Positions 1 through 34,571 of a stretch of DNA of 34,571 nucleotides are shown here, piece after piece. The notes below the pieces were generated by a model that had not been told where the DNA came from, did not search any database, and was given only the letters and a program-made list of their open reading frames with translations. Origin of the DNA: a virus; IMG/VR virus record IMGVR_UViG_3300034073_001576, positions 1 through 34,571 of that record. One strand, 5' to 3'. Within the stretch, counting starts at the first letter, position 1; each line of letters starts with the position of its first letter. The translations under genes and the position numbers were made by a program.

Positions 1-2
1 TG

Positions 3-413
3 ACAAATGACCAGTTACGGGAAGAGAATCGGCGGCTACTTGATAGCCTGAAAATCAAAGGCAGCCGTGTTGAATTCGTGTACCGCACAAAGTGGCGCAC
101 CAAGATTGATAGTTTTGAGGTAGAGGTTGATAGGTGGCATATCGAAACCTTGCCCTGCCCAATCCAATCATTCAAACTTGACACCATGTGCATGAAATTT
201 TTCGCAACCTTGCATCCCGACCGCCCAGCGGTTGTTACCATTCAAACCGACTACGAATTAAACGTGGTAGGTTATTGGCAGCGCCCAGGCAAATGGTTCG
301 GAGGCAAGCTATGGAGTGCGATATTAGGCAAGAAAGATGCTTATGTAAAAATTTCATCGCCATGTTTTGCCGATTCTTCTGTATATTTGAACAAATTCAG
401 CAAAGCACAATGA
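3..413 (+). CDS. Hypothetical phage protein, 5' end outside window
   Basis: The reading frame is open from the first complete codon at position 3, so the gene probably starts upstream. A GTG at 78 is the only early start-like codon, but the codons before it read as a plausible charged helix (NDQLREENRRLLDSLK), which argues for a real N-terminus outside the window. The C-terminal half has a pattern I associate with small Bacteroidota phage proteins: a Tyr-rich strand, a GKWFGG turn and a KISSPCF segment. No function can be assigned. Its stop overlaps the next start (ATGA at 410-413), so the two are translationally coupled. Confidence 0.6.
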   Translation, partial: TNDQLREENRRLLDSLKIKGSRVEFVYRTKWRTKIDSFEVEVDRWHIETLPCPIQSFKLDTMCMKFFATLHPDRPAVVTIQTDYELNVVGYWQRPGKWFGGKLWSAILGKKDAYVKISSPCFADSSVYLNKFSKAQ

Positions 414-784
414 ACCCTATTTGCCCACAAGATTTAACACCAGCGAAGGTGTTATCTGCACCTACGAACTGCCAATTGTCTGCCGACCTTGAAATCGGTA
501 CTGCCAATCCAAGCACCGCTTATGACGTATTTATCGTGCATAATGGGTCGAAAAAGGTGTTAAAGTATGATATAGTAAGCAGCGTTAGTGGCATGCTGAC
601 CATTGATTTAACCACAAACCCATTATTCTTCAACAACACCACTACCTACACTTTATTCGTAGTAGCAGACGGTGATGACGTGGCGAACTTCGTGCCGATT
701 GACGGGGCATACGATGGCTTTCTTTTAACCTTTTGGCGCAGCGACACGGCAGCACCTTCAACACAAATGATTCAACCACAATAA
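410..784 (+). CDS. Small beta-rich hypothetical (structural?) protein, 124 aa
   Basis: Start chosen at the ATG overlapping the upstream stop (ATGA). The same frame is open back to an ATG at 188, but that would overlap the previous gene by over 200 bases and gives unconvincing protein. The product is rich in Thr, Val and aromatic residues in alternating patterns, with no signal peptide or membrane segment. It looks like a small Ig-like or beta-sandwich virion protein: an N-terminal Pro/Cys stretch, then YDVFIVHNG, MLTIDLTT and YTLFVVADG strands. It lies between a truncated gene and a membrane protein, upstream of the tail genes. Role unknown. Confidence 0.65.
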   Translation: MNPICPQDLTPAKVLSAPTNCQLSADLEIGTANPSTAYDVFIVHNGSKKVLKYDIVSSVSGMLTIDLTTNPLFFNNTTTYTLFVVADGDDVANFVPIDGAYDGFLLTFWRSDTAAPSTQMIQPQ

Positions 785-796
785 ACAACAACAACC

Positions 797-1093
797 ATGA
801 CAACACTTCTTTTAACTTCGCTATTCATCTTCGGCCTGTGGCTGTCTTCAGCCGAGGGCATGATATTAGATGACCTTCGCTGGCGGTTTATTTCGCAGTT
901 TCCCGAACTTGCAAAGCCAGTAATTGACTGCCCTACCTGTATGGCTTCGGTTTACGGGACAATTGCCTACTGGGGTGACGTGATTATCGCCAACCAACCT
1001 GTTGATGCGCTGACCGCAATCGGCTGGCCTATCTTCGTTTTATGCCTTGCTGGGTTGAACGGTATCATCTTAAAACTTGCCAAATGGTCGTAA
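797..1093 (+). CDS. Small membrane protein with CPTC motif, 98 aa
   Basis: Preceded by an A-rich leader (aacaacaaccATG) typical of this genome. Residues 1-20 are a hydrophobic segment, and residues about 72-95 form a second strong one (a weaker one at 50-65). Between them lies CPTCMASVYGT, a Cys-x2-Cys-x-Ser arrangement like that in several small phage membrane proteins (CxxCxSxW type). It could be holin-like or lysis-associated, but a better holin candidate exists at 19880-20302. The last 10 bases overlap the start of the next gene. Confidence 0.65.
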   Translation: MTTLLLTSLFIFGLWLSSAEGMILDDLRWRFISQFPELAKPVIDCPTCMASVYGTIAYWGDVIIANQPVDALTAIGWPIFVLCLAGLNGIILKLAKWS

Positions 1094-1737
1094 GCAGATT
1101 AACGAAGTGGCTTGTTAAACACTACCCCGATGCGGTGTTGGTGGCCTTGAAACCTGATGCCAAGAACTGGAAAGCTGGCTGCGAATTCATGGTTGACATA
1201 GACGGCCACAAATACTACAAGTTTCGGGATAGCGGCGATGTGCCGTTGGTCCGGTACAAAGAAATTCAGGCTGTCTTAATTCAGTTGGATAATCGGCTTA
1301 CATCCGATGAACTGACCAGTATTTTGGCAATTGCCCGTGAAAGCGTGGTGGCTGCCATTGAAGGGCAAAGCCGAAAGGATAGGGGTAAAGGACTTCAACA
1401 ATGCTTATGGGCAATTCAAGAAGCCGAAAGTAGGCACAAAGAACTGGGGTTGCATACTGACCTGATTGTTGAACTGGCAGCGTTAAACCTAATACGTGAC
1501 GATGAAAACCCGTTTGAAATTAACGAAACGATTCAGGCTGAAAAGTTGCGTTTGTTTAAGCGTGAGTTTGTCAACCACGATTTTTTTTTGTCCGCTGGCA
1601 TGAACGAATTCTTACCCAATGTCGAGCAACTGGCCGACGTATGGCAGCGGCTATGGCAAGCCAGCGACCAGTTTCAAAACAAAAAGAAGGACATCTTAAA
1701 GTCGATTCTTGGAGAGATAAGGTCTTCAATTGGTTGA
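1084..1737 (+). CDS. Putative tail assembly chaperone (G-like), 217 aa
   Basis: Start placed at ATG 1084, which overlaps the membrane-protein gene by 10 bases; an in-frame ATG at 1042 would overlap it much more. The protein is mostly charged and helical (for example LTSDELTSILAIARESVVAAIE) with no membrane segment. The main evidence for function is position: it lies directly upstream of the tape measure gene, and an overlapping -1 frame runs from its 3' end to the tape measure start. That is the classical arrangement of tail chaperone genes G and GT in siphoviruses. No family motif was recognised, so the assignment is by synteny. Confidence 0.6.
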   Translation: MVVSRLTKWLVKHYPDAVLVALKPDAKNWKAGCEFMVDIDGHKYYKFRDSGDVPLVRYKEIQAVLIQLDNRLTSDELTSILAIARESVVAAIEGQSRKDRGKGLQQCLWAIQEAESRHKELGLHTDLIVELAALNLIRDDENPFEINETIQAEKLRLFKREFVNHDFFLSAGMNEFLPNVEQLADVWQRLWQASDQFQNKKKDILKSILGEIRSSIG

Positions 1738-1940
1738 GTCATTTCGATGCCGATTGCTTATTTTTGTGTAATGGAGAGCATTCGCAGTTCGTTGATTTGA
1801 TGGCCACAGGCACGATTAACGACTTTGTACGACTCCTAAAACTTAAAACAAAAGAAGCCGATGGCAATCGACAAAATAGTGCTGGAGTTTCAAGCGGAAA
1901 CCACAAAGCTCAAAAAGGAATTAGACGACCTAAAAAGTAG
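1641..1940 (+). CDS. Minus-1-frame extension of the chaperone (T-like), overlaps tape measure start
   Basis: Open in the -1 frame relative to the 1084-1737 gene from 1560 to the stop at 1938-1940. After about 1686 it reads as convincing protein (VFNWLSHFDADCLFLCNG, FVDLMATGTINDFVRLLKLK), whereas before 1680 the zero frame looks more protein-like. The likely product is therefore a fusion made by a -1 shift near 1680-1686 rather than an independent gene starting at ATG 1641. The 3' end overlaps the tape measure start by 80 bases. Independent translation from ATG 1641 or 1653 cannot be excluded. Confidence 0.5.
   Translation: MAAAMASQRPVSKQKEGHLKVDSWRDKVFNWLSHFDADCLFLCNGEHSQFVDLMATGTINDFVRLLKLKTKEADGNRQNSAGVSSGNHKAQKGIRRPKK
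1680..1686 (+). promoter_or_regulatory. Candidate -1 slippery site C AAA AAG
   Basis: In the zero frame the codons are AAC AAA AAG AAG. The heptamer C AAA AAG allows perfect A-site re-pairing (AAG to AAA); P-site re-pairing has one mismatch, so it is a near-canonical site. Decoding then continues GAA GGA CAT into the -1 frame ending at 1940. A nine-T run at 1581-1589 (codons GAT TTT TTT TTG) is a canonical alternative, but the intervening -1 frame looks non-protein. Confidence 0.4.
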
Positions 1941-4533
1941 GTTAGGCAATGTCGAAACAAAGGCGCAGCAAGGGGGTAAGAATCTAACAAAGTCATTTGA
2001 CAGTGCCAATACTGGCGTTAATAAACTATCTGCCAATCTTAAAAACTTAGTAGGTGCGCTTGGCCTTGCGTTTGGTGCGCAAGAGGTTATTAAGTTTACC
2101 AAGCAGACCATTGATGCGGCATCCGACCTTAACGAAACCGTAAGCAAAAGTCAGCAGATATTCGGCACAGCAAGCAAATCGGTTGAGCAGTTTGCCAGCA
2201 ATTCTGCCAAGCAGTTCGGCATGAGCAAGAAAACCGCCATTGATGCTGCGGCTTCGTTTGGCGCATTTGGTAAGGCCGCTGGATTGACTGGGGAGGATTT
2301 GGGAACATTCAGCACCGACCTTGTGGCATTGTCTGCCGACCTTGCATCGTTTGGCAATACAACACCAGAAGAAGCAGCATTGGCATTGGGAGCAGCTTTG
2401 AGGGGTGAGGCGGAGCCTATTCGCAAGTTTGGTGTTTTGCTTGACGAAGCCACATTGAAACAAGAGGCTTTAGCTATGGGTATTATCACCAATACCAAAA
2501 GCGCATTAACACCACAGCAAAAAGTATTAGCGGCCAATGCTGCTATCTTAAAACAAACGGCAGATGCCCAAGGTGATTTCGCAAGGACTTCGGATGGTGC
2601 TGCCAACCAACAGCGCATTATGTCTGCAACGCTTGAAGATGTTCAGGCAAAACTTGGTGAGAAACTTTTGCCAGCGTTTCAGCAAGGCATTCAAACCTTA
2701 AACGAATTCGTTGCCAATGCGGATTGGGATAGTATTTTTGGCGGCCTTGAAGAAGTTATTAATGATGTTGCCGAGCCTTGGGGGGAGTTCTTTGATGCTA
2801 TTGGTGATGTATATCGTGCATTAACTGCTGGCCTAAGCACAGGAGAAAAGACCGCTGGCATTTTCGATGCAATTAAGGTTAGCGTAAATCTTGGGTTGAT
2901 ACCGATTAAACTGCTTTCTAAATGGCTTCGGTTGGTTGTTGACAATGGCATTATCCCATTAATAAACGCTGGGAAAAATGTAATTAGTTGGTTCAATGAA
3001 GTTCGTGAAAGTGGGGGTTTTGTTGGTGCTGTATTTAACGGCATCGCATCTGCCGCCGGTTCTGTTGTAGATAAGTTGGTAGGTGTTGCTGAGTTTATTG
3101 GTTTGGTAGATACCGCAGAAGAAAAGGCTGCAAAGAACAAGGCAAAGGCTGAAAAAGCAAAGCAGAAAGCTGCAGAAGAAACTGCTAAGTTTGAAGAGGC
3201 AAAGAACAAAGAAAAGGCCGCTGCCAATACTGCTGCCATTGAAAAAGAAAAGGCCGATGCTGCCGCTTCTGCTGCTGCCGCCAAAGAACGTGCCAAGAAG
3301 ATTCTTGAAATCAATGCCCAGTTCAACAAAGAAATGATGTCGCTGGCCGATGAACTTACTTTGATGATGATTGCTGATGAAGATGAAAGGGGGCGCAAAC
3401 AACTTGAAATCCAAAAGCAAAACGACCTTGCTTCTGTTGAGGCGGCAGAGTTCAGCGCAGAACAGAAGGGGCAACTAAAGGCCAAGATTGAGGATAAGTA
3501 CAACCAGTTAGAACTAACAAGGCAGCAAGCGCAGAACGAAAAGTTAAAAAAGGCCGAAGAGGACTATCAGCGTTTTCTTGAAGAACAAGGGCTGCAGTCA
3601 GAAGAGGCGGCAAAGGCGGCAGAAGACCGCAAGTATTCGGCCTACCTTGAATTGTGGCAGATGCGCCAAGAGAATGAACTGCTTGGCATTGAAAACGAAA
3701 GGGAGCGCAAGCTGCGTGAACTTGAAATTTTTGAACAAAACGAGATTGCCAAGGTTGAAGCTTCGGAGTTCGCTGCCGAAATGATTGCTGAGATTCAAAA
3801 GAAATATGCGGCCAAAAGGGTTGAAATTGAAAAGCAAACGCAGCAACAAACAAACATAGCGGCTGCTGATGGCATTTCTCAGCTTTCAAGTGGATTCGGC
3901 CAAATGGTTGGGGCATTTGCGCAGATAAGCGGTGAGAGTGCAGAATATACCAAAGCATTGGCTGTTATTGGTGTTCAAATACAACTTGCATCTTCGCTTG
4001 CTGCCGCTATTGCTGGGGCTACTGCCGCTGCTGCTGCAACTGGGCCAGGCGCACCGTTTGCATTGGCTGGCTATATTGCCGCAATGGTTGGGGCGGTTGT
4101 GAGTGCATTCGCACAAACAACACAATTGCTATCTGCCGAAGTTCCAAAGCCGGGGTTCTATGACGGCACACCTTACCTTCAAAGGGGAGGTAACCCAAAG
4201 GGGAAGGACACCATCCCAGTAATGGCACACGAAGGTGAGGCAATTATCCCAACACGAAACAATTTGCAATATCCGGGTCTTGCAAAATCGTGGATTGACG
4301 GCAACCTTGACGGCTATATCAATAACAACTTTGTGCGGCCAGCATTGATTGAGCAACAGCGGCAGGCAGAAGAAGATTTTGCCGACCGCTTGGCGAGTTC
4401 AATGGCATTGCAGATGTCAAGTAACTTCGATGACTACCGATTGCATCGTGATTTAAAAGAACAAACTGCCGTTCTTAGATTCGGCTTTGAAACCATGAAA
4501 ATTAACCGCAAAAAAATAAGAGGTGGAAGGTAA
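1861..4533 (+). CDS. Tail tape measure protein, 890 aa
   Basis: The tape measure sets tail length and is packed inside the tail tube. The N-terminal part is a charged coiled coil, followed from about residue 84 by a typical tape-measure core (ASDLNETVSKSQQIFG, the FGAFGKAAGL region, ALGAALRGEAEPIRKFGV). Residues about 418-665 are long Ala/Lys/Glu coiled coils. Residues about 698-757 are strongly hydrophobic, with an Ala/Gly stretch suited to membrane insertion. A C-terminal GKDTIPVMAHEGEAIIP motif near residue 780 is the hallmark GxDTVPAxLxPGEfvv box. Long minus-strand frames in this gene are codon-bias shadows. It overlaps the next gene by 11 bases. Confidence 0.93.
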   Translation: MAIDKIVLEFQAETTKLKKELDDLKSRLGNVETKAQQGGKNLTKSFDSANTGVNKLSANLKNLVGALGLAFGAQEVIKFTKQTIDAASDLNETVSKSQQIFGTASKSVEQFASNSAKQFGMSKKTAIDAAASFGAFGKAAGLTGEDLGTFSTDLVALSADLASFGNTTPEEAALALGAALRGEAEPIRKFGVLLDEATLKQEALAMGIITNTKSALTPQQKVLAANAAILKQTADAQGDFARTSDGAANQQRIMSATLEDVQAKLGEKLLPAFQQGIQTLNEFVANADWDSIFGGLEEVINDVAEPWGEFFDAIGDVYRALTAGLSTGEKTAGIFDAIKVSVNLGLIPIKLLSKWLRLVVDNGIIPLINAGKNVISWFNEVRESGGFVGAVFNGIASAAGSVVDKLVGVAEFIGLVDTAEEKAAKNKAKAEKAKQKAAEETAKFEEAKNKEKAAANTAAIEKEKADAAASAAAAKERAKKILEINAQFNKEMMSLADELTLMMIADEDERGRKQLEIQKQNDLASVEAAEFSAEQKGQLKAKIEDKYNQLELTRQQAQNEKLKKAEEDYQRFLEEQGLQSEEAAKAAEDRKYSAYLELWQMRQENELLGIENERERKLRELEIFEQNEIAKVEASEFAAEMIAEIQKKYAAKRVEIEKQTQQQTNIAAADGISQLSSGFGQMVGAFAQISGESAEYTKALAVIGVQIQLASSLAAAIAGATAAAAATGPGAPFALAGYIAAMVGAVVSAFAQTTQLLSAEVPKPGFYDGTPYLQRGGNPKGKDTIPVMAHEGEAIIPTRNNLQYPGLAKSWIDGNLDGYINNNFVRPALIEQQRQAEEDFADRLASSMALQMSSNFDDYRLHRDLKEQTAVLRFGFETMKINRKKIRGGR

Positions 4534-6802
4534 CACGGCAATAGTAACGCTTAACAGCATCAACGTAACTGGCGATGCTATTGGTGTTGAAGACATCAAA
4601 GAACGCATTTACTGGGATGAAGAAGCCCGTGGGCTATTGTTCGACTTTGAGGGTGAAATAACCTTTACTGGGGACACCTACCGATTTTTGCAGCAGCGGT
4701 TTCGGGATGACTACGATACCCCTGTGCCATTGAACATCGTGGCTTACAACCCACATTCAGGCGCATTTGAAGCGGTTGTAAACGGGTTAATATTTACCAG
4801 CGATTGCGAGTTTAACCTATACGAAAAGACCGTATCGTGCCAAATCGTTGATAGGGGATTCTTTGCCAAGATCCGCAATAACGTAAACATTGGATTCAGC
4901 CTTGGCGCACCTGATAGCAAGTTGGGCGAAGACATCAGTTCTGCGGTTGCCATTACCGATGTTCAAGAAATAAGATTTATGAATCTGCCTGTGCCAATAA
5001 CGATACCGGGGTTTGGCCGCAAGTCAATGACAGCTTACGATGCCTTAAACTACCTTGTCGCTGCGATGAGTGACGGGCAGATTGGCTTTGTATCGAATTA
5101 TCTAACCCCTGTTGTTGGACAAGAAACGGCCCATATTTTAAGCGGTAGGCAGTTGAGGGGTGATGCTATTGATATCGGCCCTGTAGTTTCGTGGAATGAG
5201 TTGTTTGGGGACTTGTCCAAACTATACAACTTGGCCTTTGCCGTTGAAGAATACAACGTAGGCCAATGGCGAATTCGGGTTGAGCCTATTGATTACTTTC
5301 GGCAGTCGCAAAGCATTAACCTATTCGATGTGGATGCTGGGGTAACGGAGAGCATAGACACTTCGATGCTGTATGCTTCGGCCATTGTTGGCAGTTCGGA
5401 AACGAGGGAGGACTTTGATACACCGAGTTCTGTTCAAGCGGCGGCATTGGTAATGACCAACTGGAATTGGATTCCCAAAACACCGTTTATTTTTCAATGG
5501 CAAGAGGACTATTATTTTCAGTACAATTCAAACGTAGATAGCGAATGGGATTTGCGGTGTAGTGTTTTGATTACACACACCAACCTTATCTATTACGTGA
5601 TGTGCATGCGGTTTTTAAACACCCCCGGCAATCCCGATTTTGATGATAGCTACGATGAAGATGCTTTTTTGATTTCGTGCTTTTACAAGAACGCACCGGG
5701 CAATGTAAGCACACCAGTACTTAGTTCTGTTGGCACACCGCCGATATTCAATGTATTCAACAACAGCATCAGCAACTACAATGTAATGATTAGGAATGCG
5801 GATGGAGTGCCGGGTAATGCCGCCAGCCAATATGCAAGTTTTGGCCAGCAGTATTTCGATGCGTACTATGTGCCTGAATTTATAAACATCCCATACTCAA
5901 AATTATTAGCAAGGGATGAAATAAATCAATCGCCGGGGCCACCCAAAAGGATGTATCTTATATACAATTATTTTAGCGGTTCGCCTATTGGTGATTGGGC
6001 TTCAAATTTAACGCTTGCTGGCCCTGTGTTTGATGATTTGGTAGCACCAAACAATCTAAACTACTTGGCAATTACTGGGGAGTTTACCGATATAACTGTT
6101 AAGGGTAGCGACCCCAGCACAGGGTACAACATAAGCAATTCAACATGGGTTTGTCAAGTGCCAGCATTGTATTCTTTTAGAATTAAGGGGTCTATTTTCA
6201 TCAACTGGCTTTCAAATCTTGGATTTAGTTCATACACTACTTTTGAATTTATTATTGCGCAATGGGATTCATCTTTAATCGGGGTTAAAACGATAAAGAA
6301 AACAAGCCCGTTCTTTCGATTTAGCCAAACATCTGATGAAAGATATAGGGATTTTGATTTGTTTTTTGGCATGTTTAACGCAGATGCTGGCGATATATTT
6401 CAAATTCAATTGATTGCAACCGAGCCAACTGCGAACCAATATTTTCAAGTTTACCTAAGCGATGACACATTTTGGTCAATTGCGGGTAATTCATTAGAGG
6501 GCGAAGGTGGCACAATCTTGACTGCCGAAAAGGGCGGTTCATTTATGCTTACAAACCAATTGAAAGCGAATATCGATGCCGATTTGTGGAAGACAATTAA
6601 GGCTAACCCCTACCAAAAACTACTTTACCAAGTTACCGATGACGGTGAAAGCAGGTCAATGAACCTTTACGATTTTAACCGCAACATCATTTCGGGGGTT
6701 ACTGAGGGCGAAACAAGGGGCAGGTTGGCAGCACCTGAGCAGCCTGATGTTGACCCCGGCAACCCAATTACACCCGAACCTGAAGAAGGTGATGGCGGTT
6801 AA
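4523..6802 (+). CDS. Large tail/baseplate hub-like protein, 759 aa
   Basis: The only usable start is GTG 4523, inside the last codons of the tape measure gene; no in-frame ATG lies nearby. The sequence begins with beta-rich segments (ERIYWDEEARGLLFDFEGE, FLQQRFRDDYDTPVPLNIV) and a CQIVDRGFFAKI element. A middle part with an Asn/Tyr/Phe-rich beta pattern follows, and the acidic C-terminus is rich in Pro and Glu. The size, beta-rich composition and place right after the tape measure fit a distal tail, baseplate hub or tail-tip protein. No enzymatic motif was recognised. Confidence 0.65.
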   Translation: MEGNTAIVTLNSINVTGDAIGVEDIKERIYWDEEARGLLFDFEGEITFTGDTYRFLQQRFRDDYDTPVPLNIVAYNPHSGAFEAVVNGLIFTSDCEFNLYEKTVSCQIVDRGFFAKIRNNVNIGFSLGAPDSKLGEDISSAVAITDVQEIRFMNLPVPITIPGFGRKSMTAYDALNYLVAAMSDGQIGFVSNYLTPVVGQETAHILSGRQLRGDAIDIGPVVSWNELFGDLSKLYNLAFAVEEYNVGQWRIRVEPIDYFRQSQSINLFDVDAGVTESIDTSMLYASAIVGSSETREDFDTPSSVQAAALVMTNWNWIPKTPFIFQWQEDYYFQYNSNVDSEWDLRCSVLITHTNLIYYVMCMRFLNTPGNPDFDDSYDEDAFLISCFYKNAPGNVSTPVLSSVGTPPIFNVFNNSISNYNVMIRNADGVPGNAASQYASFGQQYFDAYYVPEFINIPYSKLLARDEINQSPGPPKRMYLIYNYFSGSPIGDWASNLTLAGPVFDDLVAPNNLNYLAITGEFTDITVKGSDPSTGYNISNSTWVCQVPALYSFRIKGSIFINWLSNLGFSSYTTFEFIIAQWDSSLIGVKTIKKTSPFFRFSQTSDERYRDFDLFFGMFNADAGDIFQIQLIATEPTANQYFQVYLSDDTFWSIAGNSLEGEGGTILTAEKGGSFMLTNQLKANIDADLWKTIKANPYQKLLYQVTDDGESRSMNLYDFNRNIISGVTEGETRGRLAAPEQPDVDPGNPITPEPEEGDGG

Positions 6803-6807
6803 TTTAA

Positions 6808-6815
6808 TACCTTTG
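6808..6815 (+). promoter_or_regulatory. Bacteroidota -7 promoter element TACCTTTG
   Basis: An exact TAnnTTTG match in the 17-base gap before the ATG at 6820. Only four bases separate it from the start codon, so a transcript from here would be almost leaderless. No TTTG -33 element is seen at the expected spacing. Confidence 0.4.
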
Positions 6816-6819
6816 TGTT

Positions 6820-8568
6820 ATGCCGATACGTACACCCCAACCAATACCATATAGCAGCCCAATCTTCTACGGAGATGGCGAGCTTTCATATAACGAACAA
6901 ATAGACCAGCTATGCGATTTCTTTGGTTCGCCAATGTGCCTACCTTGGGAAGAAGGCGAACCATTTTGCTTTCAATTTCAAGCTGGCGAAACAGGCAGCA
7001 ACCTGATTGTTTGTGAGCCGTTTGATACGGGCACGGCAACGGGCGGCAGCGCAAGTACATTGGTTGATTCAGGTGCAAGTTTCGTTTCGGGCGGTGTAAC
7101 GCAATATCAATTGGTGCGAAACACCACAACTGGAGATACCTTTGCCGTTGCGACAGGTGGTGTTGCAGCTACTACCTTGACCTTAGTTGGCACACCAACT
7201 GTGCCAAGTGCATTTACTGCTGGCCAAGGCTACGCTATCTACAACATTTGGCTGACCGCTGTTTCAATTACTGAGATTGATAGCGTATCTATTAATGATG
7301 ACCACAGCATTTGCTTTGACAATTTTGACGGCAGCATTCAATTTGATTTCCCAGTAGGGACAATTACAAATTGGTACAGGGCCACTTTCAACATTTGCAG
7401 TTATTCGCAAGGTGCGGCCTTTTTTCAGGCAGCCCAAGGTGCAACCAATTACACCTTGCCGATTGAATCGCCCGGTACATTCGATTGGTGGTTTGGTGAG
7501 CCCTTAAACATTCAGCGTATTGAATTTGTAACCACAAGGCCGTTCACGGGTTGTATTTGTTTATGCGATAGTGAGGCTTATTTGATGAGAGATAGTTACG
7601 GGTATAGCATTAATGGTGGGGCGTGGACTGAATTTACCTATACAGGATCAGCACGAAACAGGGGCATCATCGAAAAGTGCATTGAACTGCCTGCTGGCTG
7701 CGACAATACGGTTTGCCTGTCGGACAATTACGAATGCGCAGTTTACCAAAAGATTGGGGAGGTCGGCAACTGGAACACCGACATAGCCGCTGGCATTTCA
7801 CTTGACGGCAGCAACGTATGTTTTGACGGCAGCATGCAAGGGGATTTCGCCTATGCCGAAGAAATTGGCTGCGACATCGATGAAATTGTCACCAACGTGC
7901 AATTTGAACTGACCATATCTGGGCACGTAAACGGCAATGTGCAGGTGTGCATTCAAAACACCGACCTATCAAGCGAGGTCTGTTCAAACCCACATGGCAG
8001 CGATGGGGTGCATATCTTTACGGTGTCAAACTTCGGGATGAACGCTGGGCCCAAGCGAATAATTATCAAAGCCCATAACAACAACGTAACCTTATGCGCT
8101 ACCTTGCGGTACAAGATACAGGATTTTCAGCCTGATGTTTTTGCGTGCAGCGAATGCTACCACGTGAAGCCAATCAACTGCGAAATGAAATTGGAGTGGG
8201 ATAACGATACAAACGCATTCGGCCACGTTTACACTACGGGTTACACCAACACGATGTACCTTGACGGCAGATTGCTGAACGGCAAAATCACCAGCATAGC
8301 GCACGAAGAACGCAAGGGGGTAGATTCTTACCAGCGGTCGTTCTTCAGCAACGGCAGAAAGGTAGAAGAACTTGCTATTGATGCTGTTTGGCCTGCGGTT
8401 CACCAATCGGTAGCGGTTGGGTTGATGCACCGCAATTTCTACATCAACGGGGTGCAGTATGTGAAGATTGGCGAATACGAACCTGACTATTCAGACGATG
8501 CCGAAATCGCACCTTGCACTGTTGAGGTGGCTAAACGTGACCAACGCTTTATCGTGAATCCGTTATAA
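6820..8568 (+). CDS. Cysteine-rich virion/tail protein with beta insertion, 582 aa
   Basis: The N-terminus (about residues 1-65) has several Cys and aromatic residues. Residues about 68-140 form a separate domain (ASTLVDSGASFVSGGV, RNTTTGDTFAVATGG, TAGQGYAIYN) of a kind I have seen repeatedly in phage structural proteins. Two jelly-roll-like halves follow, each with an ICFDNFDGS or VCFDGSMQG segment; the second contains VHIFTVSNFG. These look like carbohydrate-binding folds, so a receptor-binding or distal tail role is reasonable but unproven. The C-terminus (about 490-582) contains QRSFFSNGRKVEELAID. The stop shares one base with the next start (TAATG). Confidence 0.6.
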   Translation: MPIRTPQPIPYSSPIFYGDGELSYNEQIDQLCDFFGSPMCLPWEEGEPFCFQFQAGETGSNLIVCEPFDTGTATGGSASTLVDSGASFVSGGVTQYQLVRNTTTGDTFAVATGGVAATTLTLVGTPTVPSAFTAGQGYAIYNIWLTAVSITEIDSVSINDDHSICFDNFDGSIQFDFPVGTITNWYRATFNICSYSQGAAFFQAAQGATNYTLPIESPGTFDWWFGEPLNIQRIEFVTTRPFTGCICLCDSEAYLMRDSYGYSINGGAWTEFTYTGSARNRGIIEKCIELPAGCDNTVCLSDNYECAVYQKIGEVGNWNTDIAAGISLDGSNVCFDGSMQGDFAYAEEIGCDIDEIVTNVQFELTISGHVNGNVQVCIQNTDLSSEVCSNPHGSDGVHIFTVSNFGMNAGPKRIIIKAHNNNVTLCATLRYKIQDFQPDVFACSECYHVKPINCEMKLEWDNDTNAFGHVYTTGYTNTMYLDGRLLNGKITSIAHEERKGVDSYQRSFFSNGRKVEELAIDAVWPAVHQSVAVGLMHRNFYINGVQYVKIGEYEPDYSDDAEIAPCTVEVAKRDQRFIVNPL

Positions 8569-9455
8569 TGACCGCCAAAGAAAGGCTTATAAAGAAGATT
8601 GCGCAGTCGATGGAGGATGCGCCTGATGCCTTTTTTCGGGGGGTTAAAAAGGCGCAGCGTGAAGCGTTTGCACAAATAGTTAGCGAGATAGCAACGCTGG
8701 CAACGGATGACGCTGGCAACTTGGTTGTAGGCCAAGGCAATTTCAACAAGATAGATGGCTTGGTAAAAAAGATGCGGGCAGCTTATTTGAACCCTGAATA
8801 CAGCCAGTCAATCCGAAACTTTGTAAACAGCATCGATGCAACGGCTGGCATAACAGGGGACTTGGTAGGCATCATTACGGGCGAGGCATTTGTGCAATCA
8901 CCAAAGGCAGCAGCAATCTTATCCAATGCCAAGGCCACAACATTTGATTTGCTTTCAAACGCTGCGGTTGATGAAAGTACGGCATCTTTTAAAAGCATCC
9001 TGAACAGCAGCATATCTACTGGCGAGAACCTTCAACAGGTCATTCGTAACGTGCGAAACAACATCCAAGGGACTGATGAATTCGCTGGCCGAATGGAGAG
9101 GTATGCCAAACAAAACGCATACGACTTCTACAGCATATCAAATGCGCAGTACATTCGGCAAGTTAGCGAGGACTATGGGTTTGAATTTTACGAGTACATA
9201 GGGGTTGAAGTGAAGGGTACACGGTCATTCTGCAACGAAAGAAATAACAAGATATTTCACAAGCGAGAAATCCAAGATTGGGCGAATATAAATTGGGAGG
9301 GCAAAATGAGGGGCACAAACGAAACCACCATCTTCGCATATCGGGGCGGTTACAACTGCGGGCATCAAATTATCCCAGTTGCTACCGAAGATGTACCCGA
9401 AGATGTAATTAACAGGGCAATTGCGGCAGGGTTTTATACACCTGAAGAAGAATAA
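8568..9455 (+). CDS. MuF-like minor head protein, 295 aa
   Basis: The N-terminal two thirds are helical. The C-terminal third has the pattern of phage head morphogenesis (SPP1 gp7/MuF-like) proteins: GVEVKGTRSFCNERN, a central W, then TIFAYRGGYNCGHQIIPV with conserved Cys and His. Such proteins usually sit at the portal inside the head; here the portal gene lies 4 kb downstream, beyond an accessory island. The start overlaps the previous stop. Its 3' end overlaps the convergent minus-strand gene by 22 bases, so the two transcripts are antisense at their ends. Confidence 0.7.
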   Translation: MTAKERLIKKIAQSMEDAPDAFFRGVKKAQREAFAQIVSEIATLATDDAGNLVVGQGNFNKIDGLVKKMRAAYLNPEYSQSIRNFVNSIDATAGITGDLVGIITGEAFVQSPKAAAILSNAKATTFDLLSNAAVDESTASFKSILNSSISTGENLQQVIRNVRNNIQGTDEFAGRMERYAKQNAYDFYSISNAQYIRQVSEDYGFEFYEYIGVEVKGTRSFCNERNNKIFHKREIQDWANINWEGKMRGTNETTIFAYRGGYNCGHQIIPVATEDVPEDVINRAIAAGFYTPEEE

Positions 9456-10195
9456 TCTTTAAGCAAATGAAGCCTATCTTGGTCGGCCAAGTAATCGTAG
9501 AACTTCTTTGCCTTGCTTACCTGAACGAAAGGTGTATTTTGAATGTCGGCAAAAATCATGCTGTGCAGACGGCTGGTGTATAGCATCTTCAACCTACCAA
9601 AATACTTCAGGTAATCTTCGGTGCTACCGCCAAACCAATGTTCGCCACCGAACACCCTAACAAAGTTTTCATTCATTGCCACATCGTTGTGGTTGGCATC
9701 GTTGCAAAGCGAAATCCAAACGATATTGTCACGACCTATTTGTTTAATAATGTTTCGTGCCACCATGTTTTCATCCCGCCAACCTGATAAGCAAATACCT
9801 ACCTTTTCGGTGCGTTCTACTTCGACGGGTTCAAGGTGCTGAAGGACAAGATCAGGCGCATACTTGCATTTCAAGAATTCGGCATCTGCCTTACTGCGCA
9901 CCACCGCCGATTTCACCTTCAAATGCTTAAGGGCTTCGGTCGCTTCATTGTAATTACCAAGGCCAACACCAAGCAGTTCAACGGTTGTGCCTTCGGGCAA
10001 ATGTCGGGTGTAGAATTTATGCACGACATCACCACCGCCAATGATTGTTCTGCCGCCCGGCCGCCAATCTTCGCCAGTAGTAAAGATTAGTTCTTTGTCA
10101 GGGAAAATCTTTGTTTGAAATACGTGCCGAAATGCTTCATCGCCAGCGTTACCTTTGCCGTACCAGCCGATAATATTAATGTGTTTCTTTTTCAT
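9434..10195 (-). CDS. Polysaccharide pyruvyl transferase-family protein, 253 aa
   Basis: Family members transfer pyruvate or act in exopolysaccharide and cell-wall glycan synthesis (CsaB/WcaK type). Visible motifs: GWYGKGNAGDEA at residues 10-21, IGGGDVVHKF near 52-61, LLGVGLGNYNEA near 74-85, VGICLSGW near 132-139, and C-terminal SRLHSMIFADIQNTPFVQV from about 208. Length is short but within range for single-domain members. It is the second gene of a minus-strand pair, overlapping the upstream start by 4 bases. A glycan enzyme against the direction of the tail/head genes looks like an accessory (moron) gene that could alter host surface polysaccharide or the virion; the substrate is unknown. 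Confidence 0.78.
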   Translation of the reverse strand: MKKKHINIIGWYGKGNAGDEAFRHVFQTKIFPDKELIFTTGEDWRPGGRTIIGGGDVVHKFYTRHLPEGTTVELLGVGLGNYNEATEALKHLKVKSAVVRSKADAEFLKCKYAPDLVLQHLEPVEVERTEKVGICLSGWRDENMVARNIIKQIGRDNIVWISLCNDANHNDVAMNENFVRVFGGEHWFGGSTEDYLKYFGRLKMLYTSRLHSMIFADIQNTPFVQVSKAKKFYDYLADQDRLHLLKDYSSSGV

Positions 10196-10551
10196 TTTGT
10201 TACTGATTGAATTGTATTAAAAATGGCAAACCATTTGCCGGGGATTGAACGCTTGTAGTGTTGAACCTTCGCCACGTGCTGGGCAACCGTTACCCTACTA
10301 ATGCCGATTATTTCTGCCGCTTCGGATTGGCTTAGCCCTTTCATTGACACGAAGTAGTACGATGCGATGCGCTTGATGTCTGCATACTGCCGCCTACTTG
10401 CTTGCTTGAATTGGCTCAAATCAACCCCGTAATGGGCGCAAAGTTGCCAAATAAAGTCATCGGCAGCGGATGAAATGCGGTGATTTATAGCCTTATTCAC
10501 CGCAGATTTAAGGTCGAAAAGTTCAGCAAGCGACAAATGGCTGATGTCCAT
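10192..10551 (-). CDS. DnaA C-terminal-like HTH protein, 119 aa
   Basis: Residues about 54-98 (RRQYADIKRIASYYF, then LSQSEAAEIIGISRVTVAQHV) match the pattern of the DnaA domain IV/TrpR-like helix-turn-helix, with no AAA+ domain. The N-terminus (LFDLKSAVNKAINHRISSA) resembles the N-terminus of the protein at 22362-22832, so the two look like paralogues. It is the first gene of a minus-strand pair with the pyruvyl transferase-like gene. Direct repeats lie just upstream (10551-10585) over its promoter. A transcriptional regulator, possibly autoregulatory, is the simplest reading. Confidence 0.6.
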   Translation of the reverse strand: MDISHLSLAELFDLKSAVNKAINHRISSAADDFIWQLCAHYGVDLSQFKQASRRQYADIKRIASYYFVSMKGLSQSEAAEIIGISRVTVAQHVAKVQHYKRSIPGKWFAIFNTIQSVTK

Positions 10552-10585
10552 AACGACAAATTTACACTTATAGCGACAATTACAC
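10551..10585. promoter_or_regulatory. Direct repeats overlapping divergent promoters (operator candidate)
   Basis: TAACGACAAATTTACAC (10551-10567) and TAGCGACAATTACAC (10571-10585) are imperfect direct repeats with starts 20 bases apart, about two helical turns. The first covers the minus-strand -7 element. Binding by the HTH protein encoded next to it would fit autoregulation; this is inference. Confidence 0.4.
10557..10564 (-). promoter_or_regulatory. Minus-strand -7 element TAAATTTG
   Basis: An exact TAnnTTTG match reading on the minus strand, ending five bases before the ATG of the HTH gene. The transcript would be near-leaderless. A TTTC sits 21 bases further upstream as a weak -33 candidate. 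Confidence 0.45.
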
Positions 10586-10606
10586 GAAAGTATGGGTATG
10601 CGTTCT

Positions 10607-10614
10607 TAACTTTG
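10607..10614 (+). promoter_or_regulatory. Plus-strand -7 element TAACTTTG
   Basis: An exact TAnnTTTG match, 20 bases before the ATG at 10635, in the divergent intergenic region. No good -33 TTTG is seen. Confidence 0.45.
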
Positions 10615-10634
10615 ATAAACTAAAATTAAACACT

Positions 10635-11165
10635 ATGAGTTATTCTTGTTTTGACAATCTGCCAGTTTACAGCGAAAACGTATGTGAGGTAAACAGGCTA
10701 ACGGGCATTTCTGCCGTTGCTGTAATTGACAACGATTACACCTTTTTGGACTACACCGATGCTGCCGAGTGGACTGCCGCTATTGCCGCTGGTGATGTTG
10801 CCATTATCAAAGAGATTAAGGCCAACTACCCCGAAGCTGAGGAGGTTACTATTAGCAACCCACGGAGAGGTACACCTGATATCCTTACCAAGTTCAACCA
10901 CACTTTAAGCGTGATGGATGCAAACGTGGACAGCAGCAACGATAGCTTCTACGAAACTTTGAACACGATCGGCAAGTACAAATTGGCTTGGTTCTACTAT
11001 GAAGAGGATGAGATTCGTGTAGTTGAGCAGCCTGTACGTTGCATCGCCAAACCTGCCAAGGCTGATGAGAATGATGTTCAACAGTACATTGTTACCTTCG
11101 GTTGGCAATCTGCACCCAATGAATTCCCAGTACTTTACAATGCCCCAGTAGGCATCTTTGAATAA
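10635..11165 (+). CDS. Putative virion structural protein, 176 aa
   Basis: An acidic soluble protein without membrane segments, with Cys near the N-terminus and beta-like segments at the C-terminus (VQQYIVTFGWQSAPNEFPV). It has its own promoter-like element upstream and an intrinsic terminator directly downstream, which suggests a monocistronic, well-expressed gene such as a tail tube or decoration protein. No family was recognised. Codon choice resembles the probable capsid gene more than the small hypotheticals. It could also be a cargo gene of the accessory island. Confidence 0.55.
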   Translation: MSYSCFDNLPVYSENVCEVNRLTGISAVAVIDNDYTFLDYTDAAEWTAAIAAGDVAIIKEIKANYPEAEEVTISNPRRGTPDILTKFNHTLSVMDANVDSSNDSFYETLNTIGKYKLAWFYYEEDEIRVVEQPVRCIAKPAKADENDVQQYIVTFGWQSAPNEFPVLYNAPVGIFE

Positions 11166-11190
11166 GGTTGTTTTCATGGTTATCAAAAGG

Positions 11191-11214
11191 GCCCTGCTTC
11201 GGTGGGGCTTTTTT
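11191..11214 (+). terminator. Intrinsic terminator with TTCG loop
   Basis: Stem GCCCTGC/GTGGGGC (11191-11197 with 11202-11208, two G-T pairs), TTCG loop, then six T. It ends the 10635-11165 transcript and sits directly upstream of the first copy of the shared promoter cassette. Confidence 0.8.
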
Positions 11215-11215
11215 G

Positions 11216-11263
11216 TTTTAACACTTATTAAGATTTTCGTATTGATATTCTTTGTAGGTTTGC
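11216..11263 (+). promoter_or_regulatory. Shared operator-promoter cassette, copy 1
   Basis: One TTTTAACACTT box (11216-11226), then a block starting GATTTTCGTATTGATATT at 11232 and a -7 element TAGGTTTG at 11255-11262 followed by C. The gap from box to -7 is 28 bases, identical to that of the proximal box in copy 2. No TTG is present at the -33 position (AAG instead). Drives 11279-11741. Confidence 0.65.
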
Positions 11264-11278
11264 CAAAACAAATAACCC

Positions 11279-11554
11279 ATGCAACAACAAATTAACTACT
11301 GCGACATCATGGCCCTTGGCTTTACAGCCGAAGACGGCCACGATAGTGTGTTTGAAAAGATGCACGGCTACCCCTACACAATCTTCACGAAGATGCTTGC
11401 GCCAACGCTGATGCTGGACTGGAATCAGGAAACACGGCTTTGCGAACTGCTGGTCATTGAACCCGAAAGCGGGCATATTTTTGACCGAATCCCGATTGTG
11501 GATTTAGTGCATTTGAAGGATTATGTTGATGCTTTTAACCAACAAAACGCTTAA
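11279..11554 (+). CDS. Small hypothetical protein, 91 aa
   Basis: Start ATG follows the A-rich leader of promoter cassette copy 1. Visible segments: an N-terminal IMALGFTAED, a YPYTIFTKMLAPTLMLDWN strand pair, and a C-terminal IVDLVHLKDYVDAFNQ helix. I recall similar proteins encoded at the start of early operons in Bacteroidota phages, but no function is known. It is first in a two-gene unit bounded by terminators, so its expression is tied to the shared operator. Confidence 0.65.
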   Translation: MQQQINYCDIMALGFTAEDGHDSVFEKMHGYPYTIFTKMLAPTLMLDWNQETRLCELLVIEPESGHIFDRIPIVDLVHLKDYVDAFNQQNA

Positions 11555-11558
11555 TAAA

Positions 11559-11741
11559 ATGGAAGAAGAAGTACTGAAAGAGTTAATCAAAGAAATGGAG
11601 CTTAGGGTGGCATCATTTGAGTATAACCGTGACTTAAATAAAGAAGTTGATGCACAGCACGCTTATTGGGACGGCAAGCGTTCAGAAGCGCAATTTATGG
11701 TCGATAAATTAACATATATTTTGGAGAATGGTGGGCTTTAG
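11559..11741 (+). CDS. Small coiled-coil hypothetical, 60 aa
   Basis: Start ATG 11559 lies four bases after the previous stop; an in-frame ATG at 11523 would lie inside the upstream gene. The product (EEEVLKELIKEMELRVASF and onwards) is almost wholly helical and charged, with heptad-like leucines, so it may be a small dimeric protein. It ends the operon, followed by an intrinsic terminator at 11814. Function unknown. Confidence 0.6.
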   Translation: MEEEVLKELIKEMELRVASFEYNRDLNKEVDAQHAYWDGKRSEAQFMVDKLTYILENGGL

Positions 11742-11813
11742 AGAGTCAACCCACACCTTTACAAAATGACTAAAAAGTAAACAAACACCTTTACCTTTTT
11801 TAGACCCCGAATC

Positions 11814-11835
11814 AGCCCCAGCGATGGGGCTTTTT
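11814..11835 (+). terminator. Intrinsic terminator
   Basis: Perfect 7-bp stem AGCCCCA/TGGGGCT (11814-11820 with 11825-11831), GCGA loop, T run. It closes the 11279-11741 operon. TACCTTTA at 11839-11846, one mismatch from the -7 consensus, follows at once and may start the next gene. Confidence 0.85.
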
Positions 11836-11850
11836 CTTTACCTTTAACCC

Positions 11851-13605
11851 ATGAAAGGCTACCTTATATTCTTATCAGGCAATTCAAGTTACGGCCAATG
11901 GGCGAAAAATATGGTGAATTCGCTGGCGCATTTTTCACCTGACGTACCCATTTCAATTGTTGGTGATATTAACCTTCTGCCTGAACGTGAACGCAAGTAT
12001 ATCGACAAGGTTATTTCGATTAACAATGCACACTTGAACGATGCGACTGGCCGAATTGCGCCCGGCAAATTCAAACTTCATTTAGACCTTTATTCGCCTT
12101 ATGATGAAACGATGTACATTGATATTGATGGGGTTGCTGTACAAGAACTGCAGACCTTATGGGAGGCTTGCGCTGGTTTTGATATTGCTTCGCAAGTGGT
12201 TAGCAAGTCACCGCTAACTGCCGACAAATGGCCGTGCCTTTGGTTGCCGCTGCCTGATGTAAAGGCCGAATACAATCTGCCAAGCGAAGGCGAAATACCT
12301 GAAATCAATTCTTCGTTCATCTACTGGCGCAAGACCGACAAGGCGGCGCAGTTTTGGGCGCATGCGAAGGATAATTACCGTGAGCATTTGGCAACGAAAC
12401 ATTGGGGGCATAGTTTCCCCGATGAATTGGCTTTTAACGTAGCATTGGCGCAAACGCAAATAAACGCCGACCTTGGTATGTTGCCAGTTCAATTCAAGGC
12501 CAAGCGGCCCGACATTGGCGAGCTGAGAAAAAGCCATTACTTCGTTGGTTGCTACGGGCAGTTTAGTACCGAGGCGAGATACACTTATGATATGTACGAC
12601 AGAATGGTGGCCTATGTTGAAAAGCAACTTTACGGCAGTTCTACGGCCAGCAAATCGCATCACCTGATGAAGGCCAAGTTTGCGGTAAGCAAGCCGACCA
12701 AAAAGCCAGCGGCTGATGTTCGCAGGATCCACTACGATGCTATTGTGCCAGCGTTGACACCTGAGATGCAGTTGTTAACATTCGGCAAGGCTGCGCCCAA
12801 GCCGTTTACAAATGCTTTCAATGGGTCAATTGTTCAGGGCAAGTATGTTGTAAGGCTTGACAAACCCAAGTTTTTTACTGACCGAAAATTGGCAGTAATG
12901 GATTGGGATAACGGCAACCTTTCAACACCGCAGCTTCTAAAGTTCAAGACCGAAAACGGGCATGCCGAAGACCCCCGATGCTTTGAATTTAACGGGCGCC
13001 CAGCATTAGTTTTCAACGATGGTGGCAATATGTACTTTGGCTATATCGATACTGCCGAATGTTGGCAGATGAAACCGCCAGCAAGCAGGCCGAAAGACCA
13101 CGATGGCCGAGAAAAGAACTGGTCGCCGTTTGTTTACGATGGGCGGCTTCACGTTTTGTATGCGCCGGGCCACGTTGTTGAGTACGACCTTGGCGAACCG
13201 ATTGCTGAGTACAAAACCGAAATACCTACCTTGACACGGGGGCATATTAGAGGCGGCACGCAATTGGTTGAGTATGGCGGCAAGTTGTACACCATCTTTC
13301 ACGTGCGGCAGAGGGTGAACGCTATCAATTTGTACTGGGCTGGGCTGATGGAGTTGGAAAATAAGCCCCCGTTTAAGGCTTTGAGATGGTCAAGAACGCC
13401 GCTTTGGAAAGCTACCTTTGTGGATAGCAAGGATATACCCCCAGCCCCACACACTTGGCGAAAGCCGATGCTGGATTTTGTGACATTCCCAAGCCATTTG
13501 GAGATTGATGCCTATGGCAACTGCCTGATTTTGGCTGGCCACCACGACTACACCGATGCGGTCATTCAGCTACCATTAAAAGAACTTTTGAAGCATATAG
13601 TTTAG
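11851..13605 (+). CDS. Glycosyltransferase fused to GH130/GT108-like beta-propeller, 584 aa
   Basis: The N-terminal half (about 1-260) has GT-A features: IVGDINLLPERERKY, a DxD in MYIDIDGV near residues 88-95, and LAFNVALAQ. The C-terminal half (about 290-584) has motifs of five-bladed propeller mannoside phosphorylase/transferase enzymes: EDPRCF near 373, EKNWSPFVYDGRLHVLY near 421, RGGTQLVEYGGKLYTIFHV near 468, and AGHHDYTDAVIQLPL at the end. Both halves read cleanly with no internal stop. A bifunctional sugar enzyme is the inference. It sits in the same island as the pyruvyl transferase-like gene and directly before the portal. Substrate unknown; virion or host-glycan decoration is plausible. 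Confidence 0.7.
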   Translation: MKGYLIFLSGNSSYGQWAKNMVNSLAHFSPDVPISIVGDINLLPERERKYIDKVISINNAHLNDATGRIAPGKFKLHLDLYSPYDETMYIDIDGVAVQELQTLWEACAGFDIASQVVSKSPLTADKWPCLWLPLPDVKAEYNLPSEGEIPEINSSFIYWRKTDKAAQFWAHAKDNYREHLATKHWGHSFPDELAFNVALAQTQINADLGMLPVQFKAKRPDIGELRKSHYFVGCYGQFSTEARYTYDMYDRMVAYVEKQLYGSSTASKSHHLMKAKFAVSKPTKKPAADVRRIHYDAIVPALTPEMQLLTFGKAAPKPFTNAFNGSIVQGKYVVRLDKPKFFTDRKLAVMDWDNGNLSTPQLLKFKTENGHAEDPRCFEFNGRPALVFNDGGNMYFGYIDTAECWQMKPPASRPKDHDGREKNWSPFVYDGRLHVLYAPGHVVEYDLGEPIAEYKTEIPTLTRGHIRGGTQLVEYGGKLYTIFHVRQRVNAINLYWAGLMELENKPPFKALRWSRTPLWKATFVDSKDIPPAPHTWRKPMLDFVTFPSHLEIDAYGNCLILAGHHDYTDAVIQLPLKELLKHIV

Positions 13606-13619
13606 ATTGCGTATTTTTA
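13587..13619 (+). promoter_or_regulatory. Promoter candidate TTTG-N21-TATTTTTA
   Basis: TTTG (13587-13590), a 21-base spacer, and TATTTTTA (13612-13619), one mismatch from TAnnTTTG, with the spacing expected of the Bacteroidota housekeeping promoter. It lies across the end of the glycan gene, 16 bases before the portal start. Confidence 0.45.
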
Positions 13620-13635
13620 TCAAAAAACCAGCCAC

Positions 13636-15441
13636 ATGGCAGACATATTCGCATTAATTGACCACGCAGCAAAACAAATTCGTAAAAAGCGCAGCATTGT
13701 TGGGATGCCAAGCAAGTACGACAAGAAGTTTGAAACCGAACGCTATTACGAAAGCCTGCCCGAGTTCACCGAAATATACGAGTACACGATTCGTGAACAC
13801 AATGCCGTTTGTGTACATGCAGAGGCCAACCAGTTCCCATACGAAATCCTGCGGTCAAAAGCACCAAACCAGCAACCTGAAGAATGGGAATATCAAAAGG
13901 GGCTTTATGAACCAACGACCAACACCGAATGGAACAGGGCATTGAACCGAACCAAGGCGGTTGCAAATAGCCAAAACTATTCTATTGAGTGGGCAAACGA
14001 TGAGCAGAAGGAGTATTTTTATGGGCTTTACCCCGAATACTACAGCATCGAAGCCTACTTTTTTGACATTGTACGTGAACGCAAGATAAACTACCCTAAC
14101 CAATTGCTGTTGGTTTGCCCTGAGTATCTGCCGATGAAAACGGCCATTGATGAAGAAGGCAACGAATATGAAGTGGTTGACCAGTCAGAATTGGTTTCGC
14201 CAGTAGCCAAAATCTACGAAGAAAAGTATATCGCTGGCTACAAGGCTGGAGAGTATGCGCTACTTTGGAACGGCAAAGATGGGGATAAAATGGGCTTTAA
14301 GTACGTTGATAAGATGTCAATTTACGAAGCATACGTTAACGGCAAAGATGTTAAAGGCAACCTAACCTTTGAAGTGGTCGAAGTATTTCGGCATGGCTGG
14401 CGATATCTGCCAGCATGGAAGTTAGGCGGCAAGCCTGAGATGAAGGATGGCGAGGTGCTGTATCGTTCTGCCTTTGCCGATGCAATCCCACACTTGAATA
14501 CCGTTATTCGGCTGGAAAGCAATTTAATGATGTCAACGTATCGTTTGGCTTTCCCGATTATCATTGCCGTAGTTGACAGGTGCGATGCCGCTGGATGTGA
14601 CGGCGGTCAAGTTTGGAACAACGAATCCAATGGCTATTCTGCATGCGGCAAATGTAACGGCACAGGCAAGAACCTAAACCACAGCCCAACGGGGATATAC
14701 GAAGTAGCCGCCACAACCCGAATGGGCGAAACCAATCAGCTGGCTATGTCACCGCCAGTTCAGTTTGCTGCACCCCCAAGCGAGATTCTAAAGTACACCA
14801 GCGACCAAATCGAAGCAAGGCGGCGGTCAGCGTTCGGTATGTTCTTCGAGCCTGAGCAAGCCAATTCAGCAACGGCAACAGGCAAGCAAATTGAGAAAGA
14901 GGAATGGCAGACCTTTATGGTGCAGTTCGCCCGTGAGTTATTTGCGTTAATGGATATGGCGATTGAGGCCATTGGGTTTATGCGTTACGGCACAGCCTTT
15001 GAAAAGCCAAGCATTCAAGTACCTACTTCTTTCAACTTCAGAAGCTACGAGGATATTACCAGCGAAATCGGGACGGCCAAAGAACAGTCACTACCGGACA
15101 GCGCAGTCGCATCTTTGCTGTATCAATATGTAGGCACAAGGTTCAACGCTTCGCCCAAGGTTGAGAAGATGATTAAGTTGCAAATCAAACTTGACAGGCT
15201 TTGGTCAAAAGATGACCTGACCGTTAGAGGTATGTTGGGCAGCACAGCAACCGAGGCCGAGGTTATTTTGCACAATAGCTTCGTGACTATCTTGAATCAG
15301 GCATACGATGAGAATGAGAATTTCGATGAACTTGAAACAGCCCAGCAACGTGAAATCGTTCTTGGGATTGCAACCACAATTGCCGAGCCGTTTACAAGCA
15401 GACCGATTGACGGCCAAGCGGCATTAGGTGGATTTGCCTAA
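13636..15441 (+). CDS. Portal protein, 601 aa
   Basis: The portal dodecamer is the DNA channel at one head vertex. Size fits, and the central helix-rich region (LNTVIRLESNLMMSTYRLAF) and late FARELFALMDMAIEAIGF helix are as I recall from Bacteroidota phage portals. A Cys-rich insertion at about 315-345 (CDAAGCDGG, then CGKCNGTGK) looks like a DnaJ-type zinc ribbon. Next to the coiled-coil, scaffold and capsid genes, the position supports the call. No nucleotide-binding motif is present. Identification combines recollection and synteny rather than a search. Confidence 0.75.
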   Translation: MADIFALIDHAAKQIRKKRSIVGMPSKYDKKFETERYYESLPEFTEIYEYTIREHNAVCVHAEANQFPYEILRSKAPNQQPEEWEYQKGLYEPTTNTEWNRALNRTKAVANSQNYSIEWANDEQKEYFYGLYPEYYSIEAYFFDIVRERKINYPNQLLLVCPEYLPMKTAIDEEGNEYEVVDQSELVSPVAKIYEEKYIAGYKAGEYALLWNGKDGDKMGFKYVDKMSIYEAYVNGKDVKGNLTFEVVEVFRHGWRYLPAWKLGGKPEMKDGEVLYRSAFADAIPHLNTVIRLESNLMMSTYRLAFPIIIAVVDRCDAAGCDGGQVWNNESNGYSACGKCNGTGKNLNHSPTGIYEVAATTRMGETNQLAMSPPVQFAAPPSEILKYTSDQIEARRRSAFGMFFEPEQANSATATGKQIEKEEWQTFMVQFARELFALMDMAIEAIGFMRYGTAFEKPSIQVPTSFNFRSYEDITSEIGTAKEQSLPDSAVASLLYQYVGTRFNASPKVEKMIKLQIKLDRLWSKDDLTVRGMLGSTATEAEVILHNSFVTILNQAYDENENFDELETAQQREIVLGIATTIAEPFTSRPIDGQAALGGFA

Positions 15442-15456
15442 GTCAGCCGAACAACT

Positions 15457-15480
15457 TAACTTAGCGTAATTAAACGCTAA
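15457..15480. promoter_or_regulatory. Palindrome at promoter/start of 15484 gene
   Basis: TTAGCGT (15461-15467) and ACGCTAA (15474-15480) are exact inverted repeats around a 6-base centre, ending three bases before the ATG. TAACTTAG (15457-15464) is one mismatch from the -7 element. It could be an operator or an RNA hairpin limiting translation. Confidence 0.35.
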
Positions 15481-15483
15481 AAT

Positions 15484-15882
15484 ATGACGCAAATTCGAGA
15501 AAGCTACACCTTTATTAGGGTAGCTAAACACCAAGCCGAAAGGACGCACAATCCCGGCAAACCTGCCAACTTCGGCAGAAAACTTGAAGTCCCAAAACGG
15601 GCATGGCCGAAAATCGCCGAAATGAAAGCCAAGTTCGGCGCATTGGGGTACATGTTGGTTGAAGATTGGGAGGCCAAAAACTTCAACGGCTACAACATTG
15701 ACCGCAAGTTCATTGACCAAGTTGAGCAACAAAGCCAGCTAATGACTTCGCTTGAAAACCGCTTAACCGATGCCGAACGCAAGGAGGCCGAACTTCAGGC
15801 GAAAATTGCCGAACTGCAAGCGCAGTTAGAAGGTAGTAAAAAAACAAGAACCACTAAAACAACAACCGATGGAAATCAATAA
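15484..15882 (+). CDS. Coiled-coil protein between portal and scaffold, 132 aa
   Basis: The N-terminal half is basic and globular (YTFIRVAKHQAERTHNPG, then LEVPKRAWPKIAEMKAKFG), and the C-terminal third is a long charged coiled coil (ENRLTDAERKEAELQAKI) ending in a Lys/Thr tail. It overlaps the scaffold gene by 14 bases. Position between portal and scaffold suggests a head-assembly accessory protein. No motif was recognised. Confidence 0.6.
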   Translation: MTQIRESYTFIRVAKHQAERTHNPGKPANFGRKLEVPKRAWPKIAEMKAKFGALGYMLVEDWEAKNFNGYNIDRKFIDQVEQQSQLMTSLENRLTDAERKEAELQAKIAELQAQLEGSKKTRTTKTTTDGNQ

Positions 15883-16678
15883 GGAAATCTTTGAAAAACT
15901 GACAGGCATCCAAGTACCCGAAGATGCGAATGAGGACACGATCCGCACTGCCCTTGGCGAACGCTTTATCGACCGGGAAACCCACCTGAAAGAAATCAAC
16001 GCTACCTTTGGCAAAGCAAGAGGCACAGCCGAGAACAAGCTAAAGGCATTAATTGGTGATGAAGGTAAGGGCAAGTCATTCGATGAATTGGTAGAACTTG
16101 TGCCAGCCAAAATGCAATCGTTAAACGAGCAATTGGCCGCAGCCATTGAAGCTGGCAAGTCGCAGCCCGACATTGAGCAAATCAAAAAAGAACGTGACCA
16201 GTTACGTGAAATGACCGAGGCGGCAAAGGCCAAAGAAGCCGAGTTGCTGGCCGCTGTTGAAAATGCCAAGTCGGATGCCGTTAAGCAGTTAGAAAAGGCC
16301 CAAACTGAGGCTGAGGTTACACGCTTATTTGATGCCAGCAACTGGGTTGATGACGCTGATGCCATTGTCAAGCAAGGTGTATGGCTGACCCAAATCCAAG
16401 GCAAGTACGATTTTCGCAAGGAGAACGGCAAGCTGCTTGTTTACGACATGGAGGGCAACATTGTAACAGGCGGCACAACTTCGCAACTAACTGCCGAACA
16501 ATTGTTTGAAAAGACCTTGAAGGACACTAAGCGTTACAAGCTGAACAACGGCGGCCAAGGTACAAACGGCAAGCAGAACACGGCCACAACGGTTAACGGC
16601 AAAGAAATGAATCCTGCGGTGGCTGCTGCCAAGGAGGCATGGCTGGCAAAGGCACGTGCCCAAGGCATCAAAATCTAA
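15869..16678 (+). CDS. Putative scaffolding protein, 269 aa
   Basis: A highly charged, helical protein with a long coiled coil (about residues 75-150: LNEQLAAAIEAGK, EQIKKERDQLREMTEAAKAK) and a C-terminal part with WLTQIQGKYDFRKENGK and a basic tail. This architecture is typical of internal scaffolds that guide capsid assembly. It directly follows portal-side genes and lies upstream of the probable capsid gene, separated only by a small regulatory island. An intrinsic terminator follows at 16699. Confidence 0.7.
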   Translation: MEINKEIFEKLTGIQVPEDANEDTIRTALGERFIDRETHLKEINATFGKARGTAENKLKALIGDEGKGKSFDELVELVPAKMQSLNEQLAAAIEAGKSQPDIEQIKKERDQLREMTEAAKAKEAELLAAVENAKSDAVKQLEKAQTEAEVTRLFDASNWVDDADAIVKQGVWLTQIQGKYDFRKENGKLLVYDMEGNIVTGGTTSQLTAEQLFEKTLKDTKRYKLNNGGQGTNGKQNTATTVNGKEMNPAVAAAKEAWLAKARAQGIKI

Positions 16679-16698
16679 GCGGCCTAAACTGATTAAAC

Positions 16699-16724
16699 AG
16701 CCCTACTTCGGTGGGGCTTTTTTT
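16699..16724 (+). terminator. Intrinsic terminator with TTCG loop
   Basis: Stem AGCCCTAC/GTGGGGCT (16699-16706 with 16711-16718, one G-T pair), TTCG tetraloop and seven T. It ends the portal-scaffold transcript, so the capsid gene must have its own promoter. From here to 16850 I see no gene. Confidence 0.85.
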
Positions 16725-16849
16725 ATGCCCGTTTGGGTATAAACAAAACGAATAAGGCGGAACTAATCACCGATAGGGTATATTTCGCCAAAGGTCAATT
16801 ATTCTTTACCTTTTGGAGAATTATCTCACCATTGGCGAGGGACTTAAAA

Positions 16850-16889
16850 TTGCCAGTAAGCGTAAATACTGGCAAAAGTTGTAGTTTTG
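16850..16889 (+). promoter_or_regulatory. Nine-bp palindrome upstream of -7 element (operator)
   Basis: TTGCCAGTA (16850-16858) and TACTGGCAA (16867-16875) form a perfect inverted repeat around 8 bases. The -7 element TAGTTTTG (16882-16889) is six bases downstream. The palindrome covers the -33 region, a good position for a repressor or activator dimer controlling the 16906 gene. Confidence 0.6.
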
Positions 16890-16905
16890 ATTAAAAGATT
16901 CTGCC

Positions 16906-17091
16906 ATGCACGACAACATGAAAATTACAATTAGAAGTTACGACATTGAAGTATCAACCGAACTGCCGAACGATGCTGGAATTGAAGATATTATTCAGTC
17001 ATTACGGGGTATGCTGCTTACCGCAGGCTTTCACATCAACACCATTGACCGCTTTCTTGACGTAGAAGGCAATATAACCCCTACTTCTTAG
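16906..17091 (+). CDS. Small hypothetical protein, 61 aa
   Basis: Start ATG 16906 is 16 bases after the -7 element; a second in-frame ATG at 16918 is possible. The product (ITIRSYDIEVSTELPNDAG, then EDIIQSLRGMLLTAGFHI) is acidic and compact, with a strand-strand-helix look. It lies against the 3' end of a minus-strand gene (11-base overlap of ends). A palindromic operator upstream suggests tight control. No function recognised; a small regulator or anti-host protein is possible. Confidence 0.55.
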   Translation: MHDNMKITIRSYDIEVSTELPNDAGIEDIIQSLRGMLLTAGFHINTIDRFLDVEGNITPTS

Positions 17092-17203
17092 CCGATTTTT
17101 TCGGCAACTTCATGCCCTTTGGGGTTTTCTTTTCAAATTCGGCAGCCAATTTTGGGTTGGTTGCATAAAGAAATTTGCGCTGGGCTTCACTTTTGAACGG
17201 CAT
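17081..17203 (-). CDS. Small basic phage protein (MPFKSEAQ type), 40 aa
   Basis: The minus-strand frame begins MPFKSEAQRKFLYATNPKLA and is followed by a Lys-rich tail. I recognise the pattern MPxxSxAQrrylyAxxP as widespread in tailed phages and plasmids, though its role is unknown. It is second in a minus-strand pair, 18 bases after the stop of the 95-residue gene. Its 3' end overlaps the convergent 16906 gene by 11 bases. Confidence 0.7.
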   Translation of the reverse strand: MPFKSEAQRKFLYATNPKLAAEFEKKTPKGMKLPKKSAKK

Positions 17204-17221
17204 GGCGGTAGTTTTACCCCA

Positions 17222-17509
17222 TTATAACGTTTTTCGGGCAATCCGCAGCAACTTATCTTCGTTAATATCGTAGGCGGTGGCCGCTTCGGTGGCCGCCTGA
17301 TACCGATTCATGCCGTGCCGCCGCAATTCATCGTACATTTCAACAGCAAATTCGATGCGTTTGCTGTATGCAGCCTTGACGCTTTTGTGATGTGCCCTTG
17401 GTGCGCATTGGTAGTTTGTTGTTGGTTCACCGTCTGGGCAATTTCTGCCGCCATATTGTTCAAAAAACGTGATGACGGGCTTACTGGGTTGTTGTATTTC
17501 ATTCTCCAT
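17222..17509 (-). CDS. Small hypothetical, possible DNA-binding protein, 95 aa
   Basis: Start chosen at ATG 17509 (MENEIQQPSKPVITFFEQ). The frame stays open upstream to 17686, but that part reads as a shadow of the capsid promoter region and overlaps the capsid start. The C-terminal half (ELRRHGMNRYQAATEAATAY, then INEDKLLRIARK) has a helix-turn-helix look. It is transcribed away from the capsid gene, with the inverted repeat at 17530-17552 between them, suggesting autoregulation. Weak identification. Confidence 0.55.
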   Translation of the reverse strand: MENEIQQPSKPVITFFEQYGGRNCPDGEPTTNYQCAPRAHHKSVKAAYSKRIEFAVEMYDELRRHGMNRYQAATEAATAYDINEDKLLRIARKTL

Positions 17510-17529
17510 AACGCAAAATTGTGAAAAAA

Positions 17530-17562
17530 AACAATGCATTTGATACATTGTTGGTAAATTTG
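17530..17562. promoter_or_regulatory. Inverted repeat and -7 element of the capsid transcript
   Basis: AACAATG (17530-17536) and CATTGTT (17546-17552) are exact inverted repeats with a 9-base centre. TAAATTTG (17555-17562), an exact -7 match, follows directly on the plus strand. The repeat therefore overlaps the polymerase site and also lies upstream of the minus-strand gene, so a dimeric protein could control both directions. Confidence 0.5.
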
Positions 17563-17667
17563 TGATAGTCGGCTTGCGCTGCCGAACCAAAATGGCGCAT
17601 TGTCGGGTGAAGTTGCCCCCGAAAAAGTAGGCAGCACAAACAAATTGACAACAAAAAAACAAATACA
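17563..17667 (+). other. Structured 5' leader of the capsid gene
   Basis: About 105 bases separate the -7 element from the capsid ATG. They contain two short hairpins: TCGGC/GCCGA (17569-17573 with 17581-17585) and TCGGG/CCCGA (17603-17607 with 17618-17622), then an A-rich run up to the ATG. Such leaders may stabilise an abundant mRNA; this is inference. Confidence 0.35.
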
Positions 17668-18735
17668 ATGTCAGCATTATCTTCATTTATAGCTTGCCCT
17701 AATGTGCAGCTATCTTTATTCGACTCCTTCGGGGTTGACAACCTAAAAGCAGAGCCTTTGCCCTTGCTTTCTTTTATCTTATCTGCGCCTAACCGGTCAG
17801 ACGTTATCCAAAACCAACTTAACTTTCGTGACCACGGTCGCAAAACGGTTGAGGTCGTCTACGGCCAGCGTTTTCTTGAATCAATGGTACAAGACGGCGG
17901 TCGTGTAACCTGCGGCACTTGGTCTAACGATGGCGAAACTTCTGTTTTGTATTCGCTAACCCCTTCTGACGGTTACCACGTTGGTTTCAAATTAACCGCT
18001 TCTGAGTTAGAAGAACGCTGCGAGGCCGACACCAACTACATCGCAAAAGAGGTGTTCAAAATGATGGACGTTTTGGCCCGTAAAGTTGCAACCAACGCCG
18101 CCATTCAAATCATCGCCAACAGCGGTAACTTCGCTTCTGACGTTGACAATGGTCTTGCGCCCGGCACAAGCACCAGCAAGAACGCTGATACCGTTTTGAG
18201 TGCTGGCGGACCCAACTACGATGCTACCGAAGTAATTGCTTTTGAGAACATGGCGAACGAATTCAACGGAATGCCCTACGTTTTCGGCGGCGAAACTTGG
18301 TGGAAGTACATCAAAGCGTTGAACGCTGCTGCTCCCCCTGCATTTACTGACGGAGGTTTGTCAACTGGTCTTTATGCCCAACAAGCTGGCATCACTTACG
18401 GTTACGACCGCAGAATTCAGCTAAACGACACAGCCCCAACTGCTGCGTATTCTATCATCCCAGGAGCCGTTCAAATGATTTCGTTTAACGAATTCAAAGG
18501 CATCTTGGAGATGAACGACAGCACGTTGGTGCAGGGTACTTTGCAGCATCCTGATCCGAACTTGCCATTAACTTTCGACTACCGTGCGGAATATACTTGC
18601 AACGGTGCAGACAGCAAGGTGTGGAATTTTGAAGTTGCGTTGAACCACGACTTCATCTTCTTGCCAGCTGATATGTATCAGGCAGGCGACCGCTTGGAAG
18701 GTGTTAACGGCATCTTGAAATTCGTAGGAGTTTAA
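17668..18735 (+). CDS. Probable major capsid protein, 355 aa
   Basis: Preceded by a strong-looking promoter and long leader, and followed by a perfect terminator, so it has its own abundant transcript. Codon use is strongly biased (GGT, CGT, GTT, AAC), as in highly expressed genes, unlike most neighbours. The protein has an N-terminal helical arm, a middle domain (SDGYHVGFKLTASELEERCE, MMDVLARKVATNAAIQIIA) and a C-terminal beta-rich part (NFEVALNHDFIFLPADMY). Length fits HK97-fold capsids. It lies after portal and scaffold, where the capsid gene belongs. No sequence family was verified. Confidence 0.78.
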   Translation: MSALSSFIACPNVQLSLFDSFGVDNLKAEPLPLLSFILSAPNRSDVIQNQLNFRDHGRKTVEVVYGQRFLESMVQDGGRVTCGTWSNDGETSVLYSLTPSDGYHVGFKLTASELEERCEADTNYIAKEVFKMMDVLARKVATNAAIQIIANSGNFASDVDNGLAPGTSTSKNADTVLSAGGPNYDATEVIAFENMANEFNGMPYVFGGETWWKYIKALNAAAPPAFTDGGLSTGLYAQQAGITYGYDRRIQLNDTAPTAAYSIIPGAVQMISFNEFKGILEMNDSTLVQGTLQHPDPNLPLTFDYRAEYTCNGADSKVWNFEVALNHDFIFLPADMYQAGDRLEGVNGILKFVGV

Positions 18736-18758
18736 TCTACCTGCAATTCACAAATAAT

Positions 18759-18783
18759 GGGGGGAGCAATCCCCCCTTATTTT
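18759..18783 (+). terminator. Strong intrinsic terminator after capsid gene
   Basis: Perfect 7-bp stem GGGGGGA/TCCCCCC (18759-18765 with 18770-18776), a GCAA tetraloop and a T-rich tail. It ends the capsid transcript. Confidence 0.85.
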
Positions 18784-18789
18784 TAACCT

Positions 18790-18858
18790 ATGAAAAAATA
18801 CAAGCCAAAACCAAAACCGACATCACGGCCCGGAGGGTGCAATTGTGGTGGTCGATAA
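18790..18858 (+). CDS. Micro-ORF, 22-residue basic Cys/Gly peptide
   Basis: ATG 18790 to TAA 18858 encodes a Lys/Pro repeat (KKYKPKPKPTSRP) ending GGCNCGGR. It fits neatly between the capsid terminator and the next gene, leaving only nine bases before the following ATG. Composition is not random: alternating Lys-Pro, then a Cys-x-Cys with flanking glycines. No homologue is recalled with certainty. It could be a virion-associated or metal-binding peptide, or a leader peptide for the downstream gene. Confidence 0.4.
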   Translation: MKKYKPKPKPTSRPGGCNCGGR

Positions 18859-18867
18859 TTTTTCATT

Positions 18868-19878
18868 ATGCCAACAACCTGTCTAACCGATTTGATTTTC
18901 GTGCCTGACGGCTGCACGTCAACGCCAAGTAATAAGGTGTCATTGGCTACGCTGCCCGGCTTTGATTTGTACCAAGCCGACTACGTTAGTGATGCCCAAC
19001 AATCCAGCGGCTACGATGTTATGACCGCCGCCGTTGAACGTGCCGGGCACAAAATTGTCAGCGACTTTCGTTCATTTATGGACATCAAGGGCAGATTCAA
19101 TTCGGTGGTTGACAAAGGCACAATCGGATTTTTCGATGAAAACAAGGTAAACGATGCCGCCAAGGTTGGCAAATATGCTGGGGTTGAGATATTGGTCAGC
19201 GATTACCCATACCTAAAATTCAACCTAAACAGCGTTTCGATATTCTTCGCTGGGGCGGTTACCGACAACATCTATATTATTGATATTATTCAGGGCACGA
19301 TTATCGATACTATACCATTCACTTCAGTTGCTGGGCAGATTACCGAGGTGCTGATAAATAAAAGCTATCCTACAAACGGCCAAGACCTTCATTTAATGGT
19401 TGCCGTTGATGCTGGCTTATCTGCCGCATTCGACACTTGGATAAACCCGACTGCCTGTGCAAGCTGCACCAAAGGGCGGAGGTCAAGGTTCAGCGACTTG
19501 CTATTTACAAGGGCCGTTGAAACCAGCAAAACGGGTTCATTGACTGACACAAATTTGGTAGGAATTGGTTACACGCACGGCGTATCGTTAAACTATTCGA
19601 TTGAGTGTGATGACAATACTTGGCTATGCCAGTTTTCAAACAGGCTTCGCCGTGCTATGCTATACGCTTCGGGTGTAGAACTAATGGATGAAATTCTTTT
19701 TAGCGACCGACTTAACAACATAACCACGATCAACAAAGAAGATGCTAACGAAAAGCGCAGCCTTTACGTGCAGTACTACAACAGCGAAATGCAGACCTTA
19801 TTAGCCAATTTGCGGCTACCGAACGATAGGTGTTATACCTGCACCCCAATGGTCGTGAACCGAGTAAATATCCCATAA
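18868..19878 (+). CDS. Virion structural protein (connector or minor capsid?), 336 aa
   Basis: Several paired Cys are visible: CTSTPSNK near the N-terminus, CASC in the middle and CYTC near the end. The body alternates beta strands (GVEILVSDYPYLKFNLNSV) and helices (CQFSNRLRRAMLYASGVELM). It directly follows the capsid gene and precedes the holin by one base. Such a place often holds a head-tail connector or minor capsid protein, but no family was recognised. Confidence 0.6.
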   Translation: MPTTCLTDLIFVPDGCTSTPSNKVSLATLPGFDLYQADYVSDAQQSSGYDVMTAAVERAGHKIVSDFRSFMDIKGRFNSVVDKGTIGFFDENKVNDAAKVGKYAGVEILVSDYPYLKFNLNSVSIFFAGAVTDNIYIIDIIQGTIIDTIPFTSVAGQITEVLINKSYPTNGQDLHLMVAVDAGLSAAFDTWINPTACASCTKGRRSRFSDLLFTRAVETSKTGSLTDTNLVGIGYTHGVSLNYSIECDDNTWLCQFSNRLRRAMLYASGVELMDEILFSDRLNNITTINKEDANEKRSLYVQYYNSEMQTLLANLRLPNDRCYTCTPMVVNRVNIP

Positions 19879-19879
19879 A

Positions 19880-20302
19880 ATGAAATCTACCTTTGCATAC
19901 ATATCAGCATCAATACTTGCATTTTTTGCACCAGTTGCTGGCATCATGATAGCAGTTGGCGCATTCATTACCCTTGACACCTTACTTGGGGTTATGGCTG
20001 CCCAGAAATTGGGCGAGAAAATCGAAAGCAAGAAACTGAGCAAGGTAGTTTGGAAGATGGTGATGTACCAAAGTGTAGTATTGACCTTCTTTGTGATGGA
20101 TGTTTTCATCGTAGGTGACCTTCTTGGCCAGTTTGTAAACACATCTTTTGTGCTTACAAAGGCGGTAGGCGTTGCGTTGATCGGGATTGAGTTTAAGAGC
20201 ATAGATGAGAATATCGAAAAAATGACAGGCACAACGCTTTTAAAGCGGTTATACGACATTATTCGCAAGGGCAAGGGGATTGTATCGAAAATCAAAGAAT
20301 AA
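19880..20302 (+). CDS. Phage holin, 140 aa
   Basis: Three to four hydrophobic segments: about 5-25 (ISASILAFFAPVAGIMIAVG), 26-40, 60-82 (MVMYQSVVLTFFVMDVFIVG) and 90-105. A VGVALIGIEFKSIDENIEKM stretch follows, matching the E-x-x-SI-x-EN signature of phage_holin_4-type (TcdE-like) holins, and the tail is basic (RKGKGIVSKIKE). It would form the membrane lesion that lets an endolysin reach the wall. No endolysin was found in this window, so it may be outside. A terminator follows. Confidence 0.82.
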   Translation: MKSTFAYISASILAFFAPVAGIMIAVGAFITLDTLLGVMAAQKLGEKIESKKLSKVVWKMVMYQSVVLTFFVMDVFIVGDLLGQFVNTSFVLTKAVGVALIGIEFKSIDENIEKMTGTTLLKRLYDIIRKGKGIVSKIKE

Positions 20303-20339
20303 GCCTTTAGAAACGAATTAATACTTTATTTGTTACAAC

Positions 20340-20361
20340 AGCCCCACATCGGGGCTTTTTT
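20340..20361 (+). terminator. Intrinsic terminator after holin
   Basis: Stem AGCCCC/GGGGCT (20340-20345 with 20351-20356), ACATC loop and a T run to 20361. It separates the late genes from the early operon and abuts cassette copy 2. Confidence 0.85.
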
Positions 20362-20362
20362 G

Positions 20363-20419
20363 TTTTAACACTTTTTAACACTTGTTGTTGATTTCGTGTT
20401 GAAATAACTATTAGGTTTG
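20363..20419 (+). promoter_or_regulatory. Shared operator-promoter cassette, copy 2
   Basis: Two tandem TTTTAACACTT boxes (20363-20373 and 20373-20383) with starts exactly 10 bases apart, one helical turn. Then TTG (20388-20390), a 21-base spacer with the GATTTCGTGTTGA block, and TAGGTTTG (20412-20419) followed by C. This is a full Bacteroidota promoter, and the only cassette copy with a good -33 TTG. It drives the long early operon from 20441. Confidence 0.7.
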
Positions 20420-20440
20420 CAGAACAAAACAACACATACC

Positions 20441-20635
20441 ATGAAAATCACCCTAATCGAATCGCCACTTGTTGGCGGTAGCAAAATCCAAATCATCGGC
20501 AAGCCCGACAAAGGTCGCCCGATACTATTCGCCACATTCAGGTCGCAGCCGCCGTTGATACCCAGCGAAATGGTAATGCGCCAAGCAAACATCGTTCTTT
20601 CTAATTTAATCACCTTTTACAAACAAAACCAATGA
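20441..20635 (+). CDS. Small hypothetical protein, first gene of early operon, 64 aa
   Basis: Start ATG 20441 lies 21 bases after the -7 element; an in-frame ATG at 20417 overlaps the -7 element itself. The product (ITLIESPLVGGSKIQIIGK, then MVMRQANIVLSNLITFY) is small, with a strand-loop start and a C-terminal helix. It overlaps the next start (ATGA). It is expressed first in the operon, a place often used for host-takeover or regulatory proteins, but nothing in the sequence shows a function. Confidence 0.65.
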   Translation: MKITLIESPLVGGSKIQIIGKPDKGRPILFATFRSQPPLIPSEMVMRQANIVLSNLITFYKQNQ

Positions 20636-21177
20636 CACTTAAAGAACTTTTAATCAAATTAGACGCTTGCAAAGAAGCAAGAGAATGGGCAAGAGATATG
20701 CCTATCGAAGAAATAGTTTCAACCTGCCACCGAGGTGATTGGTTGCTTTGGCTTGCCCAAAAAGTTGATGTAGATTTACGCCTTCGCACGTTGGCGAAAG
20801 GGCATTGTGCAAACACCGTTAGGCACTTAATGACAGACGAGCGAAGCATAAACGCTGTTGATGTGGCTATTGCGTTTGGTGAAGGTAAGGCTACACGTGA
20901 AGAGTTAGATGCTGCTGCTTATGCTGCTTATGCTGCTGCTGTTGCTGCTGCTGCTGATGCTGCTTATGCTGCTTATGCTGCTGATGCTGCTTATGCTGCC
21001 GCTGCTGCTTATGCTTATGCTTATGCTTATGCTTCTGTTGATGCTGCTGCTGCTGCTGCTGCTGCTCGTGCTTCTGCTGCTGCTGATGCCGCCAACCGCC
21101 AACAAGCCGCCGACATCTGCCGCCAGTATATCGGTGAAGCTTTAATCGAAAAAGTAAATCAATTATTAACCAAGTAA
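20632..21177 (+). CDS. GDW-type protein with Ala/Tyr repeat region, 181 aa
   Basis: Residues 1-90 form a globular domain (CKEAREWARDMPIEE, HRGDWLLWLAQK, LAKGHCANTVRHLMTDERS, AIAFGEGKATREELDAA) that I recall from a widespread phage/bacterial family ending in Ala-rich repeats. Residues about 92-150 are almost only Ala, Tyr and Asp, made from GCT and TAT/GAT codons. A helical C-terminus (ADICRQYIGEALIEKVNQLL) follows. The repeat would form an amphipathic or antifreeze-like helix. Function is unknown; some relatives are labelled immunity-like, which I cannot support here. Confidence 0.7.
   Translation: MTLKELLIKLDACKEAREWARDMPIEEIVSTCHRGDWLLWLAQKVDVDLRLRTLAKGHCANTVRHLMTDERSINAVDVAIAFGEGKATREELDAAAYAAYAAAVAAAADAAYAAYAADAAYAAAAAYAYAYAYASVDAAAAAAAARASAAADAANRQQAADICRQYIGEALIEKVNQLLTK
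20909..21090 (+). repeat. GCT/TAT triplet repeat tract in the Ala/Tyr gene
   Basis: Nearly uninterrupted GCT codons with TAT and GAT interspersed, including a tandem GCTTAT run near 21005-21033. All units are multiples of three, so length changes would alter the protein without shifting frame. The other frames give meaningless poly-Leu, poly-Ser and poly-Gln readings. Confidence 0.85.
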
Positions 21178-21187
21178 AACAAAACCT

Positions 21188-21757
21188 ATGAAAAACAACG
21201 GCAAAGTAAACATTCACGGCAGGGAGTACGAAACAGTAGCCCTTCGTGTGCAAAAATTCAAGGCGGCATGCCCTGACCATTCATTAACAACTGAGGTGCT
21301 GACAAGGGATGCCGAATGCGTAGTTATGAAAGCAAGCATCTTCAACCCCGAAGGGCGGCTGGTAGCTACTGGCCACGCTGAAGAATATCGCAAGGCATCC
21401 AGCATCAATAAAACATCTGCCCTTGAAAACGCTGAAACATCGGCAATCGGTAGGGCATTGGCAGCCTTTGGCCTTGGCGGTACTGAATTTGCTACCGCAG
21501 ATGAAGTGGCAAATGCTATCGGTCAGCAAAAGGCACAGGCGCAAGCAGCGCCAGTAGTGATTGATTTTCTAACCTTGCCCGATCCCCAACAAGAATTGGT
21601 TAACACCTTGTTCGACATCAGCCAGCAACTGCCTGACGTCAGCAAAGAAAAGGCCAACCCGTTTGCAGATGCCGATTGCATCAATGTAAAATCTTGGGCG
21701 AAAGATGAGGCAACAGTGAAAAAAGCAATTGACATTTACACCAAACAATTAAATTGA
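21188..21757 (+). CDS. Recombination-associated protein, single-strand annealing candidate, 189 aa
   Basis: Shows KVNIHGREYETVALRVQKF near the start and the strong motif SSINKTSALENAETSAIGRAL, followed by AAFGLGGTEFATADEVANAI. I recall this family in phage recombination modules. It overlaps the YqaJ-like exonuclease gene by 4 bases, and an exonuclease paired with an annealing protein is the standard phage recombination set. The exact superfamily is not established. The C-terminal third is linker-like, then a short helix pair. Confidence 0.65.
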   Translation: MKNNGKVNIHGREYETVALRVQKFKAACPDHSLTTEVLTRDAECVVMKASIFNPEGRLVATGHAEEYRKASSINKTSALENAETSAIGRALAAFGLGGTEFATADEVANAIGQQKAQAQAAPVVIDFLTLPDPQQELVNTLFDISQQLPDVSKEKANPFADADCINVKSWAKDEATVKKAIDIYTKQLN

Positions 21758-22365
21758 TGCAAGATTTCAAAATCAGATGTTCTGCCATTGGTCAAATTAT
21801 GGCTAATGGCAGGGGTAAAGATACGGCTGGGGCAACGTGCTATTCATATCTGCAAGATTGGATTATCGAACAAATCTACGGGGTGCGGAAGCAGATTGAC
21901 AGCCGCCCAATGGAGAAAGGTAGGCTGGTCGAAGATGCAGCCATTGAATTCGCTGGCCAGCACCTTAACTGGTTTATGCCAGAAAAGAACGAAACCTTTT
22001 TTGAGAATGAGTTTTTGACTGGGACGCCCGATGTTATTCACGGCAACACGGTTGTGGATATTAAATGCCCTTGGGATGTTTTCACTTTCCCAATGTGGGA
22101 ACGCAACCCACCGAAAGGATATTGGTATCAGCTTCAAGGCTACATGCACCTGTTGGGGCTTAAACGGGCCCAGTTGGTGTACGTGCTAATGCCAACCCCC
22201 GAAGAACTTGGGGGCATCCAGTTAGACCTGACAAATATCCCAGCCAAATATCGGTTGAAGGTGTTTGACATTTATTACGATGAAGCCACCATTCAGGCTA
22301 TCTACGAACGGGTACAAATGTGCCGCAACATTATCGAAGTTGAACTTTTACCACAATTACAATGA
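21754..22365 (+). CDS. YqaJ-like PD-(D/E)XK exonuclease, 203 aa
   Basis: Core nuclease residues are visible: EKGRLVEDAAIE near 53-64, LTGTPDVI with Asp near 93, VDIKCPWD with the D-x-K near 102-104, and YQLQGYMHLLGLKRAQLVYV around 125-145. This is the lambda-exo/YqaJ fold, which resects double-stranded DNA ends for annealing. Coupled to the upstream candidate annealing gene (ATGATG junction) and the downstream DnaA-like gene by 4-base overlaps. Confidence 0.82.
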   Translation: MMQDFKIRCSAIGQIMANGRGKDTAGATCYSYLQDWIIEQIYGVRKQIDSRPMEKGRLVEDAAIEFAGQHLNWFMPEKNETFFENEFLTGTPDVIHGNTVVDIKCPWDVFTFPMWERNPPKGYWYQLQGYMHLLGLKRAQLVYVLMPTPEELGGIQLDLTNIPAKYRLKVFDIYYDEATIQAIYERVQMCRNIIEVELLPQLQ

Positions 22366-22832
22366 CTGAACGACAATTTGAACGCTACCTGTTGAAACAG
22401 GACAACGATAGCTTACTGAAGATTCGCACCGAAATTGACCGGATAATCAACAGCCGAAACGATGAATTCTTTAAGATGCATTTGCGCACCGAACACCAGC
22501 GATATGTAATCAAAGCCGCTGCCGATTACTGGGGGTTACCTTATGAGGCCGCATATAGCAAGCGAAGGTTTCGTGAAGTAAAACATTTCAAGCATGCCAT
22601 GAGGTTTGCTATGCGATGCGCTACATCAATGAGCCTTCAGGACATCGGCAAGATGCTGAATTGTGAGCATGCAACGGTTATGCACAGCATCAAGTTTGTG
22701 CAGGATTCTATCTTGGCAGACCCCCAATACTACATGCGCTGCATTGAATTTTGCGAGCATATTAAAATGGTCATGCAAGAATTGGAAATGAATAAAAATA
22801 CACCTATCTTCACGTCAATTAATTACAACTAA
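22362..22832 (+). CDS. DnaA C-terminal-like DNA-binding protein, 156 aa
   Basis: Residues about 75-120 match DnaA domain IV: FKHAMRFAMRCATSMSLQDI, then GKMLNCEHATVMHSIKFVQD, with the HATVMH signature that contacts DnaA boxes. There is no AAA+ ATPase part. The N-terminus (LLKIRTEIDRIINSRNDEFF) resembles the minus-strand HTH protein at 10192-10551. In the replication/recombination operon it may bind an origin or host DnaA boxes. Overlaps the exonuclease gene (ATGA). Confidence 0.75.
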   Translation: MTERQFERYLLKQDNDSLLKIRTEIDRIINSRNDEFFKMHLRTEHQRYVIKAAADYWGLPYEAAYSKRRFREVKHFKHAMRFAMRCATSMSLQDIGKMLNCEHATVMHSIKFVQDSILADPQYYMRCIEFCEHIKMVMQELEMNKNTPIFTSINYN

Positions 22833-22846
22833 ACACACACAAAACC

Positions 22847-23458
22847 ATGACACACAACATTATCAAAACCGAAAACTATCTTCTTATTGTAAGTGATGAA
22901 GAGATTAAAATTGGAAATTACTACTTATGTAAGTTAAGTATGAAACCTAAAAAATATATAGGGGATGAATACTTTAATACTGTTAATGAGAAAAAAATAA
23001 CAGCCCACATAACACTCAACAACTCACCTGTTCTTAAAGGTGTGCCCATTTTGCCACCGCTTGAAGATGAGGTTGAGGAAGCAGAGGAAGTATTTAAAGA
23101 AGTGCTTGACAGTGAAACTAAGCAGGTATATGACAAGATGCTACTTGGCGCTACTGAACATGGTTTTATTATTGGCTACAAAAAAGCCAAAGAGAAGTAT
23201 AAGTACACAGAGGAGGAGATGAAAAGGATTTATGAAAAAGGATACTCTGCTGGTAGAAATGAATTAAATTCTAGAGAATCTGATAAAATAAAATATGACT
23301 ATATCCAATCCCTCCAAAAATCAAAGATGCCTGTTGGGTTTGAGTGTGAGATGGAAAACAAGATTGCTATTGATGGTCATACAGTAATAGGTAGTGAGCC
23401 TAAAACAACAACCAACTCACAAGGCCAAACCGTTTTGGCGGGCAAATACATTTATTAA
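22847..23458 (+). CDS. Bacteroidota phage hypothetical, A+T-rich, 203 aa
   Basis: Begins with a YLLIVSDEEIKIGNYYLC segment, then HITLNNSPVLKGVPILPPLE, an acidic linker, AKEKYKYTEEEMKRIYEKGY, and ends TTTNSQGQTVLAGKYIY. I recall this architecture from many Bacteroidota phage and mobile-element proteins of unknown function. The gene is visibly richer in A and T than its neighbours, which suggests recent acquisition from another phage. Confidence 0.65.
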   Translation: MTHNIIKTENYLLIVSDEEIKIGNYYLCKLSMKPKKYIGDEYFNTVNEKKITAHITLNNSPVLKGVPILPPLEDEVEEAEEVFKEVLDSETKQVYDKMLLGATEHGFIIGYKKAKEKYKYTEEEMKRIYEKGYSAGRNELNSRESDKIKYDYIQSLQKSKMPVGFECEMENKIAIDGHTVIGSEPKTTTNSQGQTVLAGKYIY

Positions 23459-23477
23459 CCATTAACACACAAAAACC

Positions 23478-23786
23478 ATGAACAAAAACCAATTAGAACA
23501 GCTTGGCTTTGAGCAAATCAAAGACGGCAGTTGGGCGCAAATGATTCGGCCAACCTATTTAGATGTGCCGATTATTGTTAGGTCTTACCCCGACAAAGAA
23601 ACGGCAACCGCTTCGATTGCCATTACTCAAAATGGGCAGAAGGGCGAGCTGATTATCGGCACTTGCGCCAATCGGGCGGCAGACCTTAAGCATCTGCTAT
23701 CTTGGCTGTCGATGGATGGCAAAGAAATCGGCCAGCACATCGTAAGCAAAGCAATTCAACGCAAGAAACTAATCAAAACCAAATAA
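23478..23786 (+). CDS. Small hypothetical upstream of SSB, 102 aa
   Basis: ATG preceded by an A-rich leader (acacacaaaaaccATG). The product has LEQLGFEQIKDGSWAQ, a MIRPTYLDVPIIVRSYPD strand, and LLSWLSMDGKEIGQHIV near the end. It lies three bases before the SSB start, so it is likely expressed with it in the replication operon. No family was recognised. Confidence 0.6.
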   Translation: MNKNQLEQLGFEQIKDGSWAQMIRPTYLDVPIIVRSYPDKETATASIAITQNGQKGELIIGTCANRAADLKHLLSWLSMDGKEIGQHIVSKAIQRKKLIKTK

Positions 23787-23788
23787 CC

Positions 23789-24154
23789 ATGTTACAACTA
23801 CAATTAATCGGCAGAATCGGCAAAGATGCTGAACTGGTCGGCAAAAACAAAGACATCACTACCTTTTCGGTAGCGGTCGGCAAGGGCGAAGAAACCCAAT
23901 GGTTTCGCTGCACGCTGTTCGGTCGGGACGGCAAGCCTGCTGGGGTTGCAAAATTCTTGAGCAAAGGCACGCAAGTGTACATCAGCGGTCGGCCTGTGCT
24001 TGACGTTTACAAGGACAAAGAAGGCAACGACAAGATCGGCAACGACATCAAGGTTTTAGTAAACCAAGTAGAACTGCTTGGCGGTCTGCGTACCGAAACA
24101 GGCGGTGGCCGTTTGCCTGAACTGGCAACCGATGGCGACAACCTGCCATTCTAA
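23789..24154 (+). CDS. ssb: Single-stranded DNA-binding protein, 121 aa
   Basis: Start ATG 23789 (MLQLQLIGRIGKDAEL); the longer in-frame reading from 23702 runs into the upstream gene and is wrong. The OB-fold pattern is clear: GRIGKDAEL, ITTFSVAVGKG, WFRCTLFGR, VAKFLSKGTQVYISGRP and VNQVELLGG. The C-terminus is acidic and ends DNLPF, the protein-interaction tip of SSBs. It coats ssDNA in replication and recombination. A terminator follows. Confidence 0.92.
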   Translation: MLQLQLIGRIGKDAELVGKNKDITTFSVAVGKGEETQWFRCTLFGRDGKPAGVAKFLSKGTQVYISGRPVLDVYKDKEGNDKIGNDIKVLVNQVELLGGLRTETGGGRLPELATDGDNLPF

Positions 24155-24177
24155 GATAGTGTGTTAGGTGTGAAATC

Positions 24178-24209
24178 GCCCCTGCCGAAAGGTTGGGGCT
24201 TTTTCTTTT
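24178..24209 (+). terminator. Intrinsic terminator after SSB
   Basis: Stem GCCCC/GGGGC (24178-24182 with 24195-24199), extended inside by GCC/GGT pairing around a GAAA loop (one T-T mismatch), then a T-rich tail. It ends the operon starting at 20441 and precedes cassette copy 3. Confidence 0.8.
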
Positions 24210-24216
24210 TATGCCC

Positions 24217-24292
24217 AAGTGTTAAAAAGTGTTAAAATGCTGGGTGTATTTTAGTAGATCTGATTTTCGTATTGATATTATTTTTAGGTTTG
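24217..24292 (+). promoter_or_regulatory. Shared operator-promoter cassette, copy 3
   Basis: Two tandem boxes AAGTGTTAAAA (24217-24227, 24227-24237), the reverse complement of TTTTAACACTT, again 10 bases apart. GATTTTCGTATTGATATT from 24262 and TAGGTTTG at 24285-24292 plus C follow, nearly identical to copy 1. The boxes sit 47 bases from the -7 element, 19 further than in the other copies, and are flipped. Drives 24316 onward. Confidence 0.65.
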
Positions 24293-24315
24293 CTGTACAC
24301 AAAAACACAAACAAA

Positions 24316-24585
24316 ATGGCACACAGAATTAACGAAAGAAACACAGGTCATTGGTCATTAGATAGTGAACCAAAGCACGTAAGAACTAAGCCAAAAAAAG
24401 TAAGCCGTTCTTTCACTGAAAGCGAAATTGAAATGTTCAACTACTTTATGAATAAGATAGCTGACAATATTCAATTAGATGCTTCTGATTTGGATAACCA
24501 AGTTTACCGAGATAACGGAGATATACTAATCCAATTCAGTCGTGATAGAATAGAAGATGTTCGTTCACTTTTAAGCAAGTTTTAA
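24316..24585 (+). CDS. Small hypothetical protein, 89 aa
   Basis: Start ATG 24316 (MAHRINERNTGHWSLD); the longer frame from 24229 covers the operator and promoter, so it is rejected. A basic N-terminal part (VRTKPKKVSRSFTES) is followed by an amphipathic helix-like stretch (FNYFMNKIADNIQL) and an ISDG-like turn. It is the first gene under cassette copy 3. No function known. Confidence 0.6.
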   Translation: MAHRINERNTGHWSLDSEPKHVRTKPKKVSRSFTESEIEMFNYFMNKIADNIQLDASDLDNQVYRDNGDILIQFSRDRIEDVRSLLSKF

Positions 24586-24627
24586 GCTGAATATAATACT
24601 AACCTTTAACCCCTAAACACAAACACC

Positions 24628-24858
24628 ATGATATACGCAAATCACCTTTACAACTTGGCAACCAGCAAGCCAAGAATCACAATGGCCGAAATCGAAGCCA
24701 TGTGCCTTAACAAAGCAAAGCAGGGCGAAATGTACTGCTGGGTTTTCAACCCGATTGCTGAGGATGACATCGAAAAGCTGCGAACCAACGGCTTTGAAAT
24801 CGAACGGCACAACAATTCAAGCTACCGGATTGACTGGGCGAAACCTACTAATCTTTAA
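24628..24858 (+). CDS. Small hypothetical protein, 76 aa
   Basis: Start ATG 24628 in an A-rich context (aacacaaacaccATG). Segments: MAEIEAMCLNKAKQGEMYCW, then FNPIAEDDIEKLRTNGFEIE and a final strand YRIDWAKP. It looks like a small alpha-beta protein that could be regulatory. Co-directional with its neighbours, 42 bases after the previous stop. Not recognised. Confidence 0.55.
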   Translation: MIYANHLYNLATSKPRITMAEIEAMCLNKAKQGEMYCWVFNPIAEDDIEKLRTNGFEIERHNNSSYRIDWAKPTNL

Positions 24859-24872
24859 TACCTACACACACC

Positions 24873-25406
24873 ATGAACACACAAAAATCACTAATCGAAA
24901 TCGGCATCGCTTACAACCAAGAAAAGATGCAAGTTATGATGGCCATGCAAATGAACGGCAAAGGGCTTGTGGACTTTGTTTCACGCTATCCAGACCACGT
25001 TGCCATTGTAGCCTTCGACTACGCCATTAAAAGCTACCCGTATGGGGCTGACATCGAACGGCACGAACAAGGCATTCGACACGGCACAACAGTAATCGGC
25101 GAAGATATGTGGCCACTTTGCACACCTTCGGACGATGGGTACAGCCTTGAATTAAGCAGATTCGGCGGCGAACCGCAGCAGGATTTTGCATGGTATTCGT
25201 TTCTAAGCGACAGCGACTTCATGCTAATTTACAGCAGCAAAAAATGGAGCATCGGTTACCAAGAAGATGACCGTTGGTTGGCAATTGAAGGCATGGTAAA
25301 CGAAGTGGTTGCCAACGCTAATGCGATGCCTTTTCACGATGCATTTGAGTACATGGTGAGGATGGTTTCGGCCATCAAAGTAGGTGCTGAATGGTGCGAT
25401 ATTTGA
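24873..25406 (+). CDS. Hypothetical protein, 177 aa
   Basis: An N-terminal helix (IEIGIAYNQEKMQVMMAMQM), a middle part with FSRYP-like and HGTTVIGEDMWPLCTPS segments, then WSIGYQEDDRWLAIEGMVNE. Soluble, without membrane or coiled-coil regions. It ends 10 bases before a promoter-like element, so the next gene is likely a separate unit. Not recognised. Confidence 0.55.
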   Translation: MNTQKSLIEIGIAYNQEKMQVMMAMQMNGKGLVDFVSRYPDHVAIVAFDYAIKSYPYGADIERHEQGIRHGTTVIGEDMWPLCTPSDDGYSLELSRFGGEPQQDFAWYSFLSDSDFMLIYSSKKWSIGYQEDDRWLAIEGMVNEVVANANAMPFHDAFEYMVRMVSAIKVGAEWCDI

Positions 25407-25416
25407 AAACAATTTG

Positions 25417-25424
25417 TATATTTG
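25417..25424 (+). promoter_or_regulatory. -7 promoter element TATATTTG
   Basis: An exact TAnnTTTG match in the gap after the 24873 gene. Transcription would start near 25430 and pass through the structured region 25430-25560. The usual -33 TTTG is absent at standard spacing. Confidence 0.5.
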
Positions 25425-25429
25425 TGAAG

Positions 25430-25560
25430 GCATTAAGACGCCGATGAAAGGTAAAAACCAAAATTAACCCAGCCGTTTGTTCGGGGGTAGCGTGAGAAAG
25501 GAGGCCCGCCTTGGCCAAGTCTTAACCTTACTTACCGCCCCCGACCAAATGGCTTTTTTA
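25430..25560 (+). ncRNA. Candidate structured RNA: small RNA or attenuating leader
   Basis: A long hairpin pairs GCCGTTTGTTCGGGGG (25472-25487) with CCCCCGACCAAATGGC (25538-25553), 16 positions with one G-T pair and one mismatch, followed by six T, so it would terminate transcription. TTAAGAC (25433-25439) is complementary to GTCTTAA (25519-25525) inside the loop, a possible pseudoknot or rival pairing. A 7-codon frame (ATG 25444 to TAA 25467) lies before the hairpin. With the -7 element at 25417, the region forms either a roughly 130-nt RNA or an attenuated leader of the 25571 gene. No known RNA class was recognised. Confidence 0.45.
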
Positions 25561-25570
25561 TTAAAACCCT

Positions 25571-26851
25571 ATGCAAAATTTAAGCATTAACCCTGAACTA
25601 AAAGCGTTAATCCCACCATTAACAAGTGAGGAGTTTGCGCAGCTTCAAACCAACGTACTTGCCGAAGGTATTCGGGAGCCAATCATTACATGGCAAGGCA
25701 CAATCGTAGATGGCCACAACCGATACGAACTGGCACAAATGTATGATTTGCCTTTTAAGGTTAAGGAGATGGTCTTTACTTCAATGAACCATGCCAAGAA
25801 ATGGATGGCCGAAAATCAACTTGGTAGAAGAAACCTGACTGAATACGTAAAAGGCGAATTGATTGCCGTTATTGAAGATTGCATTAGGGATATTGGTAAA
25901 GAAAAATATGCCGAAACTGTTGGTAGGCCACAAAAAGAATCGTTATCAATAATTGATAACGAATTAAAACACAATACCCAAAAAATAGTGGCCGAAAAAC
26001 TTGGATGGAGTACAGGCAAAAAGGCCATGTTTGATGTGGTAAAAAAGAAAGCCCCCGAAGAAATTAAAGAAAAGCTACGGCAGGGGGATGTAAGCATCAA
26101 CCAAGTTTACCAAGACATTAAGAAAGAGGAGAAAAAGGCCCAAATGCTTGAAAAAATACAGCAGCAAAAGGTTGAAATTGAAATTAGTGAAAACATAAAA
26201 AACGGGGATTCGCTTGAAATACTTGAAAGCCTTGAGGACGGTTGCATTGATATTGTTCTAACCGATCCTCCGTACGGCATTTCTTACGTTTCAAATCGTT
26301 CAATGTATGATGAAACCATAACCAAAAGGGGGTTGCTTAATGATGGCAAAGATGAGGCCTTTGAATTGCTGGATAAAACTTGCGAAATACTAAGCCGAAA
26401 AGCAGCCGAAAATTCGCACCTTTATTTCTTTTGCAGCTGGGCAGTATTTTCTTCTTTTGAGGCCATAATTTCAAAGTATTTCACCATCAAAACCCCTATT
26501 GTATGGGACAAAGGCAATAAGGGAAGTGGTGACCTTGAGAATGACTGGGGAAACCAAACCGAAATAGTTATTTTTTGCGTAAAGGGAAAGAAACTTGTAA
26601 ACACAAGAAAAGGAAATTTGCTATTTGTACCAAGGATTCACACAACCAAAATGGTGCATCCAACCCAAAAGCCTACCGAACTTCTTAGAATGATATTGGA
26701 TGTAAGTTATAGGGATGGGGACTTTGTTGTTGACCCGTTCATGGGTTCAGGTTCAACCATAAAAGCATGCAAAGAAATTAACGCTAAATGCTTGGGTATT
26801 GAATTGGATGCAGAAATGTTTAATATTGCAAACAACTTCATCAATGAATAA
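25571..26851 (+). CDS. ParB-domain fused to N6-adenine/N4-cytosine DNA methyltransferase, 426 aa
   Basis: Residues about 1-110 are ParB/Spo0J-like (GIREPIITWQGTIVDGHNRY, AENQLGRRNLT). A helical linker (GDVSINQVYQDIKKEEKKAQ) follows. From about 205 comes a beta-class methyltransferase: DIVLTDPPYGISY with DPPY at about 232-235, VWDKGN, HPTQKPTELL, and a final VVDPFMGSGSTIKA with the SAM-binding FMGSGS near 390. It likely methylates phage DNA to escape restriction; the target is unknown. It overlaps a small downstream gene by 8 bases, and no cognate endonuclease is proven. Confidence 0.83.
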   Translation: MQNLSINPELKALIPPLTSEEFAQLQTNVLAEGIREPIITWQGTIVDGHNRYELAQMYDLPFKVKEMVFTSMNHAKKWMAENQLGRRNLTEYVKGELIAVIEDCIRDIGKEKYAETVGRPQKESLSIIDNELKHNTQKIVAEKLGWSTGKKAMFDVVKKKAPEEIKEKLRQGDVSINQVYQDIKKEEKKAQMLEKIQQQKVEIEISENIKNGDSLEILESLEDGCIDIVLTDPPYGISYVSNRSMYDETITKRGLLNDGKDEAFELLDKTCEILSRKAAENSHLYFFCSWAVFSSFEAIISKYFTIKTPIVWDKGNKGSGDLENDWGNQTEIVIFCVKGKKLVNTRKGNLLFVPRIHTTKMVHPTQKPTELLRMILDVSYRDGDFVVDPFMGSGSTIKACKEINAKCLGIELDAEMFNIANNFINE

Positions 26852-27329
26852 GTTTACCGAACTTGAATACAAATTTGCGGAGCAGATTGAGTCGCATATT
26901 GTAAAGGCATTGCCCCAGTTATATGGCAATTTCGTTGAATTTAGAAAGGCAACCGAGGAGGAGGATTGTAGGTTCAGCTATGATATGGTGTTTGGTATGA
27001 ACTTCACCATTTCAATCAGGATTCGAAAATACAAGTACACTAAATTTGCCGATTTGACCATACGAAGTAAATCGAAATTTGGGGGCAAAACCGAAATTGA
27101 CAAAATAATGGATGGCATGGCACAGGTTTATTTTTATTCGTACATGAATGAAGCTGAAACCGACCTTGTAAAGGTAAGGATTGCCGATGTGGAGGCCATT
27201 AGAACACTTTACAATAACGGCAAATATACTGGTCCAAGAAGAAATTCTGACGGCACAGAACTTATTGCCTTTTCTTTCAAAAATATAGCCAGCGTTGGCG
27301 GTGCAATTTACAAATACGATTACCTATGA
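26844..27329 (+). CDS. Putative nuclease-like protein next to methyltransferase, 161 aa
   Basis: Start ATG 26844 (MNKFTELEYKFAEQ), overlapping the methyltransferase stop by 8 bases. Residues 45-110 (FSYDMVFGMNFTISIRIRKY, FADLTIRSKSKFGGKTEIDK, DGMAQVYFYSYMNEAET) resemble a family of phage proteins whose conserved Asp, paired Arg and Lys residues suggest a PD-(D/E)XK-type fold. Coupling to a methyltransferase raises a restriction or modification-linked role, but this is only inferred. It overlaps the next start (ATGA). Confidence 0.5.
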   Translation: MNKFTELEYKFAEQIESHIVKALPQLYGNFVEFRKATEEEDCRFSYDMVFGMNFTISIRIRKYKYTKFADLTIRSKSKFGGKTEIDKIMDGMAQVYFYSYMNEAETDLVKVRIADVEAIRTLYNNGKYTGPRRNSDGTELIAFSFKNIASVGGAIYKYDYL

Positions 27330-28096
27330 AACAACTACCTTGGTTTAAATTCAGCCCAGCCGACTGGATGATGGGCAGAATATCCCGCCAATCTTGCGAG
27401 GTTCAGGTAGCATTTTTAAGGCTTTGCTGCATCTACTGGAACGCCGAATGCGTTATGACGTATGAGCATGCCGAACTTGAAGCCGATGGCTACCTTGAAA
27501 AGCTAATTGCATTGAAGATGGTTGAGGTTTATGATGATGGCATTGGCATCAAATTTCTTGATATTCAGTTCAGTGAAGGCAAACAAAAGCGTGAAAAAAT
27601 GTCCAACGCTGGTAAGGTAAGTGCTGAACGTAGGATGAACAAGATGGCAACAAATGTTCAACATTCGTTAAACGAATCTTCAATAGAGAAGAGAAGAGAA
27701 GAGAAGAGTAGAATAAGAGAAGATAAGAGTGTAGGCACATACACCCGTGAAGATTTTTGCAATGATTTGCTTGGTGATTTCAAAACCGATGAAAACCTTC
27801 GTGAAGTAACAATGATGTGGCTTAAAAGAAAAAAAGTCATTACCAAGCAAAGTATGCTGATTTCAAAAAAAGAAATTGCCGGGCATTCGCCAGCCGAAAT
27901 GTACACGGCGATTATGTCGGCAGCCGAAAAGAACTGGGCGCAGCTATACGGCCGAAAAGAAAAGCAAGCCAAAGGCACATCAACAAGTTTGCCAGCGGGT
28001 AAGCCTTGGTTAGACCCAGCAACGATAGCAGCAGCAGAACGAAGCACCAAGCGTTTAGAAGCCTTGGCCAACCCTTCACCTGATATGCCGTTTTAA
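27326..28096 (+). CDS. Replication organiser protein (DUF1376-like), 256 aa
   Basis: N-terminal LPWFKFSPADWMMGRISRQS, then LRLCCIYWNAECVMTYEHAE, is the layout of phage replication-initiation/organiser proteins (winged-helix start). A basic linker (EKRREEKSRIREDKS) encoded by GAGAA repeats sits in the middle. The C-terminal half is helical (REVTMMWLKRKKVITKQSML), and the protein ends DMPF, like an SSB tip. It lies upstream of a helicase-loader gene, as expected for an initiator-loader pair. The purine repeat inside may be part of the origin. Confidence 0.68.
   Translation: MKQLPWFKFSPADWMMGRISRQSCEVQVAFLRLCCIYWNAECVMTYEHAELEADGYLEKLIALKMVEVYDDGIGIKFLDIQFSEGKQKREKMSNAGKVSAERRMNKMATNVQHSLNESSIEKRREEKSRIREDKSVGTYTREDFCNDLLGDFKTDENLREVTMMWLKRKKVITKQSMLISKKEIAGHSPAEMYTAIMSAAEKNWAQLYGRKEKQAKGTSTSLPAGKPWLDPATIAAAERSTKRLEALANPSPDMPF
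27685..27731 (+). repeat. GAGAA tandem repeats within replication gene
   Basis: Four perfect GAGAA units (27686-27705) plus GAG, then TAGAATAAGAG and AAGATAAGAG half-repeats. Almost purely purine on one strand. Iterons inside the initiator gene are known for lambdoid origins, so this is an origin candidate. It also encodes an Arg/Glu/Lys-rich linker, which alone may explain it. Confidence 0.4.
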
Positions 28097-28116
28097 TTTT
28101 TTTATACTTTAGCAGA

Positions 28117-29301
28117 ATGAAACACGGTTCTTTATTCAGTGGGATTGGCGGATTCGACCTTGCAGCCGAATGGGCAGGGTGGGAAAATATGTTTCATTGT
28201 GAATGGAATTTATTCGGACAAAAAGTTCTTAAACACTACTGGCCTAACGCAGCAACCTATGAAGACATTACAAAAACAGATTTCACTATTTGGCGAGGAA
28301 GAATTGACATCCTCACGGGCGGATTTCCCTGCCAACCGTACAGCGCAGCCGGAAAGCGGCTTGGAAAAGAAGATGAACGCCATTTATGGCCCGAAATGCT
28401 TAGAACAATACGGGAAATTCAGCCACGTTGGGTCGTGGGCGAAAATGTTCTCGGCCTTGTTAATTGGAACGGGGGATTGGTATTCGAGGAGGTGCAAGCT
28501 GACTTGGAAGCTGAAGGGTACGAAGTACAACCGTTTATACTTCCAGCTGCAAGCGTCAACGCTCCCCACAAACGGGACCGGGTTTGGTTTGTTGCCTACA
28601 AAAATGCTCCCAACACCGACCACAATGGATATGCTACCGCCGAAAACGGACAAGGCTTGGGAGAAGGAAATGACCGAAACAAGACCGGGGAGAACGATGC
28701 CATCGAATTTGAGGGACGTGCCGTTTCGGACGGGGTTGCTGAAAACACCCAGCGCAATGGACGCATACAGCGAGAACCTGAGCAAGAAGGAGCAGAAATT
28801 CGGGAACAGCGGAACGCTTGCTCAGGAGATTCAATCGGGGTTTGTGGAGAAAAGGTGGCCGGGCCTACTACCGACACCGACAATGTACGATTACAACAGT
28901 GCAAGACATCCGGAACTTTGGGAGAAGGACAAGAAGAAATATGCGGACAAGGGCATAAACCTTCAATGCGGACTCAAACAAATGAATGTTTTGGGGATGC
29001 TACCGACACCGAGAGCAAGGGCAGCTGGGGGGAATTGCAGCAACGACAGGGGGAAGGGCAATTTGGAAGACAAAATAGCAGAAATGAACACATCCCAAAC
29101 TGGGACAACTTCCCAACTCAATCCCCAATTTGTTCTCGAAATGATGGGCTTCCCACCGAACTGGACGGAATTACCTTTTCTAAGTGGCGAAACGAATCAA
29201 TCAAGGCCGGGGGAAACGCAATCGTGCCCCAAGTAGTTTACCAAATCTTCAAAGCAATAAACGAATATGAAAACCTACACACTAACCGAAACAACCCTTG
29301 A
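28117..29301 (+). CDS. dcm: C5-cytosine DNA methyltransferase (Dcm-like), 394 aa
   Basis: Motif I GSLFSGIGGFDLAA at residues 4-17, catalytic motif IV GGFPCQPYS near 68-76 (Cys near 72), motif VI GENV near 108-111, motif VIII NAPHKRDRVWF near 148-158, and C-terminal RNESIKAGGNAIVPQVV near 360-376. Residues 165-335 are Asn/Asp/Gly/Gln-rich, lacking conserved motifs, and occupy the target-recognition region. It likely protects phage DNA; the target is not deducible. A second protein-like frame covers nearly the whole gene. It overlaps the helicase-loader start by 35 bases. Confidence 0.88.
   Translation: MKHGSLFSGIGGFDLAAEWAGWENMFHCEWNLFGQKVLKHYWPNAATYEDITKTDFTIWRGRIDILTGGFPCQPYSAAGKRLGKEDERHLWPEMLRTIREIQPRWVVGENVLGLVNWNGGLVFEEVQADLEAEGYEVQPFILPAASVNAPHKRDRVWFVAYKNAPNTDHNGYATAENGQGLGEGNDRNKTGENDAIEFEGRAVSDGVAENTQRNGRIQREPEQEGAEIREQRNACSGDSIGVCGEKVAGPTTDTDNVRLQQCKTSGTLGEGQEEICGQGHKPSMRTQTNECFGDATDTESKGSWGELQQRQGEGQFGRQNSRNEHIPNWDNFPTQSPICSRNDGLPTELDGITFSKWRNESIKAGGNAIVPQVVYQIFKAINEYENLHTNRNNP
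28259..29236 (+). CDS. Overlapping-frame protein nested in the Dcm gene, about 325 aa from ATG 28259
   Basis: The +1 frame relative to the Dcm gene is open from 28121 to the stop at 29236 (365 residues if started at GTG 28139; other starts at ATG 28259 and 28373). It reads as protein: IYGPKCLEQYGKFSHVGSW, DWYSRRCKLTWKLKGTKYNR, LYFQLQASTLPTNGTGFG, repeated LLPTPT-type turns, and a C-terminal FVLEMMGFPPNWTELPFLSG. I recall these motifs in proteins annotated with phage cytosine methyltransferases, where they seem to follow or overlap Dcm. Start and expression are unknown; it may be a specificity or partner protein. If not translated, it is a remarkable conserved shadow. Confidence 0.6.
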   Translation: MKTLQKQISLFGEEELTSSRADFPANRTAQPESGLEKKMNAIYGPKCLEQYGKFSHVGSWAKMFSALLIGTGDWYSRRCKLTWKLKGTKYNRLYFQLQASTLPTNGTGFGLLPTKMLPTPTTMDMLPPKTDKAWEKEMTETRPGRTMPSNLRDVPFRTGLLKTPSAMDAYSENLSKKEQKFGNSGTLAQEIQSGFVEKRWPGLLPTPTMYDYNSARHPELWEKDKKKYADKGINLQCGLKQMNVLGMLPTPRARAAGGNCSNDRGKGNLEDKIAEMNTSQTGTTSQLNPQFVLEMMGFPPNWTELPFLSGETNQSRPGETQSCPK

Positions 29302-30043
29302 CCGCCGGGCAATTGAACTGGCAAACATCGTATTTCAACCCAACAAAATGGTTTTAACAAAAGAACGTGCCGCCGCAGTTCGAAAGCTTTGCACCGCATT
29401 TGACACCAACAAATCGTTTTTCTTGACTGGGGATACTGGTACCGGCAAAACAATCTACACAAGGCTATTTTTAGCGGCACAACCCGAAAAGCAGTTTACC
29501 TTCTACAACATGCGGCATTTGTTTCGGGAGTATGCGGCCATGAAAAACCCTGATGAATTCATCTTATCCTTCATCCACAAAACAAAGTATGGGCATCTGA
29601 TACTTGACGATGTCGGTGCTGATGAAGCGGTCGGGGCGTTTGGTCGGCAGAACACGATCCTGTACGACATAATCGAAAGCCGAATGGATAGCAAGTTCAT
29701 TACTGGCATTATTTCAAACAACACCTTGTCCCAAATTTTGGCACGATTCGGGACGGACGGCCAGCCTGATGCAAGGCTTATGTCACGCTTCAAAAAGTGG
29801 GAAACGATTATCATGCCGGGCGATGACCTTCGGGGGGAGGTCGAAGTTATGCCGCTTGCCGAATGGCCGAAGGTGGTTTTGCCAGCCGAACCTGAAGAAC
29901 AAGGTGTGCCATGCCCTGACCATCTTCGTGCTGAGATTTACGAAAAGCTGGGCATCATTGCCAATCGGGTAGTTGATAGGCAGCCAAGCAAGGCCGATGA
30001 AATGCGAAATGCTTTTTGGGGTAAATACACACCGCCGCAATGA
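29267..30043 (+). CDS. DnaC-like helicase loader ATPase, 258 aa
   Basis: P-loop GDTGTGKT near residues 55-62, Walker B LILDDVG near 111-117, a sensor-like SNN (GIISNNTLSQI) near 148, and DARLMSRFKKW near 167-177, which supplies the arginine-finger region. This is the DnaC/IstB AAA+ layout that loads the replicative helicase. A short basic tail follows. It sits after the methyltransferase (35-base overlap) and before a small gene (ATGA). With the organiser at 27326 it completes an initiator-loader pair. Confidence 0.85.
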   Translation: MKTYTLTETTLDRRAIELANIVFQPNKMVLTKERAAAVRKLCTAFDTNKSFFLTGDTGTGKTIYTRLFLAAQPEKQFTFYNMRHLFREYAAMKNPDEFILSFIHKTKYGHLILDDVGADEAVGAFGRQNTILYDIIESRMDSKFITGIISNNTLSQILARFGTDGQPDARLMSRFKKWETIIMPGDDLRGEVEVMPLAEWPKVVLPAEPEEQGVPCPDHLRAEIYEKLGIIANRVVDRQPSKADEMRNAFWGKYTPPQ

Positions 30044-30255
30044 ACATCACCGAAATCGAAGCCTACTGGCAAGGTGTAGACTTTACCAAGCCGCAACCCG
30101 AAATCAACATCGGTGGCGAACGCATCAACGACCTTGGCATGTTCACCAAATCGCATATCGCAATACTGAAATACAACGCTGGCAAAAGGGCTTTTCTGCC
30201 ATACTTTGAACGCTTGCACATGGTTACACTTGCACACATGAAAGTTAAGACCTAA
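30040..30255 (+). CDS. Small hypothetical (DUF6965-like?), 71 aa
   Basis: Overlaps the loader stop (ATGA). Segments IEAYWQGVDFTKPQPEINIG, NDLGMFTKSHIAILKYN and FLPYFERLHMVTLAH follow the layout I recall for small Bacteroidota proteins of the DUF6965 type, of unknown role. It may assist replication given its coupling to the helicase loader, but this is only positional. A perfect promoter lies over its end. Confidence 0.5.
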   Translation: MNITEIEAYWQGVDFTKPQPEINIGGERINDLGMFTKSHIAILKYNAGKRAFLPYFERLHMVTLAHMKVKT

Positions 30256-30260
30256 CTTTG
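30230..30260 (+). promoter_or_regulatory. Consensus promoter TTG-N20-TAACTTTG
   Basis: TTG (30230-30232), 20-base spacer, then TAACTTTG (30253-30260), an exact Bacteroidota promoter at standard spacing, five bases before the ATG at 30266. It would give a near-leaderless transcript for the packaging and neck genes. Confidence 0.65.
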
Positions 30261-30265
30261 TCGAT

Positions 30266-30610
30266 ATGCCCAAAGTCGGTGAACATCTTTTGCAATTGGC
30301 CTGTGTGCGATTCTTCAGGCAGTATTATCCTGACCTATATCGCAACCTATGGCACACGAACGGCAGGGCAATCAACGCATCAAACGGGGCGGTGCTGAAA
30401 GGCATGGGGGTAGTCGCTGGGGTGTCCGACCTATTGTTTTTCTACAAGGGCACGTTACACGGCATCGAACTGAAAATGGGTAATGGCCGCCAAAGTGATG
30501 AGCAAAAAGAATTTGAAAAGATGCTAAAGTCGAACGGGGGACGTTATTACATTGTACGTACATTGGACAGCTTCGCAAATTTAATTAACGAAATTGTGAA
30601 AAATGGTTAA
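30266..30610 (+). CDS. VRR-NUC nuclease, 114 aa
   Basis: Shows the VRR-NUC pattern: an N-terminal helix (QLACVRFFRQYYPDLYR), WHTNGRAINASNGAVLKGMG, GVSDLLFF with the catalytic Asp, and GIELKMGNGRQSDEQKEF, with E-x-K as the metal-binding part. Such nucleases act on DNA structures in phage replication or packaging. Located at the junction of replication and terminase genes; overlaps the next start by 8 bases. Confidence 0.85.
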   Translation: MPKVGEHLLQLACVRFFRQYYPDLYRNLWHTNGRAINASNGAVLKGMGVVAGVSDLLFFYKGTLHGIELKMGNGRQSDEQKEFEKMLKSNGGRYYIVRTLDSFANLINEIVKNG

Positions 30611-31097
30611 ACTTGTACCAATCGGGTCGGTTAAGGGAAACAGCCGCAACCCAAGATTTATCAGGGATGAAAAATTCAAAAAGTTGGTGTCTTCGCTTGT
30701 GGAGTTTCCTGAAATGGCTACTCTTCGTCCTTTAGTGGTCGATGAAACCATGACCGTTTTAGGGGGCAACATGCGGTTAAGGGCCATGCAAGAACTGAAG
30801 TGGAAAGAAGTGCCGATAGTGGTTGCCGAAGGATTGACAGATGCACAAAAAGATGAATTTGTGATAAAGGATAATGTGTCGTATGGCATGTATGATTGGG
30901 AGATGTTGGCTAACGAATGGGATGCCGAAGAACTTACACGCTGGGGTTTGGATATACCGGGCTTTGACGCTGAACTGCCCAACGATGAAGAAGAAGAACA
31001 AGATGCTAACAGCCTGATAGTCGAGGCCGATGTCATCACCTTAGAAGACCTTTTCGATGAACTGAAAAGCAGAGGGTTTAATGTTTCAATGAAGTAG
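30603..31097 (+). CDS. ParB-like nuclease-domain protein next to terminase, 164 aa
   Basis: A compact ParB/sulfiredoxin-like N-terminus (VPIGSVKGNSRNPRFI, then LGGNMRLRAMQELKWKEVPI, with the GGNxRLxA motif), then YDWEMLANEWDAEELTRWGL and an acidic tail. These proteins often sit directly before terminase small subunits and may bind pac/cos DNA or assist packaging. No partner ParA was found. The next ATG lies two bases after the stop. Confidence 0.75.
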   Translation: MVKLVPIGSVKGNSRNPRFIRDEKFKKLVSSLVEFPEMATLRPLVVDETMTVLGGNMRLRAMQELKWKEVPIVVAEGLTDAQKDEFVIKDNVSYGMYDWEMLANEWDAEELTRWGLDIPGFDAELPNDEEEEQDANSLIVEADVITLEDLFDELKSRGFNVSMK

Positions 31098-31098
31098 T

Positions 31099-31461
31099 AT
31101 GCCGAACAACAAAACCGACAATAGAAAAAAACTGCTACTGGAGGCCCTTGAAAAGTCGCTTGGCATCGTTACAACCGCTTGCAAGGCGGCAGGCATTTCA
31201 AGGGATTGCCACTATGACTGGTTGAAGAACGATGAAGAATACAAACGGCAAGTAAACGAAATCAGCGAAATTCAACTTGACTTTGTCGAAAACAAGCTAA
31301 TTGACCGCATCAATAAGGGCGATACTACCGCAATAATCTTCTACCTGAACAGCAAAGGTAAGGCACGGGGGTATAACAGGCAGCACGAAGAAAAACGTGA
31401 GAACGTCAAGTGGCCAAGTAACTTTACCTTCAACATCGTGAAAAACGATGAAGAGGTATAA
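31099..31461 (+). CDS. Terminase small subunit, 120 aa
   Basis: An HTH-like region (GIVTTACKAAGISRDCHYDW) is followed by the charged helix KNDEEYKRQVNEISEIQLDF and LIDRINKGDTTAIIFYLNSK, the usual TerS layout (DNA-binding head, oligomer helices). The C-terminal tail is basic, then NFTFNIVK. It directly precedes the large subunit (14-base overlap) and follows a ParB-like gene. It recognises the packaging site on phage DNA. Confidence 0.8.
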   Translation: MPNNKTDNRKKLLLEALEKSLGIVTTACKAAGISRDCHYDWLKNDEEYKRQVNEISEIQLDFVENKLIDRINKGDTTAIIFYLNSKGKARGYNRQHEEKRENVKWPSNFTFNIVKNDEEV

Positions 31462-32767
31462 CTTAAACCCGAAGCAGCACGAAACATTAACCGCCAGCGA
31501 AACCCAACGGCTGTATGCTTATGTCGGGGGTATCAGGTCAGGTAAGACCATAACGGGGGCGCATTGGGCATTACACAACATCATTCATCAACCCGAAATA
31601 AAGGGCGGCATCTTCAGCAATACGGTTAGCCAGTTGAACACGGCAACCCTATCCGAATTCATTGGCGTGTTGGAGGCATACGGGCTTTACAAGGGTGAAC
31701 ACTATGTGGCCAACAAAGACCCTGAACGCTACTTTGGTTACAAGTCAAAGTTTGAAAAGCACAACGGGGTATGGTCGTTTATGAACGGTGCGCAAGTGAT
31801 TACCTTCAGCATCGAAACCATGATACGGGGTATTGAATTGGGCTGGTGCTGGGGGGATGAGGTGCAAGATGCGGCCATTGATAGCCTGAACATTGTCATG
31901 GGCCGTATGTCGGGGGCGAAGTTCCCAAGAACGCTTTGGACAATGACCCCACCAATGGATAACCCCGACATCGATGAATTGATATGGGGCGAAAAGCAGA
32001 TTGCGCACACGATCGGCACAACGTACGACAACAGGGCGAACCTACCTGAAGGATATATCGAACAGTTAGAAAAGACCTACGACAGCCTGACCTTTAAACG
32101 TGAAGTGCTGGCCAATCGGGTAACTATGTCGGGGCTGAATTGGCTTTATTCATTTGACAGGCAAAAGCACGTTGGCAGCAAGGCGGCATATGACACCAGC
32201 ATGCCCGTGTACGTTTCGATTGACTTTAACAACAACCCGTTTACGGCCATCTTGGCACATCGGGGCAGACACCAAGACGGCAAACAATTTATTCACTACT
32301 TCGATGAAATTGCGTTAACGGCCGACCATATTCAGGGCAAGACCTTTATTGAGGCGATGGTTGAAGAGATATTTAGGCGAACCCCAGCGCAAGTGCAGAA
32401 CAGGTTGTACTTTGTGACGGGTGATGCCAGCGGACGGCAGCAGTCGGTCATCGCCAAGGTAGGACAAAATATGTGGTCGGAGATTGTGGACCGCATGCGA
32501 ATCAGCACGAACAACTTGCTTGTGCCGAGGTCGAACCCACCCCACCAAGAATCACGGCGGTTATGCAATAGCATCTTTTCAAACTACGATGAAATACTAA
32601 TTAACCCCAAGTGCAAGGTGCTGATAAGGGACTGCGAATTCGTGAAAGCGTTACCTGACGGGGGTGTGGATAAAGGCAGCCGGGCGAAGGTTGATAAACG
32701 TGCCGATGCCTTGGACTGCTTGCGATACGACCTTCACGCCAACAACAAGCAGTTTATTTTTAGGTAA
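31448..32767 (+). CDS. Terminase large subunit, 439 aa
   Basis: ATPase part: Walker A GGIRSGKT at residues 27-34 and a GWCWGDEVQDA Walker B near 132-142, with the TMTPPMDNP coupling region after. Nuclease part: VSIDFNNNPFTAILAH near 255, GDASG near 325, and the final ADALDCLRYDL near 419, giving the acidic RNase H-like site. It drives DNA into the head and cuts concatemers. The start at 31448 overlaps TerS; the size is typical. Confidence 0.94.
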   Translation: MKRYNLNPKQHETLTASETQRLYAYVGGIRSGKTITGAHWALHNIIHQPEIKGGIFSNTVSQLNTATLSEFIGVLEAYGLYKGEHYVANKDPERYFGYKSKFEKHNGVWSFMNGAQVITFSIETMIRGIELGWCWGDEVQDAAIDSLNIVMGRMSGAKFPRTLWTMTPPMDNPDIDELIWGEKQIAHTIGTTYDNRANLPEGYIEQLEKTYDSLTFKREVLANRVTMSGLNWLYSFDRQKHVGSKAAYDTSMPVYVSIDFNNNPFTAILAHRGRHQDGKQFIHYFDEIALTADHIQGKTFIEAMVEEIFRRTPAQVQNRLYFVTGDASGRQQSVIAKVGQNMWSEIVDRMRISTNNLLVPRSNPPHQESRRLCNSIFSNYDEILINPKCKVLIRDCEFVKALPDGGVDKGSRAKVDKRADALDCLRYDLHANNKQFIFR

Positions 32768-32818
32768 GTGGTCGTATAAAAACTTTTCACTTTCAAACCG
32801 ATTGCATAAATTTAGGCT

Positions 32819-33091
32819 ATGGCAGAATACAAAGGATGCAACATTGGCCCGTCTGACCGCAAGGGCAAAAAGTACAAAGCCCAATGCGGTGACAATCCCC
32901 CCGTGCATTTCGGGGCAAGCGGCTACCGAATCAAACCCGGCACGCCTGCTGGTGATAACTATTGTGCAAGGTCGCAAGGTATCGAAGGTAGCGGCAAAGG
33001 TAGTGCGAACTACTGGGCCCGTGAGCTTTGGTCATGCCGTGGCAACAAATCGGTAAGCGACAAACCATTCTTTGGCAAAATAAAACTATAA
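32819..33091 (+). CDS. Small phage protein with HFGASGY motif, 90 aa
   Basis: Start ATG 32819, just after TAAATTTA (one mismatch to -7). Residues show KYKAQCGDNPPVHFGASGYR, a KPGTPAGDNYCARSQGI stretch, and NYWARELWSCRGNKS with paired Cys. It resembles a small family found in many phages in which an H-F-G motif precedes Arg-rich YxxRH segments; role unknown. It lies between terminase and the neck genes. Confidence 0.65.
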   Translation: MAEYKGCNIGPSDRKGKKYKAQCGDNPPVHFGASGYRIKPGTPAGDNYCARSQGIEGSGKGSANYWARELWSCRGNKSVSDKPFFGKIKL

Positions 33092-33093
33092 CC

Positions 33094-33321
33094 ATGCAGG
33101 ACCACGTAAACCAACTACTTGAAGTAAACGACTTATGGCCCGGCGATATTGTCTTCGCTAAAATTGACCCAGAAAGCCCAGCCATTGTAGTCACCATTTG
33201 CTATGACGGCAGCGATAAGCTGAAGTATGGGGTTAAGCATATTGACGGGGTTGATAGCTATTACCGATACGAATTACTAAGCGAAGTCGAAGCCGAAATA
33301 CGCCGCATCACGGGTAAATGA
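33094..33321 (+). CDS. Small hypothetical, 75 aa
   Basis: Start ATG 33094 (MQDHVNQLLEVNDLWPGDIV), two bases after the previous stop; the longer frame from 33028 overlaps that gene and is less likely. It contains a beta pattern (IVVTICYDGSDKLKYGV) and ends in a basic helix. It overlaps the next start (ATGA). Role unknown; position suggests a small neck or tail accessory protein. Confidence 0.6.
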   Translation: MQDHVNQLLEVNDLWPGDIVFAKIDPESPAIVVTICYDGSDKLKYGVKHIDGVDSYYRYELLSEVEAEIRRITGK

Positions 33322-33821
33322 CTACGAAAGATTACATAGCCAAACTGAACAAGGCTGAGAGGGCAATCAACGGCAAGCGGTTTGTTGGATTGTCTTCAAG
33401 TATTGGCCGAAAGCAGTTTAAACGGGTGTTTGCCGAAGGGCTGGATTCAAATGGCGCACCGATTAAACCTGAATATTCAACCAAGCCGATAAGCATCGGG
33501 CCCAACCAAACACCTGACAAATCAACGGCAAGGTTTTATGAGGGTGGCTACAAAGAATTCAAACGTGCATTGGGCAGGGGCAAAATGGTATTGTTTCGTT
33601 TATTTAGCCAAATGTATCTGCAATCCATCGTAAACCCAGAACTGCGAATTAGCGACACAGGGTTTGTTATAGCGACAGGCATGACGTACAACGCTGGCAA
33701 CCCGAAAGGCAAAGTTGATGCGCTTTTAGACAAATATGGCGATGCTTTCAAGTTTTCGGATGCTGAACGCAAAGAATTTACCGACAGGGCCGAGCAAATT
33801 GTTGTAGATTTGTTCAAATGA
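33318..33821 (+). CDS. Tail completion/neck protein candidate, 167 aa
   Basis: Pattern AEGLDSNGAPIKPEYSTKPI, FYEGGYKEFKRALGRG and an RFSDAE-like C-terminal helix fit the phage virion morphogenesis/tail completion group (gpS/gp10-like) that I recall in Bacteroidota phages. Mostly basic, with conserved YEGGY. It sits between terminase and a terminator-like gene, the usual neck position; 4-base overlaps on both sides. Not verified by alignment. Confidence 0.65.
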   Translation: MTTKDYIAKLNKAERAINGKRFVGLSSSIGRKQFKRVFAEGLDSNGAPIKPEYSTKPISIGPNQTPDKSTARFYEGGYKEFKRALGRGKMVLFRLFSQMYLQSIVNPELRISDTGFVIATGMTYNAGNPKGKVDALLDKYGDAFKFSDAERKEFTDRAEQIVVDLFK

Positions 33822-34465
33822 TAAGCGACATTCTATCTTATTTGAACGCACGGCTGCCAAATATTTCGGCAGTTGCAAGGCCGTTGTGCCAGCTTGTTGA
33901 AGAAACGGGCAAGGACGGCAACCTGCGTACCTTCCCAGCGGTTTATGACGGCAAAGGCAACCTTGACTACATCACAAGGTTTGACTGGCGGACCGGCATG
34001 TCGTTTTGGTTGAAGAACGGGGCTGAAGATATTGAACTGCTGGATCGGGTAAGGGCAAACAAAGAACGGGTGCAGATTACCATCCCCTTAAAGTTTCATT
34101 GGATTGGGACACGCAGCACATGGCAGAATGATACGCAATACCTTGAACAATACATCTTACTTGCATTGCAAAAGGCTATTACCGTTGACAATATCCCAAG
34201 CCTTCGGGCAACGCTTGGCCTTGACCGCATCAAAACTGTTGTCACCAATCGGCAGTACGGGGCTGAAACCCTTGACGGGGTGTTTGATAACATCGACCTT
34301 CGGTTGCCGCTTGACATGGCCGCTGCTATGCTTGAGGTGGATTTGACCATTACGGGTGACCTGAATTGCATCGTGGGCGCATCTTGCCCCGGCATTGCCG
34401 ACCTTCTACTGCTTGAAAGCGGCGATTTTATTTTAACTGAAACAAACGACTTTATCGAAATCTAA
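33818..34465 (+). CDS. Tail terminator/neck-like protein, 215 aa
   Basis: N-terminal DILSYLNARLPNISAVARPL, then VYDGKGNLDYITRFDWRTGM and a WIGTRSTWQNDTQYLEQYIL block. The C-terminus is hydrophobic/acidic (CPGIADLLLLESGDFILTET). It lies after a neck candidate and before a structural gene, so a tail terminator or head-tail joining role is likely by synteny. One base overlaps the next start (TAATG). No motif confirms it. Confidence 0.55.
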   Translation: MISDILSYLNARLPNISAVARPLCQLVEETGKDGNLRTFPAVYDGKGNLDYITRFDWRTGMSFWLKNGAEDIELLDRVRANKERVQITIPLKFHWIGTRSTWQNDTQYLEQYILLALQKAITVDNIPSLRATLGLDRIKTVVTNRQYGAETLDGVFDNIDLRLPLDMAAAMLEVDLTITGDLNCIVGASCPGIADLLLLESGDFILTETNDFIEI

Positions 34466-34571
34466 TGGCAAACCAAAAGGTAACACAACTAACCGCTGCG
34501 ACTACCAGCAACGATGCAGACCTGCTTTACGTTGTTCAGGCTGGGGTATCAAAGAAAACGACCAAGCAACT
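34465..34571 (+). CDS. Structural protein, truncated by window end
   Basis: Only 35 codons are visible: QKVTQLTAATTSNDADLLYV, then VQAGVSKKTTKQ. The TAATTSxxADLLYVVQxGVSKK layout is common at the N-terminus of phage tail fibre or major tail proteins. It overlaps the previous stop. Joining the window end directly to its start would give a stop after three further codons, so sequence is missing between them. Confidence 0.65.
   Translation, partial: MANQKVTQLTAATTSNDADLLYVVQAGVSKKTTKQ

Follow-up and report, generated by a model that had tools for sequence, protein, structure and literature searches.

Phased TTAACA box pairs at the heads of phage transcription units, a candidate site for a host RprY-type response regulator

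Terminators, box pairs, and promoters in the phage genome

The window analyzed here is an entire virus record of 34,571 bases with siphovirus-type genes, among them those for tape measure, portal, holin, and terminase proteins. Its lysin/holin unit is closed by an intrinsic terminator (20340..20362, plus strand), which consists of an AGCCCC-loop-GGGGCT hairpin at 20340-20356 followed by a T run and has a computed stability of -11.3 kcal/mol, equaled by 0 of 200 shuffled sequences. Directly after the terminator, in agreement with the original prediction, lie two TTTTAACACTT boxes at 20363-20373 and 20373-20383, with starts 10 bases apart. They contain a perfect pair, TTAACA-N4-TTAACA (20365..20380), on the same (plus) strand as the promoter and with a gap of 31 bases to a -7 element, TAGGTTTG (20412..20419, plus strand), which also bears out the 28-base step that had been claimed between the second, proximal TTTTAACACTT box and the promoter element. 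When numbering follows the published Bacteroidota promoter description (PMC6847099), with the T of TA at -12, the pair is centered at approximately -51.5 and transcription is predicted to start at approximately 20424, 17 nt 5' of the ATG at 20441. This start codon is 21 bases downstream of TAGGTTTG, and the unit that it opens (20441..24154, plus strand) includes small genes, a DnaA_C-domain protein (22362-22832), and SSB (23702-24154).

A scan of the window for TTAACA-N4-TTAACA with at most one mismatch returned three sites, at 11218 (plus strand, one mismatch), 20365 (plus strand), and 24220 (minus strand). The cassette at 11218 begins with a terminator hairpin (11184..11215, plus strand), followed by the pair TTAACA-N4-TTAAGA (11218..11233, plus strand), centered at approximately -41.5, and, after a gap of 21, by the -7 element TAGGTTTG (11255..11262, plus strand). 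What had been described at 11216 as a single box thus has a degenerate second half-site, TTAAGA, 10 bp further on, and the label of an early operon is too narrow for these cassettes, because this promoter heads genes extending to the portal gene (13636-15441). In the third cassette, a terminator hairpin (24178..24204, plus strand) precedes a perfect pair on the minus strand (24220..24235; the plus strand reads TGTTAA-N4-TGTTAA) and a -7 element, TAGGTTTG (24285..24292, plus strand), that heads a unit with methyltransferases, a ParB-like protein, and terminase. The inverted orientation of this pair relative to its promoter was absent from the earlier description. The recurrence of the module at 11216 and 24217 therefore stands insofar as similar cassettes, each after a hairpin, occur at both places, but the 24217 boxes, inverted and 49 bases (counted from the hexamer) from the -7 element, do not form the same module; this gap of 49 in the window compares with 27 in most relatives.

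The cassette core is thus a 10-bp direct repeat, TTAACA-N4-TTAACA, located 5' of a Bacteroidota-type -7 element. TAnnTTTG is present at all three window sites and is shared with the primary-sigma promoter of the phylum (-33 TTTG, -7 TAnnTTTG; PMC6847099), whereas no conserved TTG stands at a spacing suitable for -33 TTTG across the three window promoters; the TTG-N21 spacing proposed for the 20412 promoter holds there, at 20388, but has no TTG to match it in the other two. The -7 elements differ as well: the window uses TAGGTTTG at 11255, 20412, and 24285, while in F. johnsoniae promoters there is practically no G at the two -7 positions where TAGGTTTG departs (PMC6847099). Weakness of the -7 element would be in keeping with a promoter that needs an activator. 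Relatives of the phage also use TACTATTG and TAATATTG at this position.

Within the window, the counts are only suggestive when compared with chance, as its five boxes were reached by 3 of 100 shuffles and its three pairs (at most one mismatch) by 2 of 100. The main weight of the box evidence lies with the relatives and with the phasing.

Conservation and helical phasing among phages

A lysin homology search that was blind to the box identified 31 related contigs, with lysins 84-99% identical. These contigs and the window together contain 84 box pairs with no more than one mismatch, every one of them at one of a few fixed gaps to a TA..[TA]TTG element, with same-strand gaps of 21 (17 sites) and 31 (19 sites) and inverted gaps of 27 (23 sites), 28 (12), 38 (4), 49 (7), and 20 (2). 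The pair is present in 31 of the 31 loci that span the 20363 junction, and a site is present in 26 of the 26 that span the 24217 junction, the window being included in both counts. The proposal that several operons share one regulator is well supported by the first of these counts, absence of the box from related phages having been the finding named in advance as speaking against it. The sites at the 20363 junction comprise 19 forward pairs at gap 31, one forward pair at gap 21, and 12 inverted pairs at gap 28; orientation flips between relatives, and the gap changes to match. These relatives are not independent of one another, yet a flip accompanied by the matching change of distance would be hard to explain without function. 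Variants keep TTAACA while the adjoining T run changes (CGTTAACA, CATTAACA). At 16690-16760 the window retains the terminator and has no box pair, and relatives carry the pair at the same junction (10 sites). A search for a cultured relative gave no near match in the phage collection, and terminase matches were at most ~28% identical.

Viral contigs at large were scanned for a forward or an inverted pair before TANNTTTG, with the hexamers read backwards as the control. Each scan gave at least 120 matches, so that match number offers no contrast between forward, inverted, and control patterns, and only the phasing was taken from these scans. Among the matches listed, the gaps of viral loci peak at 21-22, 31-32, and 41-42 in the forward orientation and at 27-29 and 37-39 in the inverted orientation. 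The vector length R at a period of 10.5 bp is 0.62 for the forward matches listed (N=119) and 0.56 for the inverted ones (N=110), compared with 0.10 and no phasing for the control matches listed (N=102). After thinning of the listed matches to promoters less than 60% identical, 91 forward and 74 inverted promoters were left, and R was 0.56 for both. The forward pair centers lie at approximately -41.5, -51.5, and -61.5 (T of TA at -12), positions at which activators in contact with RNA polymerase usually bind. Helical phasing with the -7 element that persists across several turns is what such an upstream activator would require, and the word operator, in the sense of a repressor site, is for this reason not favored for these boxes.

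Named phages of Bacteroidota and relatives mostly lack the pair: of 12, 11 are without any and one has it. That one, Riemerella phage RAP44 (L443, ~48 kb), carries pairs in both orientations, to either side of a short stretch that precedes a small HTH gene.

The box in bacterial chromosomes

The box is shared with bacterial genomes. The exact 21-mer was found in 28 stretches among 84,980 genomes, of which 22 were Bacteroidota by title and two more Ignavibacteria. The forward pattern outnumbered the backward control by 27 matches to three in 148 genomes, by 41 to none in the 41 genomes of a single Bacteroidales family, and, with gaps restricted to 31-32, by 25 to one in 395 genomes, 12 of these 25 being located in one genome. 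The phage peak for inverted pairs at 27-28 led to the expectation that inverted host sites would be found 27-28 bases from the -7 element; the inverted pattern had 40 matches versus one control in 148 genomes, and 24 of the 40 fell at gap 26-29. Host loci were returned for 30 inverted matches, 19 at gap 26-29 and 11 at other gaps. Of the 24 listed at gap 26-29, four without a locus were left out, and the fifth without a locus (G010) was an rprX-like gene.

Approached from the box side, 15 of the 19 inverted host loci at gap 26-29 begin a gene with a kinase-like N-terminus, compared with 0 of the 11 at other gaps. When the 15 were fetched at length, all revealed a kinase followed by an OmpR-family regulator of 225-231 residues, and no other two-component operon was found behind gap 26-29 among the 19 loci. 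HisKA/HATPase_c and Response_reg/Trans_reg_C domains were identified with Pfam in the four pairs scanned of the 15; with the first regulator as reference, identity across the 15 is 42-82%. Locus L075 belongs to the genus Pedobacter, and its genome, G001, carries a perfect box at rprX. The best NCBIfam match was RprY (NF051850) in eight of eight regulators scanned, clear of the next family, with scores of 231-309 bits against a curated cut-off of 370, for which reason these regulators are designated RprY-type only. Other host loci have the box before CarboxypepD_reg-like proteins. A gene in one locus, L136, that resembled Spy/CpxP by eye had no Pfam match and was not used.

Approached from the gene side, with genes selected by NF051850 and not by the box, 35 places were found in 21 of 61 genomes and their upstream sequences were fetched; six places without a recognizable kinase frame were left out, leaving 29 regions. 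An inverted pair (at most one mismatch) lies upstream of the kinase in 12 of 29, compared with 5 of 58 control comparisons (Fisher p=0.0009); the other 17 regions have no inverted pair at that threshold, and a forward pair was present in 0 of 29. In genomes G114 and G095, each of which has several RprY-like genes, the perfect pair heads a lower-scoring one.

The Bacteroidales family of genome G004, in which forward boxes are most numerous, presents a different distribution. None of eight regions (2.2-2.6 kb) upstream of its RprY-like genes has a pair at up to one mismatch, while, among the 12 regions examined with that set, two others have one (from G095 and G131, respectively); G004 itself, the assembly of which may be incomplete, has no RprY match at 1e-60. 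The box in this family precedes recA (in four genomes), dprA, a comEC-like gene, and genes for an HhH protein, exonuclease VII, a PIF1-like helicase, a MoxR-type ATPase, and a PorX-like regulator, which perhaps constitute a competence/DNA-uptake and recombination regulon. Either RprY-type control has moved to other genes in this family or another regulator reads the same box. The family loci (L102-L118, L375-L400) share a stereotyped promoter in which a TTAACA pair or triple is followed by 31-32 bases and then by TAnnTTTG. MoxR-type ATPase genes follow the box in L375, L376, L378, L381, and L128, the domain having been checked in L375.

A candidate host regulator and competing explanations

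Direct half-sites spaced at 10-11 bp on one helical face are typical of the tandem boxes bound by OmpR, PhoB, and CpxR. The phage cassettes have these features of an OmpR/PhoB-type site, namely tandem direct half-sites approximately one turn apart and helical phasing with the core promoter, and differ in their half-site, TTAACA/TGTTAA, and in its use in both orientations at two different phases. The box pair is very probably a host-shared, helically phased regulatory site, and the chances are roughly even that its reader on these phage promoters is a two-component regulator of the RprY type. From the sequences we infer binding of an RprY-like protein, activation, and the presence of an RprXY-type system in the phage's own host.

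The explanation that best accounts for the cassettes as a whole, to which we assign a probability of about 0.52, is that each joins a terminator to a downstream promoter that depends on an activator, with a host RprY-type regulator acting on the box pair. TTAACA-N4-TTAACA would be a tandem site for a host response regulator of the OmpR/PhoB type, most likely of the RprY type with RprX as its partner kinase. This protein would bind as head-to-tail copies along a single DNA face, separated from the -7 element by an integral number of helical turns, and its contact with host RNA polymerase carrying the primary sigma factor would activate the phage unit. The site would be usable in either orientation, each at its own phase, and the terminator would isolate each unit so that the signaling state of the host sets its transcription. 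The phage probably lets a host signaling system switch on its genes in this manner.

Among characterized systems, RprXY of B. fragilis and P. gingivalis provides the best family match for the host regulators behind the box, although the kinase-regulator pairs described here score under the family cut-off, and autoregulation is reported for P. gingivalis RprY (PMC4072883, PMC5706477). This protein binds its own promoter and may act as a repressor (PMC5706477), and RprXY is reported to be essential in B. fragilis (PMC4072883). The words motif, consensus, and binding site were absent from the P. gingivalis RprY papers searched, and a DNA motif for the RprXY system was not found in the literature searched.

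Regulation of this kind is already known, as genes of the cyanophages S-PM2d and P-SSM2 are under the control of host PhoBR and gel shifts demonstrated PhoB binding to some of the phage promoters (PMC10976474). The two cases are alike in that phage promoters carry boxes for a host response regulator of the OmpR/PhoB type, which is putative here; they differ in that the cyanophage case concerns some genes and the phosphate response, whereas the present boxes have another sequence, would be read by another regulator, and stand at the heads of three units that include structural and replication genes (PMC10976474). A Pho box was rejected as the identity of the pair: 0 of 30 PstS upstream regions in Bacteroidota have the N4-spaced TTAACA pair at up to one mismatch, and two have imperfect pairs at other spacings. 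The half-site of B. subtilis PhoP does resemble TTAACA.

In the literature searched, mostly papers open without subscription, no paper joins the box, RprY, and phages, nor did the search find the box, its regulator, its placement at the starts of several units, or its phasing in two orientations. Little is known of how Bacteroidota phages control the expression of their genes. If true, a box linking phage and RprXY would offer a testable circuit, a motif with which to predict the host regulon, and a marker of phage operons in metagenomes, and the idea that phages listen to host two-component signals, known from cyanophages and phosphate, would reach a further phylum and a further signal. More tentatively, the RprXY-type system of Bacteroidota may be a switch tapped independently by many unrelated phages, with the box pair as a general plug that works in both orientations and over several turns; phage transcription would then rise under envelope or redox stress, which infection itself might cause, and the box would be the first DNA motif for RprY-type regulators.

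The alternative that fares best, itself rather unlikely, is that another conserved host regulator, either a tandem-binding OmpR-type protein or a global factor, reads the boxes and happens to control rprXY too. This idea gains from the G004 family, where recA (four genomes), comEC, dprA, exonuclease VII, and MoxR genes have the box and rprX does not, and from the boxes before CarboxypepD_reg-like proteins. Control by an RprY-type regulator is in turn favored in that, of the 19 host loci having the predicted gap, 15 are one kinase-regulator operon, with no other two-component operon among the 19.

That box and phasing recur in unrelated viral contigs as well as on the chromosomes of bacteria points to a host factor. 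A binder encoded by the phage is therefore improbable, be it the DnaA_C-domain protein at 22362-22832, the 17222-17686 product, or the HTH protein at 10192-10551; the first two correspond to the trans-acting candidates of the original prediction, which had counted two DnaA-C-like proteins where Pfam scans of 40 window proteins yielded one DnaA_C protein and no other. Of the 31 related loci, 29 have the DnaA_C protein and 24 the 17222 product, as would suit such a role, but the HTH gene is present in only 10, the same half-site, repeat length, and phasing occur in unrelated viral contigs and at genes on bacterial chromosomes, and the box is by inspection a poor match to a DnaA box (consensus TTWTNCACA), an identity that was accordingly rejected. 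Protein clustering likewise yielded no phage regulator common to box contigs: it recovered replication and packaging genes and two small clusters, DnaA-C-like by eye, each found in nine box loci and no control locus. These counts are confounded by host group, the control contigs coming from other hosts, and nothing follows from them. A response regulator was not detected among the 40 window proteins scanned with Pfam.

Still less probable is an UP element, in which phased T tracts would be bound by the alpha subunit of RNA polymerase without a separate regulator. Alpha contacts or DNA bending would fit the T5 runs at 10-bp intervals, the helical phasing, and a site usable in either orientation; however, TTAACA remains constant beside a variable T run, the pair is missing from 11 of the 12 named phages, and regions upstream of 16S rRNA genes in the phylum (16S match in 23 of 61 genomes) have A tracts and isolated TTAACA or TGTTAA hexamers only, with no pair before TAnnTTTG. 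An ordinary rRNA-type UP element was rejected on this last ground. Chance or mere descent, that is, an AT-rich intergenic motif common to related phages, can draw on the modest window counts (2-3 of 100 shuffles) and is given a negligible probability in view of the phasing among dissimilar promoters, its absence from the control, and the host prediction that held.

Several minor features were observed alongside the cassettes. Some Bacteroidota rRNA operons (upstream of 16S in loci L410, L411, and L424) have four to five tandem TAnnTTTG promoters ~100-155 bp apart, together with A tracts. Two minus-strand genes at 9434-10551 of the window, located amid plus-strand ones, encode a polysaccharide pyruvyl transferase-like protein and an HTH protein, and the gene at 20632-21177 encodes a protein with a long alanine/tyrosine-rich 9-bp repeat that is found in 10 of 31 relatives.

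Follow-up and report, generated by a model that had tools for sequence, protein, structure and literature searches.

The question raised by this locus is whether a methyltransferase gene that stays open in a second frame encodes one protein or two and, if two, what the second one does. The window analysed is the whole of IMG/VR virus record IMGVR_UViG_3300034073_001576 (34,571 bases). It contains the gene of a cytosine-C5 DNA methyltransferase of the Dcm type, here called F1, of 394 amino acids (28117–29301; PF00145, 3.8e-46; phrog_363, 1.8e-71) and, wholly within it in the +1 frame, a second protein of 325 amino acids, here called F2 (28259–29236), which is supported by a profile match to phrog_1008 (1e-26) and by selection tests. 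F1, F2 and all their parts are on the plus strand. An earlier note on this DNA had described the +1 frame as open from 28121 to a stop ending at 29236, which is exactly the case, and the peptides that it quoted from this frame are present, with LPTPT repeats at about 28607, 28868 and 29000. The first 45 or so codons of the open frame (28121–28258) are open merely by accident, as relatives carry stops there.

Concerning the start of F2, the ATG of the window is at 28259–28261 (F1 codon 47). Among relatives, the start is a conserved ATG at F1 codon 47, 48 or 58, the F2 frame is closed by stops upstream of about F1 codon 46 in most cases, and an in-frame TAG lies directly 5′ of the ATG in 8/8 E. 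coli/Salmonella phages. The closed upstream frame, the conserved ATG and the TAG-ATG arrangement together lead to the conclusion that F2 has a start of its own. In the window, no Shine-Dalgarno site could be made out; its absence is usual for Bacteroidetes.

The openness of the +1 frame was compared with that of synonymous shuffles of F1. The 371-codon frame was expected to contain 7.8 stops and was open in none of 20,000 shuffles; counted from the ATG at 28259, there were 6.8 stops on average and a single open frame in 20,000. The procedure can be taken as unbiased, because stops in the control frame, +2, occurred at the expected rate in 72 relatives (18.3 versus 18.7 expected). To avoid choosing loci by F2, relatives were also picked by a search with F1 alone, and in all the 62 distinct loci so obtained F2 was uninterrupted as far as the MGFP box at its end. 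As pairs of relatives are not independent of each other, reliance was placed on the bootstrap and on categorical counts. The divergence at fourfold sites of F1 was 0.673 before the F2 start, 0.467 in the catalytic overlap, 0.324 in the C-terminal overlap and 0.537 past the F2 end, with a ratio of core overlap to upstream of 0.70 (bootstrap 0.65–0.74). Under the MGFP box, Asp343 and Gly344 of F1 were encoded by GAT and GGG, respectively, in 72/72 relatives, the share of GGG among upstream F1 glycine codons being 12%; in motif X, directly after the box, the F1 codons of the 72 relatives varied freely. Identity in the F2 frame, relative to the prediction from F1 and codon usage, was 1.24, 1.68 and 1.91 in three overlap segments, and 1.04 in the upstream control.

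The middle of the gene (28612–29106) was studied in 357 ungapped blocks comprising 13,168 codons. The differences at F1 codon positions 1, 2 and 3 amounted to 0.350, 0.096 and 0.058, respectively, so that the freest position was the first of F1, which is the wobble position of F2; identity was 0.91 for F2 and 0.60 for F1. The middle of the E. coli clade gave the same picture, with phase differences of 0.285, 0.050 and 0.029, and identities of 0.93 (F2) and 0.71 (F1). It was correct, as noted earlier, that LPTPT and the NTD/DTD stretches of F1 arise from the same bases: LPTPT, with the LPTP invariant and its wobble free among relatives, is the selected reading, and NTD/DTD is its shadow. Despite the unconserved amino acids, F1 was free of stops in the middle (0 observed versus 226 expected, in 67 loci), and a wobble T of F2 before AA, AG or GA occurred in 0/2263 cases in the middle versus 976/5080 elsewhere. 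F2 is thus the conserved protein of the middle, where F1 is a spacer with residues selectively free and yet kept open. Since F1 is never stopped there, it is presumably translated through to motif X, and its being read through to motif X argues for two separate full-length proteins and for no frameshift product. Constraint is shared out along one DNA stretch, F1 ruling the first part, F2 the middle and both of them the MGFP box, which makes the locus a clear case in which to study how two proteins divide constraint.

Relatives of F2 were found encoded on 539 viral contigs, in 80 of which the register was always the same, +1 within dcm, and 220 phage records were obtained with the F2 of a distant E. 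coli phage as the query. They belong to phages of Enterobacteria, Pseudomonas, Xanthomonas, Rhodobacter, cyanobacteria, Firmicutes and Bacteroidetes. F2 spans the dcm gene in 14 phage loci, including those of Enterobacteria, Xanthomonas, Pseudomonas, Rhodobacter, Erwinia, cyanobacteria, Lacticaseibacillus and Paenibacillus. A set of 80 distant loci was collected with a diverse F2 profile; the catalytic motif of F1 was recognised in 66 and not, by a simple pattern, in the other 14. This motif was at +1 and within F2 in 65 of the 66. As for motif X, 78 of the 80 loci had it in the F1 frame, with a constant spacing from the F2 box in most cases, and no F2 apart from dcm was found among the 80. 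The idea of genuine dual coding, put forward in the earlier note, is thus borne out by the openness of the frame, by the homologues of F2, by its lack of interruption in F1-selected relatives and by the suppressed synonymous variation of F1 (divergence of 0.467 over the overlap and of 0.673 before it); judging from these comparisons, dual coding is almost certain, with both frames under purifying selection.

With respect to its motif content, F1 was less complete than the earlier note had it. The catalytic core (28117–28611), which aligns with residues 16–177 of M.HhaI, contains motifs I–VIII, with the SAM-binding motif I, PCQ (28327–28335), ENV and motif VIII being recognised in the PF00145 match and in the M.HhaI alignment, and motif X is present as AGGNAIVPQ (29206–29232) in the translation. 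Nevertheless, there was no match of F1 to M.HhaI past residue 177, and neither motif IX nor a target-recognition domain could be recognised, so the statement that frame 1 has all the C5-methyltransferase motifs holds for I–VIII and X only. In host genomes, several methyltransferases matched PF00145 over its full length, and many others only to about position 175.

The layout of F2 consists of a conserved N-terminal part with LTWK (28499–28510, kept in distant members in three alignments), two to five LPTP modules, and an LNPxxVxxMMGFPxxW box. Module analysis of the window gave module 1 (LLPTKMLPTPTTMD..., 28589–28735), module 2 (LLKTPSAMDAYSENL..., 28736–28864; the same module in 28 loci), module 3 (LLPTPTMYDYNSARH..., 28865–28996; in 4 loci) and module 4 (MLPTPRARAAGGNCSNDRGKGNLED..., 28997–29116; in 14 loci). 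Modules recur among loci at differing positions and in differing numbers (2–5). The box, LNPxxVxxMMGFPxxWTELPF in full (29117–29179), shares its bases with the ...NDGLP... of F1, where the frozen codons are located, and may be described as motif IX-like: in the best alignment of the F2 profile to ordinary enzymes it falls on motif IX, in register, a weak match with E = 0.04, for which 2 of 100 shuffled profiles scored higher. The invariant residues of F2 are W, L, G, P and M, and its alignments contain no invariant acid, His or Cys, nor any other likely catalytic residue. F2 gave no match to Pfam, NCBIfam or PDB sequences; a match to SANTA (E 0.1) was rejected as due to chance. AlphaFold2 models run with two alignments were of low confidence (mean pLDDT 59 and 63), and no match to the PDB was obtained for the F2 model with Foldseek.

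It seems reasonable to interpret that F1 and F2 form one split cytosine-C5 methyltransferase, with F2 giving motif IX and target recognition in trans, and we put the probability of this reading at roughly two in three. We infer the partnership because F1 has neither motif IX nor a conserved target-recognition region, because its catalytic motif is at +1 inside nearly all the distant F2s, because no F2 residue hints at an enzyme activity of its own, and because the LPTP modules vary in number and position like specificity modules. A further reason is given by three loci (L108, L148 and L208), where F1 ends past motif VIII and the MGFP box of F2 is followed, in its own frame, by motif X; the weak, in-register alignment of the box with motif IX points in the same direction. 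The suggestion of the earlier note, a Dcm and its partner, stands as to the Dcm type of F1 and, as to the partnership, fits the evidence. F1 would be the large catalytic domain (motifs I–VIII and X), and F2 would complete the fold as the small domain, composed of motif IX and swappable target-recognition modules. A single transcript would serve for both chains, with F2 initiated internally, and shuffling of the F2 modules would alter the methylated sequence, presumably evading host restriction. This proposal covers the modules and the box of F2, and not its N-terminal part. Should F2 be the specificity subunit, the annotated protein would not reveal what many phages methylate, and the swapping of modules would be a testable route for phages to dodge restriction.

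Partial precedents exist for such an arrangement. In M.EcoHK31I (E. coli, YGGCCR), the gene of the larger chain also encodes the smaller one, in another reading frame; at about 309 amino acids, the larger chain is similar in length to the F1 of E. coli phage K1ind2. The multispecific phage C5-methyltransferases of the SPR and phi3T type carry, on a single chain, target-recognition modules in tandem, each a few tens of residues long. The LPTP modules of F2 may be their counterparts, but those of SPR and phi3T are in frame with the catalytic core, whereas those of F2 are in +1. M.EcoHK31I is a two-polypeptide C5-methyltransferase with motifs I–VIII and X on the larger chain and only motif IX on the smaller one, its target-recognition domain being predicted in the larger subunit (PMC3404938). 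F1, like that larger chain, has motifs I–VIII and X and not IX. On the other hand, target recognition is placed here in F2, and the F1/F2 family is phage-borne, extends over many phyla and has its swappable modules arrayed in tandem in the hidden frame; the likeness to M.EcoHK31I drawn here is one of motif layout. M.AquI (alpha and beta) is likewise a C5-methyltransferase of two polypeptides, though split in line within the variable region, with motifs IX–X on the small subunit (PMC3404938), and, unlike the F1/F2 locus, it has no embedded +1 gene.

Among the alternatives to the split enzyme, the one that survives best is that F2 is a real overlapping protein with a role outside the methyltransferase, e.g., in anti-restriction or regulation, and merely carried in dcm. 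It is worth considering that dual coding needs no shared function, and that F2 yielded neither an annotated domain nor a confident predicted fold. This reading is, however, rather unlikely in view of the failure to find F2 apart from dcm in the 80 distant loci, of the absence from F1 of exactly the part that F2 could supply, and of the occurrence of motif X on either chain. A second alternative, that the functional enzyme is a frameshift fusion in which F1 passes into F2 past motif VIII, so that the core is joined to the modules, is improbable: F1 is kept open through the middle despite its free residues, the frame that holds motif X is that of F1, the start of F2 is conserved and its N-terminal part is constrained in its own right, and the ATG of F2 comes immediately after a TAG in the E. 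coli clade. Against these points, it can be said for the fusion that the frame switch would yield the canonical order of motifs I–VIII, target recognition, IX and X, and that the constraint on F1 ends where that on F2 takes over. Finally, the view that the F2 frame is open by chance, as a by-product of the codon usage of F1, which the bases shared by LPTPT and TDTD could suggest inasmuch as either might mirror the other, is already refuted by the shuffles (0/20,000 open), by frame +2 having stops as expected, by the better conservation of F2 in the middle and by the GGG found 72/72 times at one F1 glycine.

Regarding annotation, phrog_1008 is labelled 'DNA methyltransferase', a label that describes the surrounding gene F1 and not F2, which itself had no assigned function. 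F2 was recorded earlier by annotators in a few phages, without comment: it is gp50 ('g49 internal gene') of Paenibacillus phage Diva and ORF28 ('Mte8-like'), inside ORF29, of K1ind2, and it was annotated in place of F1 as FoX4 gp11, Cr-LKS3 g58 and phiEc4 QYU43883.1. A literature search for dual coding in phage methyltransferases found none, and the passages available from a paper on 48 P. larvae phages do not mention it. A common phage and prophage gene labelled simply dcm conceals a second conserved protein, undescribed in the domain libraries searched; annotation pipelines pick one frame or the other, and intact genes are sometimes flagged as broken. The prophage dcm of E. coli Ec1117 (L458, 2863–4032) is annotated as two incomplete pseudogenes, with F1 and F2 open throughout. 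Two further loci (L029 and L036) contain two tandem dcm genes, at about 2961–4217 and 4886–5755, with an F2 overlap in each.

Another observation concerns a sister clade in which F1 contains an in-frame stop. Among the matches listed, F1 has an insertion of exactly two codons that separates GGFP from the catalytic CQP; the first of the two is a stop in 41/41 distinct relatives (TAA in 28, TGA in 10 and TAG in 3), the second being CCN, TCN or CTN. The IMG/VR loci of this clade are L001/L088, L074/L110, L091, L094, L096, L097, L107, L108, L113, L115 and L144–L181, and F2 is open in nearly all of them. In 38 loci, F1 is constrained 3′ of the inserted stop as in ordinary genes, with no further stop nearby. 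Two variants of the insert were seen, one of 9 nt (CCA-TGA-TGG-TCA-TGC, L230) with the rest of F1 intact, and one of 7 nt (CCG-TGAA-CTG-TGC, L208) in which F1 ends early.

These features imply some kind of recoding at the F1 stop, as far as can be judged from the aligned loci. Selenocysteine was ruled out, because TAA and TAG occur besides TGA, and no suppressor tRNA was found in 11 contigs. A +1 shift into F2 at the stop is disfavoured by the absence of CCC before the stop (0/38 versus 88/252 in ordinary genes) and by a downstream F1 constraint like that of ordinary genes. The candidates are readthrough and a natural ribosome stop-hop. An in-frame hop from CCN to YYN over CCN-stop-YYN-TGY would restore GGFPCQP exactly; according to a review, a natural in-frame stop-hop is not known (PMC5009743). 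If such hopping did take place, the sister clade would be its first natural case, and the clade makes the long-standing question of natural stop-hopping testable. The broadest reading, which takes the family as a methyltransferase of tailed phages that is ancient and obligately encoded in overlapping frames, with catalysis and a stop-free spacer in the visible frame, all the specificity in the hidden modules, and a stop-hop at a selected stop in the sister clade, is tentative, and it is possible rather than probable that it holds in full.

Some minor observations may be added. In L107, L108, L113, L115, L091 and L145, an HNH/zinc-like segment, IQAHHxDYxxPLDVMWLCQKCHHEWHKNNKA, is present in the F1 frame just 5′ of IDILSGGFP. 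In the window, a ParB-like N-terminal part fused to an adenine-type methyltransferase (DPPYG) is found just upstream of F1 (25571–26851), as seen from the translation only, and a 181-aa ORF contains a long low-complexity stretch rich in Ala, Tyr and Asp (AAYAAYAADAAY..., 20632–21177).
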